Assembly: GCA_006218065.1 (NCBI GenBank) | Contig: VBWE01000017.1 | Location: 1-58,106, forward strand | DNA from: Bacteroidota bacterium | GTDB lineage: Bacteria > Bacteroidota > Bacteroidia > Palsa-965 | Length of the DNA: 58,106 nucleotides | Direction: 5' to 3' | Shown: positions 1-58,106 of the stretch, one piece after another | How the letters are laid out: every line of letters starts with the position of its first letter | Position numbering within the stretch: the stretch's first letter is position 1 | The notes under the pieces: model-generated | What the model was told of the DNA's origin: nothing | Databases searched by the model: none | Seen by the model: the letters and a program-made list of their open reading frames with translations, nothing else | Program-made: the position numbers and the translations under genes

Positions 1-1870
1 AACCCGTTACTGTATTCGTTCCGGTTACCGTGTACGTCGTATTTCCCGTTGGAGAAACTACAACGGAAGTTCCACTCAACGAACCCGGCATCCACGAATA
101 CATGTTTGCGCCACTTCCTGTTAATGTTGTTGATGATCCAATGCAAATGGAAGGACTTGACGCACTTGCGGAAACAGTTGGCAATGTATTTACTGTAACT
201 GCCAACGTTTGCGGAACAGATGCACCACATCCATTACTATTTGCCGTAACGGTTATATTTCCGCTTGTGGCACTTGCTGTTGCATTAATACTTGTTGTAG
301 TGCTTGTGCCTGTCCAGCCGCCCGGCAAAATCCAGGTATACGAAGTTGCGCCGCCAACAGCAGTAATAGCATACGTGCTGGTTGTTCCCTGGCACTCACT
401 GATCGGGCCGCTTATCGGGCCGGGTTGAGACGGAGTTGTAATGCAACCTGAATATTTTGCAAAGAAACAATCATTACCGCCATAGGAAGTTACGTTTTGA
501 ACTCCCGGTCCCGGATCAAGATCAATGGTAGAATTAAACCACCCCACAACATAAACGCCCCCCGAGAGATCAGTACTAATAGCATAACCCTCGGCGCCGC
601 TGTTGCCTTCCGCGAAGGCAATCGCCCAGATATAATTTCCGGAAGACGTGTACTTCGCAGCGTATGCGCATGCGCCGATTGATGGGGCCAGTAAAGCTGT
701 TCCCGATCCCGGGTCAAAATCGGTGCTTGATGAAAAAGATCCGGTAACATGTACATTCGAAGAAGCATCGACAAATATTCCCAGGCCCCAATCCGCCGCG
801 CTACCTCCGATATCAAAAGCCCATTGATAAGCCCCTGCGGAGGAGTATTGGGCAACAATAATATCACTGCCGGATGCTGACCGGTATTGATTGCCCAGGC
901 TTGGATCAAAATCTACAAAACCAGTGAAATCACTGAGGATATAAATATTGCCGCTTGCATCATGATCGATACTGATATTAGTTGCATCAGATGTTGTGGA
1001 CCCGAAAATAAAGGCCCATGCGAAAGCGCCGGTTGATGAGTATTTAGCTACATAGCCATCACCAGACCCGAGCGAAGTTCTGCTTTGGTTTCCCGGGCCG
1101 GGATCAAAATCAATCGTATTGGTAAAACTTCCGACAACATACACACTTCCGGCCGGATCAACAGTAATATCCTGGCCGCTCTGGCTTCCTGTATTGCCGA
1201 CCCCGATGGCCCATATATAGTTTCCTGCATTATCATATTTGGCCGCAAAGATATCGCCGCCGCCGGCTGAAGTTAAATTCTGAACACCCGGACCGGGGTC
1301 GAAATCGATTGTTCCGCTAAAGCTTCCCGTAATAAATATGTTACCGGTATTATCCAGGCATATGGAAGTTGCTGCAGCACCTGAAGCGTCTCCGATCGAA
1401 AAAACAGACAGGTAATTTCCGGAAGCATCATATTTTGCTACATAGGCAAGAGATGCTCCCGTCAGGTTTGCTACGCCCGGACCGGGATCGAAATCAACTG
1501 TCCCTTCCAGGAAACCGGCAACATAAATATTGCCAGCTCCGTCAACAGCCAGGTCGCGTGAGCTGGTAGTCGTGGTGCTTCCAAAAGCAAATGCCCAGAC
1601 CAGGCCGCCGGAAGGATTGAATTTCGAAACATAGGTATTCGAAGTGCCATTACACACGAGGTTCACTATTCCGGGTCCCGGATCAAAATCATTTGTTCCC
1701 TGGAAACTCCCGGTCATGATTGCGTTCCCGGAAGCGTCGTTAACAACAGCATATCCGCGTTCTGCAAGGCCGCTGCTGCCGAAATTGAACCCCCAGCTGT
1801 AAACCGGCTGAGCGACTGAAGCTGTAGAAAACAGCATAACTGCAATACCAAATGCGTAAATGTTTTTCAT
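1..1870 (-). CDS. Secreted FDPGPG/SBBP-repeat surface protein, C-terminus cut by window edge
   Basis: The frame opens at ATG 1868-1870 on the minus strand and stays open to base 1, about 623 codons, so the C-terminus lies outside the window. It begins with a signal peptide (MKNIYAFGIAVMLFSTASVA-Q). About eight repeats of roughly 55-60 residues follow, each with a DFDPGPGxxNLT turn and a following AKYDxxGNYxWA strand. This is the SBBP / beta-propeller pattern of Bacteroidota surface proteins. From about residue 477 the protein changes to Ig/PKD-like modules (segment SGCITTPSQPGPISGPISEC). A T9SS sorting domain is expected beyond the left edge but is not visible. The protein at 3710-5482 has the same repeats. 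Its ligand is unknown. I am sure of the coding frame and secretion, and not of the function. Confidence 0.85.
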   Translation of the reverse strand, partial: MKNIYAFGIAVMLFSTASVAQPVYSWGFNFGSSGLAERGYAVVNDASGNAIMTGSFQGTNDFDPGPGIVNLVCNGTSNTYVSKFNPSGGLVWAFAFGSTTTTSSRDLAVDGAGNIYVAGFLEGTVDFDPGPGVANLTGASLAYVAKYDASGNYLSVFSIGDASGAAATSICLDNTGNIFITGSFSGTIDFDPGPGVQNLTSAGGGDIFAAKYDNAGNYIWAIGVGNTGSQSGQDITVDPAGSVYVVGSFTNTIDFDPGPGNQSRTSLGSGDGYVAKYSSTGAFAWAFIFGSTTSDATNISIDHDASGNIYILSDFTGFVDFDPSLGNQYRSASGSDIIVAQYSSAGAYQWAFDIGGSAADWGLGIFVDASSNVHVTGSFSSSTDFDPGSGTALLAPSIGACAYAAKYTSSGNYIWAIAFAEGNSGAEGYAISTDLSGGVYVVGWFNSTIDLDPGPGVQNVTSYGGNDCFFAKYSGCITTPSQPGPISGPISECQGTTSTYAITAVGGATSYTWILPGGWTGTSTTTSINATASATSGNITVTANSNGCGASVPQTLAVTVNTLPTVSASASSPSICIGSSTTLTGSGANMYSWMPGSLSGTSVVVSPTGNTTYTVTGTNTVTG

Positions 1871-2054
1871 ATGCTTTTTTTGTCCGGGTTTCTGCTCCGA
1901 ACTGAATCTAAAGTCTGCCTAATTTTAGTGCGCGGCAAATGAAGTATCTTGCATTTTTATGGGTTCTGATGCAGCAAATAAATAAGTATTGGTCTTTTTT
2001 TCCTTAATAACAGGCGATTTTCGTGAAAAATGAACGTTTATAAAATAGGATTCT

Positions 2055-3548
2055 ATGAAGCGGAATGACATGACCCATGAGCTGGTGCGCTCCCTCAGCA
2101 AAAGTGAAAAGCGCTTCTTCCAGCTGCAGTCCCGCACGACCGACCGGGAACAGAAGAATTACCTGCTGGTGTTCGATGTGCTCAGCAGCACGAAAACGTA
2201 TGACGGACACGTACTGCTCACCGGGCTGAAAGGGAAAAAAATGAACCTGTCCTACGAAAAAAAGTACCTGCAGGAACAGATCATGCGCAGCCTCCGGAAT
2301 TTTCACACCGGGCTCAGTTCAGCTACCATCCTTTATGATGCGCTCCGCGATATCGAAGTTCTTTTTAAAAAGCGGTTGAATACGCTTTGTTTTGCGCGCG
2401 TCAGGTCTGCCCAGGCCTTCGCGGAGCAATATGAAAATTACCCGGCGTTGCTGGCGCTTATCGATTACGAATCCAAGCTGATCTCGCGCACAGGCGACTA
2501 TGAAAAACTCTGGAATTACCGGAAAGAAGGCTACATCAAAAAAACCGGTGCACTGCAGGCCTGTGAACAAATAACCCATGCCGAATGCCTCGTTTTTGAA
2601 GCCACCGTAATCCTGCAGCGAAAGGGAAGCTCGGCCAGCACAGAGGAAAAAGAAAAGTTGCGCGGAATACGTGCCGGGTTAAAACGGTTGTTGAAAGACA
2701 GCCGGAAAAGTTTCCTGCTGGAAGAACTGTGCCTGATCGGGCTGTATCTCTGCACAACGATCAACGGCGGGCTGAAAGAATCGTACAGGTACAGCAGGCG
2801 CACAGTCGGGCTGTACTGGAAAAACGAATGGCAGCTGCATGACAGGCCCGGTCGTTTTTTTGCATCGTCGATCAACCTGGTAAACCGCTGCATTCTTCTC
2901 GGTGAATATGATGAAGCATGGCGCTGGCTTGAAAAAACAAAAAACGCGATGGAAGATTTGCGTAAGCCCGCCATACAGGAAATGTACGAAGAGCTGATGC
3001 CCGTCATCTATTCCCTCGCATTCCGGATATCCGCCGGCAGGGCCGATTTTGCCAAAGGACTTGAGCTGGCAAAGGAATTCGACCGGTTCGAGAAAAACAT
3101 AAGCGTTCCTTTAAGGGCGAATACCATCATCAGCATGCGCCTGCATATCGCCCGTCTTCATTTCGGCGCTGCGGAATATGCGAAAGCATTACAAAAGCTG
3201 AACCAGGTTATCAACTGGAAGCAAACAGAGCTGCAGGAAGATCTTGTGCAGTTCGCTTACCTGTTCCGCCTGCTGGTTTATTATGAAATGAAAAAATACG
3301 AGCTGTTGGAAAACCAGCTTGCGTCGGTATCACGATTCTTCAGCAGCAAGTGGTCTGCAAATAAAAAAGGAGCATTGATCTGCAAAGCGCTGCATGATGT
3401 ATTGCATGCAAAAAGCAAAACGGCCGAAACAACGCTCTTGCAGCAATTTAAAAAACGTTTTCGGAAACATCTCCGGCAGGAATACATGGAACATGAATAT
3501 GCCGATTTTATCCGGTGGGTGGATGCGACGTTGGGAAAAGGAACGTAA
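2055..3548 (+). CDS. Conserved Bacteroidota protein of unknown function, helical/TPR-like
   Basis: This is a 497-residue protein without signal peptide or obvious membrane segment, so it is probably cytoplasmic. The N-terminus carries a SLSKSEKRFFQLQS stretch. I recall similar KSEKRYFKL openings in uncharacterised Bacteroidota proteins of about 500 residues, but cannot confirm the family here. The remainder is rich in charged and aromatic residues in alternating amphipathic helices (for example around residues 290-420), consistent with TPR-like alpha-solenoid pairs. No catalytic motif is visible. It stands alone between two secreted FDPGPG-repeat proteins and is transcribed divergently from the one on its left. 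ATG 2055 is used; a second in-frame ATG follows five codons later, so the start could be slightly downstream. No function is proposed. Confidence 0.8.
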   Translation: MKRNDMTHELVRSLSKSEKRFFQLQSRTTDREQKNYLLVFDVLSSTKTYDGHVLLTGLKGKKMNLSYEKKYLQEQIMRSLRNFHTGLSSATILYDALRDIEVLFKKRLNTLCFARVRSAQAFAEQYENYPALLALIDYESKLISRTGDYEKLWNYRKEGYIKKTGALQACEQITHAECLVFEATVILQRKGSSASTEEKEKLRGIRAGLKRLLKDSRKSFLLEELCLIGLYLCTTINGGLKESYRYSRRTVGLYWKNEWQLHDRPGRFFASSINLVNRCILLGEYDEAWRWLEKTKNAMEDLRKPAIQEMYEELMPVIYSLAFRISAGRADFAKGLELAKEFDRFEKNISVPLRANTIISMRLHIARLHFGAAEYAKALQKLNQVINWKQTELQEDLVQFAYLFRLLVYYEMKKYELLENQLASVSRFFSSKWSANKKGALICKALHDVLHAKSKTAETTLLQQFKKRFRKHLRQEYMEHEYADFIRWVDATLGKGT

Positions 3549-3679
3549 GCGGGACAGGTCGGCAGCTTCGGCAAATTAGTATCCTTACCATTTAACTACC
3601 GGTCAATCGTTGTGTAAACCAATCCTTACCTAAAACCAGCCGTTGCTTACATGAACCGGGACAAGGCGTTTTGCGGGAT

Positions 3680-3687
3680 TATATTTG
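3680..3687 (+). promoter_or_regulatory. Bacteroidota -7 promoter element (TATATTTG)
   Basis: TATATTTG matches the Bacteroidota -7 consensus TAnnTTTG exactly and lies 22 bases upstream of ATG 3710. It supports choosing ATG 3710 over the longer upstream reading frame, which would begin inside the promoter. No good -33 TTTG is visible at the expected distance. Confidence 0.6.
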
Positions 3688-3709
3688 TTTGACAACCAAA
3701 AAAACACCC

Positions 3710-5482
3710 ATGAAAAAAAACCTCATAACCCTGATCGCGGTCGCCTCCTTTGGCTTCACGCATGCGCAAAACATGCTATTGAACTGGGCAGATCCGCTGA
3801 CTTCAGCGACTACAACATCATCGTACGGATTGTGTATCGGCACTTATTCCGGAAACGACGTTTTTTCTGCAGGAACATTCCAGTCCGGTGCAACGGGTAT
3901 TGATTTCGATCCCGGCGCCGGTGTATTCAGCCTTGTTTCCACCGGGGCAATGACCGATATGTACATTACCCGGATAACTGCGTTAAATCTTTTTAACTGG
4001 GCCATCCGGGTTGATGGTACGGGAGAAGAAATACCCACGCGTATCATCAGCAACGGCAGCGCCGTTTACGTGGTCGGGTATTTTACACAGACCGCCAACT
4101 TTCCGACCAGCAAAACATCCGCAGGCGGTGAAGACATGTTTATTGCGCGTTATGATATGAACGGGAACCTCGTATGGGTTAACCGTATCGGCAGCATAGG
4201 CCAGGATCGCGCGATGGGCATTTGTTTTGACGCTGCGGGCAATTTACTGGTGTGCGGATTTTTTTCAGGAACCGTCGCTTTCGATCCGGGCCTGGGAAGA
4301 TGGTCGGCGCTGACAAGCTACGGCGGAACGGATGCTTTTTTCGCCCGGTACAGTCCCGGCGGAGCGCTTATGGGTGTTGCGCACAGAATCGGCGGTGTTG
4401 GTAACGACCGGGCTATGGCTCTTACAACGGATAAGATCGGGAGGATCCTTGTTTGCGGAAACTACGGACAACCCAACTGCGATTTCGATCCGGGCCCGGG
4501 TACGGCCTTTCAACCCAACGCGGGCAGCAGGGATGCATTTGTTGCGAGTTATTCCAGCGTGGGCGTATACAATTGGGCGAACACTTTTGGAAACGCATTC
4601 GACGATGACCTGCTGGATGTAGTAACCGATGTCGTTAACGATGTGTATGTCACCGGTGGATTTGACCAGGGTACCATCGCCATTACAGCACCTGCGTTTA
4701 CCAATTTTGCAACTGCCATGGGATTGGCGGATATTATTCTCGCCAAATGCAACAGTGCCGGCGTATGGCAATGGTCGGAGAAAGTGGGTGATGTGGATGA
4801 CGATGTTGCAAACGCTATCGGCCTGGACAGTAACAACCATGTTTACATCTCCGGCTATTTTGCGCTCAATGCCGATTTTGATTTTTACGGCGCAGATCCG
4901 ACAGCTATGGTCAGCAGCCTGGGCGGATCCAGGGATATTTATATTGCCCGGTACAATATGACTACAGGCGCCTACAATGATGTGGATGTGATTGCCGGTA
5001 CGGATATGGATCGCGGGCATGGTATGGCTATAGTCGGTACCCTTCCTGCCGTTTACCTGACGGGGGAATACGGAGCCGCGAACACGGATTTTCTCACCGG
5101 CCCCGGCACCTTCAACTTAGTTCCCGGGCCAGTCGCAGTGTTCAATTCGTTCATCGCCAAATACGATCCGACACCCTTACCGCCTATTCATCCCGGCGGC
5201 GGAGGCACGGACAACCAGAAACAGGCAGTAACAGGAAACGTGCATGCAGCCAGTGTTTACTACCCCAACCCGGTTTCCGGCACACTCTTCATTGAAAATA
5301 TCCAGGACGGCGTTCTTGCAGAAATCTATTCACTGGACGGAAAAAAAGCGGGAACATGGAATGCAAACGAAAGCAGCAAACTCGCACTCGATCTCAGCAA
5401 TCTTTCCGGGGGTATGTACCTGCTCCGTATCACGAAAACTGACGGCAGCTTCAGCACAGAAAAAATTATTGTGCAGCATTAA
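3710..5482 (+). CDS. T9SS-exported FDPGPG/SBBP-repeat surface protein
   Basis: The start ATG 3710 gives a clean signal peptide (MKKNLITLIAVASFGFTHA-Q) and a mature protein of about 570 residues. Repeats of about 60 residues carry FDPGxG turns and xxARYDxxGNLVWVxRIG strands, the same beta-propeller/SBBP type as the protein ending at base 1870. The last 75 residues form a T9SS type A sorting domain: YYPNPVSGTLFIEN, then a LAEIYSLDGKK strand and a final GGMYLLRITKTDG...EKIIVQ strand. The protein should therefore cross the outer membrane through the type IX machinery and be released or anchored at the surface. An upstream in-frame extension exists but would start within the promoter. The binding partner is unknown. 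Confidence 0.88.
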   Translation: MKKNLITLIAVASFGFTHAQNMLLNWADPLTSATTTSSYGLCIGTYSGNDVFSAGTFQSGATGIDFDPGAGVFSLVSTGAMTDMYITRITALNLFNWAIRVDGTGEEIPTRIISNGSAVYVVGYFTQTANFPTSKTSAGGEDMFIARYDMNGNLVWVNRIGSIGQDRAMGICFDAAGNLLVCGFFSGTVAFDPGLGRWSALTSYGGTDAFFARYSPGGALMGVAHRIGGVGNDRAMALTTDKIGRILVCGNYGQPNCDFDPGPGTAFQPNAGSRDAFVASYSSVGVYNWANTFGNAFDDDLLDVVTDVVNDVYVTGGFDQGTIAITAPAFTNFATAMGLADIILAKCNSAGVWQWSEKVGDVDDDVANAIGLDSNNHVYISGYFALNADFDFYGADPTAMVSSLGGSRDIYIARYNMTTGAYNDVDVIAGTDMDRGHGMAIVGTLPAVYLTGEYGAANTDFLTGPGTFNLVPGPVAVFNSFIAKYDPTPLPPIHPGGGGTDNQKQAVTGNVHAASVYYPNPVSGTLFIENIQDGVLAEIYSLDGKKAGTWNANESSKLALDLSNLSGGMYLLRITKTDGSFSTEKIIVQH

Positions 5483-5510
5483 CTGGATCGGCATACTTCT
5501 GTTTTAACAG

Positions 5511-5554
5511 GGCAGCGCTCTTTTCGAAAGTATCGGGAAGGGCGCTGTTTTTGG
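5511..5554 (+). terminator. Intrinsic terminator after the 3710-5482 gene
   Basis: CAGCGC (5513-5518) pairs with GCGCTG (5542-5547), and TTTTTTG follows. It lies 30 bases past the stop codon. The loop is long (23 nt), so the hairpin is moderate in strength. Confidence 0.6.
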
Positions 5555-5656
5555 GGGTTGCAATTCTGCGGCAAGTGGTATCTAACTATCCTTTTGAAGG
5601 GTTTGCCGTTCGTTCATCAGTTTAGGTTGAGACGAAACGGTTCGAGTTTCAATTCA

Positions 5657-6370
5657 TTAAAGATCAATCATAGCTAATAGATCTGCTCGAATTCTCTCAC
5701 AACTCTGATTGAGGTTAATTGTTTTCACGCTAATCTTATAGCCCCCAAAGGGATAAGTGTAGTCAAGTTGTTTTGAAACAGTCGGATAAAGTAATATTCC
5801 CTCAATTTTTAGATCTTTTTTATCGCCATCTTGGGAATTTCTGACATATGAATATATCTGGTAAAGGTTACTGGGGTTGATATGCTGTTTTTCATAATGA
5901 GTCTTTAAAACCTCTTGATAGTATTTGGTATCAATAATGATCTTATGTGTAGAGGAAGTAAGCGATATATCTGTATTCATATAAGGTAATAAGTTATGCG
6001 CTTCAGTCGAGGGTGTATATTTTCCCTTTATTAGGTACCAATCGGGGAACGATTGGATACGACAGTATTCACGCACTGTTAAAATACGCGGCTCACAATA
6101 ATGAATATAATCATCAGGGAGTGTTGTAAGAGTGGGGCTAAGCCCATTTTCATCTAATGGAATAACAGTATGTTTGTTTGTACCTAGTTCTTTTTTTAAT
6201 CGCTTACTGATAATTTTATTCTTAGTCCCATTATCCAAAATAAACTGAAATTTGGCAATTGTAGGCGGTTTGTGGTTTGCAAAGCGGTGGCTATCCGGTA
6301 TTAGTGTGTTTACACCTACTCGCATCAAACGTTGATAATTGCTAGATACAGGTGTGTAGACTGTAACCAT
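5657..6370 (-). pseudogene. Chimeric remnant: C5-methyltransferase C-terminus fused to McrC C-terminus
   Basis: Residues 1-119 match the C-terminal third of a DNA cytosine-5 methyltransferase. They contain HRFANHKPPT, the target-recognition/motif IX region (PLDENGLSPTLTTLPDD) and PRILTVREYCRIQSFPDWY before motif X. The catalytic PCQ part is absent, and so is the final GN(A)V motif. Residues 127-237 instead match the end of McrC, the partner of the McrBC restriction GTPase: LLPYMNTDISL, then KIIIDTKYYQEVL (the IDxKY nuclease-like motif), then NLYQIYSYV and GILLYP. The switch falls near residues 119-127, about 5989-6016. The simplest reading is a deletion joining adjacent methyltransferase and mcrC genes in frame. 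It is AT-rich compared with its neighbours and ends abruptly at 6371 against the next element. It is unlikely to be active as either enzyme. I am confident of both halves, less so of the event. Confidence 0.75.
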
Positions 6371-6371
6371 A

Positions 6372-6539
6372 AACGGGGTTGAAGCAGAAACCCCGCAGCA
6401 GGCCCAGCAGGTTGCTGATGCGCTGACTGAAATTAAAAACTGGTTGAGCGATCCCGACTTATTTGAACTGGCCGCCCTGCTCCGGGAAAATCCCGGTATT
6501 GTTCAGAAAGCGAAATCCTATAAAAACTTCTTAAAATGA
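6372..6539 (+). pseudogene. 3' fragment of an element gene, 5' part lost
   Basis: A frame without start codon runs from about 6372 to TGA 6537-6539. An in-frame TAG lies at 6357-6359, before the junction with the methyltransferase/McrC remnant. It encodes about 55 residues, including ADALTEIKNWLSDPDLFELA and ending KAKSYKNFLK, with codon use like the following genes. Its TGA overlaps the ATG of the next gene (ATGA at 6536-6539), the tight coupling of an operon. This is the tail of a gene whose front was removed, which shows that the three-gene cassette was once longer. The product is not recognised. Confidence 0.65.
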
Positions 6540-7549
6540 AACTGCTTCCCGGTTCGGCAATAACGGGTACGCTGGTCAAGTTGGGGTTGATCGGCGGGGG
6601 GGTCTTTTTGCTTTGGCGGTGGTTCAAAAAAAACCAAGACGAAAGACGGGCCTCGCGCTCGGATAAAGACATTACTACAAACCCCGGCGTTGGTCAGGCC
6701 CAACTACTCCGCATTGCCATGAACCCGTCCGGGGTTGCCCTGCTGTTCGATAACGACGGAACCAACAAAGACGCCATTTTTAAAGTAGCCTCACAGATCA
6801 AGGATTTAGATGCGGTTGTCGAAGCCTACAAAGACCGCTATTCCGGCAGCTTGCTGAAACATCTCGAAGTGGAATTAGGCCCGGCAGATTACGCCCGGTT
6901 CCTTGCCCTTTCCGGCGGCGGAAACTCTACCGGGAATAACTACGAGGTTATCAAACAAGGCGTAAAGCCGATGCAATGGATGAGGGCCACAAAACCGGCG
7001 TTCGTTCGCTCGGCCCCTAAAAAGGAAAACGGACTGTTTTCGACCGAAGGCTTTTTGATTAATTCACTTAACCCGCTTACGTTTTTCGATAAGTACAAAC
7101 AAAAAGGAAACATCATTACACAGGCCCAGCCGCAGGAAGTGGTCGGTTGGACAACTGGCAAAACATCTTACGATGAAAAAAACGACATTATTTTTTTGGA
7201 AGGTTTGACCTTGAACAAAAAAAGGCAGCGCGTCAGTTTTTGGATTGCCAAAAGCCAAGTTGAATTTATTACTCCTGAAGACTTAAAAGCGCGGCGGTCA
7301 CGCGGGGAAAAGTTCCGCATGACCGAATTAAAAGGCTTGCCTTCCCCTACTACTATCTATGCGATTAAGCAAACCGATATACTCGATGAATCTTTCTGCA
7401 AAGTTGCAACCGTTTCACCAGGCACTGTACTCGGGCAGCCCTTGATTATCCTGCACCTTGTTAATGAAAAATTTATCCAGTTCCAAAACCAACAGGGACT
7501 TATTCGCTGGACTGTACTCAATGCCGTGCGCCAAAACACAAACAGCTAA
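6536..7549 (+). CDS. Element-encoded membrane protein with annexin-repeat-like segment
   Basis: The protein has 337 residues. One hydrophobic segment near residues 13-29 (LVKLGLIGGGVFLLWRW) is followed by a basic stretch, predicting an N-terminal membrane anchor. Residues about 70-125 (GTNKDAIFKVASQI, then YSGSLLKHLEVELGPADYARF) resemble an annexin-type repeat by spacing and residue pattern. This is a pattern impression, not a proven homology. The rest is beta-rich and unrecognised. The start overlaps the stop of the truncated upstream gene, and its TAA shares an A with the ATG of the glucosaminidase gene (7549), so the genes are translationally coupled. A structural or cell-envelope role in a phage-like element is plausible but not shown. 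Confidence 0.75.
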   Translation: MKLLPGSAITGTLVKLGLIGGGVFLLWRWFKKNQDERRASRSDKDITTNPGVGQAQLLRIAMNPSGVALLFDNDGTNKDAIFKVASQIKDLDAVVEAYKDRYSGSLLKHLEVELGPADYARFLALSGGGNSTGNNYEVIKQGVKPMQWMRATKPAFVRSAPKKENGLFSTEGFLINSLNPLTFFDKYKQKGNIITQAQPQEVVGWTTGKTSYDEKNDIIFLEGLTLNKKRQRVSFWIAKSQVEFITPEDLKARRSRGEKFRMTELKGLPSPTTIYAIKQTDILDESFCKVATVSPGTVLGQPLIILHLVNEKFIQFQNQQGLIRWTVLNAVRQNTNS

Positions 7550-8217
7550 TGCAGTACGATGAACTATACGATTTTCCGACGCTCTTAGGACTGCTTGACA
7601 GCTACGAGGTTTACGGCTTATCCGGGATAACGGAAAATGACCGGGCAGCGTTCGTATCTAAACTGCTGCCGGTGGCAAAAAAAGTCGGCCAGCAGTTTAA
7701 TATCAATCCCCTTGTGATCGTTTCGCAGGCCGCTATCGAAAGCGCGTGGGGAACCTCTTACATGGCTAAAAACATTTTCAATTTTTTCGGTGTCACGGCC
7801 TACGGAAAACCTAACCAGTATTGGACTGGTGAAAAGTACGTTTCAAAAACATCGGGACTCCCTTTCAGAAAATACAAAGACGCGGAAGCAGGGTTTTCGG
7901 ATTTTGCCCGGCTGATTTCTTCCAAGTATAAAACATCAGCCAGTGTTTCTAATAACGTGGACAGCTACGCGAAAAGCATTGCGTATAGTCCCTATATCAG
8001 CGAAAAAAACGGCGATAACCGCGAAAACTATCGCAAGGGAATTGTCGATAACGCAAAGAAAATTCTTGCCCTTAGTACAAACCTTCCGGCGCAAGTTGTT
8101 CAAACAGTCAAAAATCTTTCGCCCGAAACAAAACAGGCCGCTACTGGCGGCCTTGTGGTGATCGGGATAACGGGCCTGCTTTTTTTCGCCCTTTCGTCAA
8201 ACTCAAAAAACAAGTAA
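7549..8217 (+). CDS. GH73-type endo-beta-N-acetylglucosaminidase with C-terminal membrane anchor
   Basis: Residues about 30-175 form a FlgJ/GH73 glucosaminidase domain, which cuts the GlcNAc-MurNAc bond of peptidoglycan. Visible marks are INPLVIVSQAAIESAWG with the likely catalytic Glu64, then KNIFNFFGVTAYG, then FRKYKDAEAGFSDFARLI and YATSIAYSPYI-like spacing. There is no N-terminal signal peptide. Instead the C-terminus has a hydrophobic segment (about residues 196-216, GLVVIGITGLLFFALSS) followed by a short basic tail, so it is tail-anchored. This arrangement differs from a secreted autolysin and suits a lytic enzyme carried on a virion or inner membrane. It sits between a membrane protein and an LPD1 protein with overlaps of a few bases. 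Confidence 0.85.
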   Translation: MQYDELYDFPTLLGLLDSYEVYGLSGITENDRAAFVSKLLPVAKKVGQQFNINPLVIVSQAAIESAWGTSYMAKNIFNFFGVTAYGKPNQYWTGEKYVSKTSGLPFRKYKDAEAGFSDFARLISSKYKTSASVSNNVDSYAKSIAYSPYISEKNGDNRENYRKGIVDNAKKILALSTNLPAQVVQTVKNLSPETKQAATGGLVVIGITGLLFFALSSNSKNK

Positions 8218-8219
8218 CC

Positions 8220-9404
8220 ATGAACCTTAAAGAACTGGAAAAAAAATATCTTGGCTTTAGCGGTCAACGATCAATCGCACAAGTGAAAAACCTGTTAGCG
8301 GAAGCCAACAATGTACCCATACCGGGAAACGGCCCCGATGCTAAAAAGCTGATCTATATTCGCCGCCAGCTTACCCGTGTGCTGCTCGCATTGATTAATT
8401 CCCGGCAACAGGCGATTATCGTGGTTATCGAAGAAGACAATTTCGACTTTCTCGAAGACGATAAATCGCTGGGTAAATTTTCCGACAAAGGAAAACCGGC
8501 GCCGGGAAGCAAGCAAGACAAATACTGGGAACGGCAAGGATATACACTGGTCTTTGATCCGGAAAGCACCACATACCGCAAAGGGCCGAAACTACCTGCT
8601 AATTTGAAATTCAACAGCGAACAATCCATTATCGAGTATTTCCATTTAGCCGGTGTCGAATACGGAAACTGGCTCAGTCAGAACGACCGGATAAATTACC
8701 TTGCCGGGGCCGCGATGGGCCTTTTCGATATGATGCAGATACTTGGGTTCAATGCTCAACAGGTAGGAATGTATGAACTGATAACCCTTGCCTTTGGCGC
8801 ACGCGGTTCAGGTAGTGCCGTTGCTCACTTTGAACGCGACAGCTTCGCCATTAATATTACACGGTATGACCGGCCCCCGGCAGTAAACAAACGTCCTAAA
8901 GACTTTGACCGGAAGAACTATCTTAAATCCCTGGGCGGAGTCGGTGCGCTCGTGCATGAATACGGCCATGCGCTCGACTGCTACGCCGGGCGTTTCATCG
9001 AAAAGGACAAATCTTATTATGCCTCCGGGGGGCGATCACTGCGTGCAACACCCGATAAGAAACTGCTAAAACAAAAATCCCTGCACGGAGTGCTGGAACG
9101 CATTATCGCAAAAATGCTTTGGGACAGTTCGGGCAAAAACAAATCGGCTTTCCATGAACGCCTGTTAAAGATTCCTGTCGGACAGGATTATTATTTGAGA
9201 AGAAATGAACTGTTCGCCCGCGCCTTTGAAGTCTATTTCCAGTTCAAAATGAAAAAAGCCGGTCGCTACAATTACTTTATTCACGAAAAAAAATATGACG
9301 GCGGGGTTTACTTAACTGAAAAAGAAGCCCAGCGCATATTGCCGGACATGGACGAGTTCATCAGAATGATTAAACCCAAGATTAAAAAAGTAAGCTCTAA
9401 ATAA
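8220..9404 (+). CDS. LPD1-type polyvalent-protein domain, predicted zincin
   Basis: This is a 394-residue cytoplasmic-type protein. Residues about 140-260 match the pattern of the large polyvalent protein-associated domain LPD1 known from phages and conjugative elements: VEYGNWLSQNDRINYL, LITLAFGARGSGSAVAHFE, INITRYDR, then GGVGALVHEYGHALDCYAG. The HEYGH motif (His245 to His249) is the zinc-protease HExxH signature. LPD1 occurs in proteins delivered with mobile DNA, so this gene supports the mobile nature of the region. The substrate is unknown. It begins two bases after the glucosaminidase stop and ends at a strong bidirectional terminator. I recognise the LPD1 pattern from memory. Confidence 0.75.
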   Translation: MNLKELEKKYLGFSGQRSIAQVKNLLAEANNVPIPGNGPDAKKLIYIRRQLTRVLLALINSRQQAIIVVIEEDNFDFLEDDKSLGKFSDKGKPAPGSKQDKYWERQGYTLVFDPESTTYRKGPKLPANLKFNSEQSIIEYFHLAGVEYGNWLSQNDRINYLAGAAMGLFDMMQILGFNAQQVGMYELITLAFGARGSGSAVAHFERDSFAINITRYDRPPAVNKRPKDFDRKNYLKSLGGVGALVHEYGHALDCYAGRFIEKDKSYYASGGRSLRATPDKKLLKQKSLHGVLERIIAKMLWDSSGKNKSAFHERLLKIPVGQDYYLRRNELFARAFEVYFQFKMKKAGRYNYFIHEKKYDGGVYLTEKEAQRILPDMDEFIRMIKPKIKKVSSK

Positions 9405-9421
9405 ACTCCCCGGTTGCTGTT

Positions 9422-9458
9422 AAAAAAGGGTTGGCCTGAATAGGTCAACCCTTTTTTT
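9422..9458. terminator. Bidirectional intrinsic terminator
   Basis: GGGTTGGCCT (9428-9437) pairs with AGGTCAACCC (9442-9451, one G-U pair) across a GAAT loop. Six A upstream and seven T downstream flank it, so it works on both strands. It separates the LPD1 gene from the convergent gene at 9460-9741. Confidence 0.9.
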
Positions 9459-9459
9459 G

Positions 9460-9741
9460 TTAGAGTAGGACATCAGCAATTTCAGTTAAGGGGGTAACAG
9501 CAATGTGATCGGAAGCGATCATCTCGTGTTCCGGTTTTTTCTTTAATTCTTCGGCCAGCTTCTTTTCATCCTCGTTCATATCCGGTTTCCATATTTCCCG
9601 TAAGCCTTTCCCGGTATAATAAATCGCGTTGCCTTGTTCAACCCGGATGCTGCCGTAATTGGTAAGCTGGCCATTACAAAAAAGCAGTACACCGGCACGA
9701 TTCCCGATAGACAACAGGAGCAGCTTTTTTTCTGTAATCAT
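9460..9741 (-). CDS. Small hypothetical protein of the element
   Basis: The 93-residue product has a hydrophobic start (LLLLSIGNRAGVLLFCNG) and a charged middle (DMNEDEKKLAEELKKKPEH). No family is recognised. The ATG at 9739-9741 is preceded by AGCAGGA at good ribosome-binding distance. It is the only minus-strand gene in the element and converges with the LPD1 gene across the terminator. Its upstream flank is the element's control region, so it could be expressed independently of the other genes. Coding status rests on the intact frame, the ribosome site and the terminator placed exactly at its end. Confidence 0.6.
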   Translation of the reverse strand: MITEKKLLLLSIGNRAGVLLFCNGQLTNYGSIRVEQGNAIYYTGKGLREIWKPDMNEDEKKLAEELKKKPEHEMIASDHIAVTPLTEIADVLL

Positions 9742-9999
9742 AATCCTGCTTTGTTAGTGTGTTTGCCTGCTAAGTTACATTGTTGGCCTATGGGATGTTT
9801 CCAATAACGGAATTAAATCCTTGCCGCCGGTCCCGATATCCGGTTTACTCCTGGTCTATTCCACCTGCAGCCAGATCCCTTTCCCTCCCTCCTTACCTTT
9901 GCTTACCCGCGAACATCACACACCGGCAAGTTGGGATAAACATACCCTGCACCCACAAAGCCATTACCTGTAACCTGCTTACATAGCCGGGCTGAAAGC
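9742..9999. other. Non-coding part of element control region
   Basis: I see no convincing gene in these bases. They contain the upstream flank of the minus-strand gene at 9460-9741 and lead into the phased repeat array that begins near 10000. Together with the array and hairpin this is the longest gene-free stretch of the window (9742-10383). Confidence 0.6.
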
Positions 10000-10190
10000 T
10001 GTTTTCGCCTGTTTTATACTGTCCCACATGGTCGAATTCGTGCTGAATCGTGTCTGTTCAAGAAAAATAGTGTCAGGGTGGTGTCAAAATCTGTCGAAAA
10101 TTGTCGTAGGGCTGTTGAATCCTGTCGAAAATTGTTTTTCTACTGTCAAAACTTGTTCTGCTACTGTAAAAGAGCGGTTCGGGATATGTC
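10000..10190. repeat. Helically phased TGTC/TGTT array (iteron- or operator-like)
   Basis: TGTC, TGTT or TGTA words begin at 10071, 10082, 10092, 10102, 10113, 10123, 10133, 10144, 10154 and 10165. The spacing is 10-11 bases with mean 10.4, exactly one helical turn. Less regular words extend the phase leftward (10000, 10010, 10020, 10051, with degenerate GGTC at 10030 and TGCT at 10041) and rightward (10187, two turns on). Between words there are often A-rich stretches (TGTCGAAAAT appears twice, TGTCAAAAT and TGTCAAAACT once each). Such one-face arrays are known for cooperative DNA binders, such as centromere (parC) repeats, recombination directionality factors and origin iterons. Which applies here is unknown. 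Confidence 0.75.
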
Positions 10191-10205
10191 AGGGATAAGT
10201 AAAAC

Positions 10206-10244
10206 TGCGGTATTTGACCTGTCTTATGCAGGTTAAATACCGCA
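10206..10244. other. 16-bp inverted repeat between the array and the regulator gene
   Basis: TGCGGTATTTGACCTG (10206-10221) pairs with CAGGTTAAATACCGCA (10229-10244), with one G-T pair and a 7-nt loop TCTTATG. No T run follows, so it is not a typical terminator. An operator, a recombination accessory site or an origin hairpin are possible. Confidence 0.65.
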
Positions 10245-10317
10245 TTTACACTGGCCAATAACAGTAACAGAATCCGATTTGTACCATAAAAAGACTGTTC
10301 TTAGACCTCAACCAACA

Positions 10318-10337
10318 TACAAATACTTGTATATTTG
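10318..10337 (+). promoter_or_regulatory. Operator/promoter of the MerR-like regulator
   Basis: The palindrome TACAA-ATAC-TTGTA (10318-10331) overlaps the -7 element TATATTTG (10330-10337), sharing the TA. Transcription would start near 10341, about 43 bases before ATG 10384. The same composite site occurs at 11306-11325 before the recombinase operon, so the regulator probably controls both. Confidence 0.7.
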
Positions 10338-10383
10338 TCTCCGACACATAGAAAACCAGCATAAAGCATAACTGAATGACCAA

Positions 10384-11280
10384 ATGATACACCTTAGCCA
10401 GTTCTTCGACATTGATACGCACGAGAAAGCAAAACAACTGCAAGAGTTTTTGATAGAGGAACAGCCTTTTTCTATCGGGGACTCAAAAGTTCCCAGCAAC
10501 AACCTTCAGAACTATTTTAAATATGGTTTGATTAATCCCCCTTCGGGCAACAAAGTACATTACCGGTTCAATTTTATAGAACTGATTTGGCTGAATATGG
10601 TAGCCGACCTTAGAGATATAGGCGTACCTATTGACACCTTACGCCTATTAAACAAAGAACTGAATACAAGCATATCGGAAAAAAAACTATACCGCTTCTT
10701 AAAAGACAACCCCCACTTGATAGACAGTTTGCCCATATCCGCTAAAGAAAAAGCTAAAATCAAAAAAGAAGCCCAAAGCAAAGACTGGTCAAAAGAGAAA
10801 GGGAAAAACTCGTTCACTTTTTTACAACTTTTGATTGCTCATGCCATTGTTCACCGGGAACTGGTATGTATTGCGGTTTTCTTAAACGGAACCTTTGCCC
10901 CATTGATCGACGCGATCTACTCCCCGGAGAACAAGGAATTGCTTTACCACTTGAAAACACAGATTTATTACAATGTCCCGGTATCAGGGTATATGCAATC
11001 AGTGATCGGCGAAAACCGCTTTGAATCCATGCTGCCCCGGATTGGGCTTTTTACTGACAAGGAACTTAAACTGCTTGAAATTGTTCGCTCCGGTGAATAT
11101 CAAAGCGTAACTGTCCGCTTTAAAAACGATAAGATGAACGTTATCGAAATGGAAAAGTCCGTAGATGTTCACCGGCGGCTGATTGATATAATTTCCGAAA
11201 GCCCTTTTGCCCATATTTCCGTACACACCCAGCATTACAAGCCCGCCCAAGTTAAACACACTACCAAAGTGAAAGTTTAA
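10384..11280 (+). CDS. MerR-like DNA-binding regulator of the element
   Basis: The 298-residue protein carries a MerR-type winged helix-turn-helix at about residues 30-100. FSIGDSKVPSNNLQNYFKYG resembles the first helices, followed by GLINPPSGNKVHYRFNF (the wing) and ELIWLNMVADLRDIGVPIDT (helices of the LRxLG type). The C-terminal 190 residues are not recognised and lack a cysteine-rich metal-binding loop, so the inducer is unknown. It lies between the phased TGTC array and the recombinase genes, and two identical TACAA-N4-TTGTA operator/promoters precede it and the recombinase operon. Autoregulation and control of integration or excision are the natural inference. It could instead act as a directionality factor, as some MerR-fold excisionases do. 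Confidence 0.75.
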   Translation: MIHLSQFFDIDTHEKAKQLQEFLIEEQPFSIGDSKVPSNNLQNYFKYGLINPPSGNKVHYRFNFIELIWLNMVADLRDIGVPIDTLRLLNKELNTSISEKKLYRFLKDNPHLIDSLPISAKEKAKIKKEAQSKDWSKEKGKNSFTFLQLLIAHAIVHRELVCIAVFLNGTFAPLIDAIYSPENKELLYHLKTQIYYNVPVSGYMQSVIGENRFESMLPRIGLFTDKELKLLEIVRSGEYQSVTVRFKNDKMNVIEMEKSVDVHRRLIDIISESPFAHISVHTQHYKPAQVKHTTKVKV

Positions 11281-11305
11281 TAGCCCAGGTCTATCCGACC
11301 AAACA

Positions 11306-11325
11306 TACAAGCATTTGTATATTTG
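11306..11325 (+). promoter_or_regulatory. Operator/promoter of the recombinase operon
   Basis: TACAA-GCAT-TTGTA (11306-11319) overlaps -7 element TATATTTG (11318-11325). Counting the CA before the palindrome, 18 of 22 bases from 11304 or 10316 onward are identical to the site upstream of the regulator gene. It lies just after the regulator's stop codon and about 135 bases before the next start codon. Confidence 0.7.
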
Positions 11326-11353
11326 AAAATTATCCGTATCTTTACAGGAGATG

Positions 11354-11403
11354 CAGGGGCGTCCCCCTGTATAAAAACAGCAGCCGAAAAAAGGCGGCTT
11401 TTT
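11354..11403 (+). terminator. Leader hairpin and terminator-like stem before the recombinase operon
   Basis: CAGGGG (11354-11359) pairs with CCCCTG (11364-11369). Further on, AGCCG (11382-11386) pairs with CGGCT (11395-11399) and runs into TTTTT. Both lie between the promoter at 11318 and the start codon at 11460, so read-through past a leader terminator may limit recombinase expression. Confidence 0.5.
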
Positions 11404-11459
11404 GCGTACAGCTTTCGGTAACACCGAACATGTAAACCAAAGGCACACCCGACAAAAAG

Positions 11460-11647
11460 GTGAAACGCAAGTATGAAGATTTAACCCCGGAAAACATAAG
11501 AATGTTTCCGGGACTTGAAAACTTAAATGACGAGCAGGCGGCAGTGCTGGCAGAAAAAATAAACACGTTCGCCGCATTGCTTGTAAGGGTTGATTTAGAA
11601 AATATCACACCCTACAATGAAGAACCGTTTAAAACGAAAAAAAGAAA

Positions 11648-11651
<4 letters not shown>
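11460..11651 (+). CDS. Small protein translationally coupled to the recombinase
   Basis: A 63-residue, highly charged protein with the core YEDLTPENIRMFPGLENLND and a basic tail. No ATG is available: the frame has a stop at 11433-11435 and the first usable codon is GTG 11460. Small acidic/basic proteins of this kind with a TPEN...PGLENL motif are, as I recall, found just upstream of serine recombinases in Bacteroidota elements. Its TGA overlaps the recombinase ATG (ATGA at 11648-11651), giving translational coupling. It may be a recombination accessory factor or simply a coupling cistron; nothing in the sequence decides this. Confidence 0.65.
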
Positions 11652-13287
<1,636 letters not shown>

Positions 13288-13467
13288 TCGTATGTTGTAA
13301 GAACGTTTTTTCTTGTTTTACCGGCCTTCGGGAGAAATACCCCCCTGAAAGGCGGTGCAAATATAGCCTTTTTTCCTTGTCGTACGAAAATGTTATGAAC
13401 ATCGGCGGAATCGGTTGTTTATATCGTAATCGAAATGCCGCGGAAAGTCTTTTCTAAACCGATTTAC

Positions 13468-13475
13468 TACTTTTG
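13468..13475 (+). promoter_or_regulatory. -7 promoter element (TACTTTTG)
   Basis: TACTTTTG fits TAnnTTTG and ends 16 bases before ATG 13492, predicting a leader of about 12 bases for the frameshifted surface-protein gene. Confidence 0.5.
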
Positions 13476-13491
13476 AGAAAAGCTGCGAATC

Positions 13492-14031
13492 ATGCGTCAT
13501 TTCCTGTATTTCTGCCTGCTGGTCCTGCCGGCCGGCCTTTCCGGACAGAATTTCTATAAACCGTCGCCGGCGGTGATTTCCACCCTGCCCGCCTGGGCGC
13601 AGGAAATGTATTCGGCAAATCCGAACGTGTATCGCACAGACAGTTTGCATGCCGCCTGGTTCCGGGAACATGCTTTGGAAAAATCATATCATACGCAGTA
13701 TTATAAAAGGTGGCGCCGCTACGTTACGCCGTTTATCGATGCGCAGGGATTTGTGGCCAAGCCCGATCCGGCGGTGCAGTTGCTGCAGCAGAAAAACGAA
13801 AACCGCACACGTACCAACTGGCAGGCGCTCGGGCCTTTCCGCACGTACGACAGCAACAACCAGGTGATCACCGACCAGACCAATGTGTACAGCATCGACC
13901 AGTGCGAATCGAATCCGAATATTTTGTTCTGCGGAACCGAACCGGGCGAGATCTATAAAAGTACCGACGGCGGAACTACCTGGACCTGCGTTTCGGAAGG
14001 CTACGCGATGTACGGCGGAGTTACTACCTGA
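13492..14031 (+). CDS. N-terminal part of a frameshifted T9SS BNR-repeat protein
   Basis: 179 codons encode a signal peptide (MRHFLYFCLLVLPAGLSG-Q), a linker, and the first BNR/Asp-box repeat (IYKSTDGGTTWTCVSEGY) of a sortilin/YVTN-like beta propeller. The frame ends at TGA 14029-14031. The continuing propeller is found immediately in the frame one base back, where the codons before 14049 read YYLNVNEILVNP and join the next feature. Both halves are therefore one ancestral gene of about 1,095 codons. A one-base loss or two-base gain near 14010-14028 explains the break. No slippery heptamer is present, so programmed frameshifting is unlikely. A sequencing error is possible. Confidence 0.8.
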   Translation: MRHFLYFCLLVLPAGLSGQNFYKPSPAVISTLPAWAQEMYSANPNVYRTDSLHAAWFREHALEKSYHTQYYKRWRRYVTPFIDAQGFVAKPDPAVQLLQQKNENRTRTNWQALGPFRTYDSNNQVITDQTNVYSIDQCESNPNILFCGTEPGEIYKSTDGGTTWTCVSEGYAMYGGVTT

Positions 14032-14048
14032 ACGTAAATGAAATACTG

Positions 14049-16799
14049 GTGAATCCCGCGAATACGCAGATCGTGCTGGCCGCTACGGATAAAGGTTTGT
14101 ACCGCAGCACCGACGGCGGGCAGAATTTCAGCACAGTTTACCTCGACAAATGTTACGATATAAAACTGCGGCCCGGTTCGCCCGGCACGGTTTACCTCGT
14201 GAAAAATAACCCGGCGCTGATCAAATGTGAATTTTTCACCAGCAGCGATACCGGCGCAACATTCACCGTGCAGACAAACGGCTGGTACGTTTCTACCGAC
14301 CCGGCCCGCACAGACGGGGGCGCACGCATCGCCGTTACACCCGCCGATCCGAACCGGGTTTATACGTATCTCATCGGCGAAGCGAAAGCCAACGACGCCG
14401 GTTTCATCGGTGTGTACCGGAGCAGCGACGGCGGGCAAACCTGGACGTTGCCCAACGGTCCCGACGGCGGACCTTATACCACGGCACATCCGAACCTCGC
14501 TATCGGAACGCCGAGCTGGATTTACTGGCAGGGATTTTACAATTGCGCGATCATGGCGTCGAATACCGATCCGGATAAAATTCTGATTGGCGGTTTGAAC
14601 ACCTGGCGCTCCGACGACGGCGGCGCAACTTTCAGTTCCGTTTCCGGTTACGTGGGCGGTCCGCTGAATATGCACGTGGACCAGCAGGACTACCGCGCAA
14701 CGGCAAACGGGTACTGGCTCACCTGCGACGGCGGCATTTATTTTTCGAACGATTTTTATACCGCGAATTACGCAGCGAAGATGGACGGCGTGCGCGGCGC
14801 GGAATACTGGGGATTCGGGCAGGGCTGGAATGAAGACATCACCACCGGCGGACTTTACCACAACGGGAATACCGTGCATCACGAGAATTACAGCAGCGGA
14901 ACAAATCTCCAGATCGGCGGCGGGGAGCCGGCTTCCGGGTATATCAATCCCGGCGAGAACAAACGCGTGATGAGTTCCGACGTGGGCGGCGCCATTATTC
15001 CTGCAGTCATCGGGCAGCCGATCAACTGGTTCAGCGTGGGCATGTTCCCGAACGAAAGTTACTGGGCCGCCGAGTCGAGCGAAATGGAATTCGATCCGCG
15101 CTGCTACAATCACATTTACCTCGGCAACGAAAACAAATTATGGAAATCGATCGACGGCGGCGGATCGTTCAACCTCGTGAACGCTTTCGGAACAAACATC
15201 AACGCCAGGGCGCACCAGGTCGAAATTTCGCGCAGCAACCCGGATGTAATTTACGTGAGCCAGCGCCCAGCCAGCGGGAATACGGGCTTTCTTTATAAGA
15301 CGACGAACGGCGGAACAAACTGGTCGTCCGTTACGCTTCCCGCAGTAGCTTCGGGCGACCGCCGGAGAATATTGCTGGCGCTGAGCCCGGTGAACGAAAA
15401 CCTGCTCTGGATCGCGTTCGCTTCGGGCGGAAACGGAACCAAAGTTTTTAAAACAACCGACGGCGTCGCCAGCTGGACGAATATCACGACGGGCGATCTC
15501 GACAACGAAGAGATCCGTTCGCTCGTGCATATCGGCGGAACGGACGGCGGCGTGTATGCGTTTACGTTCAACACCGTTTTTTACCGCAACAATACGATGA
15601 GTAACTGGACGCCCGACAACGGCGGTTTGCCTGCTTTGCTGAACACCGATGCCGCCCGCCCGTTTTACCGCGACGGAAAAATCCGCGTGGCCACGTACGG
15701 AAAAGGCATCTGGGAAAACGCGCTGTATGAACAACCCGCCGCACCGATTGCGCAGGCGACGGTTGACAAACTCAGCCTCGAAATTTACTGCAGCGTGGAT
15801 ACATTTTATTTTGAAGATTATTCGCTGCTGAATCATACGGGCGCTTCGTGGCAATGGTCGTTCCCGGGCGGCTCGCCGTCTTCATCCAGCCTGCGCAACC
15901 CGAAAGTGGTTTACGCCACGCCCGGAACGTACAGCGCGTACCTCACCGTAACCGACGGCAACAGCCAAACCAGTTCCGATACGCTGACGGTCACCGTGAG
16001 CGCCTACCAGCTTGCGACGCAGGTGCAGGAAGGTTTTCAGAACAGTTTTCCTCCCCCGGGCTGGTTCATGGAAGCCGCGCCCAACGGCGGACAATGGACG
16101 CTGAGTACTGCTGCCGGCGGTTTCGGAAACAGCACGCAGTCGGTTTTGTTCGATAATTATAATTACGATGCACAGCACGACTGGGCGGACCTGCGCATCG
16201 GCACGAACCTCGTCGGCATGGTCAATCCTTTACTCACCTTCGATTATGCTTACGCGGAATACGGTTTCCCGTATTCGGATTCTTTGCAGGTCCGCGTTTC
16301 AACCGACTGCGGCGCGAGCTGGACAACGCTTTATACCAAAGGCGGCTCGCAGCTGGCTACCGCGCCTGCGAATACCAGTTCGACTTTTATTCCGGCAGCT
16401 TCCGAATGGCAGAACGACACGATTGATCTCAGCGCATACACCTCGCAAAGCAACGTGATGATCGCTTTCCGCAATATCGGCTACTGGGGACAGGCGCTTT
16501 ATCTTGACAATATCAACCTGAATGCGCCGAACGGAATGAACGAACCCGTATCATCCGCCGAAGCCGGTTTGTTCCCGAACCCGGCAGCAGCCGGCGAATC
16601 GCTTACGCTGTTCGGGAATCCTGCCGAAACATATCGTGTAACTTTATTCGATGCGTCCGGTAAAAAGATTACGGCATACACGGTTACCGGCGGAGGAAAG
16701 ATTTCACTTCCGGCAGATTTATCCGCAGGCATTTATCACTGCTTCATCCACGGCGATACTGTTATAAAGAGCGGGAAGCTTACTGTGCTGAAACGCTGA
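14049..16799 (+). CDS. T9SS surface protein with BNR propeller and PKD domain (main part after frameshift)
   Basis: This frame continues the gene started at 13492. GTG 14049 is only the first formal start; the homologous reading extends upstream to about 14022. Repeated YRSTDGGQNF, YRSSDGGQTW and WRSDDGGATF motifs mark a BNR/Asp-box beta propeller to about residue 560. A PKD-type domain follows (WQWSFPGGSPSSSSLRNPKV, then TPGTYSAYLTVTDG), then a jelly-roll-like domain (VQEGFQNSFPPPGWF ... LYLDNINLNAP). A T9SS type A sorting domain closes it (GLFPNPAAAGESLTLFG ... LSAGIYHCFIHG). Without a start codon of its own this half would lack the signal peptide and could not be exported unless the frameshift is an error. 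A hairpin terminator follows the stop. Confidence 0.8.
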   Translation: MNPANTQIVLAATDKGLYRSTDGGQNFSTVYLDKCYDIKLRPGSPGTVYLVKNNPALIKCEFFTSSDTGATFTVQTNGWYVSTDPARTDGGARIAVTPADPNRVYTYLIGEAKANDAGFIGVYRSSDGGQTWTLPNGPDGGPYTTAHPNLAIGTPSWIYWQGFYNCAIMASNTDPDKILIGGLNTWRSDDGGATFSSVSGYVGGPLNMHVDQQDYRATANGYWLTCDGGIYFSNDFYTANYAAKMDGVRGAEYWGFGQGWNEDITTGGLYHNGNTVHHENYSSGTNLQIGGGEPASGYINPGENKRVMSSDVGGAIIPAVIGQPINWFSVGMFPNESYWAAESSEMEFDPRCYNHIYLGNENKLWKSIDGGGSFNLVNAFGTNINARAHQVEISRSNPDVIYVSQRPASGNTGFLYKTTNGGTNWSSVTLPAVASGDRRRILLALSPVNENLLWIAFASGGNGTKVFKTTDGVASWTNITTGDLDNEEIRSLVHIGGTDGGVYAFTFNTVFYRNNTMSNWTPDNGGLPALLNTDAARPFYRDGKIRVATYGKGIWENALYEQPAAPIAQATVDKLSLEIYCSVDTFYFEDYSLLNHTGASWQWSFPGGSPSSSSLRNPKVVYATPGTYSAYLTVTDGNSQTSSDTLTVTVSAYQLATQVQEGFQNSFPPPGWFMEAAPNGGQWTLSTAAGGFGNSTQSVLFDNYNYDAQHDWADLRIGTNLVGMVNPLLTFDYAYAEYGFPYSDSLQVRVSTDCGASWTTLYTKGGSQLATAPANTSSTFIPAASEWQNDTIDLSAYTSQSNVMIAFRNIGYWGQALYLDNINLNAPNGMNEPVSSAEAGLFPNPAAAGESLTLFGNPAETYRVTLFDASGKKITAYTVTGGGKISLPADLSAGIYHCFIHGDTVIKSGKLTVLKR

Positions 16800-16816
16800 A
16801 ATAAAAACAAGTCTGT

Positions 16817-16849
16817 AAAAATCCTGCTTCATGGAAAAGCAGGATTTTT
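16817..16849 (+). terminator. Intrinsic terminator
   Basis: ATCCTGCTT (16821-16829) pairs with AAGCAGGAT (16837-16845), flanked by AAAA and TTTTT. It follows the T9SS gene stop by 17 bases. Confidence 0.85.
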
Positions 16850-17085
16850 CTTTTCCGGGATTTTCTGCCGACGGTAAACCGGTAACGGTAATTCAAAAAC
16901 CGGGAAACCGTTTCCGTAAACTAACCCGGCAATTCATAAACCGGCGGGCGATATTTGATTTATCAATGCCGGTATCCAATCCTTCCAACTTCCCCCCGGT
17001 ATTCCATGAGCAGACACTTCATCACAGGTGAAGCGCGGAAGCCGAAAAGCGATACGAGTAGGCCTGATTAAACCCATCTATCCAC

Positions 17086-18102
17086 ATGAAGACCTTATTA
17101 ATTAAAGCGGGCGTTCTCGCCTCTGTTTTTTTTGCGCAGCATGTTTCCGCTCAAACGATAACCGGAAGCGGAAGCACAAACTACGTCCCGAAATTCACAG
17201 GGTCGACCACTATCGGTAATTCCAATATGTATATAAACAGCACCTATAATACAGGTATCGGCACAACAACTGCAAGCACCCTGATGCATATTGTAAGCAA
17301 TACAGTGAATGGCAGTTCCAGCAACTATCTCAACATGCGGTTGGAAAAGAGCCTGGGTGGTAACCAGGATAATTACCTCGATTTTCTTTTTACCAGTAAT
17401 CCCGGCGGCGGCGGATTCACGGCAGGTAACGGCAGTTTATCGCTTCGCATGAACAATACCTACGGTACTTCCGATATGATCTTCATGCAAAATCCTACTA
17501 CGCTCGGTTTTATCCTGAAAAGCAGCGGGAATTTCGGTATCGCAACGGTCAGTCCTTCCGAAAGGTTCCAGGTCGATGGCGGCAACATGCTCGTAAGAGG
17601 TACCAATAATTTTGCCAGCAGCGGGCACAAAGCTTTTTTATACCTGGGCAGTACTTCTCATTTTATTTCAGCGACATCCGGTACGGGCGTATCCATCGGC
17701 ACAAGCGGGTACAGCAACGGGCTGCTTCATATCCTGCAAAGCGGTAAAGTAGCGATCGGCGACGGCTCTACGTTCACGAGCATGCCGGGTACGTACAAAC
17801 TTTATGTTGACGACGGCATCCTGACCGAAAAAGTGCGTGTGGCCGTTTACGGTTCCGGCTCCTGGGCCGATTATGTTTTTGCACCGGGCTATCGCCTGCG
17901 CCCGCTCAGCGAAGTAGAACAATTCATTCAAACCAACAAACATCTCCCGGAAGTACCGAGCGCCGACGATGTTGTTGAAAAAGGCATCGATGTGGCTTCG
18001 ATGGATGCCACCCTGCTGAAAAAAGTAGAAGAACTCACCTTATACATTATCGAACAGAATAAGCGGATTGAAAAACTGGAAAAAGAACGCGGCCGCAAAT
18101 AA
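17086..18102 (+). CDS. Secreted tail-fibre-like protein with S74-type C-terminal region
   Basis: 338 residues with a signal peptide (MKTLLIKAGVLASVFFAQHVSA-Q). A Gly/Ser/Thr/Asn-rich body carries phrases such as GSTNYVPKFTGSTTIGNSN and GIGTTTASTLMHI, typical of trimeric beta-rich fibre shafts. The C-terminus (ADYVFAPGYRLRPLSEVEQF, KHLPEVPSADDVVEKGID, then a coiled coil ELTLYIIEQNKRIEKLEKE) matches the region found in many Bacteroidota tail-fibre-domain proteins and resembles the phage endosialidase (S74) chaperone segment. No T9SS signal is seen. It lies 39 bases upstream of a T9SS gene in the same direction, so the two may be co-transcribed. An outer-surface adhesin or filament is a reasonable guess. 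Confidence 0.8.
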   Translation: MKTLLIKAGVLASVFFAQHVSAQTITGSGSTNYVPKFTGSTTIGNSNMYINSTYNTGIGTTTASTLMHIVSNTVNGSSSNYLNMRLEKSLGGNQDNYLDFLFTSNPGGGGFTAGNGSLSLRMNNTYGTSDMIFMQNPTTLGFILKSSGNFGIATVSPSERFQVDGGNMLVRGTNNFASSGHKAFLYLGSTSHFISATSGTGVSIGTSGYSNGLLHILQSGKVAIGDGSTFTSMPGTYKLYVDDGILTEKVRVAVYGSGSWADYVFAPGYRLRPLSEVEQFIQTNKHLPEVPSADDVVEKGIDVASMDATLLKKVEELTLYIIEQNKRIEKLEKERGRK

Positions 18103-18140
18103 GCAGTCGTTACAACGTTTAACCAAAAAACTATCCGCTT

Positions 18141-20945
18141 ATGAAAAAGAAAATCATATTGATTGCGGGTTGGCTGTTGCCGGCCCTGGTCATGGCACAA
18201 ACCCAGGCGAACTGGGTTCATAAAGGGCCGTTCAGCGCTTCCGGGAGTTCATTCAAAACAGGTCGCGGCGATTGTATCGCGTTACATCCCGACTATGATA
18301 ACAATACGAATAAAACGATTTACCTCGGATCTCATGCCGGCGGTTTGTGGAAAACAACCGACGGAGGCGACAACTGGACCAATGTAAACAGTGTCGGGCA
18401 AAGACTGTATGAAGGCGTTTCAGCGATTGCCATTGCACCCGGCGCTAACGGAACCGTCTACGTAGCTGATATCAGTTTTACCAGCAACCAGTTATTCATA
18501 GGCTCATCGGGCATTTATAAATACGCCCCGGCAACCGGTCTTTGGCAGGCCTGCGGCAGTTTACCGGGAGTAACGCAGCCGCTCAAAATATGCCATATAA
18601 AAATTCATCCCTTCAACAGCCAGATCGTTTTTGCAGCCACCACGCAGGGGCTTTTCCGGACGACGGACGGAGGCGGAAGCTGGACGCTGGAGCAGAGCGG
18701 GGATTTTGAAAACGTGGCTTTCATGCGGCGCTCCTGTTCCGGAGGATCATACACCACGTATGTGTATGCCAGCGGGCTGAACACCCTGATGTATTCTACG
18801 GACGATGGCGATAATTTCACTACGCTGTCGTGTCTTTCAACGATGATGTCAGGACATACCAATTACCGGCTCGATATTGATGTTACGGTGAGTACGGTTA
18901 CTGCCGGCGATCAGTACCTCTACATTTATGCGTTCATCAACTCCCCCAACAACTACTGCGGTCTTTTCCGGATGACATACAACAGCACGACCTGCGCGGA
19001 GACATGCAGTGCGCTGGGAGTGTACTCGGATCCCAACGCTTATACGGATGACCGCATGTTTATTACTGCCAATGATAAAGTAGCTTATTTCGGCGGGTGG
19101 TATCCACGAAAGTACAATGCATTTTCAAGTACCTTCTACTACCCTTGCGCCACAACGGATTGTACCAATCAAAACGCTCCCGTGCACATGGATCTGCACG
19201 ATGGTATTCTGAATCCTGCAACCAGCCAGTTTTTCCTTGTTACGGATGGCGGTCTTTATGTAAACACGTATACTCCCGCCAACAGCCCGGACAATGGTAT
19301 TTACAATAACAGCTGGCAATCCAAAAACACGGGACTGAATATTTCACAGATCATGGGCATGTCGGTTTCAGAAACTACCCCGGATACTTTTGCTACGGCA
19401 GAAATCGATAATGGTCCGGGCGGTTTTTTCAGCAGGGCCAGTACATCATCAACGTATTCTACTTTCGGTTCCAACGAGCACCCGGGAATACTTATAGACA
19501 AGTTTAATGATGAGACCTATTTTTACAGGCAAACATCGTATAGTGGGAGTATCAGCTTTTCGTATAGCGGTCAACCTGTTGCATCGCAATCCCAGGCAAG
19601 GCCTCAGACTAGTCCTTTTACTGATTTTTGCACAGCAAGCAATTACGCTCCTTTTGAAGATCTGCATCTCTTTACCCGGAACACTTTTTTCCAGGACCCC
19701 AACCGGCCCGATATTTTCTATTACGGAGATGGCGGGTGGCTGCACAGGTTCTGTACGTCGGCGGAACTTTTTGAAGCTTTTCTTCGCCCGGGTATAGTTT
19801 TTCCCAGCCTGTTCTGGGCTACAACCCCGGTTTCCATGGCTTTCAGCAAGGCCGATAAAGACAAGCTCTACTTTACCTCGACGGGATCGACCTCGCAACT
19901 GGCAGCGGTGATCGAGTTTATCGGCAATGATATCGATGATACCTGGGTAGGGCATAATGAAAACACGAGTAACTGGAAACTGATTACCCCGAATTTCCTG
20001 ACCGCGTCATTTGTCACGACACCGCTTTCAACCGGCGATGAATACAAAATCGCCTATCCCGGTATTGCAACAAGTGATTGGGATCCTTCGAAAGCCTGGC
20101 TCGCGGTAGAACAGGTACCGAACAATCCGCAGATCAAAGTGCTTGCTTACGACGGAACCAACTGGACCGATTACAGTACAGGCATCCTGCAGGATGAAAT
20201 TCCAACGGCCCTGGTTTATGAGCAGGGATCCAATGACCAGCTTTACCTGGGCACCAACCGCGGAATATATTATCGCAATGCGTCGATGAGCCAATGGGTG
20301 GCGTACAATACGAACCTTCCGCATGCTGCGGTGGCACAATTGCAGGGCGTATATTCCCAGAACAGTCTCTGGGCCGGGGAATTCGGCCGCGGCGCCTGGC
20401 AAACCGGTTTCGCCTGCCCGTCGCAGGCCACCATCACGGAAACAGGTACGCTCAGCGCCGATAAATTCGACGAGGCGACTCAATGGGTAAAAGGCCAGAA
20501 CCTGACCATATCCAACGGCGATGTAAAATTCCGCGCCGGCGATTACGTTGAACTGCTTCCTGATTTCCTGGTTACCGCCAACAGCACTACGGAATTCTTT
20601 GCGTTCATACACGGATGCAACGGACCGGGAAACACATTCCGGGCGCCGGAGCAGTCCACACTGCAGAACGCCGAAGAAGTTTTACAGGATCCGGACATTT
20701 TATTCCCGGGTGATCTTTTATCCGTCATCCCAAATCCCAACGACGGGCATTTCGCTCTCCGGAAAAATTCGGATGAACTGATGAACATCGAAATCTACGA
20801 CCTGATGGGAAAACTCGTTTACCGGAACGAACGGGTTTCTGAAAAAACAACGCAGGTAGATCTTTCACAAAGCCCCAAAGGACTTTACCTGGTGAAAGCT
20901 TCTTTTGGAAATACGATCAAAACAATCCGGGTAATCAACCAGTAA
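18141..20945 (+). CDS. T9SS surface protein with sortilin/BNR propeller
   Basis: 934 residues. Signal peptide MKKKIILIAGWLLPALVMA-Q. Asp-box repeats (LWKTTDGGDNWTNVN, LFRTTDGGGSWTLEQ, LMYSTDDGDNFTTL) show a large BNR/sortilin-like propeller over about residues 25-720. Residues about 770-840 (GTLSADKFDEATQWVKGQN, then VKFRAGDYVELLPDF) fit the 3-coathanger-stack domain often placed before a T9SS signal. The last 75 residues are a T9SS type A sorting domain (SVIPNPNDGHFALRKN, IYDLMGKLVYRNE, PKGLYLVKASFGN). The architecture parallels the frameshifted gene at 13492-16799, so the two are probably diverged paralogues. The substrate is unknown. Confidence 0.88.
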   Translation: MKKKIILIAGWLLPALVMAQTQANWVHKGPFSASGSSFKTGRGDCIALHPDYDNNTNKTIYLGSHAGGLWKTTDGGDNWTNVNSVGQRLYEGVSAIAIAPGANGTVYVADISFTSNQLFIGSSGIYKYAPATGLWQACGSLPGVTQPLKICHIKIHPFNSQIVFAATTQGLFRTTDGGGSWTLEQSGDFENVAFMRRSCSGGSYTTYVYASGLNTLMYSTDDGDNFTTLSCLSTMMSGHTNYRLDIDVTVSTVTAGDQYLYIYAFINSPNNYCGLFRMTYNSTTCAETCSALGVYSDPNAYTDDRMFITANDKVAYFGGWYPRKYNAFSSTFYYPCATTDCTNQNAPVHMDLHDGILNPATSQFFLVTDGGLYVNTYTPANSPDNGIYNNSWQSKNTGLNISQIMGMSVSETTPDTFATAEIDNGPGGFFSRASTSSTYSTFGSNEHPGILIDKFNDETYFYRQTSYSGSISFSYSGQPVASQSQARPQTSPFTDFCTASNYAPFEDLHLFTRNTFFQDPNRPDIFYYGDGGWLHRFCTSAELFEAFLRPGIVFPSLFWATTPVSMAFSKADKDKLYFTSTGSTSQLAAVIEFIGNDIDDTWVGHNENTSNWKLITPNFLTASFVTTPLSTGDEYKIAYPGIATSDWDPSKAWLAVEQVPNNPQIKVLAYDGTNWTDYSTGILQDEIPTALVYEQGSNDQLYLGTNRGIYYRNASMSQWVAYNTNLPHAAVAQLQGVYSQNSLWAGEFGRGAWQTGFACPSQATITETGTLSADKFDEATQWVKGQNLTISNGDVKFRAGDYVELLPDFLVTANSTTEFFAFIHGCNGPGNTFRAPEQSTLQNAEEVLQDPDILFPGDLLSVIPNPNDGHFALRKNSDELMNIEIYDLMGKLVYRNERVSEKTTQVDLSQSPKGLYLVKASFGNTIKTIRVINQ

Positions 20946-20960
20946 TCATAACCCCGGACA

Positions 20961-20993
20961 AAAAAAACGGCGAAGAAATTCTTCGCCGTTTTT
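20961..20993. terminator. Bidirectional terminator between convergent genes
   Basis: ACGGCGAAG (20967-20975) pairs with CTTCGCCGT (20981-20989), with an A run before and a T run after. It serves the T9SS gene ending at 20945 and the minus-strand regulator ending at 21010. Confidence 0.9.
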
Positions 20994-21009
20994 ATTTTAT
21001 CAGTACATA

Positions 21010-21756
21010 TTAGTTTTCTCCCTGCCGGGCAATCGCTTCCATGAATTCGTCTTTCAGCCTGCGCGAAACTTCCACTTTCGAGTCGTCGCTCATCTGCACG
21101 AAATAACCTTCCGTATTAATGAACCGTTTCACTTTGCCGAGATTGACGATATGGGAATTGTGGCAGCGGAAAAACCGGGGATCTTCGCCGATGAGTTTTC
21201 CCAGTTCCCCGATACTTTTGGAAACCATGTGTTTTACACCCTCGTCGAGATACAGGAAAGCATAACTGCCCGAAGCTTCCACGCGTACCAGTTCATCACG
21301 CCGGATAAAAAGGCACCCGTCTTTAACGGGAATACTGATCACGGCGTTATTGGCGGAATCGGCTGCCTCGCCCTGCGGTAAAAAAGAAAGCTGCCTGCGT
21401 TCTTCGAGCCGTTGCAGGCATTCTTCCAGGTCTTCCACGTCCACGGGCTTGAGCAGGTAATCGTTGGCGCCGGCGCGCAGGGCCTTCACCACGTATTCTT
21501 TGTGTGCCGTAACAAAAACGAGTTGCGGGAGCGGTTCTTCAAGATGTTCCGCCACGTCAAAACCGGAATTGCCGGGCATGTGTATGTCGAGGAAAATAAT
21601 ACCCGGCTTTTTTTCCCGGATCAGTTTTATTCCTTCGAGTGCATTGTGCGCAAGCCCCAGTACCGTCACTTTCAGTTCATCACGAACCTGGCCAAGCAGG
21701 AGTTCCAGGTTTTGCGCACTCTTGATCTCGTCGTCAATAATTACAGCTGTTTGCAT
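21010..21756 (-). CDS. LytTR-family response regulator
   Basis: The 248-residue protein has a CheY-type receiver (residues about 1-120: acidic pair in IIDDE, phospho-acceptor Asp in IIFLDIHMPG, FVTAHKEYVVKAL). A LytTR DNA-binding domain follows (about 145-245: LVRVEASGSYAFLYL, RFFRCHNSHIVNLGKVKRF, VEVSRRLKDEF). It should bind direct repeats in promoters when phosphorylated. It begins 18 bases after the stop of the sensor kinase at 21775-24720, which is therefore its cognate kinase in one operon. A second, related pair lies at 46277-49973. The target genes are unknown; nearby T9SS genes are candidates only by position. Confidence 0.93.
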   Translation of the reverse strand: MQTAVIIDDEIKSAQNLELLLGQVRDELKVTVLGLAHNALEGIKLIREKKPGIIFLDIHMPGNSGFDVAEHLEEPLPQLVFVTAHKEYVVKALRAGANDYLLKPVDVEDLEECLQRLEERRQLSFLPQGEAADSANNAVISIPVKDGCLFIRRDELVRVEASGSYAFLYLDEGVKHMVSKSIGELGKLIGEDPRFFRCHNSHIVNLGKVKRFINTEGYFVQMSDDSKVEVSRRLKDEFMEAIARQGEN

Positions 21757-21774
21757 AGTATGATGGGGAAACGC

Positions 21775-24720
21775 CTAAACAAATATCGGAATAAAGAGCT
21801 CAACGAGCGTACCGGCCGGCTTTCCTTCGGGGTCGGTTTTATCGGTGATCTTCAGTTCCGTCTTTTTCAGGTGAACGCGGTTAAGTGCATCGATCCGTTC
21901 GCGGGTGATGTTCATGCCGAACGATTTGTGGTCGCCGGTTTCTTTTTTCAGGAGCGCCGATGCCGGCCGGCCGATCCCGTCATCGTCAACCAGGCAGTGA
22001 ATATAATCGTCCGTTCTTTTGATCGTGATCAGCAGCCGGCCGTCGGAATGCCTGGGCAGCAGGCCATGCCAGATCGCATTCTCAACGAAAGGCTGGATGA
22101 GCATGGCGGGAACCATGACCGGTGCATTATACAAAGCCGGGTCGATATCGATGGTGTAATCGAATTTCGAACTGAAACGCAGCGATTCGATTTCCACGTA
22201 AAGCGTAAGCGTGTCCACCTCCTGCTTCAGGTGAATCGTATCATGCTCCGAATTTTCGAGTACGTTCCTGATCAGCTTCGAAAATTTGGTCAGGTATTTA
22301 TTCGCCTGCTTGCTGTCGTTTCGCAGCACAAAATGCTGGATCGATGTAATCGCATTAAAAATAAAATGCGGGTTCATCTGGGCACGCAGCGCTTTCATTT
22401 CCATTTCGGTAACCTGCTGGTTCAGCATCGCTTTTTCAAGTTCTCTTTTTTGCTGCCCGCGCGCGCGGATATAAACGATTCCGCCACCGAGCAGGAAAAC
22501 GGAAACGGCGCAAACCAGTATAAACCACCAGGTGTTCCAGAACGGCGGAGCGATGCTGAATTTCCAGCGGGCGGGAATCGTGCTCGGAACGTTATCGTTG
22601 TTCAGCGCACAAACATGGAATTCATAGTCTCCCGGGGGAAGCGTCGTAAAACGGACTTCCGGAGTTTGCGTGATCCGCCAGTTACTGTCGAGGCCGATCA
22701 GCCGGTAACGGTAACTCACTTTCCCCGCATTCCGGAATGCGAGGCCGGTAAAACGGATTTCGATCGTATTGTCATCGTGCGGCAAAACGGGCGATATGTT
22801 TACCGCCTGCTCTTTACCGAAAATCGTGACCGAGGAAATATATACCGGCGGAGGCACGGCATTATAAAATGTTGTCGTCGTATCGAACGCAGAAACGCCA
22901 CGGCTCGTAGCGATCCACAGTTTCCCGTTCATCAGGCAAAGCTGGTTCACTTCGTTCGAAACAAGTCCGTCATCGATCCCGATATTCCGGATAGACCAGC
23001 CGCCGTTTTTTTCTGTAATCTGACTTACACCTTTGTTCGTCGCAACCCAGAATTGATTTCCATCGAGCAGGATATAACGGCAGAAATCTGAAGCCAGCCC
23101 GTCGGTTTTCGAAATACGCCGGACATTTTTCCTGTCCCAGATCAGTACACCGGCATCCTTGGTCGCGATATACAACGTTTTTCCGTCTGCCGAAGCGATG
23201 TGATCGATACGATGGGTCAGCAGGCTGTCCGCCGATCCCGCATACTGAAAAACGCCTCCCGAATAAAACCAGAGTCCGTTCACGCAACCCATCCACAGCG
23301 TATCGCCCAGGCCCGCATAACAGCAAATGATCCGTGATTCATTGAAAGTAATGCGATTCCGCAATATGTATTCTTTTTCATCCACGGCGTACAGTTCGGA
23401 AAACGTACCGGCGTATATTTTTCCGTTACCCGGTAAAGCGAAATATTTCACCAGTGCAGGCTGGTCCTCTCTTGTTACCAGGCTCAGCTTATTGCCGCTG
23501 GTGTCTGTAACAAAAGTTCGCCTTGCACCGGCAAGAACCGTACCGCCTGACCAATGCAAAGCGAGTAAAGCGTTGTCTTTATTCTGATTAATAGTTGGAA
23601 AATCAAGCACACGCATGCCTTTTTCATTGATCCGCCAGATCGTTCCGTTATTATTGCCCGCCCATATTTCGTTATTCACTTTAGCCAGCGAATAAATTTT
23701 ATTATCGGAAACACGACCGTATTCCGCATAATTCACTACCGCGGTATTTGATAAATAATACACGCCGTTTTTGACCGACGTCAGCCATAGCCCGCCTTCG
23801 TGGTCTTTGATGATACAACTGATCGGATCGCTTCCGAAATAATGATCGGGAATGCAATTTGCAATCCTCCGGCCCGGGAACCGCAGAAGTCCGCCATCGT
23901 AAAGCCCGACCCATACATTATCCGAAGAATCACAGTAAATGCCGATCACCGAAACCGGGCAGAGATACTGGCTTGTAATTACACCGTTTTTTATTTCATA
24001 CAGATGCTGACCCTGCGACATCAGCCAGCGATCATTTCCAAGACTTGCTGTCCGGATAAAGTTGATGTTCTCCGGGTAATCGATCCGGAGAACACAGCGG
24101 GGTTTATTCCCGGTTAATATTTTATAATCGAACTGCTCCGGTTTATTGACCATGATTTTTTTCTCCAGCGCGTAAACAAATTTATCTTCCAGCAGAACCA
24201 GCGAAACATGCGCATCGGTACTGACCAGCCGGATATCATTTTTCGTGTACCCGGGAGCCACCTTCACTATTCCTTTATAATCCAGCCCGATCCAGAGCGT
24301 ATCGTTCGCATCAACGTGCATACTGGTGGCAATCTGCGAACCGGCGAAATGCACCAGGCTGTCGGCAGCAGGAATCGTTACAAATTTTCCCGCATCGTAA
24401 TAGCATACCCGTCCCGAGAGCGTCCGGCACCAGATCCGTCCGTGCCTGTCTTCAAATAATTGGAACACGGTATTATCCGTCAGCCCGTCGTTGGTCGTGA
24501 ACGTGCGGAAACTGTACCCGTCGAAGCGGCAGATCCCGGCATCGGTGCTGAACCACATATACCCGAGCCGGTCCTGGATCGCGCAATACACTTCACTGCT
24601 GGGCAAGCCGTCTTTTACCTGGAAATTCCGGTAAGAGAGTTCCTGCGCAAATCCCGCAGTTGATGCACACATGCGCACCAGCATGACGCAGAAAAAAAAT
24701 ATGCCCTGTATTTTTCTCAC
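21775..24720 (-). CDS. Propeller-type sensor histidine kinase (LytS-like)
   Basis: I start the gene at GTG 24718-24720 because it gives a clean signal peptide (MRKIQGIFFFCVMLVRMCAS... to AGFAQ) and lies 5 bases after a -7 element; the longer frame would begin at a TTG before the promoter. The mature 955 residues hold a periplasmic two-component-regulator propeller (YRNFQVKDGLPSSEVYCAIQ, then repeated GxxWxxT motifs). A Y_Y_Y domain follows (GLAFRNAGKVSYRYRLIGLD), then one membrane helix (about residues 735-757), then a His_kinase domain with the phospho-acceptor in LRAQMNPHFIFNAI (His about 785) and an ATP lid region (VDDDGIGRP). The propeller presumably senses a ligand or envelope signal. 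The response regulator follows directly. Confidence 0.92.
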   Translation of the reverse strand: MRKIQGIFFFCVMLVRMCASTAGFAQELSYRNFQVKDGLPSSEVYCAIQDRLGYMWFSTDAGICRFDGYSFRTFTTNDGLTDNTVFQLFEDRHGRIWCRTLSGRVCYYDAGKFVTIPAADSLVHFAGSQIATSMHVDANDTLWIGLDYKGIVKVAPGYTKNDIRLVSTDAHVSLVLLEDKFVYALEKKIMVNKPEQFDYKILTGNKPRCVLRIDYPENINFIRTASLGNDRWLMSQGQHLYEIKNGVITSQYLCPVSVIGIYCDSSDNVWVGLYDGGLLRFPGRRIANCIPDHYFGSDPISCIIKDHEGGLWLTSVKNGVYYLSNTAVVNYAEYGRVSDNKIYSLAKVNNEIWAGNNNGTIWRINEKGMRVLDFPTINQNKDNALLALHWSGGTVLAGARRTFVTDTSGNKLSLVTREDQPALVKYFALPGNGKIYAGTFSELYAVDEKEYILRNRITFNESRIICCYAGLGDTLWMGCVNGLWFYSGGVFQYAGSADSLLTHRIDHIASADGKTLYIATKDAGVLIWDRKNVRRISKTDGLASDFCRYILLDGNQFWVATNKGVSQITEKNGGWSIRNIGIDDGLVSNEVNQLCLMNGKLWIATSRGVSAFDTTTTFYNAVPPPVYISSVTIFGKEQAVNISPVLPHDDNTIEIRFTGLAFRNAGKVSYRYRLIGLDSNWRITQTPEVRFTTLPPGDYEFHVCALNNDNVPSTIPARWKFSIAPPFWNTWWFILVCAVSVFLLGGGIVYIRARGQQKRELEKAMLNQQVTEMEMKALRAQMNPHFIFNAITSIQHFVLRNDSKQANKYLTKFSKLIRNVLENSEHDTIHLKQEVDTLTLYVEIESLRFSSKFDYTIDIDPALYNAPVMVPAMLIQPFVENAIWHGLLPRHSDGRLLITIKRTDDYIHCLVDDDGIGRPASALLKKETGDHKSFGMNITRERIDALNRVHLKKTELKITDKTDPEGKPAGTLVELFIPIFV

Positions 24721-24725
24721 TTGTT

Positions 24726-24733
24726 CAAAAATA
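24726..24733 (-). promoter_or_regulatory. -7 element at the start codon of the sensor kinase
   Basis: On the minus strand TATTTTTG matches TAnnTTTG and its last base is 6 nt before GTG 24720. Transcription would start at or 1-2 bases before the start codon, giving an essentially leaderless mRNA. The paralogous kinase has the identical element at the identical distance. Confidence 0.6.
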
Positions 24734-24832
24734 CGCGTAATACGGTTCCGGATTTGGGCCGGGTACAATCCGCCGCATCAGGTTAGCTGCATGAATACGA
24801 TTTGATATTTATCTTTATTGAAAATTAAACCC

Positions 24833-25882
24833 ATGCGCTATATCTCCCTGCTCATTCTTTTACTCTGTCTTTCCTGCGGCGAATCACGCAAGAAAGGGAA
24901 CAGCACCATTTTATTCGAACTCGAACCGGCTGCCGCGACCAGCTCCGGCCAGGATCAAACCAAACTGTTCGACGAAGTCATCGCAGTTTATAAAGAACGC
25001 CTGGAAAAATACGGTTACGCGGAAGAAGATTTCACAATCAAAAACAACGGCCGCACGATTTCCGTTACGCTGCGTCATACAGATACCGCTTCCACGGATA
25101 TGAGACGCATCCCCCGCCTGCTGCAGTACCAGGGAAAAGTAGAATTCTGGGAAACGTACGATGTCACGGAAATTTTCAACAACCTGAACAAAGTGAACGA
25201 ATCGCTCCGGGACACAACGGCCATTTCTGCGGATACAAGCGGCACGCAACCCCTCGCCACGGAAATTGCGGAAGGCAAACGCAGCGAAGAACTGGAGCAG
25301 TTGAAAAAAAATCCGCTTTTTGCGCGGCTGCAGCCTCCGCTGACTACATACGAGCGTGGCAGTATGCAGCAACTACATCCCGGACCGGTGATGGGATATA
25401 CAGAAGAAAAGCACATCCATTTCCTCGACAGTCTTTTCGCGGCGGAAAACGTGCGCAGCCTTTTACCATACGACCTGAAACCGACCTGGTTGATGAAGAA
25501 GGACGACCGTAACAGAATCATATTTGAACTGATCGCCCTGAAAGCCTCGTCCGGCGGCAAAGGAGCGCTTTCCGATATCCAGGTTGAACATGCGGAAGCT
25601 GTAAAAAGCGAATATGGCGCTCAAATGGAAGTGAGCATCGAAATGAACACGGTCTCCGCTGAAAACTGGAAACGCCTGACCAAAAAAAATACCGGGAAAG
25701 CTATTGCCATCGTACTCAACGGGCGGGTAACCTCCTACCCCACTGTTCAAGGGGAAATTAGCGGCGGCAAGTCCGTGATCAGCGGCAACTTCACCAAAGA
25801 AGAAGCCGAAGAGATCGCCGGTATGCTGAAAACAAAACCGCTTCCTGTTGAAATGCGCATCGTATCGCGGAAGGTGGAATAA
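24833..25882 (+). CDS. SecD periplasmic-domain-like lipoprotein
   Basis: ATG 24833 gives MRYISLLILLLCLSC-GES, a lipoprotein signal with the likely lipid-attached Cys15; a longer frame from a TTG adds five residues and looks less natural. The 349-residue product resembles the first periplasmic (P1) region of SecD/SecDF. There is an ILFELEPA start (compare the Asp-rich start of SecD P1), a GKVEFWETYDVTEIFNNLNK stretch like that of Bacteroidota SecDF, and a C-terminal head region (KAIAIVLNGRVTSYPTVQGE, ISGNFTKEEAEEIAGMLKTK, PLPVEM). All SecD membrane helices are missing. It is therefore a free-standing, membrane-tethered P1-like protein. A role in protein export or chaperoning is inferred from homology only. 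It is divergent from the adjacent kinase gene. Confidence 0.75.
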   Translation: MRYISLLILLLCLSCGESRKKGNSTILFELEPAAATSSGQDQTKLFDEVIAVYKERLEKYGYAEEDFTIKNNGRTISVTLRHTDTASTDMRRIPRLLQYQGKVEFWETYDVTEIFNNLNKVNESLRDTTAISADTSGTQPLATEIAEGKRSEELEQLKKNPLFARLQPPLTTYERGSMQQLHPGPVMGYTEEKHIHFLDSLFAAENVRSLLPYDLKPTWLMKKDDRNRIIFELIALKASSGGKGALSDIQVEHAEAVKSEYGAQMEVSIEMNTVSAENWKRLTKKNTGKAIAIVLNGRVTSYPTVQGEISGGKSVISGNFTKEEAEEIAGMLKTKPLPVEMRIVSRKVE

Positions 25883-25907
25883 TTTGGGATGCGTGTCCTT
25901 TCCGAAC

Positions 25908-26042
25908 AAGGAACGCACAATGAACAACCTGCCGGCCGCATCCGCCTGAGGTGGAGCAGGCGGGTGAATTTGTCCGATGAACCTTGTTAATTGGGCGTTT
26001 GGCATTGAGCGTTTCTATTTCATTGTCCTGATGGTATAGACA
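25908..26042. repeat. Intergenic heptad-word hairpin element, copy A
   Basis: The right part (TGTCCGATGAAC at 25971 to TATAGACA at 26042) is made of 7-nt words such as ATTGGGC, GTTTGGC and ATTGAGC. It closely matches, in inverted orientation, bases 40917-40993. The left part holds AACGCAC-AATGAAC at 25912-25925, the opposite-strand version of the same words. Between them lies a nested GC-rich hairpin (CGCCTG...CAGGCG near 25943-25962). Nothing in the stretch looks coding. Confidence 0.7.
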
Positions 26043-26070
26043 AAATAATTTTCCCGTTCTGAACAAAACA

Positions 26071-26099
26071 AAAAAGGAACGCTTACCGCGTTCCTTTTT
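26071..26099. terminator. Bidirectional terminator
   Basis: AAAAAGGAACGC (26071-26082) pairs with GCGTTCCTTTTT (26088-26099) across TTACC. It lies 20 bases past the end of the minus-strand T9SS gene. Confidence 0.9.
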
Positions 26100-26119
26100 T
26101 GTTTTCCAGGGGTTGTTTC

Positions 26120-29100
26120 TTACTGTATAACAATCCTCGTCATCACCTCCTGCCCTGCCGATGATGCTTTGAGCAGGTAAATTCCTTTTTCATATTGCGA
26201 CAGATCGATTTGCCATTTCCGCTGCGAAGCGGATACTGATTTTGTGAAAACCTTTTTGCCCATCATATCATACACTTCGAGAACAAGGTCTTCGGTATTC
26301 GGCTCCTGAAGCAATTCCACCGTGAATTCACCGTTGTTGGGGTTCGGGTAGAGATTCAGCAAAAGGTTGTCCTGGCCGAACGGAAGAGGATCCATTTGTG
26401 CTTCAACAGGTTCAGCAGGTTCGGCAGGAATCCGGAAATCACCGTCGGCTTCTTCATTCCGCACCAGGAAAGCGTTCATGCCGATACCGGTGCTGTTGAG
26501 CTGGCCCTGTGGCGCCGTATAGGTCGGCGACATGTTCATCTGGCCACGGTATTCACCCGTAATGAAGGTATGCCCGATTCCGTCGGCACGGATATTATAA
26601 GAACGCTGGAGTCCGTCTCCTTCCGTTACATTACTCCACAAATCGATGCCGGTAAATTTATTCAGCCGGGCTACATACGATTTATGTACGGGGCTGGTAC
26701 TGATAAACGGCTGCATGGTTCCTGAAGGAAATATGATCCCGGATAATGCGGTCCCGAGGAAATATCCCGTTACATAAACACCCGATGCGTCAGCAGAAAT
26801 TCCCGTTGCCCTCACTTCACGGCACCGGATCGATTGCCTCCACATCGAAAGACCTGTGGCAGGAGCAAGACGGCAAACAAAGGCCCAGGTATCCACTCCC
26901 CCGGTTAAAGTGCCTGAACCGAAAACACCCACAAGTGTTCCGGTATACGTTCCTGTAACAAACAGGCGACCGGAAGCATCAAGTGAAATACTTTTTCCCG
27001 TACCGTTATTATTCCCGGGCGTTGAAGCGCGCTGCCGCCATACCGAAGTCCAGCTTAGTCCCAGGTCGGTGAACCTGTAAACAAACGCATCGGAAACGGC
27101 GAGCGAGTTCAGTACGGGCGTTCCGGCAAACTGGATACTGCTGCCGAACACACCGGTGATATAAATCTGTGTTCCGCGTACCGCGATGTCGTTACCCGTA
27201 CACGGATAGGTAGTCGGGAGCATTGAAACTGCAGGCCATCCCACAGAGGTCGCAAGGCTGATCGCACTTGATTTACTAACAATTACCTGCTGGGGTATTG
27301 CAAAAAGACTTGGCTTTGTCGAACCGGTAACATAAACGAAATTTCCTTCGTGATCGATCGATTCGAAGCGCTGGATATCCGAAGTCGCATTACCATAACC
27401 GAGAACATTCAGCAGGCAGCCGTTCGTCATATTATAGCGTGCGATGTATGAAGTAAAACCTCCCGGAACAGTACCTGTTGCCGCACAGGTAGGCACTACG
27501 TTACTCAGCCCCGATACAAAAGTTTCCGGTGTCGTTGTTGCCATAATATACCCTGTTACATATACCCATCCGCTCGCCTGGTTAATGGTCACGCCTCTTC
27601 CGTTGCTGCGGCCAGTTTGTGTATGCGCCACCCAGATCAGTTCGCCGCAGGGATCGTATTTTGCAATATACATCCCGGCGCCGGGTATAGTAATGGTATT
27701 TGCACCCGAACCAAAAGTGGTTGAAGCTGAATAATCACCAACCATGTAAACATTACCTGCGGCGTCGGTGGTTACATCTCTGCCTGCATCATTGCCCGTG
27801 GTCATGCTGGTTGTTTGCTGCCAGCTCCCCGGATTGACGGTAATCGTTTGTGTCGCAACGGATGAACAGGCTCCGTTTACAACAGTATATGTAATGGTAT
27901 GTGTTCCCGGTCCGGCGGTTATCGGATCAAAATCAGTTCCGGTTACTCCCGGCCCGCTGAACGTTCCTGTACCGACGCTTGCTGAAAAATATCCTGTAAG
28001 ATCGAGCAGTCCATCACTTTCACATACAGAAGGCAACGGCACGGTTGAAATCACCGGATCTTCGTCAATAGTGAGCGTCAGTGATACCGTTGCAGAACAT
28101 CCTGCAATATTCGTATAGGTGAAATTATAAATATGCGTCCCTGCATTCCCGGTAGGGTCAAGAGAAAAAAAGTTAATGGGAAAATTAGTGAACGGACTAC
28201 TTGTCGGACTTGAAAACACACCGGTGCCCAGGACGCTTGGAATATCCCAGATCGGTGTACCTACAATCAAAATATTCGGATCATCTTCGCAATACGGCCC
28301 GGTACTGCCAAAAACACTAATCGTTGGAGCAGGCGGAGGCGATACATTCACCGTCAGGGAAGCTGTCCCGATACACCCTGCTAAATTTGTAATAGTAACA
28401 GAATATGTTGTTGCGGACGAAGGTGACACTACTGCATTGGCATCGGTATCCGTAATCCCTCCTGACCAGCTATATGAGTATGGGCCTCCTCCCAATGTAT
28501 TTGCTGAAAGCGTAGTGGAACCGCCCTGGCAAACAGTAGCAGGAAATGCGGTAATATTTACATTCAGTACATCTGGATCTACAACAACAGTATCAACATC
28601 CGTACATAAACCATCCGGGCTTGTTACGGTAAGATAATACGTCGTTAGTACAGTCGGGCAAACCACCGGGTTTGATACTGTTGGATTTAATGAAGGATCC
28701 AGAGGTACTGATGTCCATGCATAAGTAGCTCCCGGGATAGGGCAATCCGGACCAATAGCAGGACAACACGCGTTAACATCCGGCCCGGCATAAGCAAGAC
28801 GCTGGAGAACGACCTGGTCGAGCCAAAGCCATACCTGGTTTCCTGATGCTACTGTCTCCTGCGGATACAGTACCAACTGATCGTACGTACTGTCGGCCAC
28901 AAAACAACCTTGTCCTAAAATTGCTACAGTACCTGTAGCTACATTAGTCGCATTAAAAATCATCTGGCTGGTGGGAGGAACAGAAACTATTCCGGGACCA
29001 GCAACGGGTAAACCCGAGCTTCCTGTTTGTGACAAGTAAACGCCGAACACATCAAGTGGTTCATTATTAACTGTCGCAGCCTGGTTGTTCATATATAAAA

Positions 29101-29428
29101 CAGAAAACCAATAAGCCCTGTTTTCCTCTACACAGGTAGCAAGATCCTGCCTGATTCCTTCACTTGAACCATTCAAAGCCCACATCCTTGCACTCCATGT
29201 ACCGACTAACGATCCTGTAGTAACCTGGGGTGATCCCCAGGCTCTTCCCCAGTTCGCCACATCTCCAACCCCAAAAGGATTGGGAATACTCGTGAGTGTA
29301 GTGGTTTCAAAACCGGGATTCTGTACAATATTGCAACTGGTCGGCACATTGTTGCATGTCGTTTGCGCTTGGGACACGTTGCTGCCCATCATAAAAACAA
29401 GCATAAATAATATCCATGATTTTTTCAT
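26120..29428 (-). CDS. Large T9SS surface protein with Ig/PKD-like modules and SBBP-like repeats
   Basis: 1102 residues with signal peptide MKKSWILFMLVFMMGSNVSQA-Q. The N-terminal domain (about 25-215) looks like a jelly-roll carbohydrate or choice-of-anchor module (NIVQNPGFETTTLTSI, GTWSARMWALNGSSEG). Ig/PKD-like domains follow (AGPDVNACCPAIGPDCP, TTLSANTLGGGPYSYSWSGG, VCESDGLLDLTGYF, GPGTHTITYTVVNGACSS). Then come propeller/SBBP-like repeats (TDAAGNVYMVGDYSASTTFG, IAKYDPCGELIWVAHTQTG, GIFVTG-like turns) to about residue 990. The C-terminal 75 residues are a T9SS type A sorting domain (NLYPNPNNGEFTVEL, VYDMMGKKVFTKSV, EKGIYLLKASSAG). It is a monocistronic gene ending at a strong terminator. 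The partner is unknown. Confidence 0.88.
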   Translation of the reverse strand: MKKSWILFMLVFMMGSNVSQAQTTCNNVPTSCNIVQNPGFETTTLTSIPNPFGVGDVANWGRAWGSPQVTTGSLVGTWSARMWALNGSSEGIRQDLATCVEENRAYWFSVLYMNNQAATVNNEPLDVFGVYLSQTGSSGLPVAGPGIVSVPPTSQMIFNATNVATGTVAILGQGCFVADSTYDQLVLYPQETVASGNQVWLWLDQVVLQRLAYAGPDVNACCPAIGPDCPIPGATYAWTSVPLDPSLNPTVSNPVVCPTVLTTYYLTVTSPDGLCTDVDTVVVDPDVLNVNITAFPATVCQGGSTTLSANTLGGGPYSYSWSGGITDTDANAVVSPSSATTYSVTITNLAGCIGTASLTVNVSPPPAPTISVFGSTGPYCEDDPNILIVGTPIWDIPSVLGTGVFSSPTSSPFTNFPINFFSLDPTGNAGTHIYNFTYTNIAGCSATVSLTLTIDEDPVISTVPLPSVCESDGLLDLTGYFSASVGTGTFSGPGVTGTDFDPITAGPGTHTITYTVVNGACSSVATQTITVNPGSWQQTTSMTTGNDAGRDVTTDAAGNVYMVGDYSASTTFGSGANTITIPGAGMYIAKYDPCGELIWVAHTQTGRSNGRGVTINQASGWVYVTGYIMATTTPETFVSGLSNVVPTCAATGTVPGGFTSYIARYNMTNGCLLNVLGYGNATSDIQRFESIDHEGNFVYVTGSTKPSLFAIPQQVIVSKSSAISLATSVGWPAVSMLPTTYPCTGNDIAVRGTQIYITGVFGSSIQFAGTPVLNSLAVSDAFVYRFTDLGLSWTSVWRQRASTPGNNNGTGKSISLDASGRLFVTGTYTGTLVGVFGSGTLTGGVDTWAFVCRLAPATGLSMWRQSIRCREVRATGISADASGVYVTGYFLGTALSGIIFPSGTMQPFISTSPVHKSYVARLNKFTGIDLWSNVTEGDGLQRSYNIRADGIGHTFITGEYRGQMNMSPTYTAPQGQLNSTGIGMNAFLVRNEEADGDFRIPAEPAEPVEAQMDPLPFGQDNLLLNLYPNPNNGEFTVELLQEPNTEDLVLEVYDMMGKKVFTKSVSASQRKWQIDLSQYEKGIYLLKASSAGQEVMTRIVIQ

Positions 29429-29550
29429 TGTGTATTTTTTATCAAAAATCCGCTAATACGGAAATTACAGGCCGGAAAGTAACCACTGGCGGTAAAACCG
29501 AAACAAACGGTGGCTTATTTGTAACGAGTGGCTGAAATATTTTTTTCCCG

Positions 29551-29594
29551 CTGACATACATCATACTTTCATTTTCTACCCGCATCTACTTTTG
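29551..29594 (+). promoter_or_regulatory. FNR/CRP-type box and -7 element upstream of ccoI
   Basis: CTGAC-ATAC-ATCAT (29551-29564) is an FNR/CRP-family-like palindrome. The -7 element TACTTTTG lies at 29587-29594. The box centre is 29.5 bases before the TA, placing it near -41 from the predicted start, the class II activator position. The ccoS promoter has the same geometry. Confidence 0.65.
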
Positions 29595-29620
29595 TGCTGT
29601 TTATTTTACGGATATACCCT

Positions 29621-32026
29621 ATGCCCGTCACGAGCACAGCCATTTCATGTTACCACTGCGGCGACGAATGCCCCGGCAGCCCGATCCGGCTGGAAGAAAA
29701 AACCTTCTGCTGTGAAGGCTGCAAAACCGTTTACCAGGTACTGGAAACAGGCGGGCTTGCCAATTATTACCGCATAAACGCAGCGCCCGGCGCTTCGAAA
29801 AAAAAGAAAGAGCAGGCTGCTTTCGCGTACCTCGACGACGAAACCGTGGCGCAGAAACTGATCCGTTTCCACGACGGGAAAATTGCGACGGTGATTTTCA
29901 ACCTTCCGCAGATTCATTGCAGCTCGTGCATCTACCTGCTCGAAAATCTCTGGAAACTGCACGAAGGCGTTTCGCGGGTGCGCGTCGATTTCCTGAAACG
30001 CACCGCGCATATCACCTTCGCTCCCGGGAAACTGAGCCTGCGCGGTTTGGCCGAATTGCTCGACAGGATCGGCTACGCGCCCGACCTGCGCCTCGACAGC
30101 CTGGAAAAGAAAAACGAGCGCCCCGACCTGAAAGCGTATTACTACCGGCTGGGCATTGCATTTTTCTGTTTCGGGAATATCATGCTGCTGAGTTTCCCGG
30201 AATATTTCGGTCTCGATTCGATGGCGGAACCTGCGTACCGGAAATTATTTTCATACCTGAACTTCGGGCTCGCCCTGCCGGTGATGTTTTACAGCGCCCT
30301 CCCGTTTTTCCGTTCGGCCTGGGCGGGTGTTCGCGAACGTACCGTCAACATGGATGTGCCGATCGTACTGGGCATCCTCGTGATGTTCGTGCGCAGCAGC
30401 TGGGAAATTTTTGCGCAAACCGGGCCCGGTTTTATGGATACGCTGGCCAGTCTCGTTTTCCTGATGCTCGTCGGGCGGCTCTTCCAGCAAAAAACATATC
30501 ATACGCTTTCGTTCGATCGCGATTACAAATCGTATTTCCCGGTAGCGGCAACCGTGATCACGGAAAAAGGCGCCGAAAGCAAACCCGTTTCCGCCATCCG
30601 CCCCGGTGATCGTTTGCTGATCCGTAACGGCGAACTTATTCCCGCCGACGGTTTGCTGTTCAGCGGCGAAGCCAATATCGATTACAGTTTTGTAACCGGC
30701 GAGTCCGCTCCCGTTTCCAAAACGCTTGGCGAACTGCTGTATGCCGGCGGCAGGCAAACCGGGGCCGCCATCGAAATGGAAGTGATGCGCGATGTTTCGC
30801 AGAGTTACCTCACGCAGCTCTGGAACGATTCGGCTTTCGGGAAAAAAGAAAAAGAACGTATGGCTTCCCTGGCTACGCGCATCAGCAAATGGTTTACCGG
30901 CGTGGTCATACTCATTGCCGTAATTTCCGCTTTCGCGTGGATGAACACGGATAAAACCAAAGCGATCGACGCGTTTACATCGGTACTCATTATTACCTGT
31001 CCCTGCGCGCTCGCATTATCATCGCCGTTTACGCTGGGAAACCTGCTGCGCATACTCGGCAGAAATAAAATTTACCTGAAAAGCGCAGGCATCATCGAAA
31101 CGCTGGCGGCCGCCGATACGATCGTGTTCGATAAAACAGGTACACTGACACACGCAGGCGCCGGTCGTGTATGCTGGAACGGACCTGCGCTGGGCGACGA
31201 TGAAAAACGCCGGGTACGCGCGCTCACGTTCCAGTCGGCGCACCCGATGAGCAGAAAAATTTTCGCCTTCCTGCCCGAAAGCAGCATACCGGCCGTTTTC
31301 CTGTTCAAAGAAATTACCGGCAAAGGCATTGAGGGAATCGTGGAACAGCATGCGATCCGCATCGGCAGCCTCGCCTTCGTCCGGCCCGGGGCTGCGGGAA
31401 TACAGGAAGAACAGCATACGAGCGCCGTTTACATTTCCATCGACGGGGAACTGAAAGGATATTTCGGTTTGCACAATGTTTACCGCGAAGGTCTGCAGCC
31501 GCTGGTTTCCCGCTTATCGAAACGGTTTCGTCTCTTCCTGCTTTCCGGCGACAACGAGTCGGAGAAAAAAGAGCTTTCCGGTTTTTTTCCGCAGACGCAC
31601 GATCTTCATTTTCACCAGTCGCCCGCCGACAAGTTGAATTTCGTTCGCAGGCTGAAAGAACTGGGGCATACTACCGTAATGATCGGGGACGGGCTGAATG
31701 ACGCCGGCGCTTTGCAGGAAAGTCACGCCGGCATCACCATCACCGACGACATCAACAATTTCACCCCGGCCTGCGACGGGATCGCCGACGCTTCGGTATT
31801 CGCGCGGTTCGACCGGCTTTTTGCGCTGGCCCGTGCGGGAAAAAAAATTATACTCGCCAGTTTTACCATTTCCTTCCTTTATAATATCGCCGGGCTTTAT
31901 TTTGCCGTGCAGGGAACACTCTCCCCGCTTGCTGCCGCGATCCTCATGCCGGTCAGTTCGGTAACCATCATTCTCTTTACTACACTGGCTTCCGGCTTCG
32001 CCGCAAGAAGGTTCGGATTCAGGTGA
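29621..32026 (+). CDS. ccoI: CcoI-type copper P-ATPase for cbb3 oxidase assembly
   Basis: A P1B-type ATPase of 801 residues. ATG 29621 is chosen because the longer frame begins inside the promoter. The N-terminus has CYHCGDECPGSP and TFCCEGCKTVYQVL, the cysteine cluster characteristic of the FixI/CcoI branch, then an HMA-like segment with the metal-binding pair in QIHCSSCIYLLENL. Later come GEANIDYSFVTGESAPV (the TGE actuator loop), the membrane motif IITCPCALALSSPF, the phosphorylation site VFDKTGTLTHAG, and MIGDGLNDAGAL. It would pump copper across the inner membrane for the CuB site of cbb3 oxidase. It precedes ccoS-ccoNOQP and shares an FNR-type promoter arrangement with it. A general copper exporter is the alternative, but context strongly favours CcoI. 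Confidence 0.93.
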   Translation: MPVTSTAISCYHCGDECPGSPIRLEEKTFCCEGCKTVYQVLETGGLANYYRINAAPGASKKKKEQAAFAYLDDETVAQKLIRFHDGKIATVIFNLPQIHCSSCIYLLENLWKLHEGVSRVRVDFLKRTAHITFAPGKLSLRGLAELLDRIGYAPDLRLDSLEKKNERPDLKAYYYRLGIAFFCFGNIMLLSFPEYFGLDSMAEPAYRKLFSYLNFGLALPVMFYSALPFFRSAWAGVRERTVNMDVPIVLGILVMFVRSSWEIFAQTGPGFMDTLASLVFLMLVGRLFQQKTYHTLSFDRDYKSYFPVAATVITEKGAESKPVSAIRPGDRLLIRNGELIPADGLLFSGEANIDYSFVTGESAPVSKTLGELLYAGGRQTGAAIEMEVMRDVSQSYLTQLWNDSAFGKKEKERMASLATRISKWFTGVVILIAVISAFAWMNTDKTKAIDAFTSVLIITCPCALALSSPFTLGNLLRILGRNKIYLKSAGIIETLAAADTIVFDKTGTLTHAGAGRVCWNGPALGDDEKRRVRALTFQSAHPMSRKIFAFLPESSIPAVFLFKEITGKGIEGIVEQHAIRIGSLAFVRPGAAGIQEEQHTSAVYISIDGELKGYFGLHNVYREGLQPLVSRLSKRFRLFLLSGDNESEKKELSGFFPQTHDLHFHQSPADKLNFVRRLKELGHTTVMIGDGLNDAGALQESHAGITITDDINNFTPACDGIADASVFARFDRLFALARAGKKIILASFTISFLYNIAGLYFAVQGTLSPLAAAILMPVSSVTIILFTTLASGFAARRFGFR

Positions 32027-32082
32027 TCCGGGGGCATATCTAAAACGTTTTTTTCCTGGGAGCCCGGCGGGAAAAATAAACC

Positions 32083-32148
32083 ATGACATAAATCATTATC
32101 CCCCTTGACCCGTGTCATGAGTCGCGCCTGGCGGTGAATCTACCTTTA
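32083..32148 (+). promoter_or_regulatory. Tandem FNR/CRP-type boxes and -7 element upstream of ccoS
   Basis: Two palindromes, ATGAC-ATAA-ATCAT (32083-32096) and TTGAC-CCGT-GTCAT (32105-32118), lie 22 bases apart, two helical turns. TACCTTTA (32141-32148, one mismatch to TAnnTTTG) is 29.5 bases past the centre of the second box, the same spacing as at ccoI. An oxygen-responsive FNR-like activator is the likely ligand. Confidence 0.65.
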
Positions 32149-32171
32149 CCAGCGTAGAAAAAATTTCCGCC

Positions 32172-32342
32172 ATGAGTGCAATCTACATCCTGATCGGGGC
32201 CAGCATAACGGTCGCTGTAAGTTTCCTCGCCGCCTTCATCTGGTCGGTCAGAAACGGTCAGTACGACGATGACTACACCCCATCCGTTCGCATCCTCTTC
32301 GAAGAAGAAAAAAACTCTCCCGATAAAAAAGAACCCAGGTAA
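32172..32342 (+). CDS. ccoS: cbb3 oxidase assembly protein CcoS
   Basis: A 56-residue protein, MSAIYILIGASITVAVSFLA followed by AFIWSVRNGQYDD and a charged tail ending DKKEPR. One N-terminal membrane helix followed by the FxWxVRxGQYDD signature identifies CcoS/FixS, needed for cofactor insertion into cbb3 oxidase. It sits 13 bases before ccoNO and is the first gene of the operon after the tandem FNR-type boxes. It is short enough to be missed by length filters. Confidence 0.92.
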   Translation: MSAIYILIGASITVAVSFLAAFIWSVRNGQYDDDYTPSVRILFEEEKNSPDKKEPR

Positions 32343-32354
32343 TCAAGTCAGTTT

Positions 32355-34532
32355 ATGGAAAACAGGATTGAACAATTCAGTTACGACAACAAAATTGTCC
32401 GCATGTTTCTTTACGCCACCGTGGTTTGGGGGCTTGTCGGCATGCTGGCCGGGCTTTGGGTTGCACTGCAGCTCACATTTCCCGAATTGAATTTAGGACT
32501 GGCGATGACCAGTTTCGGACGGCTTCGCCCGCTGCATACCAATGCCGTGATTTTCGCTTTTGTCGGCAACGGTATTTTCATGGGCGTGTATTATTCGCTG
32601 CAGCGTCTCTGCAAAGCCCGCATGTTCAGCGATATGCTGAGCAAAGTGCATTTCTGGGGCTGGCAGCTCATCATTCTCTGCGCGGCGCTTACCATTCCGC
32701 TCGGTTACACCACGGGGAAAGAATACGCCGAACTGGAATGGCCGATCGACATCATGATCACGCTGGTGTGGGTGGTGTTCGGCTGGAATATGTTCGGAAC
32801 AATCATCAAACGCAGGGAACGTCACCTGTACGTGGCCATCTGGTTTTACATCGCCACGTTCGTTACCGTCGCCATGCTGCACATCGTAAACTCGATCGAA
32901 CTGCCCGTTTCTTTCCTGAAAAGTTATTCCTGGTATGCCGGTGTGCAGGACGCGCTGGTGCAGTGGTGGTACGGTCATAATGCCGTTGCGTTTTTCCTCA
33001 CCACGCCTTACCTGGGCCTGATGTATTATTTTATTCCGAAAGCAGCCGAACGCCCGGTGTATTCGTACCGGCTCTCGATCATTCACTTCTGGGCGCTGAT
33101 TTTTATTTACATCTGGGCCGGGCCGCACCACCTGCTTTATACGGCGCTGCCCGACTGGGCACAATCGCTCGGCGTGGTATTTTCCATCATGCTCATCGCA
33201 CCGTCGTGGGGCGGCATGATCAACGGCCTGCTCACCCTGCGCGGCGCCTGGGATAAAGTGCGTGAAGATGCCGTATTGAAATTTATGGTTGTTGCCGTTA
33301 CCGCTTACGGCATGGCTACATTCGAAGGCCCGATGCTTTCGCTGAAAAACGTAAACGCAATCGGTCACTTCACCGACTGGATCATCGCACACGTACACGT
33401 CGGTGCGCTCGGGTGGAACGGGTTTCTCACGTTCGGCGTGCTGTACTGGCTTGTTCCCCGGCTCTGGCGCACGAACCTCTGGTCGAAACGCTGGGCCAAC
33501 TGGCATTTCTGGCTGGGCACGCTCGGCATCATCTTCTACGCCGTTCCGATGTACTGGGCCGGTTTCACACAAAGCGAAATGTGGAAACAGTTTACCGAAG
33601 ACGGTCGTCTCCAGTATGAGTTTCTTGAAACCGTTACGCAGCTGAAGTTCATGTACGCGCTTCGTTCGCTCGGCGGATTGCTTTACCTCACAGGCGCCGT
33701 GCTGATGGCCATCAACCTGGTGAAAACCGTGCGCATCGGTTCTTTCATGGGCGACGAACAAACGGAAGCTCCGGCACTTGCGAAAACACACCAGAAACAT
33801 GCTACCGAACACTGGCACCGCTGGATCGAACGCAGACCCGTGCAACTGATGATCCTCAGCCTGGTCCTGGTCGGTATCGGCGGCTTGCTCGAACTTGTGC
33901 CCACTTTCCTGGTCAAATCGAACGTGCCGACCATCGCCAGCGTAAAACCGTACACGCCGCTTGAACTGCAGGGAAGAGATATTTATATCCGCGAAGGCTG
34001 CTACACCTGTCATTCGCAGATGATCCGGCCATTCCGTTCCGAAGTCGCACGCTACGGCGAGTATTCGAAAGCCGGCGAGTTCGTTTACGATCACCCGTTC
34101 CAGTGGGGATCCAAACGCACAGGCCCCGACCTGGCGCGTGAAGGCGGAATACGAAATCATGCCTGGCATTACAACCACATGTCCGATCCCGAATTTATTT
34201 CGCGCGGATCGATCATGCCGAAGTACGGCTGGCTGCTCGACAATGCGCTCGACACGAGCACTACTGCGGCGAAGATCAGGGCCATGCAGACGCTCGGCGT
34301 TCCGTATCCCGCAGGCTACGACAAAATCGCCAACCGCGACCTGGCGAAACAAGCCAATGAAATTTACGAGGAACTGAAAAAGACCGAAGACAAACTGCTT
34401 GTCGGCGACGAGGGCCTGCTGCCCGACCGTGAAATCATCGCGATGATCGCATACCTGCAGCGGCTCGGAACCGATATCCGGAAAACCGCACCGGCTGATA
34501 CGGCCAAAGTAAAACCAACAGCAAACAAGTAA
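32355..34532 (+). CDS. ccoN: Fused CcoN-CcoO, catalytic and mono-haem subunits of cbb3 oxidase
   Basis: 725 residues combine two subunits. Residues about 1-490 are CcoN, the haem-copper core with 12 predicted helices: FGRLRPLHTNAVIFAFVGNG carries the haem b ligand His, WWYGHNAVAFFLTTPYLG carries the CuB His and the following aromatic pair, WAGPHHLLYTALPDW the other CuB histidines, and IIAHVHVGALGWNG the haem ligands. Residues about 505-725 are CcoO, with one helix (LMILSLVLVGIGGLLELVPT) and a single c-type haem site CYTCH (549-553). The CcoO Met ligand is probably in GSIMPKYGW. Fusion of CcoN and CcoO is usual in Bacteroidota. The enzyme reduces oxygen to water at low oxygen tension and pumps protons at the inner membrane. 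Confidence 0.96.
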   Translation: MENRIEQFSYDNKIVRMFLYATVVWGLVGMLAGLWVALQLTFPELNLGLAMTSFGRLRPLHTNAVIFAFVGNGIFMGVYYSLQRLCKARMFSDMLSKVHFWGWQLIILCAALTIPLGYTTGKEYAELEWPIDIMITLVWVVFGWNMFGTIIKRRERHLYVAIWFYIATFVTVAMLHIVNSIELPVSFLKSYSWYAGVQDALVQWWYGHNAVAFFLTTPYLGLMYYFIPKAAERPVYSYRLSIIHFWALIFIYIWAGPHHLLYTALPDWAQSLGVVFSIMLIAPSWGGMINGLLTLRGAWDKVREDAVLKFMVVAVTAYGMATFEGPMLSLKNVNAIGHFTDWIIAHVHVGALGWNGFLTFGVLYWLVPRLWRTNLWSKRWANWHFWLGTLGIIFYAVPMYWAGFTQSEMWKQFTEDGRLQYEFLETVTQLKFMYALRSLGGLLYLTGAVLMAINLVKTVRIGSFMGDEQTEAPALAKTHQKHATEHWHRWIERRPVQLMILSLVLVGIGGLLELVPTFLVKSNVPTIASVKPYTPLELQGRDIYIREGCYTCHSQMIRPFRSEVARYGEYSKAGEFVYDHPFQWGSKRTGPDLAREGGIRNHAWHYNHMSDPEFISRGSIMPKYGWLLDNALDTSTTAAKIRAMQTLGVPYPAGYDKIANRDLAKQANEIYEELKKTEDKLLVGDEGLLPDREIIAMIAYLQRLGTDIRKTAPADTAKVKPTANK

Positions 34533-34536
34533 GACT

Positions 34537-34740
34537 ATGAAATTCGTCCACTATCTCGAGAAAATCGCAGGCGTTGAAATTTACCCGCTGCTTTCCCTGG
34601 CCGTATTCTTTATTTTCTTCATCCTGCTTTTGTGGTGGGCTTTCCGGGCCGACAAACGCTATATCGAATACATGCGCCGGATTCCGCTCGACAGTTCCAA
34701 TGACCTGATGAATAACACTGAAAAAAGAAAAAACATATGA
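34537..34740 (+). CDS. ccoQ: CcoQ-type small subunit of cbb3 oxidase
   Basis: A 67-residue single-helix protein (YPLLSLAVFFIFFILLLWWA) with a basic cytoplasmic tail. By position between ccoNO and ccoP and by topology it is the CcoQ/FixQ subunit, which stabilises the complex. It begins 4 bases after ccoNO, and its TGA overlaps the ATG of ccoP (ATGA at 34737-34740). The sequence alone would not identify it; the position does. Confidence 0.8.
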   Translation: MKFVHYLEKIAGVEIYPLLSLAVFFIFFILLLWWAFRADKRYIEYMRRIPLDSSNDLMNNTEKRKNI

Positions 34741-36002
34741 ATACCCGGAGTCCTTTCAGCCGCAAACAGATCATTCTTTCCGGCGCAGCTGCATGGCTGC
34801 CTGCTGTTGCTGTTTTTGCCCAGGATAATTCATCCATGAGCAATGCATCCGATACCTATTTTTCCAACCCGCTTTTCCTGGTGCTTCTTTTTGCGATCAT
34901 CATGCTGCTCGGCATCGCATTTGCCCTCGGTAACATGGTGAAGGGCGCAGCATTCTTTAGCCTGAAAGAACAGGAGAAAAATAAACAGGAAGAAAAAAAG
35001 CGGGACTATGTGCCTGCCTGGGAATTTTCCACTTCCAAACTGATCCTGCTCGTCATCATCGGGATTTCTTTCGGCACGCTTCCGTACTGGCTTAAAGGAG
35101 TTGTCGGAAATAAACCAGTCGATGCGGCCGTCGAACAGGCAGGCACGATCGGCAACCTCGGGCAGGGAATTTTCTGGTCCATGGTCGCCATGATCGTCAT
35201 CGAACTCCTGGTGATCACCCTGCTTTACGGAAGCGGCATACGTTTGCTTCGCAGGGAACAAAAAAAGAAAGCTGCGCCGGCAGTTAAAAAAGACAGGCAG
35301 GCCGAAGAAGCGCAGATGCCGGCATTCCTCGAACGCTTCAACCGTTCGGTGGCTATCGAACATGAAAAGGACATCCTGCTCGATCACAATTACGACGGTA
35401 TCCGCGAGCTTGACAATAATCTTCCGCCCTGGTGGAAATACGGTTTTTACATTACGATCATCTGGGGCGTGATTTACCTGGTGCATTTTCACGTCATCAA
35501 AACAGGCTCCCTGCAGGAAGGCGAATACCTCGCACAGATGGCGCAGGCCGAAAAAGACATGGCCGCGTATCGCAAGAAAGCGGCGGATTTTGTCGACGAG
35601 TCCAATGTTACGCTGCTGCGGAATGCGGACAGTATCGCGCAGGGCAAATCACTTTTCATGGCCAAGCAGTGCGTGCAATGTCACGGTGCAAACGGCGAAG
35701 GAATCGTGGGGCCGAACCTTACTGACGATTACTGGCTGCATGGAAATGACGTGAAAGATATTTTCAAGGTCATCAAATTCGGCGTACTCGGGAAAGGAAT
35801 GAAATCGTGGCAGAACGAACTTTCTCCTTCGGAGATGCAAATGGTGACGAGTTATATCAAATCGATACACGGCACCAATCCGCCGAACGCGAAAGCTCCC
35901 GAAGGCACCATATATAAAGAAGAAGGAACCGCTCCGTCGCCCGATTCCACAGCAACTGCAACCGACACCATTCCGAAAGCCGACAGCGCAGCGAAAAAAT
36001 AA
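34737..36002 (+). CDS. ccoP: CcoP, cytochrome c subunit of cbb3 oxidase
   Basis: 421 residues. The first ~30 residues look like a signal or first helix (QIILSGAAAWLPAVAVFAQD). Two further helices follow (FLVLLFAIIMLLGIAFALG and IFWSMVAMIVIELLVITLLY). The conserved CcoP N-terminal motif comes next (DHNYDGIRELDNNLPPWW, YGFYITIIWGVIYLVHFH). A single class I haem c domain has CVQCHGANGEG (Cys312) and its Met ligand probably in GKGMKSWQNEL. Proteobacterial CcoP has two haems; one haem is common in Bacteroidota. The C-terminal 40 residues are a Thr/Ser/Pro-rich tail. It hands electrons from soluble or membrane cytochromes c to CcoO. Confidence 0.94.
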   Translation: MNTRSPFSRKQIILSGAAAWLPAVAVFAQDNSSMSNASDTYFSNPLFLVLLFAIIMLLGIAFALGNMVKGAAFFSLKEQEKNKQEEKKRDYVPAWEFSTSKLILLVIIGISFGTLPYWLKGVVGNKPVDAAVEQAGTIGNLGQGIFWSMVAMIVIELLVITLLYGSGIRLLRREQKKKAAPAVKKDRQAEEAQMPAFLERFNRSVAIEHEKDILLDHNYDGIRELDNNLPPWWKYGFYITIIWGVIYLVHFHVIKTGSLQEGEYLAQMAQAEKDMAAYRKKAADFVDESNVTLLRNADSIAQGKSLFMAKQCVQCHGANGEGIVGPNLTDDYWLHGNDVKDIFKVIKFGVLGKGMKSWQNELSPSEMQMVTSYIKSIHGTNPPNAKAPEGTIYKEEGTAPSPDSTATATDTIPKADSAAKK

Positions 36003-36033
36003 AAAATACCACCACGTAAAAAAAGCTGTGAAG

Positions 36034-37473
36034 ATGGAAACTGTGAAGGAACATACCGAAAAAGAAGCCGGCGAGAACAAGGAGATATTCCGGGATTCCG
36101 TAAGTACTATCGACGAACGCGGGAAACGGGTATGGCTCTACCCGAAACAGCCGAAAGGGAAACTGTACAACGCGCGAACAATCGCCAGTTTTTTTTACCT
36201 CGCTGTTTTTTTTACGCTGCCTTTCATCAAAATAAACGGCCACCCGCTTTTTCTTTTCAATGTGATCGAAAGGAAATTCATCTTTTTCGGCGTGGTTTTC
36301 TGGCCCCAGGATTTTCATCTCTTCCTGGTCGGTATGCTGACGTTCATCGTTTTCATCATCGTTTTTACCGTCGCTTACGGTCGCCTGTTCTGCGGCTGGG
36401 CATGCCCGCAGACGGTTTTTATGGAAATGGTTTTCCGCCGGATCGAGTACCTGGTCGAAGGCGATGCGAAACAGCAGCGTATGCTGAACAGCCAGCGGGC
36501 GAACAATAAAAAGCTGGCGAAAAAAATCATCAAGCACAGCATCTTCTTCCTGATCTCGTTCATTATCGCCAATGCTTTTCTTTCCTACATCATCGGAGCG
36601 GACCAGCTTTTTCACATCATGAAAGAACCGGTAAAAGCGCATCTCGGCGGATTTATTTCCCTGCTGGCGTTCACGGGCGTTTTTTACGGCGTATTCGCCT
36701 GGTTCCGCGAACAGGCCTGCCTCATTGTTTGCCCTTACGGCAGGATGCAGGGCGTGCTGCTTGATAAAAACAGCATCGTCGTTGCGTACGATTACAAAAG
36801 AGGTGAACCGCGCGGGCACCTGAAAAAAGAACCTGCGAAAAAACACGGCGATTGCGTGGACTGCAGTCTTTGCGTTCATGTATGCCCCACAGGTATCGAT
36901 ATCCGCAACGGCACGCAGCTGGAATGCGTGAACTGTACGGCCTGCATCGACGCCTGCGATGCGGTGATGGATAAAGTCAAAAAGCCCCGCGGGCTGATCC
37001 GTTATGCATCCGAAAACGATATTGCGGAAGGGCGGCGCCTGCGCATTTCAACACGAAAAATCGCGTACGGCATCGTGCTCGTTTTACTGACCGGTTTTCT
37101 CGCGTTTCTGCTCGTTACGCGCGAAGATGTGGAAACAACGGTATTGCGCGCGCCGGGTCTATTGTTCAACCGTGAAACCGACGGCCGCATCAGCAATGTG
37201 TATAAAGTAAAAGTGATCAACAAAACGTACAAGGGAATACCGATCCGTTTCGTGCTGGAAAACAAGCAGGGCGAAATTAAAATGATCGGGAACGATATGC
37301 TTGTGAAACCGGAAGGACTCGCCGAAGGCCAGTTCTTCATCTATCTCCCGGTTTCACAGATTGACAAACGGAAAACGGAAGTCGAGATCGGCGTGTATGC
37401 CGGGGATGAAAAGATCGAAACGATCACGACCACGTTCATGGGACCTGTAACACCAAAAAAACAAACAAAATGA
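36034..37473 (+). CDS. ccoG: CcoG/FixG/RdxA ferredoxin-type copper reductase
   Basis: ATG 36034 is preferred over GTG 36028. The 479-residue membrane protein has four to five helices. It carries the motif LFCGWACPQTVFMEMVF, a further FREQACLIVCPYGRMQ motif, two 4Fe-4S clusters (CVDCSLCVHVCPTGIDI and CVNCTACIDACDAVM), and an Ig-like C-terminal domain (VYKVKVINKTYKGIPIRF). CcoG reduces Cu(II) to Cu(I) for cbb3 assembly. It lies in the usual order after ccoP, 31 bases downstream, and its TGA overlaps the ATG of ccoH. Confidence 0.95.
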   Translation: METVKEHTEKEAGENKEIFRDSVSTIDERGKRVWLYPKQPKGKLYNARTIASFFYLAVFFTLPFIKINGHPLFLFNVIERKFIFFGVVFWPQDFHLFLVGMLTFIVFIIVFTVAYGRLFCGWACPQTVFMEMVFRRIEYLVEGDAKQQRMLNSQRANNKKLAKKIIKHSIFFLISFIIANAFLSYIIGADQLFHIMKEPVKAHLGGFISLLAFTGVFYGVFAWFREQACLIVCPYGRMQGVLLDKNSIVVAYDYKRGEPRGHLKKEPAKKHGDCVDCSLCVHVCPTGIDIRNGTQLECVNCTACIDACDAVMDKVKKPRGLIRYASENDIAEGRRLRISTRKIAYGIVLVLLTGFLAFLLVTREDVETTVLRAPGLLFNRETDGRISNVYKVKVINKTYKGIPIRFVLENKQGEIKMIGNDMLVKPEGLAEGQFFIYLPVSQIDKRKTEVEIGVYAGDEKIETITTTFMGPVTPKKQTK

Positions 37474-37904
37474 ACTGGGGTTGGAAAATCGTTTTTGCAT
37501 ACGTCGGTTTCATCGCGCTGATCCTGACGATGGTTTTTAAAACCATGGGCATGCGCATCGACCTGGTGCGCCCGGATTATTATGCGGAAGAACTCCGTTA
37601 CCAGGAGAAAATCGACCAGAGTAAAAATAATGCGCTTTTATCGGCGCCGCTTTCCGTAACATGCAACGGGCAGCACATAGTACTCGCGTTTCCCGAAGAA
37701 ATGAAAAACACGCCGCTCGAAGGAAGCGTACTTTTTTATCGTCCTTCGGATTCACGTCTCGACTTCCGGGTAAATCTCGAACCGGGCGCCGACGGCAGCC
37801 AGCGGATCAATCCTCCCGCACAAAAAGGTTTGTACGTGGTGCAGGTGGAATGGAAAGCGAAAGGACAAACATTTTATTCCGAATCCACACTCATGATCCC
37901 GTAA
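37470..37904 (+). CDS. ccoH: CcoH/FixH family assembly protein
   Basis: 144 residues with one N-terminal helix (WGWKIVFAYVGFIALILTMVF) followed by a periplasmic FixH domain (RPDYYAEELRYQEKIDQSKN, then a beta-sandwich with GLYVVQVEWKAKGQTFYSES). FixH proteins act late in cbb3 oxidase assembly. The ATG overlaps the ccoG stop (ATGA), and the stop directly abuts the ATG of the next gene (37905), so the block ccoS-ccoNOQPGH and the TauE-like gene is one operon. Confidence 0.9.
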   Translation: MNWGWKIVFAYVGFIALILTMVFKTMGMRIDLVRPDYYAEELRYQEKIDQSKNNALLSAPLSVTCNGQHIVLAFPEEMKNTPLEGSVLFYRPSDSRLDFRVNLEPGADGSQRINPPAQKGLYVVQVEWKAKGQTFYSESTLMIP

Positions 37905-38612
37905 ATGACAGCCGCCGTCATTATATCGGCCCTTGCCCTCGGATTTATGGGAAGCCTGCACTGCATCGGCATGTGCGGGCCGCTGGCGCTGGCGCTGCCG
38001 GTTTACGATGCTTCTCCTGCAAAACGGACTGCAGCATCGCTGCTTTACAATGCCGGCCGGCTCGTTACGTATGCCGCGCTCGGTATGCTGATGGGGCTGG
38101 CAGGAAAAAGCATTTCGATGGCGGGCTGGCAGCAGGGACTTTCGATTACCGCAGGTGTTCTCGTGATTTTTTTCGCATTAGTTCCCGAACACCGCGCCGT
38201 AAAAATTCCCGGGCTGCGGAAACTATATGCCGGATTCGGTTTTGTCCGGATGCTTCTCGCAAAACTCTTCGCACAAAAAAAATATTCCGCGTATTTCAGC
38301 ATCGGTCTGCTCAACGGGCTGCTTCCCTGCGGACTTGTTTACGTTGCACTGGCTGCAGCCATCGCCACCGGCGACCCGCTGAACGGCGCGGTTTTCATGG
38401 CGCTTTTCGGAGCCGGAACGACGCCCGCGATGTTCAGCGTGGTTATGCTCGCGAAAATGATCCCGGTTACGGTTCGCGGTAAAATCCGAAAAGCGGTTCC
38501 TGTAATCATGGTGGTTATGGGTTTGCTGCTGGTGATGCGCGGGATGAACCTCGGCATTCCCTACCTGAGTCCGCAGATCGAAAACAACGCCTGTCATCAT
38601 TGTTGTCACTGA
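37905..38612 (+). CDS. TauE/SafE-DsbD_2-type membrane protein linked to cbb3 assembly
   Basis: A 235-residue polytopic membrane protein with about six helices. GFMGSLHCIGMCGPLALALP carries the Cys-Met-Cys motif, followed by YNAGRLVTYAALGMLMGLAG, LLNGLLPCGLVYVALAAA and FGAGTTPAMFSVVMLAK. This is the sulfite-exporter TauE/SafE (DsbD_2) family. Members placed after ccoGH are thought to help copper transport or maturation of cbb3 oxidase. The C-terminal tail NACHHCCH is rich in Cys and His, a possible copper-binding end. It begins on the base after the ccoH stop. Confidence 0.85.
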   Translation: MTAAVIISALALGFMGSLHCIGMCGPLALALPVYDASPAKRTAASLLYNAGRLVTYAALGMLMGLAGKSISMAGWQQGLSITAGVLVIFFALVPEHRAVKIPGLRKLYAGFGFVRMLLAKLFAQKKYSAYFSIGLLNGLLPCGLVYVALAAAIATGDPLNGAVFMALFGAGTTPAMFSVVMLAKMIPVTVRGKIRKAVPVIMVVMGLLLVMRGMNLGIPYLSPQIENNACHHCCH

Positions 38613-38632
38613 TTTAATATGAAAAATATTTT

Positions 38633-38701
38633 CGATTGCCGGTTTTTTATCTGTGTAAAAGTTAGTGTCTTTCAAATCGCAAATCGGCAATCGCAAATCG
38701 A
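38633..38701. repeat. Intergenic heptad-word hairpin element, copy B
   Basis: Four 7-nt words run in tandem at 38674-38701 (AAATCGC, AAATCGG, CAATCGC, AAATCGA). CGATTGCCG at 38633-38641 pairs with CGGCAATCG at 38685-38693. It lies between the TauE-like gene and hemN and could terminate one or fold in the leader of the other. Confidence 0.65.
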
Positions 38702-38737
38702 AATACAAACGCTTCCGAAGGAATTAAACCACACCAC

Positions 38738-40090
38738 ATGAATCTCATTGAAAAATACAATACTCCCGGTCCGCGTTACACCAGTTACCCGGCTGTTCCG
38801 TTCTGGTCGGAAACGCCCGGGCAGGATCAATGGAAAGATGCCGTGCGTTTTACTTTTTCAAATACCAACCGCCGCGAAGGGATCAGCATCTACATTCATC
38901 TTCCCTACTGCGAAAGCCTTTGCACATACTGCGGCTGCAATACGCGCATCACCGTTAACCACGCCGTGGAAGAACCGTACATCCATGCCGTGCTGAAGGA
39001 ATGGTCCATGTACCTGGAGCTTTTCGAAGAAACGCCGGTGATCCGGGAACTGCACCTGGGCGGGGGAACGCCGACTTTTTTCAGCGCAGAAAATCTTGCG
39101 CAGCTGGTATCCGCCATCCTGGAAAGCGGTCACCTTGCCCCCGATGCGGAACTCAGCTTCGAAGCGCACCCGGCCAGCACGACGGAAGCGCACCTCGACC
39201 TGCTTTATAAAACCGGTTTCCGGCGCATCAGCCTGGGCATCCAGGATTTCGATCCGCAGGTGCAGGATATCATCAACCGGCGGCAGTCGTTTGACATGGT
39301 GAAGCAGGTTACAGAAACCGCCCGGCGTATCGGTTACACATCCGTAAACTACGATCTGATTTACGGTCTCCCGCTGCAAAACCGGCAAAGCATAATGAAG
39401 ACGATCGGCCTGGTGAACCAGCTTCAGCCCGACCGGATCGCGTTTTACAGTTATGCGCATGTGCCGTGGATAAAACCCGGCCAGCGCAGGTACAGCGAAG
39501 ATGATCTTCCTTCCGGAACGGAAAAAAGAATGTTATACGAAACCGGTCGCGCGCTGCTTGAAGATTCCGGGTATGCCGAAATCGGCATGGATCATTTTGC
39601 ATTAAAAACAGATCCGCTTTACACTGCCGCCGGATCGGGTGAATTGCACCGGAATTTCATGGGCTATACAACCGGGCAGACGCAACTGCTGATCGGGCTG
39701 GGCGTTTCGGCCATCAGCGATACCTGGTACGCATTTGCACAGAACCAAAAAACCGTGGAAGCTTATCTTGTTGCTGTTTCGGAAAACCAATTCCCGCTGA
39801 TGCGCGGTCACCTGCTCGACCGGGAGGATCTCATTATCCGGCAGCATATCCTGAACCTCATGTGCCGTTTTTCAACGTCGTGGCACGAAGCGTACGAACA
39901 ATGCGAAGCCGTTTCCGAAGCTGTGGAAAAACTGCGCGAAATGGAAAAGGACGGACTTGTGAAACTGGAACTTACCCGTACCGAAATTACCCCGGCGGGC
40001 CGTGCTTTTCTCCGGAATATCTGCATGGCATTTGATGCGCGGCTGCACCGTAAAGAAATTGTACAAAAAACATTCAGCACAACCGTTTAA
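38738..40090 (+). CDS. hemN: Oxygen-independent coproporphyrinogen III oxidase HemN
   Basis: The 450-residue radical-SAM enzyme makes two oxidative decarboxylations in haem synthesis without oxygen. It opens with EKYNTPGPRYTSYPAVPFW, the typical HemN N-terminus. The 4Fe-4S/SAM motif follows (YCESLCTYCGCNTRIT: Cys spaced C-x3-C-x2-C), then HLGGGTPTFF and ISLGIQDFDPQVQDIINRRQ. The C-terminal HemN domain is present (GHLLDREDLIIRQHILNLMC). The presence of the true HemN N-terminus and the CGC cysteine distinguishes it from HemW. It sits after the cbb3 operon, fitting the need for haem under low oxygen, but I saw no FNR-type box directly upstream. Confidence 0.94.
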   Translation: MNLIEKYNTPGPRYTSYPAVPFWSETPGQDQWKDAVRFTFSNTNRREGISIYIHLPYCESLCTYCGCNTRITVNHAVEEPYIHAVLKEWSMYLELFEETPVIRELHLGGGTPTFFSAENLAQLVSAILESGHLAPDAELSFEAHPASTTEAHLDLLYKTGFRRISLGIQDFDPQVQDIINRRQSFDMVKQVTETARRIGYTSVNYDLIYGLPLQNRQSIMKTIGLVNQLQPDRIAFYSYAHVPWIKPGQRRYSEDDLPSGTEKRMLYETGRALLEDSGYAEIGMDHFALKTDPLYTAAGSGELHRNFMGYTTGQTQLLIGLGVSAISDTWYAFAQNQKTVEAYLVAVSENQFPLMRGHLLDREDLIIRQHILNLMCRFSTSWHEAYEQCEAVSEAVEKLREMEKDGLVKLELTRTEITPAGRAFLRNICMAFDARLHRKEIVQKTFSTTV

Positions 40091-40156
40091 TCTTTCACAA
40101 CAAGTTTACAGGTGCGGACTTATCAACGGGCTTTGGCTTTTGACGGGCAGTAGTTC

Positions 40157-40164
40157 TAAGTTTG
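40157..40164 (+). promoter_or_regulatory. -7 element (TAAGTTTG) of the GH25 gene
   Basis: TAAGTTTG fits TAnnTTTG. A TTTG at 40132-40135 could be the -33 element. It ends 25 bases before ATG 40189 and overlaps the alternative TTG start at 40162, which is why the later ATG is used. Confidence 0.6.
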
Positions 40165-40188
40165 AACTGCAACAACTTACCTGATCTT

Positions 40189-40839
40189 ATGGTCACCAAT
40201 GCGAGTCAGTCACCCGCATACTGCAGCGGCATAGACGTTTCACATCACCAGGGAACTATCGACTGGAGCAAACTGAAATCTGCCGACCCTGCTATCGGCC
40301 TCGTCAATTTTGTATATATCAAGGCAACCGAAGGCGTGGGATATATCGACCCGATGGCTTTAACTTATGCACAAGGTGCGAAAGCGGCCGGACTGCGGAT
40401 CGGGTATTATCATTTTGCTTCACTCAACGATCCGAATGTATCGAACGATGCGGCGGCTGAAGCACGGTATTTCGACAGCCAACTGAAAACACTTCCCGCA
40501 GCTGACCTGGTTCCGGTACTCGATCTCGAAACAAACAAGAGCAATCTTTCGCCGCAGCTTGTGCAGCAATGGATCACGGCATTTCTCGACACGATGAACC
40601 AGCTGGGCTACCCGTCGGTAATGCTTTACAGTTACCAGCCTTTTCTCGATCAGTATCTTCCGGCGGGACATCCGTTCGGAAAACTTCCACTCTGGCTGGC
40701 GCAATACCGGAACGTGCCGCAGCCCACACTGCCAAAAGGCTGGACAGCGTATACGATCTGGCAGTATTCCAACCAGGGAAAACTGGCCGGGTTTACAACC
40801 AACGTGGATCTGAATAAAGCGGTGGCCAGTTTCTGCTGA
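40189..40839 (+). CDS. GH25 family lysozyme (muramidase) without signal peptide
   Basis: 216 residues covering one GH25 catalytic barrel: YCSGIDVSHHQGTIDWSKL, then NFVYIKATEGVGYIDP, GLRIGYYHFASLNDP, and VPVLDLETNKSNL with the DxE catalytic acids. The end is YTIWQYSNQGKLAGFTTNVD. It would cut the MurNAc-GlcNAc bond of peptidoglycan. No signal peptide or anchor is visible at either end, so export is unexplained; it may be an interbacterial effector, a phage-derived lysin or a leaderless enzyme. It stands alone with its own promoter, followed by a repeat element. Confidence 0.88.
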   Translation: MVTNASQSPAYCSGIDVSHHQGTIDWSKLKSADPAIGLVNFVYIKATEGVGYIDPMALTYAQGAKAAGLRIGYYHFASLNDPNVSNDAAAEARYFDSQLKTLPAADLVPVLDLETNKSNLSPQLVQQWITAFLDTMNQLGYPSVMLYSYQPFLDQYLPAGHPFGKLPLWLAQYRNVPQPTLPKGWTAYTIWQYSNQGKLAGFTTNVDLNKAVASFC

Positions 40840-40916
40840 GTAATTTTTGTTTTCTCCTTCCTGTTGAGAGCAGGTGCTTCATCCTTCTTTTTGCATTACA
40901 CTGTCGTATTATTTTT

Positions 40917-41056
40917 GGTGTCTATCCCATCAGAACAGTGAAAAGAAACGCTCAATGCCAAATGTCCAATTATCAATGTTCATCGGACCAATTCATTGAT
41001 AATTGTGCGTTGTGCGTTTGACATTGGGCGTTAAAGTGTCCTGAGGGGATACATAC
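40917..41056. repeat. Intergenic heptad-word hairpin element, copy C
   Basis: Perfect 7-nt phasing on both arms: AACGCTC, AATGCCA, AATGTCC, AATTATC, AATGTTC at 40947-40981, then a 13-nt loop, then ATTGATA, ATTGTGC, GTTGTGC, GTTTGAC, ATTGGGC, GTTAAAG at 40995-41036. The right words complement the left ones. The outer flanks (ATCCCATCAG and CTGAGGGGAT) also partly pair. Bases 40917-40993 match copy A at 25971-26042 in inverted orientation. Confidence 0.75.
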
Positions 41057-41086
41057 CTTATTTTTTTCGTCTCCCGGAAAAATAAA

Positions 41087-41114
41087 CACCCCGGACATAT
41101 TGCTATCCGGGGTG
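41087..41114 (-). terminator. Terminator of the minus-strand T9SS gene
   Basis: CACCCCGGA (41087-41095) pairs with TCCGGGGTG (41106-41114). Read on the minus strand it is followed by TTTATTTTT, 20 bases past the stop of the gene at 41134. Confidence 0.8.
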
Positions 41115-41133
41115 CTGAACAGGTTTTAAAAAT

Positions 41134-42951
41134 TTATTCGAGGATCAGTTTCTGAACCTGCGTTTGCTGCGCATCGCTGATTTGAACAAGATATAATCCT
41201 TTCGGAGTTGCGTTGAGATCGATCAGTTCGCGTTCGCCGGCAACCGTTTGTTTTTCAAAAATCACTTTACCAGTAACATCCAGGATACGGATTTTCACTT
41301 CGCCTGAAAAAGCCGACCCGGTTTCAATAATCACTTGTCCGCTCGCCGGGTTCGGGTACACGGTCCAGCTTTGCGGCTGGTCGTTCATATGCACCATGCT
41401 TTTCGGTCCGCCACAGCCCGACTGCATCGCAGGAGTAACGAATACTTTGTCCGTACTTGTTATGCAGGAACCTGAAAGACTGCTTACGGTAAGTGTATAT
41501 TCGATGGACAGGTACGGTAAACAATCGGAAGGAAGCGGCGAAGCTGTTGTCTGCGCGAGCCAGGGAGTGGCGAGCGCCGTTGTGGGCGACCACGAATAGT
41601 TCAGTCCGCCGACCGGCGCAGTACCGATATTCGCAGGCGTGATGATCGTCGTTCCGCAATAAATATCATGCTGGTCGGGACCCGCGTTGACCGTGCAGGG
41701 ACAGGCCGTTGTACCCGTGTAGGTAGTTACTGTTGTCGCAGGTGAAAGCGTGGTCGGTACGATAGTCGGAGTATACGTGGTTATGGTAACAGTATTAACA
41801 TTAATGGACGGCGTATTGGACGTTGCTCCTGACGGAATGTTTGCACAGTTTATTCCTGATGCATCCGTACGGAACAGGTGGATATCATCCGTACCTGCGC
41901 CGAAAGAAGAAGTCGATCCGCCGGAAACCAGGTGTCCGCCCGTCAGTTCAGCAATACCGCCGGATGCGCCGCCGCCATACCGGTAGCTCCAGAGCAATGT
42001 GCCGCTGCCGTCGTATTTCGTAAGCGCCCCGCTGGAAGCGACAGCATATCCGCCGTCGGTAGTTTGCACTACATCATGGCCGTATTCAGTACTTCCAAAC
42101 AAGGCCTGCCGGGCCCAGGTCAGGTTTCCACTTCCATCTGTTTTGAATGTAAATACATTCGAATTTGTCCCGTCATCCTTTATCCCGGTGACAATGAATC
42201 CGCCGTCGCTTGTGGCTTTAAGGCCATTTGCGGTTTCATAATACGAGGATGTTCCGTATGATTTGCACCAGAGTACCGCCCCGATAGATGATATCTTCAG
42301 CAGCACCGCTTCATCCACCGCAATATGTCTTTGCCCGGCCACCACGAATTCGCCTGTACTGAGTTGTATAATTTCGAAACCGCTATCTCCGTTAACGATA
42401 CCGCTATCATACCGCCGCCCCCAGCTTAAAAAATCCGCGAGAGTATATTTCAGCACGATCATATCAGCACCGGTTGATGTACTGATGCCGGATCCAAGAA
42501 CAATGTAACCACCATCGTTTGTCGCGGTAATATCATTGACATAACTGTTGCTTGATCCGCTGCCAAAACGCTTGGACCACATAAATAAACCGGTTGCGCT
42601 GATTTTCATAAGCAGGGCATAGGTCGACCCGCTTCCACCGATCTGGTAGGTACCGCCTATGATATAAGCGCCGCTGCTGAGTTGCGTCACGCATATACTA
42701 TTCTCCGAATCGGTTGCTGACCCATAACGCTTTTGCCAGACAATATTCCCGGCTGCATCGGTTTTAATAACGTTAATATCGGTGTAAATACCGGAGGGCA
42801 TACACACGCCAACAGTAAGCGTACCTCCATCACTCGTTTTTATAACACTGTTTCCGAATTCCTGGGCAGAAGAGCCGATGGCTCTGTTAAATTGCGCATT
42901 GGTTATCACCGATAAAGTAAGCGCCAGTGCAATAAGGGCTAGTTTTTTCAT
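41134..42951 (-). CDS. T9SS surface protein with WD/propeller-like repeats
   Basis: 605 residues, signal peptide MKKLALIALALTLSVITNA-Q. Residues about 20-360 are blade-like repeats of about 50 residues (GNSVIKTSDGGTLTVGVCMP, ITATNDGGYIVLGSGISTST, VVQTTDGGYAVASSGALT), the delta-60/SBBP propeller type. A spacer rich in Thr (VNTVTITTYTPTIVPTTLS) and an Ig-like module (CTVNAGPDQHDIYCGTT) follow. The C-terminus is a T9SS type A signal (TVYPNPASGQVIIETG, ILDVTGKVIFEKQ, PKGLYLVQISDAQ). It has its own terminator and a near-consensus -7 element (minus strand TAATTTTC at 42976-42983), and diverges from the gene at 43292. Confidence 0.87.
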   Translation of the reverse strand: MKKLALIALALTLSVITNAQFNRAIGSSAQEFGNSVIKTSDGGTLTVGVCMPSGIYTDINVIKTDAAGNIVWQKRYGSATDSENSICVTQLSSGAYIIGGTYQIGGSGSTYALLMKISATGLFMWSKRFGSGSSNSYVNDITATNDGGYIVLGSGISTSTGADMIVLKYTLADFLSWGRRYDSGIVNGDSGFEIIQLSTGEFVVAGQRHIAVDEAVLLKISSIGAVLWCKSYGTSSYYETANGLKATSDGGFIVTGIKDDGTNSNVFTFKTDGSGNLTWARQALFGSTEYGHDVVQTTDGGYAVASSGALTKYDGSGTLLWSYRYGGGASGGIAELTGGHLVSGGSTSSFGAGTDDIHLFRTDASGINCANIPSGATSNTPSINVNTVTITTYTPTIVPTTLSPATTVTTYTGTTACPCTVNAGPDQHDIYCGTTIITPANIGTAPVGGLNYSWSPTTALATPWLAQTTASPLPSDCLPYLSIEYTLTVSSLSGSCITSTDKVFVTPAMQSGCGGPKSMVHMNDQPQSWTVYPNPASGQVIIETGSAFSGEVKIRILDVTGKVIFEKQTVAGERELIDLNATPKGLYLVQISDAQQTQVQKLILE

Positions 42952-43291
42952 TTGAGATTAGTTTTTGGATTTCCCGAAAATTACAGCGTGTTTCAACTCT
43001 CCTTGTTTTCAAGTAAACAACGGTATGTTTCTGTATGCAACGGCAGTTTCCAGGTAACTACCGGGGAAATATATGCACACCCGGAATCCTGCTTTTTCGT
43101 GAAAGACATATCCACACACCATTGACTTACTGAAAAAGAACACATTAACATATACCGGCCCGGCCCGGCATATCCTTTTACCAAAAAAGCGAATTTCTTA
43201 CATCTGAATGAGTCGGGCCGAAATCGGATTCCCCCGGCTACCGTGTTGAAATAGTTTTGCTTCATCAGTTTCACACACGCAACTCATCCTC
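42952..43291. other. Divergent intergenic region with two promoters
   Basis: 340 bases without a gene between two divergent T9SS genes. On the plus strand TAGTTTTG at 43252-43259 matches TAnnTTTG, 32 bases before ATG 43292. On the minus strand TAATTTTC at 42976-42983 (one mismatch) precedes ATG 42951. I see no clear operator between them. Shared control of the two genes is possible. Confidence 0.55.
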
Positions 43292-46225
43292 ATGAAAAAG
43301 TACCTGGCTCTTACTGCCGCTGTTCTCTTCTCCGGTTCATACTGCATCGCGCAGGCTCCGGAAATCAACGTTAGCGGAAATGGTATAACCATCGTTGACG
43401 GCGACCTCGTACCGGCTGCTGCCGATCATACTGATTTTGGTTCTGTCCTGACCTGCAACGGTGCAATTGTCCGCACATTCACCATTCAAAACCAGGGTAG
43501 CGGTAACCTGAACATTTCATCAGTTAACATTTCAGGAGCGCATACTTATGATTTTGCGCTGATCAGCGCCCCCGCATCAGTTGTCCCGGCAAGCGGTTCC
43601 ACGACATTCCAGGTTCGCTTTACTCCTTCAGCCAGCGGGATCAGAACCGTATCCGTTATCATAAATAATAACGACGCAAACGAGGCAGCCTATAATTTCA
43701 ATATACAGGGAACGGACAATTCGGATACCGTGCCTCCCGTTGCCAATTGCCGGAATATTTCGCTTTATCTTAATGCTTCGGGAATTGCGAATATTGTTCC
43801 TGCCATGATCGATAACGGGTCAACGGACAATTGCAGTATTGCATCCATGAACGTCAGTACGATCGGTTTCAACTGGTCAAACGTCGGGAACAACAACGTT
43901 ACGCTGACCGTTACAGACGGACGCGGAAACATTTCGACCTGCACAGGAATTGTAACGGTGCTGGATTCGACACGCCCGGTCGCAGTTTCCCAGGACATCG
44001 TCATAACCCTGGACTCCGCAGGAAACGCAAGCATCACAGGCGCGATGGTTGACAACGGATCGACAGACGCCTGCGGAATTGCATCGATGACCGTAAATCC
44101 CGGCAGCTTCACTTGTTCAAACATCGGTATGAATAATGTGGTGTTTACCGTTACCGACAATAGCGGCAATACTTCGTCCTGCAATGCTGTTGTTACCGTA
44201 CTGGGCAACTTGTCCGCAACCATGACCGTAAACCACGTAAGCTGCACCGGCAGCAACAACGGCCAGGCCACGGTTGCTCCTTTCGGCGGCACAGGTCCCT
44301 ATTCGTATTCCTGGCTTCCCGCAGGCGGCACCGGAACAACTGCCGGCGCACTTGCCCCGGGAACTTATACCTGCACAATCAGCGATGCCATCGGATGCTC
44401 AATAACAGAATCGATCAGCATTACAGAACCTTCGCCGCTTGTTCTGCTCCCGGCATCACATTCGAGCGCCACCTGCAACGGAATCGCAGACGGCAGGGCG
44501 TCCGTTCTTCCCGCTACGGGCGGAACAGGTAATTACACGTATGACTGGATGCCGGGAAACCCGAACGGCGACGGAACGACGGATATCACGGAGTTGCTGG
44601 CCGGCACATGGACCTGTACCGTAACGGATATCAACTATTGTTCCGTATCACAAATCATCAACGTTGAGCAAACGTATACGCTTGTCGCAACATCTGCCGC
44701 AGGCAACGTATTATGCTCCGGTGGAAATACGCAGGTAACCGTATCCGCTTCCGGCACAATGGCTCCGTACACCGGAACAGGCGTATTTACCGTAACAGCA
44801 GGAACATATCAGTACACGGTTACGGATGCACTCGGCTGCATGAGCACCACAAGCGCCACAGTCTCGGAACCGGCACTGCTCAACACAGTTTCGTCGGTAA
44901 CGCCGATCGCGTGTAACGGCGGAAATGCAACGGTTACAGTAACCGGTTCAGGCGGTACAGGCGCTTATTCAGGAACTGGAACTTTCACTGTTCCGGCCGG
45001 AACGTATTCTTATACGATAACAGATGCGAATGCCTGTTCAGCTACAACAACCATTACCATTACAGAACCGGCGCCGCTCAGTTCCGCATCGTCTGCAACG
45101 GCTATTGCATGTAACGGCGAAACGGCAACCGTTACCGTAACAGGAGCAGGCGGAACAAACCCTTACTCGGGAGCGGGAACTTTTACTGTCGCTGCCGGAA
45201 TATATTCGTACACGGTAACGGATGCGAACGGTTGTGCAAGTACGACAACAGTTACGCTGACTGAACCTGCTGCCATTTCAACCTCCGTTACATCCGCTGA
45301 TGTTTCCTGTTTCGGCGGCTCCGGCGGATCTGCTGATCTTACTATGACCGGCGGAACGTCTCCTTATTCTTTCAACTGGAACAACGGGACATACTTCACG
45401 GAAGATATTTCCGGAGTGCCTGCCGGAATTTATACCGGTGTATTTACGGATGCAAACGGGTGCACGAACAGCGGAACAGTAATCATTGCGGAGCCTTCCT
45501 TTCCTCTTACAACTATTTTCTCTGCATCCGGCCCGGTTACATGCGGAGGAACCGAAGGGGCGATCAATATCAGCATGACAGGCGGAACACCGGGGTATTC
45601 TTTCCTTTGGAATACATCGGATACGACAGAAGACCTGTCAGGAATCGGCGCAGGAGTATATACCTGCACCGTTACGGATGCAAACGGGTGCACGACGATG
45701 GTCAATACAAACCTGAACGATCCGAATGCGCCGGTTGTAACACTTGCCGTTTCGGTGGATACCACCTGCCAGTCAGCCACAGCAGCGTTCACATTAAACG
45801 GAGCATCGCCCGCTGGCGGAACTTTTTCGGGCCCGGGAGTAACCGGAAACATTTTCGATCCCATGCAGGCCAATCCCGGCATGAACATCATTACTTACAC
45901 ATATACCAGCAGCAGCGGATGCACCGGGACGGCAATTGATTCCATCCTCGTCGATCTGTGCACCACCGGGATTGCTTCTTCTGAAAAGAATAATCTCTTC
46001 ACAATATCCCCGAACCCGAACAACGGAACATTTATGCTGCAACTCAGCACAACCGGAACCGCAGACATCCTGGTCTGCAACGCGCTGGGACAATTGATCA
46101 GCATGCAGCAAGCGCAGGCGGATATGCAGCAGCAATTCCATCTTGCCGATCCCGGCATGTATATGATTACGGTAATTGCTGCAGACGGTCAGCGTACCAG
46201 CCAGCGGGTGATTGTAAGCAGGTAA
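43292..46225 (+). CDS. T9SS adhesin-like protein with HYR and SprB repeats
   Basis: 977 residues, signal peptide MKKYLALTAAVLFSGSYCIA-Q. A choice-of-anchor D/ASH domain (residues about 22-145: APEINVSGNGITIVDGD, FTIQNQGSGNLNISSV, STTFQVRFTPSASG) is followed by two HYR domains (VPPVANCRNISLYLNASG and TRPVAVSQDIVITLD, each with NNVTLTVTDGRGN-like ends). Then come seven to eight SprB-type repeats of 65-75 residues (ending TDANGCxxTxTVTxTEP). A T9SS type A domain closes it (TISPNPNNGTFMLQLST, NALGQLISMQQ, DPGMYMITVIAADG). SprB repeats are known from the gliding adhesin of Flavobacterium; this protein is far shorter. It ends at a hairpin terminator. Confidence 0.9.
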   Translation: MKKYLALTAAVLFSGSYCIAQAPEINVSGNGITIVDGDLVPAAADHTDFGSVLTCNGAIVRTFTIQNQGSGNLNISSVNISGAHTYDFALISAPASVVPASGSTTFQVRFTPSASGIRTVSVIINNNDANEAAYNFNIQGTDNSDTVPPVANCRNISLYLNASGIANIVPAMIDNGSTDNCSIASMNVSTIGFNWSNVGNNNVTLTVTDGRGNISTCTGIVTVLDSTRPVAVSQDIVITLDSAGNASITGAMVDNGSTDACGIASMTVNPGSFTCSNIGMNNVVFTVTDNSGNTSSCNAVVTVLGNLSATMTVNHVSCTGSNNGQATVAPFGGTGPYSYSWLPAGGTGTTAGALAPGTYTCTISDAIGCSITESISITEPSPLVLLPASHSSATCNGIADGRASVLPATGGTGNYTYDWMPGNPNGDGTTDITELLAGTWTCTVTDINYCSVSQIINVEQTYTLVATSAAGNVLCSGGNTQVTVSASGTMAPYTGTGVFTVTAGTYQYTVTDALGCMSTTSATVSEPALLNTVSSVTPIACNGGNATVTVTGSGGTGAYSGTGTFTVPAGTYSYTITDANACSATTTITITEPAPLSSASSATAIACNGETATVTVTGAGGTNPYSGAGTFTVAAGIYSYTVTDANGCASTTTVTLTEPAAISTSVTSADVSCFGGSGGSADLTMTGGTSPYSFNWNNGTYFTEDISGVPAGIYTGVFTDANGCTNSGTVIIAEPSFPLTTIFSASGPVTCGGTEGAINISMTGGTPGYSFLWNTSDTTEDLSGIGAGVYTCTVTDANGCTTMVNTNLNDPNAPVVTLAVSVDTTCQSATAAFTLNGASPAGGTFSGPGVTGNIFDPMQANPGMNIITYTYTSSSGCTGTAIDSILVDLCTTGIASSEKNNLFTISPNPNNGTFMLQLSTTGTADILVCNALGQLISMQQAQADMQQQFHLADPGMYMITVIAADGQRTSQRVIVSR
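44714..45307 (+). repeat. Three 198-bp tandem units inside the SprB-repeat gene
   Basis: Corresponding positions TGCTCCGGT (44714), TGTAACGGC (44912), TGTAACGGC (45110) and TGTTTCGGC (45308) recur every 198 bases, 66 codons. The units encode CNGGNATVTVTGSGGTG-like SprB modules. The middle two are most alike, suggesting recent duplication or homogenisation. Confidence 0.7.
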
Positions 46226-46232
46226 CCTTTTG

Positions 46233-46278
46233 AACATCCCGCGGGAAGCTTAAACATCGGCTCCTGCGGGATGTTTTT
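46233..46278. terminator. Terminator between convergent genes
   Basis: AACATCCCGC (46233-46242) pairs with GCGGGATGTT (46266-46275), followed by TTT. It closes the SprB-repeat gene and overlaps the stop of the minus-strand regulator. Confidence 0.75.
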
Positions 46279-46996
46279 ACTGTTTCATGAATTCCTGGAA
46301 CTCCATTTTCCTCCTCCGCGAAATTTCAATCTGCTTGCCGTTGCTGAGTTCCACAAAACCGCCGTCAGAATGCGTAATGCGCGAAACATAGCGGCAGTTG
46401 ACCAGGAAAGATTTATGTATCCTGAAAAACCGGTGCCGGGAAAGTTCATCTTCAAATTCCTTGAGATTTTTTGAAACGAGGTGTTTTTTCCCGCCGGTAA
46501 TATGAATGGTGGAATACCGTCCTTCTCCTTCGATGTACAGGATATCGACGCAGGGAATAAAAAAAGTTTCGCCCTGCTGCGCGATTTTAATTTTGTATTC
46601 TTCGGTTGACGCCTGCTGCATCGTTTCATCCCGCTCGAAACGGGCGCGCACACGCATCAGCGCATCACGCAATTCACCGAGGTCGATCGGCTTCAGCAGG
46701 TAGTCCACTGCGCCTGCGCGCAGCGCATTTATGGCATACTGCTCGTAGGCCGTAGTAAAAACAATATTGATCGGTTTTGTTTTTAAGGTTTCCAGCAGAT
46801 CAAAACCGTTTCCGCCGGGCATTTCCACATCCAGGAATACCACGTCCGGCTGATGTTGCTGGATCAGCCTCAATCCGCTCAGCGCGCTCGTTGCTTCCGC
46901 ACAAACTTCCACGCCTTCACAAAATTCTTCGAGCAGTTTTCGCAGGGCAAAAAGCGCATCTTTTTCGTCGTCGATCAGGATTGTTTTCAGTTTCAT
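46277..46996 (-). CDS. LytTR-family response regulator (second pair)
   Basis: 239 residues: a receiver domain (TILIDDEKDALFALRKLLEE; phospho-acceptor in VVFLDVEMPGGNGFD; FTTAYEQYAINALRAGAVDY) and a LytTR DNA-binding domain (DILYIEGEGRYSTIHITGG, FFRIHKSFLVNCRYVSRITH, IEISRRRKMEFQEF). It is paralogous to the regulator at 21010-21756. Its ATG lies one base after the stop of the sensor kinase, so both are made from one mRNA. It converges with the SprB-repeat gene. Confidence 0.93.
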   Translation of the reverse strand: MKLKTILIDDEKDALFALRKLLEEFCEGVEVCAEATSALSGLRLIQQHQPDVVFLDVEMPGGNGFDLLETLKTKPINIVFTTAYEQYAINALRAGAVDYLLKPIDLGELRDALMRVRARFERDETMQQASTEEYKIKIAQQGETFFIPCVDILYIEGEGRYSTIHITGGKKHLVSKNLKEFEDELSRHRFFRIHKSFLVNCRYVSRITHSDGGFVELSNGKQIEISRRRKMEFQEFMKQ

Positions 46997-46997
46997 G

Positions 46998-49973
46998 TTA
47001 TCTCAGGGTATATGGAAGAAAAAAACGAACGGTTGTTCCCAGGGCTTCACCTGCTGCGTTCTTCTTATCGATGATCTCGAAAAAATAATCTTTTCCCGCT
47101 TCCCGGCAAAGCAACTCAAGCCGTTCACCGGTAATCGAAGTTCCGGCAGAGCGGTGGTTCACGCGTTGCGCCTGTAATTTTTCCGCCAGCTCGCGGCCCA
47201 CACCATTATCGTCAACCGAGCAGACAAGGTTGCCGTTTTCCATTTCAAGACCGATCACCAGGCTGCCTGTTCCGCTGGTTTTGTGCAGCAAACCATGACG
47301 GATCGCATTTTCAGCGTAAGGCTGAATAAGCATGGCCGGTATGCAGATGCGCGACAGGTCAAGTGCAGGCGCTGGCCTGACCTCGCAGTTTATTTTTTCT
47401 TTGAACCGCATACTCTCCAGGTCGAGATATGCACGCAGCACATCGAGGTCGTCGCGGAGCGATACGTAGGGCTCCATGGAATTATCAAGACTCCGGCGCA
47501 GGAGCAGCGAAAAACGGCTGATGTACTTCATCACGCTTTCCTTGTCGTCGCCCAGCACGAAAGCCTGTATGGAATTCAGCGAGTTGAAAATAAAATGCGG
47601 GTTCATCTGCGAAGCCAGCGCTTTCTGCTGGTACTCGACGATGCGGCGCTTCATCATTTCTTTTTCGCGCAACCGTTTCACACGTGCGGAGAACAGGAAC
47701 CAGGACAACACAAGCACGGCCAGGGAAACCGAAATGATAAACCACCATTTGCGCCAGTAAGGTTGTGTGATGCAGAATGTAAAACGCACGGGCCGGCTGC
47801 TCCATAAACCGTCCGAGTTCCGCGCATACATTTCAAAAGTATAATCACCGGGAGAAAGCGACATGAAACGCACGGAAGTATTCCGGGTATAACGCCAGCC
47901 CGTGTCGGCGCCGCTCAGGCGGTACCGGTACAGGATATCGCCTTTGCTTTTGTACGACAAACCGGTAAAAATCACATCAAGCATATTCTCATTATACCGC
48001 AGGGATGCAAGCGAGTCTCTCATCCGCTCCGTTCCGTTGACCAGTATTTTGCGCAAAATGATCAGCGGCGGATTACCTGCGCTCTGCATATCATTCCTGT
48101 TCAGGATGCACAAACCGTCGGATGTTCCGATCCATAAAAACGGCCCGGATGCCATCAGCTCCCGCACTTCATTCGTCGGCAAACCGTTTGCAACCGTATA
48201 ATTATGCACATGGATAGAATCGTTTTCCAGTTCGATGCGGCTCACGCCCCTGTTTGTTCCTGCCCACAGCAGGCCGTCTTCGTCAAGGGCCAGTGCGTTC
48301 AGAATATTGCTCGGCAAACCTTCCGCCACCGTGAACTGTTTCACCTTCCCGTTTTGCAGGATAAGTAATCCTCTGCCGATTGTTCCGAATGCAACCGAAC
48401 CGTCGGGAAGCTCTGCGATAGCGGAAATCCGGGACCGGAGCAGGTCTTCCCCGGGAAACAAACGGCGGGCAGAGTCCTTATCAATAACAAACAAACCGTC
48501 ACTGGTTCCGGTCAGCAAACCGAATCTTTTTGTAAAACAAAGCACATCTATGCGTGAGTTGAACATGTATACTTGCCTTCGTCCGGGTTGTTTGCTTATT
48601 TGATCTTCGGCCAGGCGGATGACGTAACCTTGTCTTCCGATCCAGATAAAAGACGGATCTGCCGGGTCGAAAAGCACAGCCCTGTTCCCGCCCAGGTGCC
48701 CGCCCATAGGTTTGTACGCAGGCGAAGCATCGAAATCAATTTCAACCATGTTTGATTCGGTAACTGCAATCAACCGGTTGGTACGCGCATCGTAACAAAT
48801 ATCCTTGTTCAGTTCAAGCGTGTTTTTGTTTTCATATAAATCTATTTCACCGGTCAGTGAATCGCTCGTAAAACGAAGCACTTTCCCTTTTACCGTTGCG
48901 GCATACACGATATTGCCCGGACCTTTGCAGATACTGACGATGCGGTGCGGCAAACCGCTTTCTTCCGAAAAAAAAGTTTTTACATTCGGCGAAGGCTGGT
49001 AATATAACCCATGTTCCAGCGTTCCGAACCACATACCGCCTTCCCGGTCACGAAACATAGCCGAAACCGTTTTCCCCGGGAGAAATCTCCGCCCTTCTGC
49101 CTGGCCGGGAATCTGTCCCTTCGGAAAACGCATTGTCCCTTGCTGGCGCATACTGATCCAAAGCGACTCGTCCGTGTCTTCATAGATACGGATTATGGGA
49201 CCAGGCATTTCAATCTGCAAAGGAGTTTGTTTTTCCCTGAAATAATAAATAGTCCAGGCAGTACCCAGCACAACCGATCCGTCACGCCTGCCGGTTCCTA
49301 CAAAATAGGAGCCCGCACGCATAGGAGATGATTCTACAACCAGTTCTTTCCTGCCCGCGCCGAAATCATATGTAAAAACGGCATCCGTTTGCGGGTCTTC
49401 GAGCTTTTGGCAAGTCATCGCCAGTTTACCGTTCACAAAACGAAAATCGAAATTGTAATGTCTCTTACTGTTCCCGTTGATTTTTTTTCTTTCCGTTTTC
49501 CCGGTATTGCTGATGGAGACATAACTTTCACCCAGGAAACCGAGCAAAACATTGTCCTGCTCATCGACCAGGAATGAGCGGATATTTTTATAACGGTCGT
49601 TGGTACCGATAAATTTCAGCAACGCATCATTATAACGATATGCGACGATCGAATCCCCGGAGAAATAACACAACCTGTTATTGCTGGTAATACACCACAA
49701 TCTTCCTTTGGAATCTTCCTGAAGGTTAAAAACGGTGTTATCCGTCAAACCGTCCTGCGTGGAAAAATTAAAAAACTCGTACCCGTCGTACCGGCTCACA
49801 CCGCGATCGGTCGCCACCCAGATAAAACCCGAACGATCCTGGATGATGTCGTAAATCTCCGAGCTGGGCAAACCTTCTTTAACCGAATAATGATAATACG
49901 TGGGTTCCTGTGCCGGCACAGCGACAGCCATAAATCCGGCAAAAAGCAAAAGCAGGTATCCCGGGAATTTCAT
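46998..49973 (-). CDS. Propeller-type sensor histidine kinase (second pair)
   Basis: ATG 49971-49973 gives a signal peptide (MKFPGYLLLLFAGFMAVAVPA-Q); the longer frame would start before the -7 element. The mature protein has the same order as the kinase at 21775: a propeller opening YHYSVKEGLPSSEIYDIIQ, repeats such as GLLWAGTNRGVSRIEL, a Y_Y_Y domain (GLSYKSKGDILYRYRLSGAD), one membrane helix (WFIISVSLAVLVLSWFLFSA), a phospho-acceptor LASQMNPHFIFNSLNSI (near residue 790), and the ATP-binding CSVDDNGVGRELAEK. It signals to the adjacent LytTR regulator. The ligand is unknown. Confidence 0.92.
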   Translation of the reverse strand: MKFPGYLLLLFAGFMAVAVPAQEPTYYHYSVKEGLPSSEIYDIIQDRSGFIWVATDRGVSRYDGYEFFNFSTQDGLTDNTVFNLQEDSKGRLWCITSNNRLCYFSGDSIVAYRYNDALLKFIGTNDRYKNIRSFLVDEQDNVLLGFLGESYVSISNTGKTERKKINGNSKRHYNFDFRFVNGKLAMTCQKLEDPQTDAVFTYDFGAGRKELVVESSPMRAGSYFVGTGRRDGSVVLGTAWTIYYFREKQTPLQIEMPGPIIRIYEDTDESLWISMRQQGTMRFPKGQIPGQAEGRRFLPGKTVSAMFRDREGGMWFGTLEHGLYYQPSPNVKTFFSEESGLPHRIVSICKGPGNIVYAATVKGKVLRFTSDSLTGEIDLYENKNTLELNKDICYDARTNRLIAVTESNMVEIDFDASPAYKPMGGHLGGNRAVLFDPADPSFIWIGRQGYVIRLAEDQISKQPGRRQVYMFNSRIDVLCFTKRFGLLTGTSDGLFVIDKDSARRLFPGEDLLRSRISAIAELPDGSVAFGTIGRGLLILQNGKVKQFTVAEGLPSNILNALALDEDGLLWAGTNRGVSRIELENDSIHVHNYTVANGLPTNEVRELMASGPFLWIGTSDGLCILNRNDMQSAGNPPLIILRKILVNGTERMRDSLASLRYNENMLDVIFTGLSYKSKGDILYRYRLSGADTGWRYTRNTSVRFMSLSPGDYTFEMYARNSDGLWSSRPVRFTFCITQPYWRKWWFIISVSLAVLVLSWFLFSARVKRLREKEMMKRRIVEYQQKALASQMNPHFIFNSLNSIQAFVLGDDKESVMKYISRFSLLLRRSLDNSMEPYVSLRDDLDVLRAYLDLESMRFKEKINCEVRPAPALDLSRICIPAMLIQPYAENAIRHGLLHKTSGTGSLVIGLEMENGNLVCSVDDNGVGRELAEKLQAQRVNHRSAGTSITGERLELLCREAGKDYFFEIIDKKNAAGEALGTTVRFFLPYTLR

Positions 49974-49978
49974 CCGGT

Positions 49979-49986
49979 CAAAAATA
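49979..49986 (-). promoter_or_regulatory. -7 element at the start codon of the second kinase
   Basis: Minus-strand TATTTTTG ends 6 nt before ATG 49973, identical in sequence and distance to the first kinase. Predicts a leaderless mRNA. Confidence 0.6.
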
Positions 49987-50082
49987 GCAGAAAAGAACAC
50001 GGCTGCACACAATGCCCGGCCTGTTCATTTACGCAACGGTCGGTTTCATGTAACCAGTGGTGATCGTCGCGTGCTTTTCTGT

Positions 50083-50090
50083 TATTTTTG
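50083..50090 (+). promoter_or_regulatory. -7 element immediately before the DUF72 gene
   Basis: TATTTTTG fits TAnnTTTG and ends 4 nt before ATG 50094, so transcription should begin at about the start codon itself. It decides against the upstream TTG 50088, which lies inside the element. Confidence 0.55.
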
Positions 50091-50093
50091 ATT

Positions 50094-50999
50094 ATGGACT
50101 TTGGCCGTCTTGCCGATATTACCCGCGTCGATTTTTCGCTGCCTCCGGATGATCCGGCGAATAAAGCCGTACTGAACACGTTCAGCAGCAAGGGCCAGCC
50201 CCGTTTTTTTGCCGGCTGCCCGGTCTGGGGTGAAAAAGAGTGGCTCGGACTTATTTATCCGCAGGATGCCCGCAATAAAGACCTGCTGAAATATTATGCA
50301 CAGCAATTCAACTGCATCGAGCTCAATACTACGTTTTACAGGATGCCCGTTCCGCAAACCGTAACCGGCTGGAAAAATGCTGTCACGAAAAATTTCCGGT
50401 TCTGCCCGAAAATCCCGCGCGAAATAAGTCACGAACGCCGGCTGATCAATTGCCGCGAACTCACGCAGGTTTTTTGTGACGTTATGGGAAATCTTGAAAA
50501 CCACCTCGGTCCTTTCTTTCTCCAGTTGCCGCCGCAATTCGGTCCGCAGCATACCGACAGGCTTTTGGAATATGCTGCAGCGTTTCCCCGCGAATACCGG
50601 CTTTGTGTCGAGTTCCGCAACGAACAATGGTTCACTGACCGTCACAACCTGGATAAAGTTTTCGATGCGTTCGTTTCCATGGGAACAGGAACCGTGATCA
50701 CCGACACGGCAGGCCGTCGCGATGCGCTGCACCAGCGGCTGACAACACCTGCTGCGTTTATCCGGTTCACCGCCAATGATCTTCACCCGACTGATTTCCC
50801 GCGGATAGACGAGTGGAGTTTCCGGTTGCAGGAATGGATTGCACAGGGGCTCGAAGAAATTTATTTTTTTGTGCACAGTCCGCATCACGGGAAAATGCCT
50901 CACCTGGTAAATTATGCCATTCAAAAACTGAACGAAAATTGCGGAGCTGCCTTGCGTCCTTGTACCTTTACAGATACAATACAACCGGAACTGTTCTGA
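50094..50999 (+). CDS. DUF72 family protein (YecE-like)
   Basis: 301 residues covering one DUF72 TIM-barrel-like domain: FFAGCPVWGEKEWLGLIYPQ, then YYAQQFNCIELNTTFYRMPV, FRFCPKIPREISHERRL, LGPFFLQLPPQF, and YRLCVEFRNEQWF. The Glu of CIELNTTFYR and the Asp/Glu of CVEFR are the conserved family residues. The biochemical role of DUF72 is not established. No signal peptide is present. It is followed without gap by a DUF1801 gene, probably co-transcribed. The first barrel strand is preceded by a ~40-residue extension (ADITRVDFSLPPDDPANKAV) that is seen in some members. Confidence 0.88.
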   Translation: MDFGRLADITRVDFSLPPDDPANKAVLNTFSSKGQPRFFAGCPVWGEKEWLGLIYPQDARNKDLLKYYAQQFNCIELNTTFYRMPVPQTVTGWKNAVTKNFRFCPKIPREISHERRLINCRELTQVFCDVMGNLENHLGPFFLQLPPQFGPQHTDRLLEYAAAFPREYRLCVEFRNEQWFTDRHNLDKVFDAFVSMGTGTVITDTAGRRDALHQRLTTPAAFIRFTANDLHPTDFPRIDEWSFRLQEWIAQGLEEIYFFVHSPHHGKMPHLVNYAIQKLNENCGAALRPCTFTDTIQPELF

Positions 51000-51380
51000 A
51001 TGATTCGTATTGCAGAAGATTTTATCACAAACCTGCCGCCCGGTGAAAAACAACTGGTAGAGGCGCTGCGGAGTATCGTACTGAGCTGTTCCCCGGCTTT
51101 CGTTGAAAAACTTTCTTACGGCGTACCTTATTATTTTCTCCACCGGCGCGTCTGCTTCATCTGGCCTGCATCAGCCGGAGCTGCAGGAATAGATGAAGGC
51201 GTATTACTGGGCTTCTGCTACGGCAACCTGCTTTCAAACGAACAGGGCCTGCTGGAAATCGATGGAAGAAAACAAGTGTACATGATCACTATCCGCGAAC
51301 TCAGCGATATCAAACCGGAGCTTTTTTGCGAGATCATTCACGAAGCGATCCTGGTGGACGAAGGGTTTCGGAAAAAGTAA
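51000..51380 (+). CDS. DUF1801/YdhG-like small protein
   Basis: 126 residues with the DUF1801 fold pattern: LPPGEKQLVEALRSIVLSCS, FVEKLSYGVPYYFLHRRVCF, then GVLLGFCYGNLLSNEQG and ITIRELSDIKPELFCEIIHE. The function of the family is unclear (related to the frataxin-like YdhG/YjbR group). Its ATG begins on the base after the DUF72 stop. It is followed by a heptad-word hairpin rather than a classic terminator. Confidence 0.82.
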   Translation: MIRIAEDFITNLPPGEKQLVEALRSIVLSCSPAFVEKLSYGVPYYFLHRRVCFIWPASAGAAGIDEGVLLGFCYGNLLSNEQGLLEIDGRKQVYMITIRELSDIKPELFCEIIHEAILVDEGFRKK

Positions 51381-51387
51381 CGTGGTT

Positions 51388-51475
51388 CAGATTTGAGATT
51401 TGAGACGTGAGATATGAGACACGTATTCCAGCCAGGTCTCATATCTCACGTCTCAAATCTCATATCTCAAATCTG
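51388..51475. repeat. Intergenic heptad-word hairpin element, copy D
   Basis: The left arm (51388-51420) holds four 7-nt words ATTTGAG, ATTTGAG, ACGTGAG, ATATGAG. The right arm (51436-51475) is the exact complement with one extra 7-nt word (CATATCT) inserted near its end. The loop is 15 nt. It lies between convergent genes and is by far the strongest hairpin in the window. Confidence 0.85.
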
Positions 51476-51507
51476 CAACTTCACTTCCGTTGTTCTATAA
51501 TAGAAAC

Positions 51508-52449
51508 CTACGTATGTTTCCACGCGAGCGCGCCGGCGCCAAGCACAGCGGCATTGGACGAGAGTTTCGAAGAGTAAATTTCGATTTTGTTTTTGAAGAT
51601 ATTCAGCAGGTTTTCTTCCATGTATTTTTTCACCGGTTTGATGAGCAGGTCGCCCGCCTGCGCCAATCCGCCGAAAAGGAAAATAGCCTGCGGGCTGGTG
51701 ATGCAAACCATATCGGCCAGCGCACGCCCGAGAATTTTTGCCGTGTAATCGACTACTTCCAGCGCGATCGGGTCGCCGGCTGTACCCTGTTCAGCGATCT
51801 GCCGGCTCGTGATTTCTTCGAGGTTGCGCAGCGGGCTGGGCTGGGCGCTGTTGTCCAGCCACTCGTGCATGGTACGCACAATACCCGTTGCCGAAGCATA
51901 CGTTTCGAGGCATCCTCTTCGCCCGCAGCCGCACAAACGGCCGTCGCGCACGACGATCACGTGCCCCAGCTCGCCGGCAAAACCGTCGTGACCGTAAAGC
52001 ACTTCACCGTTTATAACGAAACCGCTGCCGAGCCCGGTGCCAAGCGTAATCACCACGAAGTTTTTCATTCCCTTCGCCGCACCGAAAAGCTGTTCGCCCA
52101 CGGCAGCGGCATTCGCATCGTTCGTCAGCACCGAAGTGGTACCGGTTTCCTGGCGGAAAAGTTCGGCGAGTTTGATCACACCCTTCCACGGCAGGTTGGG
52201 CGCGAACTCGATGCAGCCGGTGTAATAATTCCCGTTCGGCGCACCGATGCCGATTCCCGAAAGCTGCGCGTCCTTATTCTGTTCGAGGCAATGCCGGATT
52301 TCTATACAGGCCGCTTTGACGAATGCTTCCGGCGTTTCGAAATCTTTTGTGCTGATCGTCCGGTCGCAGACGCAATTCCCCTGCCCGTCCACCAGGCCGA
52401 TCACGCTGTTCGTTCCGCCGATATCAATTCCTGCACAATACTTCTTCAT
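51508..52449 (-). CDS. ROK family sugar kinase
   Basis: 313 residues with the ROK marks: phosphate-binding start CAGIDIGGTNSVIGLVD, VLTNDANAAAVGEQLFGAA, FVVITLGTGLGSGFVINGE, the sugar and zinc site GELGHVIVVRDGRLCGCGRR followed by GCLETYASATGI, and FLFGGLAQAGDLLIKPV. It phosphorylates a hexose with ATP; glucose, mannose or N-acetylglucosamine are possible and the sequence alone does not choose. It is the last gene of a minus-strand operon with a sugar transporter, glycosylasparaginase and GH92 mannosidase. That context makes mannose or GlcNAc attractive substrates. Its ATG lies 3 bases after the transporter stop. Confidence 0.9.
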   Translation of the reverse strand: MKKYCAGIDIGGTNSVIGLVDGQGNCVCDRTISTKDFETPEAFVKAACIEIRHCLEQNKDAQLSGIGIGAPNGNYYTGCIEFAPNLPWKGVIKLAELFRQETGTTSVLTNDANAAAVGEQLFGAAKGMKNFVVITLGTGLGSGFVINGEVLYGHDGFAGELGHVIVVRDGRLCGCGRRGCLETYASATGIVRTMHEWLDNSAQPSPLRNLEEITSRQIAEQGTAGDPIALEVVDYTAKILGRALADMVCITSPQAIFLFGGLAQAGDLLIKPVKKYMEENLLNIFKNKIEIYSSKLSSNAAVLGAGALAWKHT

Positions 52450-52452
52450 GGT

Positions 52453-53874
52453 TCAGTGTGAAATAGTACGTTGATTTTTTTCTTCGGCAGGTTCTTCTCC
52501 TTTTTTTCCTGCGCGGTAGCCGTAAATGCCGAAAAAGAAAAGGTATGCATAACAAATCACGGCCAGTAAAATACTTTTATGCAAACCCACCGCTTCCATA
52601 TCGGCCAGGCTTCCCACAGCCAGCGGCACAAGCGCTCCGCCCACGATCATCATCACCAGCAGCGAACTGCCCTGGCTGGAATATTTCCCGAGACCGGCGA
52701 TCGACAAAGTAAAAATATTGGACCACATGATGGAATTGAACAGGCCGACAGCCAGCAAAGTCCAGACAGCGGAAAATCCGTTCATAAATGCCGAAGCGAA
52801 TACCAGCGCGATAACCACGAGAGAAAAAAGCGCCAAAGCCAGCGCCGGTTTTCCGCGGGCAATGATAAGACCGGCAAAATTAATGACGATGAAAACGCCA
52901 TACGGCCATACTTCCCCGAGCGCAGGACCGCCTGTTCTCCAGATGAGGAAAAAAATCAGCGCGAATGAAAGCAGGCCGAGGCCGAGCATCAGCCCATACT
53001 GCTGCAGTTTATTTTTCATCCCGTTCAGCGCGATCGCTCCCATGAAACGCCCGATCATGGCTCCTCCCCAATAATAGGACAGGTAATGATCGGCCATTTC
53101 TTTTTTCAGCCCGGCGGTTTCGGGAAGGCTGAGGTAATTTATAATCACGCTGCCGAGCGCAACTTCACCGCCCACGTACATAAAAATCGCCAGCATGCCG
53201 TAACGCAGGTGCGGAAAACGCAGCGCGGCAGCATTGCGCTCGATCGTTTCCGGCGAAGTGAACGAAGGCAGCGGAGTAAGTTTAATAACCACCGCGAGCA
53301 GCCAGAAACCCGCTGCCAGCCCGAGATACGGAATTTTTACCGCATCCGCGCCCGAAGCCGTATTCGTAAAAATCAGGTAACCGCCCACCAGCGGCGCCAG
53401 TGTGGTCCCGAGCGAATTGAAAGCCTGCGAGAGATTCAGCCGTGAAGAAGCTGTGCGCGCTTCGCCGAGAATGGCCACGTAGGGATTTGCGGCAATCTGC
53501 AGGATCGTAATGCCCGAAGCCAGGATAAATAAAGCGAGCAGGAAACACCAGTATGCCCTGATCTCCGCCGCGACGAAAAACATGCTGCATCCTGCGCCCG
53601 CAATTACAAGCGCCAGCAGGATCCCGTTTTTGTACCCGATCCGCTGGATGGGATCGCCGCTGATGATGGAGAGCGCAAAATAAATAACCGAGATCACGAA
53701 GTACGCGCCGAAGAAACAAAACTGCACCAGCATGGATTGCGCATAGTTGAGCGAAAAAACTTCTTTCAGGTGCGGGATCAGGATATCGTTCAGCACCGTG
53801 ATGAATCCCCACATAAAGAACAACGCAGTCACGACGATGAAAGCGAACCTGTAACCCGGTTTTTGCTCCTGCAT
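52453..53874 (-). CDS. Sugar MFS transporter (FucP/GluP-like)
   Basis: A 473-residue major facilitator protein with about 12 helices. The N-terminus FIVVTALFFMWGFITVLNDI, LIPHLKEVFSLNYAQSMLVQ and FFGAYFVISVIYF is typical of the fucose/glucose/galactose:proton symporters. LASGITILQIAANPYVAILG and SRLNLSQAFNSLGTTLAPLV are further family motifs. It imports a monosaccharide across the inner membrane. It lies between the glycosylasparaginase (1 base gap) and the ROK kinase (3 base gap), so uptake and phosphorylation are coupled. The exact sugar is not determined; a mannose or GlcNAc released from N-glycans fits the operon. Confidence 0.9.
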   Translation of the reverse strand: MQEQKPGYRFAFIVVTALFFMWGFITVLNDILIPHLKEVFSLNYAQSMLVQFCFFGAYFVISVIYFALSIISGDPIQRIGYKNGILLALVIAGAGCSMFFVAAEIRAYWCFLLALFILASGITILQIAANPYVAILGEARTASSRLNLSQAFNSLGTTLAPLVGGYLIFTNTASGADAVKIPYLGLAAGFWLLAVVIKLTPLPSFTSPETIERNAAALRFPHLRYGMLAIFMYVGGEVALGSVIINYLSLPETAGLKKEMADHYLSYYWGGAMIGRFMGAIALNGMKNKLQQYGLMLGLGLLSFALIFFLIWRTGGPALGEVWPYGVFIVINFAGLIIARGKPALALALFSLVVIALVFASAFMNGFSAVWTLLAVGLFNSIMWSNIFTLSIAGLGKYSSQGSSLLVMMIVGGALVPLAVGSLADMEAVGLHKSILLAVICYAYLFFFGIYGYRAGKKGEEPAEEKNQRTISH

Positions 53875-53875
53875 A

Positions 53876-54889
53876 CTACTTGCCTTCCTTATTATAATAA
53901 TCCGAATCGATCATGCGGTTGTTTCCGCCCTGGTGCAAAGCGTAATTGAATCCTTTGTGAATGGCGTATCCGCCATGCTCTCCCGCAGGCGTGATGGCGA
54001 GAATACCGACCTGGAAATCTTTGAAGTTGGCATGTTTTTTTACAATGCGGGCGATCGCTTCTTCACAGGCTTCCTGCGGCGTTGCTCCGCGACGCATGCA
54101 TTCCACCGCAAGAAACGAAGCCAGTGTGCGCAACACCGATTCGCCGAGCCCCGTGCAGGTAGCCGCACCGAATTCGTTGTCCACGAAAAGCCCCGCCCCG
54201 ATAATCGGCGAATCGCCCACGCGTCCGTGCATTTTCCAGCTCAGGCCGCTGGTGGTACAGGCTCCGCTGACATTCCCCCTTTTATCGATAGCCAGCAAAC
54301 CGATGGTATCGTGATTTTCAATATTGATCACCGGTTTGTAATTTTTTTCTTTCATCCACTCCTGCCAGGCTTTGCGCGTGGTGTCGGTGAGCGTATTTTT
54401 TTGTTTGACGAAGCCTTCCTGCTTTGCAAAAAGTTCGGCCCCCGCGCCCACCAGCAACGCGTGTGGTGTTTTGTCCATCACGCGCCGTGCCAGTGAAATC
54501 GGGTGTTCAATGCCCTGGACAAAAGCCACCGAGCCCGCCATGCCACGCTCATCCATGATCGAGGCATCCAGTGTAACGATTCCTTCGCGGTCGGGAAAAC
54601 CGCCGAGCCCGACGCTCGTATTCGTCTTGTCCGATTCGGTAACCATCACGCCCTGCTCCACCGCATCCAGCGCACGCCCGCCGGCATCGATTACTTTCCA
54701 GGCGCCTTCGTTGGCGGCCAGCCCGTGCTTCCAGGTGGAGATAACCAGCGGTTTGCCCGCAACACTATTCGGATTCGTTTTTCCTTTTTTCTTTTTCTTC
54801 CCGCCTTCGCCGGCGAAAACGGAAATTCCAAGCGAGGAAAACGCGGCGAACAGCGCGCTGTTTTTCAGAAACTTTCTACGATCAGTCAT
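53876..54889 (-). CDS. Glycosylasparaginase (N4-(beta-N-acetylglucosaminyl)-L-asparaginase)
   Basis: 338 residues from ATG 54887-54889; longer readings would start inside the upstream hairpin repeat. The N-terminus MTDRRKFLKNSALFAAFSSL is a twin-arginine-type export signal. The Ntn-hydrolase is made as a precursor that cleaves itself before the nucleophile Thr195 in ENHDTIGLLAID, as in known aspartylglucosaminidases. SGACTTSGLSWKMHGRVGDS and GLFVDNEFGAATCTGLGE are the substrate-site segments. It hydrolyses the GlcNAc-Asn link left after glycoprotein breakdown. The operon neighbours (GH92 mannosidase upstream, sugar transporter and kinase downstream) fit that use. A lysine-rich stretch (GGKKKKKGK, residues 29-37) follows the signal. 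Confidence 0.92.
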   Translation of the reverse strand: MTDRRKFLKNSALFAAFSSLGISVFAGEGGKKKKKGKTNPNSVAGKPLVISTWKHGLAANEGAWKVIDAGGRALDAVEQGVMVTESDKTNTSVGLGGFPDREGIVTLDASIMDERGMAGSVAFVQGIEHPISLARRVMDKTPHALLVGAGAELFAKQEGFVKQKNTLTDTTRKAWQEWMKEKNYKPVINIENHDTIGLLAIDKRGNVSGACTTSGLSWKMHGRVGDSPIIGAGLFVDNEFGAATCTGLGESVLRTLASFLAVECMRRGATPQEACEEAIARIVKKHANFKDFQVGILAITPAGEHGGYAIHKGFNYALHQGGNNRMIDSDYYNKEGK

Positions 54890-54910
54890 CTCTTTATTGT
54901 TTAAAAAAAG

Positions 54911-55000
54911 CAATCGGGCGAAGTGCGAATGCCGAATGGCGAATGAACCCGTGCGGCTGCATGTGTGAATTCGGCATTCGCACTTCGGCATTCGGCATTT
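54911..55000. repeat. Heptad-word hairpin element, copy E, inside the glycan operon
   Basis: Words GAAGTGC, GAATGCC, GAATGGC, GAATGAA run from 54920 to 54947, with complementary words to 55000. GAAGTGCGAATGCCG (54920-54934) pairs perfectly with CGGCATTCGCACTTC (54972-54986). It separates GH92 from the glycosylasparaginase and may stabilise or divide the transcript. Confidence 0.75.
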
Positions 55001-55024
55001 ATTTTACATACTTCCCCGGTAACG

Positions 55025-57982
55025 TTACTCTATTAAAATTTCATCAGCAAAAATCCACGCTTTTTCTCCTGCGGCTTTATGGCCGGGCGGACATTTACCG
55101 TTGTTCCGCGCAATCACTTTCACGTAACGCGCTTTCACGTTTGTTTTCAAAGTGAAGTCCTTCAGCAAAGTTCCTGTTTTTGTCGCCGGGATATCGTTCT
55201 TCACTTTACCGATGCTTTTGAATGCTTTTCCGTCCGACGAAATAAAATACTCCACTTCCACCGGCATAAAGATCCAGGAATTTTCATCCTGCAGGAAACC
55301 GGTTTTCACCGATCTGATTTCCTGTTCCGAAGACAGGTCGATCACCGCATCCAGGTTTACTTCCTGGTAGCCCTGCCAGGAACCTGTCCTGAAATTTTCC
55401 GGGCCGCGGATAAAATCGATCAGCGCTTTTTCGCCGCCCGCTGCGTACTGCGGAGCAAAGCCCGTGTTCAGTTTAATGTTCCGGTTCTTCGGCGATCTGT
55501 AAAAAATAAAAACAGCCGTGTCGCTGGTTTCATACCTTCCCCGGGCCCAGGCTTTGATCTTCGACGTCCGTTCAATACGGAACGCGCTGCGATATTGCTC
55601 TGCAGGTCCGTCATTTACGGAGTAGGAAATTCCACCGGGATTTAAAAAATAAAATTCAACATACATCTCCTCTTCAAACGTGCGCGCACTGTTCAGCACG
55701 CGCGGCACCGGGAGTATGCGGTCCTCGCCCGGAACGGCAGGTACTGCAGACATCGGCAAATTTCCGCGTTCCGTCTTTTCTCCCAGGTCGAAATGCAATG
55801 TGCCGCCCTTCATCAGTTCGCTGTGGTTGATGAAGTTTTCATTATACGTCTTTCCGTTCAGCTTCACGTCCTCGATAAGAAAGCGGTCCTCTTCACGATC
55901 AGACGTGATGATAAACTGTTTTCCGTTCTCGAGATTGATCTTCACTTCAGTGAACAGCGGCGTACCGAAAGCGTACTGTTCCGTTCCGGGCGTCACCGGG
56001 TAAAAACCCATTGCACTCAGCACGAACCAGGCCGACATCTGCCCGCAGTCTTCGTTTCCGCAAAGTCCGTCGGGCGTGTCTTTATAAAGCGTCGTCAGGA
56101 TTTCATTCACTTTATACTGCGTGGAAACCGGGGCGTCACAATAGTTGTAGAGATACGCCATGTGGTGACTTGGTTCATTTCCATGCGCATACTGACCGAT
56201 AAGACCCGTTATATCGGCTTGTTCCCGGCCGGAAGTTTTTGACGACGCGGAAAAAAGTTTGTCCAGGTGCTCTTTGAACTTTTCTTTTCCGCCCATCCGT
56301 TCCGTCAATCCGCCGATATCGTGCGGCACGGCAAGGCTGTACTGCCAGGCATTGGCTTCCGTAAAATGAAAATTCACTTCTTCCGGCGCAAATGGTTCCA
56401 CGAAAGCATTGTTGAGCCGCGCACGCATGAAACCGCTTTGCGGATCGAACAGGTTTTCCCAGGCCTGCGCGCGTTTGATGTACTTCGCGTATTCTTCCTT
56501 CAGTTTCAGTTTTTTCGCCACCTGTGCAATGCACCAGTCATCATATGCATACTCCAGCGTTTTCGAAACGGATTCCGCTTCGCCTTCGGCAGGAATATAA
56601 CCGCAGCTCTTGTACGATTTCAAACCGAAATGATCGCGCATGGCGCTGCCTGCCATGGCCTGGTATGCTTTGATCGTATCGTAATCCTTGATTCCTTTTA
56701 TATACGCGTCGGCGATTACAGGCACGGCATGATAGCCGATCATACATTCCGTTTCGCAGGCCGAAAGTTCCCAGACCGGTAATCGCCCGCCCTGTTCCCA
56801 CTGCCGGATAAACGTGCGGATGAAATCGTTCGTACGTTTTTGCTGCACGATGGTAAACAAAGGATGCAGCCCGCGATACGTATCCCAGAGTGAAAAAACC
56901 GTGTGCTGCGCAGACGAAGTATCGATATGATCGAGACTGTCGCGGCCGCGGTAACCGCCGTTTACATCGCTGTACACATTCGGCGCGATGAAGCAATGGT
57001 AAAGCGCGGTGTAAAAAGTACGCTGCTGTTCTTTCGTTCCGCCTTTCACTTCGATTCGGGAGAGTTCGTTGTTCCAGTCGCGTTTTACCTTGTCGCGGAT
57101 CCCGTCAAAATTCCAGCCGGGGATTTCGGCTTTCATATTGTTTTCCGCGCTGAACATACTCACCGGCGAAACAGCGACTTTCACCAGTACGTTTTTCGAA
57201 TCGAATTTCAGCGCAGCGCGCAGATGCTTGCCTTTTACAAGTCCGCCGGCTTTCACTTCCCTGCCCGCTTCGTAAATATGCGCGCGAAACGGAACGGAAA
57301 ACCGGGCGTAATAAAACAACCGCTGGTTCGTAGCCCATGCTTTGGAAAAACGGTAGCCGCGGATGGTAGAATCATCTACGATTTCAATTTCACTGTCCAG
57401 CACTTCATCCCGGTGCTCGAGGTTGAACTCGATCGCAGGATCATCCGCAGAAAAAGTGTACCGGTGAAAACCCACGCGCGGGCTGCAGGTGAGTTCTGCT
57501 TTTGCCTGCGGCAACTTCACGGTATAATAGCCTGGGGAAGCCTGTTCGTCGCTGTGCTGAAATTTTGTTTTTGTCACGTATGCTTCTGCCGCAGCTTTCG
57601 GGCAGGCTTTGCGCGAATAAGGCATAAGCAGAATATCGCCGTAATCGCTGCAGCCCGTTCCGCTCAGGTGCGTATGCGAAAAACCGAAAAGTATGCTGTC
57701 GGAATAATGATAGCCGGAACAACCGTCCCAGCTCCCGTCGTTGCGCGTATCCGGGCTGAGCTGCACCATCCCGAAAGGAGCCGTTGCGCCCGGAAACGTG
57801 TGCCCGTGTCCGCCGGTACCGATGAACGGATCGACAAACTGTGTATAGTCCGCAGCGCCCATAGCCGGCGGATTCCAGGGAAAAACCGAACGGACCGGCG
57901 CTTCCGGGGCCTGCGCGCAGGTAATCAGCAAAGCAGCGGCCGGCAGCAGGATGACTTTTGAAAAACGGAGATTCTGTTTCAC
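55025..57982 (-). CDS. GH92 family alpha-mannosidase lipoprotein with C-terminal F5/8-type domain
   Basis: I take GTG 57980-57982 as start (the TTG three codons earlier is less likely). Residues 1-22 are a lipoprotein-like signal ending LLITC-AQ. The GH92 catalytic body (about 40-730) shows YTQFVDPFIGTGGHGHTFPG, FGMVQLSPDTRNDGSWDGCS, FSHTHLSGTGCSDYGDI, GSAMRDHFGLKSYKSCGYIP, and the acid/calcium motif GNEDCGQMSAWFVLSAMGFY. Residues about 765-840 form a chitobiase C-like beta domain. The last 120 residues (VNLDAVIDLSSEQEIRSVKT, EYFISSDGKAFKSIGK, ARYVKVIARNNG) are an F5/8 type C (CBM32-like) domain. GH92 enzymes remove alpha-mannose from N-glycans. It heads the glycan operon. Confidence 0.93.
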   Translation of the reverse strand: MKQNLRFSKVILLPAAALLITCAQAPEAPVRSVFPWNPPAMGAADYTQFVDPFIGTGGHGHTFPGATAPFGMVQLSPDTRNDGSWDGCSGYHYSDSILFGFSHTHLSGTGCSDYGDILLMPYSRKACPKAAAEAYVTKTKFQHSDEQASPGYYTVKLPQAKAELTCSPRVGFHRYTFSADDPAIEFNLEHRDEVLDSEIEIVDDSTIRGYRFSKAWATNQRLFYYARFSVPFRAHIYEAGREVKAGGLVKGKHLRAALKFDSKNVLVKVAVSPVSMFSAENNMKAEIPGWNFDGIRDKVKRDWNNELSRIEVKGGTKEQQRTFYTALYHCFIAPNVYSDVNGGYRGRDSLDHIDTSSAQHTVFSLWDTYRGLHPLFTIVQQKRTNDFIRTFIRQWEQGGRLPVWELSACETECMIGYHAVPVIADAYIKGIKDYDTIKAYQAMAGSAMRDHFGLKSYKSCGYIPAEGEAESVSKTLEYAYDDWCIAQVAKKLKLKEEYAKYIKRAQAWENLFDPQSGFMRARLNNAFVEPFAPEEVNFHFTEANAWQYSLAVPHDIGGLTERMGGKEKFKEHLDKLFSASSKTSGREQADITGLIGQYAHGNEPSHHMAYLYNYCDAPVSTQYKVNEILTTLYKDTPDGLCGNEDCGQMSAWFVLSAMGFYPVTPGTEQYAFGTPLFTEVKINLENGKQFIITSDREEDRFLIEDVKLNGKTYNENFINHSELMKGGTLHFDLGEKTERGNLPMSAVPAVPGEDRILPVPRVLNSARTFEEEMYVEFYFLNPGGISYSVNDGPAEQYRSAFRIERTSKIKAWARGRYETSDTAVFIFYRSPKNRNIKLNTGFAPQYAAGGEKALIDFIRGPENFRTGSWQGYQEVNLDAVIDLSSEQEIRSVKTGFLQDENSWIFMPVEVEYFISSDGKAFKSIGKVKNDIPATKTGTLLKDFTLKTNVKARYVKVIARNNGKCPPGHKAAGEKAWIFADEILIE

Positions 57983-58044
57983 TGTGTGCAAAATACTAAT
58001 TCGGCGGGGAATTACGAAAGGGTTAGTTAAAACGATTTAGGTAG

Positions 58045-58084
58045 TCCGGGGACTCACCCCCCGGCCCCCTCTCTCCGGGTGAGT
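58045..58084. repeat. GC-rich palindromic repeat at the window edge
   Basis: ACTCACCC (58052-58059) pairs with GGGTGAGT (58077-58084) around a C/T-rich loop (CCGGCCCCCTCTCTCC). It lies upstream of the GH92 gene. It resembles a common intergenic palindrome type and is not built from heptads. The remaining 22 bases of the window show nothing further. Confidence 0.5.
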
Positions 58085-58106
58085 TTCGTCTCTTTTCCAA
58101 AATGCT

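Follow-up and report, generated by a model that had tools for sequence, protein, structure and literature searches.

In an element of a Bacteroidota bacterium, we identified an array of about 22 polar direct repeats, spaced one helical turn apart and located upstream of the genes for a MerR-like protein, a small conserved protein and a large serine recombinase, and arrays built on other words recur in related elements. We put the probability at roughly one half that the array serves as a long operator and that the MerR-like protein, assembled on it as a filament, controls the recombinase operon. The window, that is, the whole stretch of contig VBWE01000017.1 that was analyzed, spans 58,106 nt, and the features discussed here are collected in Table 1.

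The core of the array consists of ten TGT words that start at positions 10071, 10082, 10092, 10102, 10113, 10123, 10133, 10144, 10154 and 10165, with steps of 11, 10, 10, 11, 10, 10, 11, 10 and 11 nt, exactly where an earlier note on this DNA had placed them. A chain model fitted to all 22 units gave a mean step of 10.52. The earlier note had also reported weaker words keeping the same phase on both sides of the core; those at 10000, 10010, 10020, 10051 and 10187 are roughly in phase, whereas the one at 10055 is not. Across all TGT trinucleotides within 10000-10240, the best period is 10.40, with a vector strength of 0.76. The words are polar, with 17 TGT on the plus strand and 1 on the minus strand, and with 10 occurrences of TGTC vs 0 of GACA. 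Among all 3-mers, the longest chain advancing by 10 or 11 nt at a time in the region 9742-10383 comprised 10 words, compared to a maximum of 6 in 20,000 first-order simulations; no chain longer than 5 arose in a smaller run (n = 4,000), and the TGT array is the sole chain of at least 6 in the whole window. The helical autocorrelation, for which the earlier note had proposed a comparison with shuffled sequence, peaks at a period of 10.4, its score lying far above that of dinucleotide shuffles (z = 13), and by this score the array ranks first among the 2,315 windows into which the 58 kb were divided. Chance as the origin of the phasing is ruled out by these simulations and shuffles. The A-rich stretches between the words, which had been noticed before, also hold up: eight A-tracts keep the phase of the TGT words (vector strength 0.78), at an offset of about half a turn. 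A search against Rfam gave no match near the gathering score at the array.

Table 1. Features of the element and its control region in the window
Feature	Position	Strand	Basis
Cargo: membrane protein, glucosaminidase, LPD1-domain protein	6536..9404	+	profiles; same order in locus L032
Helically phased direct-repeat array, about 22 units, consensus ...TGTc.aa	10007..10238	+	chain fitting
Array core, ten TGT words	10071..10167	+	word positions and simulation
Inverted repeat, 24-nt arms 10198-10221 / 10229-10252, 7-nt gap	10198..10252		arm comparison
TATATTTG, promoter -7-like	10330..10337	+	sequence
MerR-like protein, 298 aa	10384..11280	+	profiles, model
Small conserved protein (63 aa) that accompanies many Bacteroidota large serine recombinases	11460..11651	+	homologue comparison
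Large serine recombinase, 535 aa	11648..13255	+	profiles
tRNA-Met (CAT), likely integration target	13214..13287	-	tRNA search and recombinase overlap

The recombinase contains the PF00239 and PF07508 domains, both above cut-off, and a weakly matching zinc ribbon (PF13408). The last 42 bases of its gene (about 14 codons; 13214-13255) lie inside the 3' part of the opposite-strand tRNA-Met gene. The array is located about 3 kb inside the element, away from the attachment site. No exact or near-exact repeat of the tRNA end, which would represent the other attachment site, was found to the left, and therefore no left boundary is assigned to the element. The 497-aa protein encoded at 2055-3548, which belongs to no assigned family, is matched 33 times in the genome that carries it, and each well-assembled relative contains several matches as well; because of these 33 matches, a search for empty sites by the left neighbor protein was uninformative. 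The cargo could comprise lysis or virion-like genes of the element. On the minus strand, a frame at 5657-6370 combines the C-terminal portion of a cytosine methylase with an McrBC-like tail and looks like a remnant of a restriction-modification system.

The MerR-like regulator gene that had been proposed to adjoin the array is supported by matches of its predicted product to PF13411 (MerR_1) and to profiles of solved MerR structures, which point to a MerR-type winged helix at the N-terminus (residues 34-88). The PF13411 match in the window protein scores 21.6 bits, exactly at the gathering cut-off of 21.6, and the domain was found in 15 of 19 family members. The structural model (mean pLDDT 80) likewise contains the MerR winged helix, and ordered regions are predicted beyond it. 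The best fold match is CvkR (7xn2; Z 10.2, rmsd 3.8, 132 residues), over residues 25-215; it stands well above the following matches, of which GlnR/TnrA come next. The Foldseek E value for CvkR, in which a dimerization domain follows the winged helix, is 0.34. In the model, residues 223-298 form a separate C-terminal alpha/beta part, with middling fold matches only.

Two further sites lie between the array core and the MerR-like gene. The inverted repeat, described in the earlier note as 16 bp long, is real but not a perfect 16: its 24-nt arms are 83% complementary, with a 15-nt core containing one mismatch, and it overlaps the last, right-end units of the array. It is a possible dimer site or hairpin. 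Further downstream, TATATTTG fits TAnnTTTG, the -7 element of Bacteroidota promoters, making this a putative promoter, and in the alignment of a subgroup of 16 related loci, TACATTTG occupies the corresponding place. The array lies about 90-320 bp upstream of this presumed promoter, not over it. Scans for sigma-70-like promoters and terminator-like structures gave about as many matches as in shuffled sequences.

We searched for relatives in 396 Bacteroidia genomes, including the genome of origin, and identified relatives of the MerR-like protein, mostly with 20-30% identity, in 38 of these. The gene order, a MerR-like protein of about 300 aa, usually the small protein, and the large serine recombinase, is constant in 21 of 21 loci (the window and 20 fetched loci). 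In 17 of the 21 (the window and 16 related loci), the recombinase frame enters a tRNA or tmRNA gene, these including tRNAs for Met, Leu, Pro, Glu, Arg and Asn as well as tmRNA; the C-terminal tails of the recombinases are encoded by the 3' ends of these differing genes, e.g. VAGTGLEPMTFGL. Tblastn against 72,556 plasmid and 50,697 phage records detected no relative of the MerR-like protein, and degenerate patterns based on the window protein, scanned against viral and genome contigs, likewise revealed none. Our literature search, of incomplete coverage, yielded no description of this cassette. The small protein, encoded ahead of the recombinase, represents a family of its own, without a Pfam match and with the motif LTxExxR..GxExxxDE, that accompanies most of the sampled Bacteroidota large serine recombinases, with or without a MerR-like protein, and is a candidate recombination directionality factor.

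The position of the MerR-like gene, usually together with the small gene, directly before the recombinase in all loci raises the alternative that the MerR-like protein, alone or with the small protein, is itself the directionality factor, with the array as the place where it loads to shape the excision complex instead of controlling transcription. The directionality factors known for serine integrases bind the integrase itself and are not known to require a long DNA array. The array here lies well inside the element rather than at the attachment site, and the small protein, which occurs in many loci that lack a MerR-like gene or an array, is the better candidate for this role. Although RdfS and lambda Xis provide examples of directionality factors with a winged helix that assemble into filaments (PMC11963761), we consider this alternative improbable.

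The phased arrangement is not confined to the window. Just upstream of the MerR-like gene lies the top helical window of the whole 12-18 kb locus in L032, L033, L034, L036, L038, L039, L041, L046 and L051, and in most of 18 further MerR-like loci the highest helical score is likewise found there. The words differ between lineages: GTTCTTA in the largest clade, TTCTATA in L041, GTTCTNGG in L032, ACTGAAAGTA in L114, GCTTTC/GTAGC in L113, TTATTTTACAC in L118, and CCCCGGAAT in L046, where the array is built on C-runs. By eye, L113 and L114, which encode related proteins, share the word GAxAGTA.GCTACAAGT. Polar words were also found in L033, L036, L046 and L114. In the 16-locus alignment, the words TCTTATA and GTTCTTA keep steps of 10, 11, 21 or 22 nt, and words and spacing are preserved together with two further blocks and the promoter-like TTACATTTG; inside the array, the periodicity of column conservation in this alignment is strongest near 21 bp, and at 10.5 bp no peak is convincing. 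Comparison with related elements, as suggested in the earlier note, gave a divided result: arrays with other words are present in most major branches of the MerR-like protein tree, and therefore chance is excluded, whereas L043, L044, L047, L048 and L050 carry the cassette without a phased array.

The first helical score that we used was misled by tandem repeats of 7 and 21 bp (L234, L248, L249, L256 and L260) and by a 42-bp coding minisatellite (L130); we therefore used a second score, based on odd half-multiples of 21, which rejects 7- and 21-bp tandem repeats. Some of the exact 7-bp repeats, located between genes near recombinases, are TTCTGAC in L234, GAAACCT in L256 and CTTCGAA in L260. 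Because the second score is noisier on background (at least 4 in 40 of 14,355 control windows, maximum 6.3), the strict cut was set at 5.5. By this cut, 22 of 41 MerR-like loci have an array, compared to 4 of 34 recombinase loci without a MerR-like gene (Fisher p = 0.0002); when the largest clade is counted once, the figures are 9 of 24 and 4 of 34 (p = 0.03). The remaining 19 of the 41 do not reach the strict cut, and in some of these MerR-like loci an array is clearly absent. Thus, given these exceptions and the arrays near recombinases without a MerR-like protein, the array is linked to the MerR-like gene but not exclusive to it.

Several loci depart from the common arrangement. In L043 and L044, CACTGGT repeats upstream are not helix-phased, and L044 contains large repeated modules with CACTGGT/ACCAGTG sites from -1320 to -470, counted from the MerR-like gene. 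L105 (-1300 to -1050, counted likewise) and L111 (-1150 to -870) each carry a second phased array, built on different words, beyond a divergent gene of about 171 aa. In L045, a phased AGGAATTCC array at 3900-4060 abuts the 3' end of a tyrosine recombinase gene, which, with its adjoining array, is 4 kb away. The arrays of L214 (7700-8000, minus strand) and L222 (4226-4475) lie upstream of a serine recombinase, and these strong AACGSAA arrays are embedded in the coding frame of a zinc-ribbon protein that occupies the MerR position, the 21-bp period corresponding to a 7-residue peptide repeat; such in-frame arrays suggest selection on the DNA.

Intrinsic curvature, by which phased A-tracts would bend the DNA, alone or via a host architectural protein (HU, IHF) and with no dedicated binder, is an explanation that we likewise regard as unlikely. 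It is in keeping with the shared phase of the A-tracts and the TGT words, with the arrays of L237 and L239, where no MerR-like gene is present, and with the control chromosome (363 kb), in which the strongest windows by the first score comprised no more than a coding minisatellite and a single stretch of phased A-rich DNA, the sole background match that is not a repeat. The specificity and polarity of the words in the window argue against it, as do the L046 array on C-runs and the L222 array on AACGSAA.

Somewhat less probable still is a binder other than the MerR-like protein, namely, the recombinase, the small protein or a clade-specific regulator, with the MerR-like gene merely a frequent neighbor. 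All four loci that have an array but no MerR-like protein (L214, L222, L237 and L239) encode the small protein and the recombinase, L237 and L239 carrying only these two genes beside the array, and in L214 and L222 the zinc-ribbon protein is a potential regulator. Conversely, 30 of the 34 recombinase loci without a MerR-like gene have no strong array, though most carry the small protein, and arrays are more frequent where the MerR-like gene is present.

A centromere of the parC type or a set of origin iterons, two of the three roles initially offered for the array, is very improbable: R1-type parC and many iterons do consist of polar direct repeats at close to one or two helical turns, but among the profiled element genes (5660-13255) we recognized no partition NTPase (ParA, ParM or TubZ), Rep, primase or helicase, and the MerR-like protein has no relative in the plasmid and phage records searched. 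The remaining role, in which a directionality or control protein binds the region, is favored because the array precedes a conserved cassette and because other kinds of winged-helix protein (BldC, RdfS and Xis) bind once per turn.

Under the operator reading, we infer that the MerR-like protein is the binder, that it binds head-to-tail and that recombinase control is the outcome. One protomer would occupy each helical turn on the polar TGTC-type words, with the winged-helix heads placed on successive turns along one face of the DNA. Ten to twenty or more protomers would then cooperate to build a nucleoprotein filament, which would bend or stiffen the DNA, and the filament would regulate the downstream operon of MerR-like protein, small protein and large serine recombinase, thereby deciding the timing of integration or excision of the element. 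The polarity of the words fits head-to-tail binding, not palindrome-bound dimers. We favor the filament because polar, once-per-turn words over 10-20 turns suit head-to-tail assembly of winged-helix proteins and because BldC, RdfS and lambda Xis provide precedents. The recurrence of arrays upstream of the MerR-like gene in relatives also speaks for it. The strongest evidence against the filament is the likeness to CvkR, which points to a dimer, though the inverted repeat could be the site of a dimer and the array that of the filament. Also weighing against it are the MerR-like loci below the strict cut, the arrays near recombinases that lack this protein, the weaker association once the largest clade is collapsed, the conservation periodicity of the 16-locus alignment, and the location of the array upstream of the presumed promoter. 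More tentatively, the window might exemplify a widespread, undescribed class of Bacteroidota integrative elements, in which arrays of 10-30 turns hold MerR-type filaments that switch the serine recombinase on or off, with the word diverging while the phase is kept.

Serine integrases are not known to need accessory DNA sites, and most of what is known of how their elements time integration and excision comes from phages. If the operator reading is correct, many tRNA-inserted elements would possess a clear, testable control site, the filament mode of BldC and Xis would extend to a new protein family, and the 10.5-bp phase, rather than any sequence, would offer a simple signature for finding such elements.

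The proposed binding mode is known in kind; the length of the arrays, the link to a serine recombinase, the diverging word with constant phase and the cassette appear to be undescribed in the literature searched. Classical MerR proteins bind as antiparallel coiled-coil dimers to a palindromic spacer between the -35 and -10 elements. The repeats here are direct, polar and upstream of the presumed promoter, and the inverted repeat is a candidate dimer site. The R1-type parC likewise consists of tandem direct repeats at about one helical turn; ParR is a ribbon-helix-helix protein paired with the actin-like ParM, and neither this fold nor this partner was found among the profiled genes. CvkR (Alr3614), the best fold match and also a MerR-type control protein inside a mobile element, is a repressor of type V-K CRISPR-associated transposons that binds as a dimer to a 15-nt inverted repeat (PMC9938897); it is about half the length of the MerR-like protein, and no phased array has been described for it. 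RdfS, the directionality factor of ICEMlSymR7A, and lambda Xis also belong to mobile elements and have a winged helix, and they are described as assembling head-to-tail on DNA (PMC11963761); they control excision, serve tyrosine recombinases and bind attP, unlike the internal array and large serine recombinase described here. The BldC operators of Streptomyces resemble the array in combining a MerR-type winged helix with polar direct repeats one turn apart, in numbers that vary between sites: on its direct repeats, BldC protects tracts separated by one helical turn, and it bends the DNA, the two sites described having 2 and 4 repeats (PMC5859096). BldC is a bare domain of 68 residues (PMC5859096), whereas the MerR-like protein considered here has about 300 aa (298 in the window), comprises a CvkR-like portion and another C-terminal part, and is predicted to bind arrays of up to about 20 turns.
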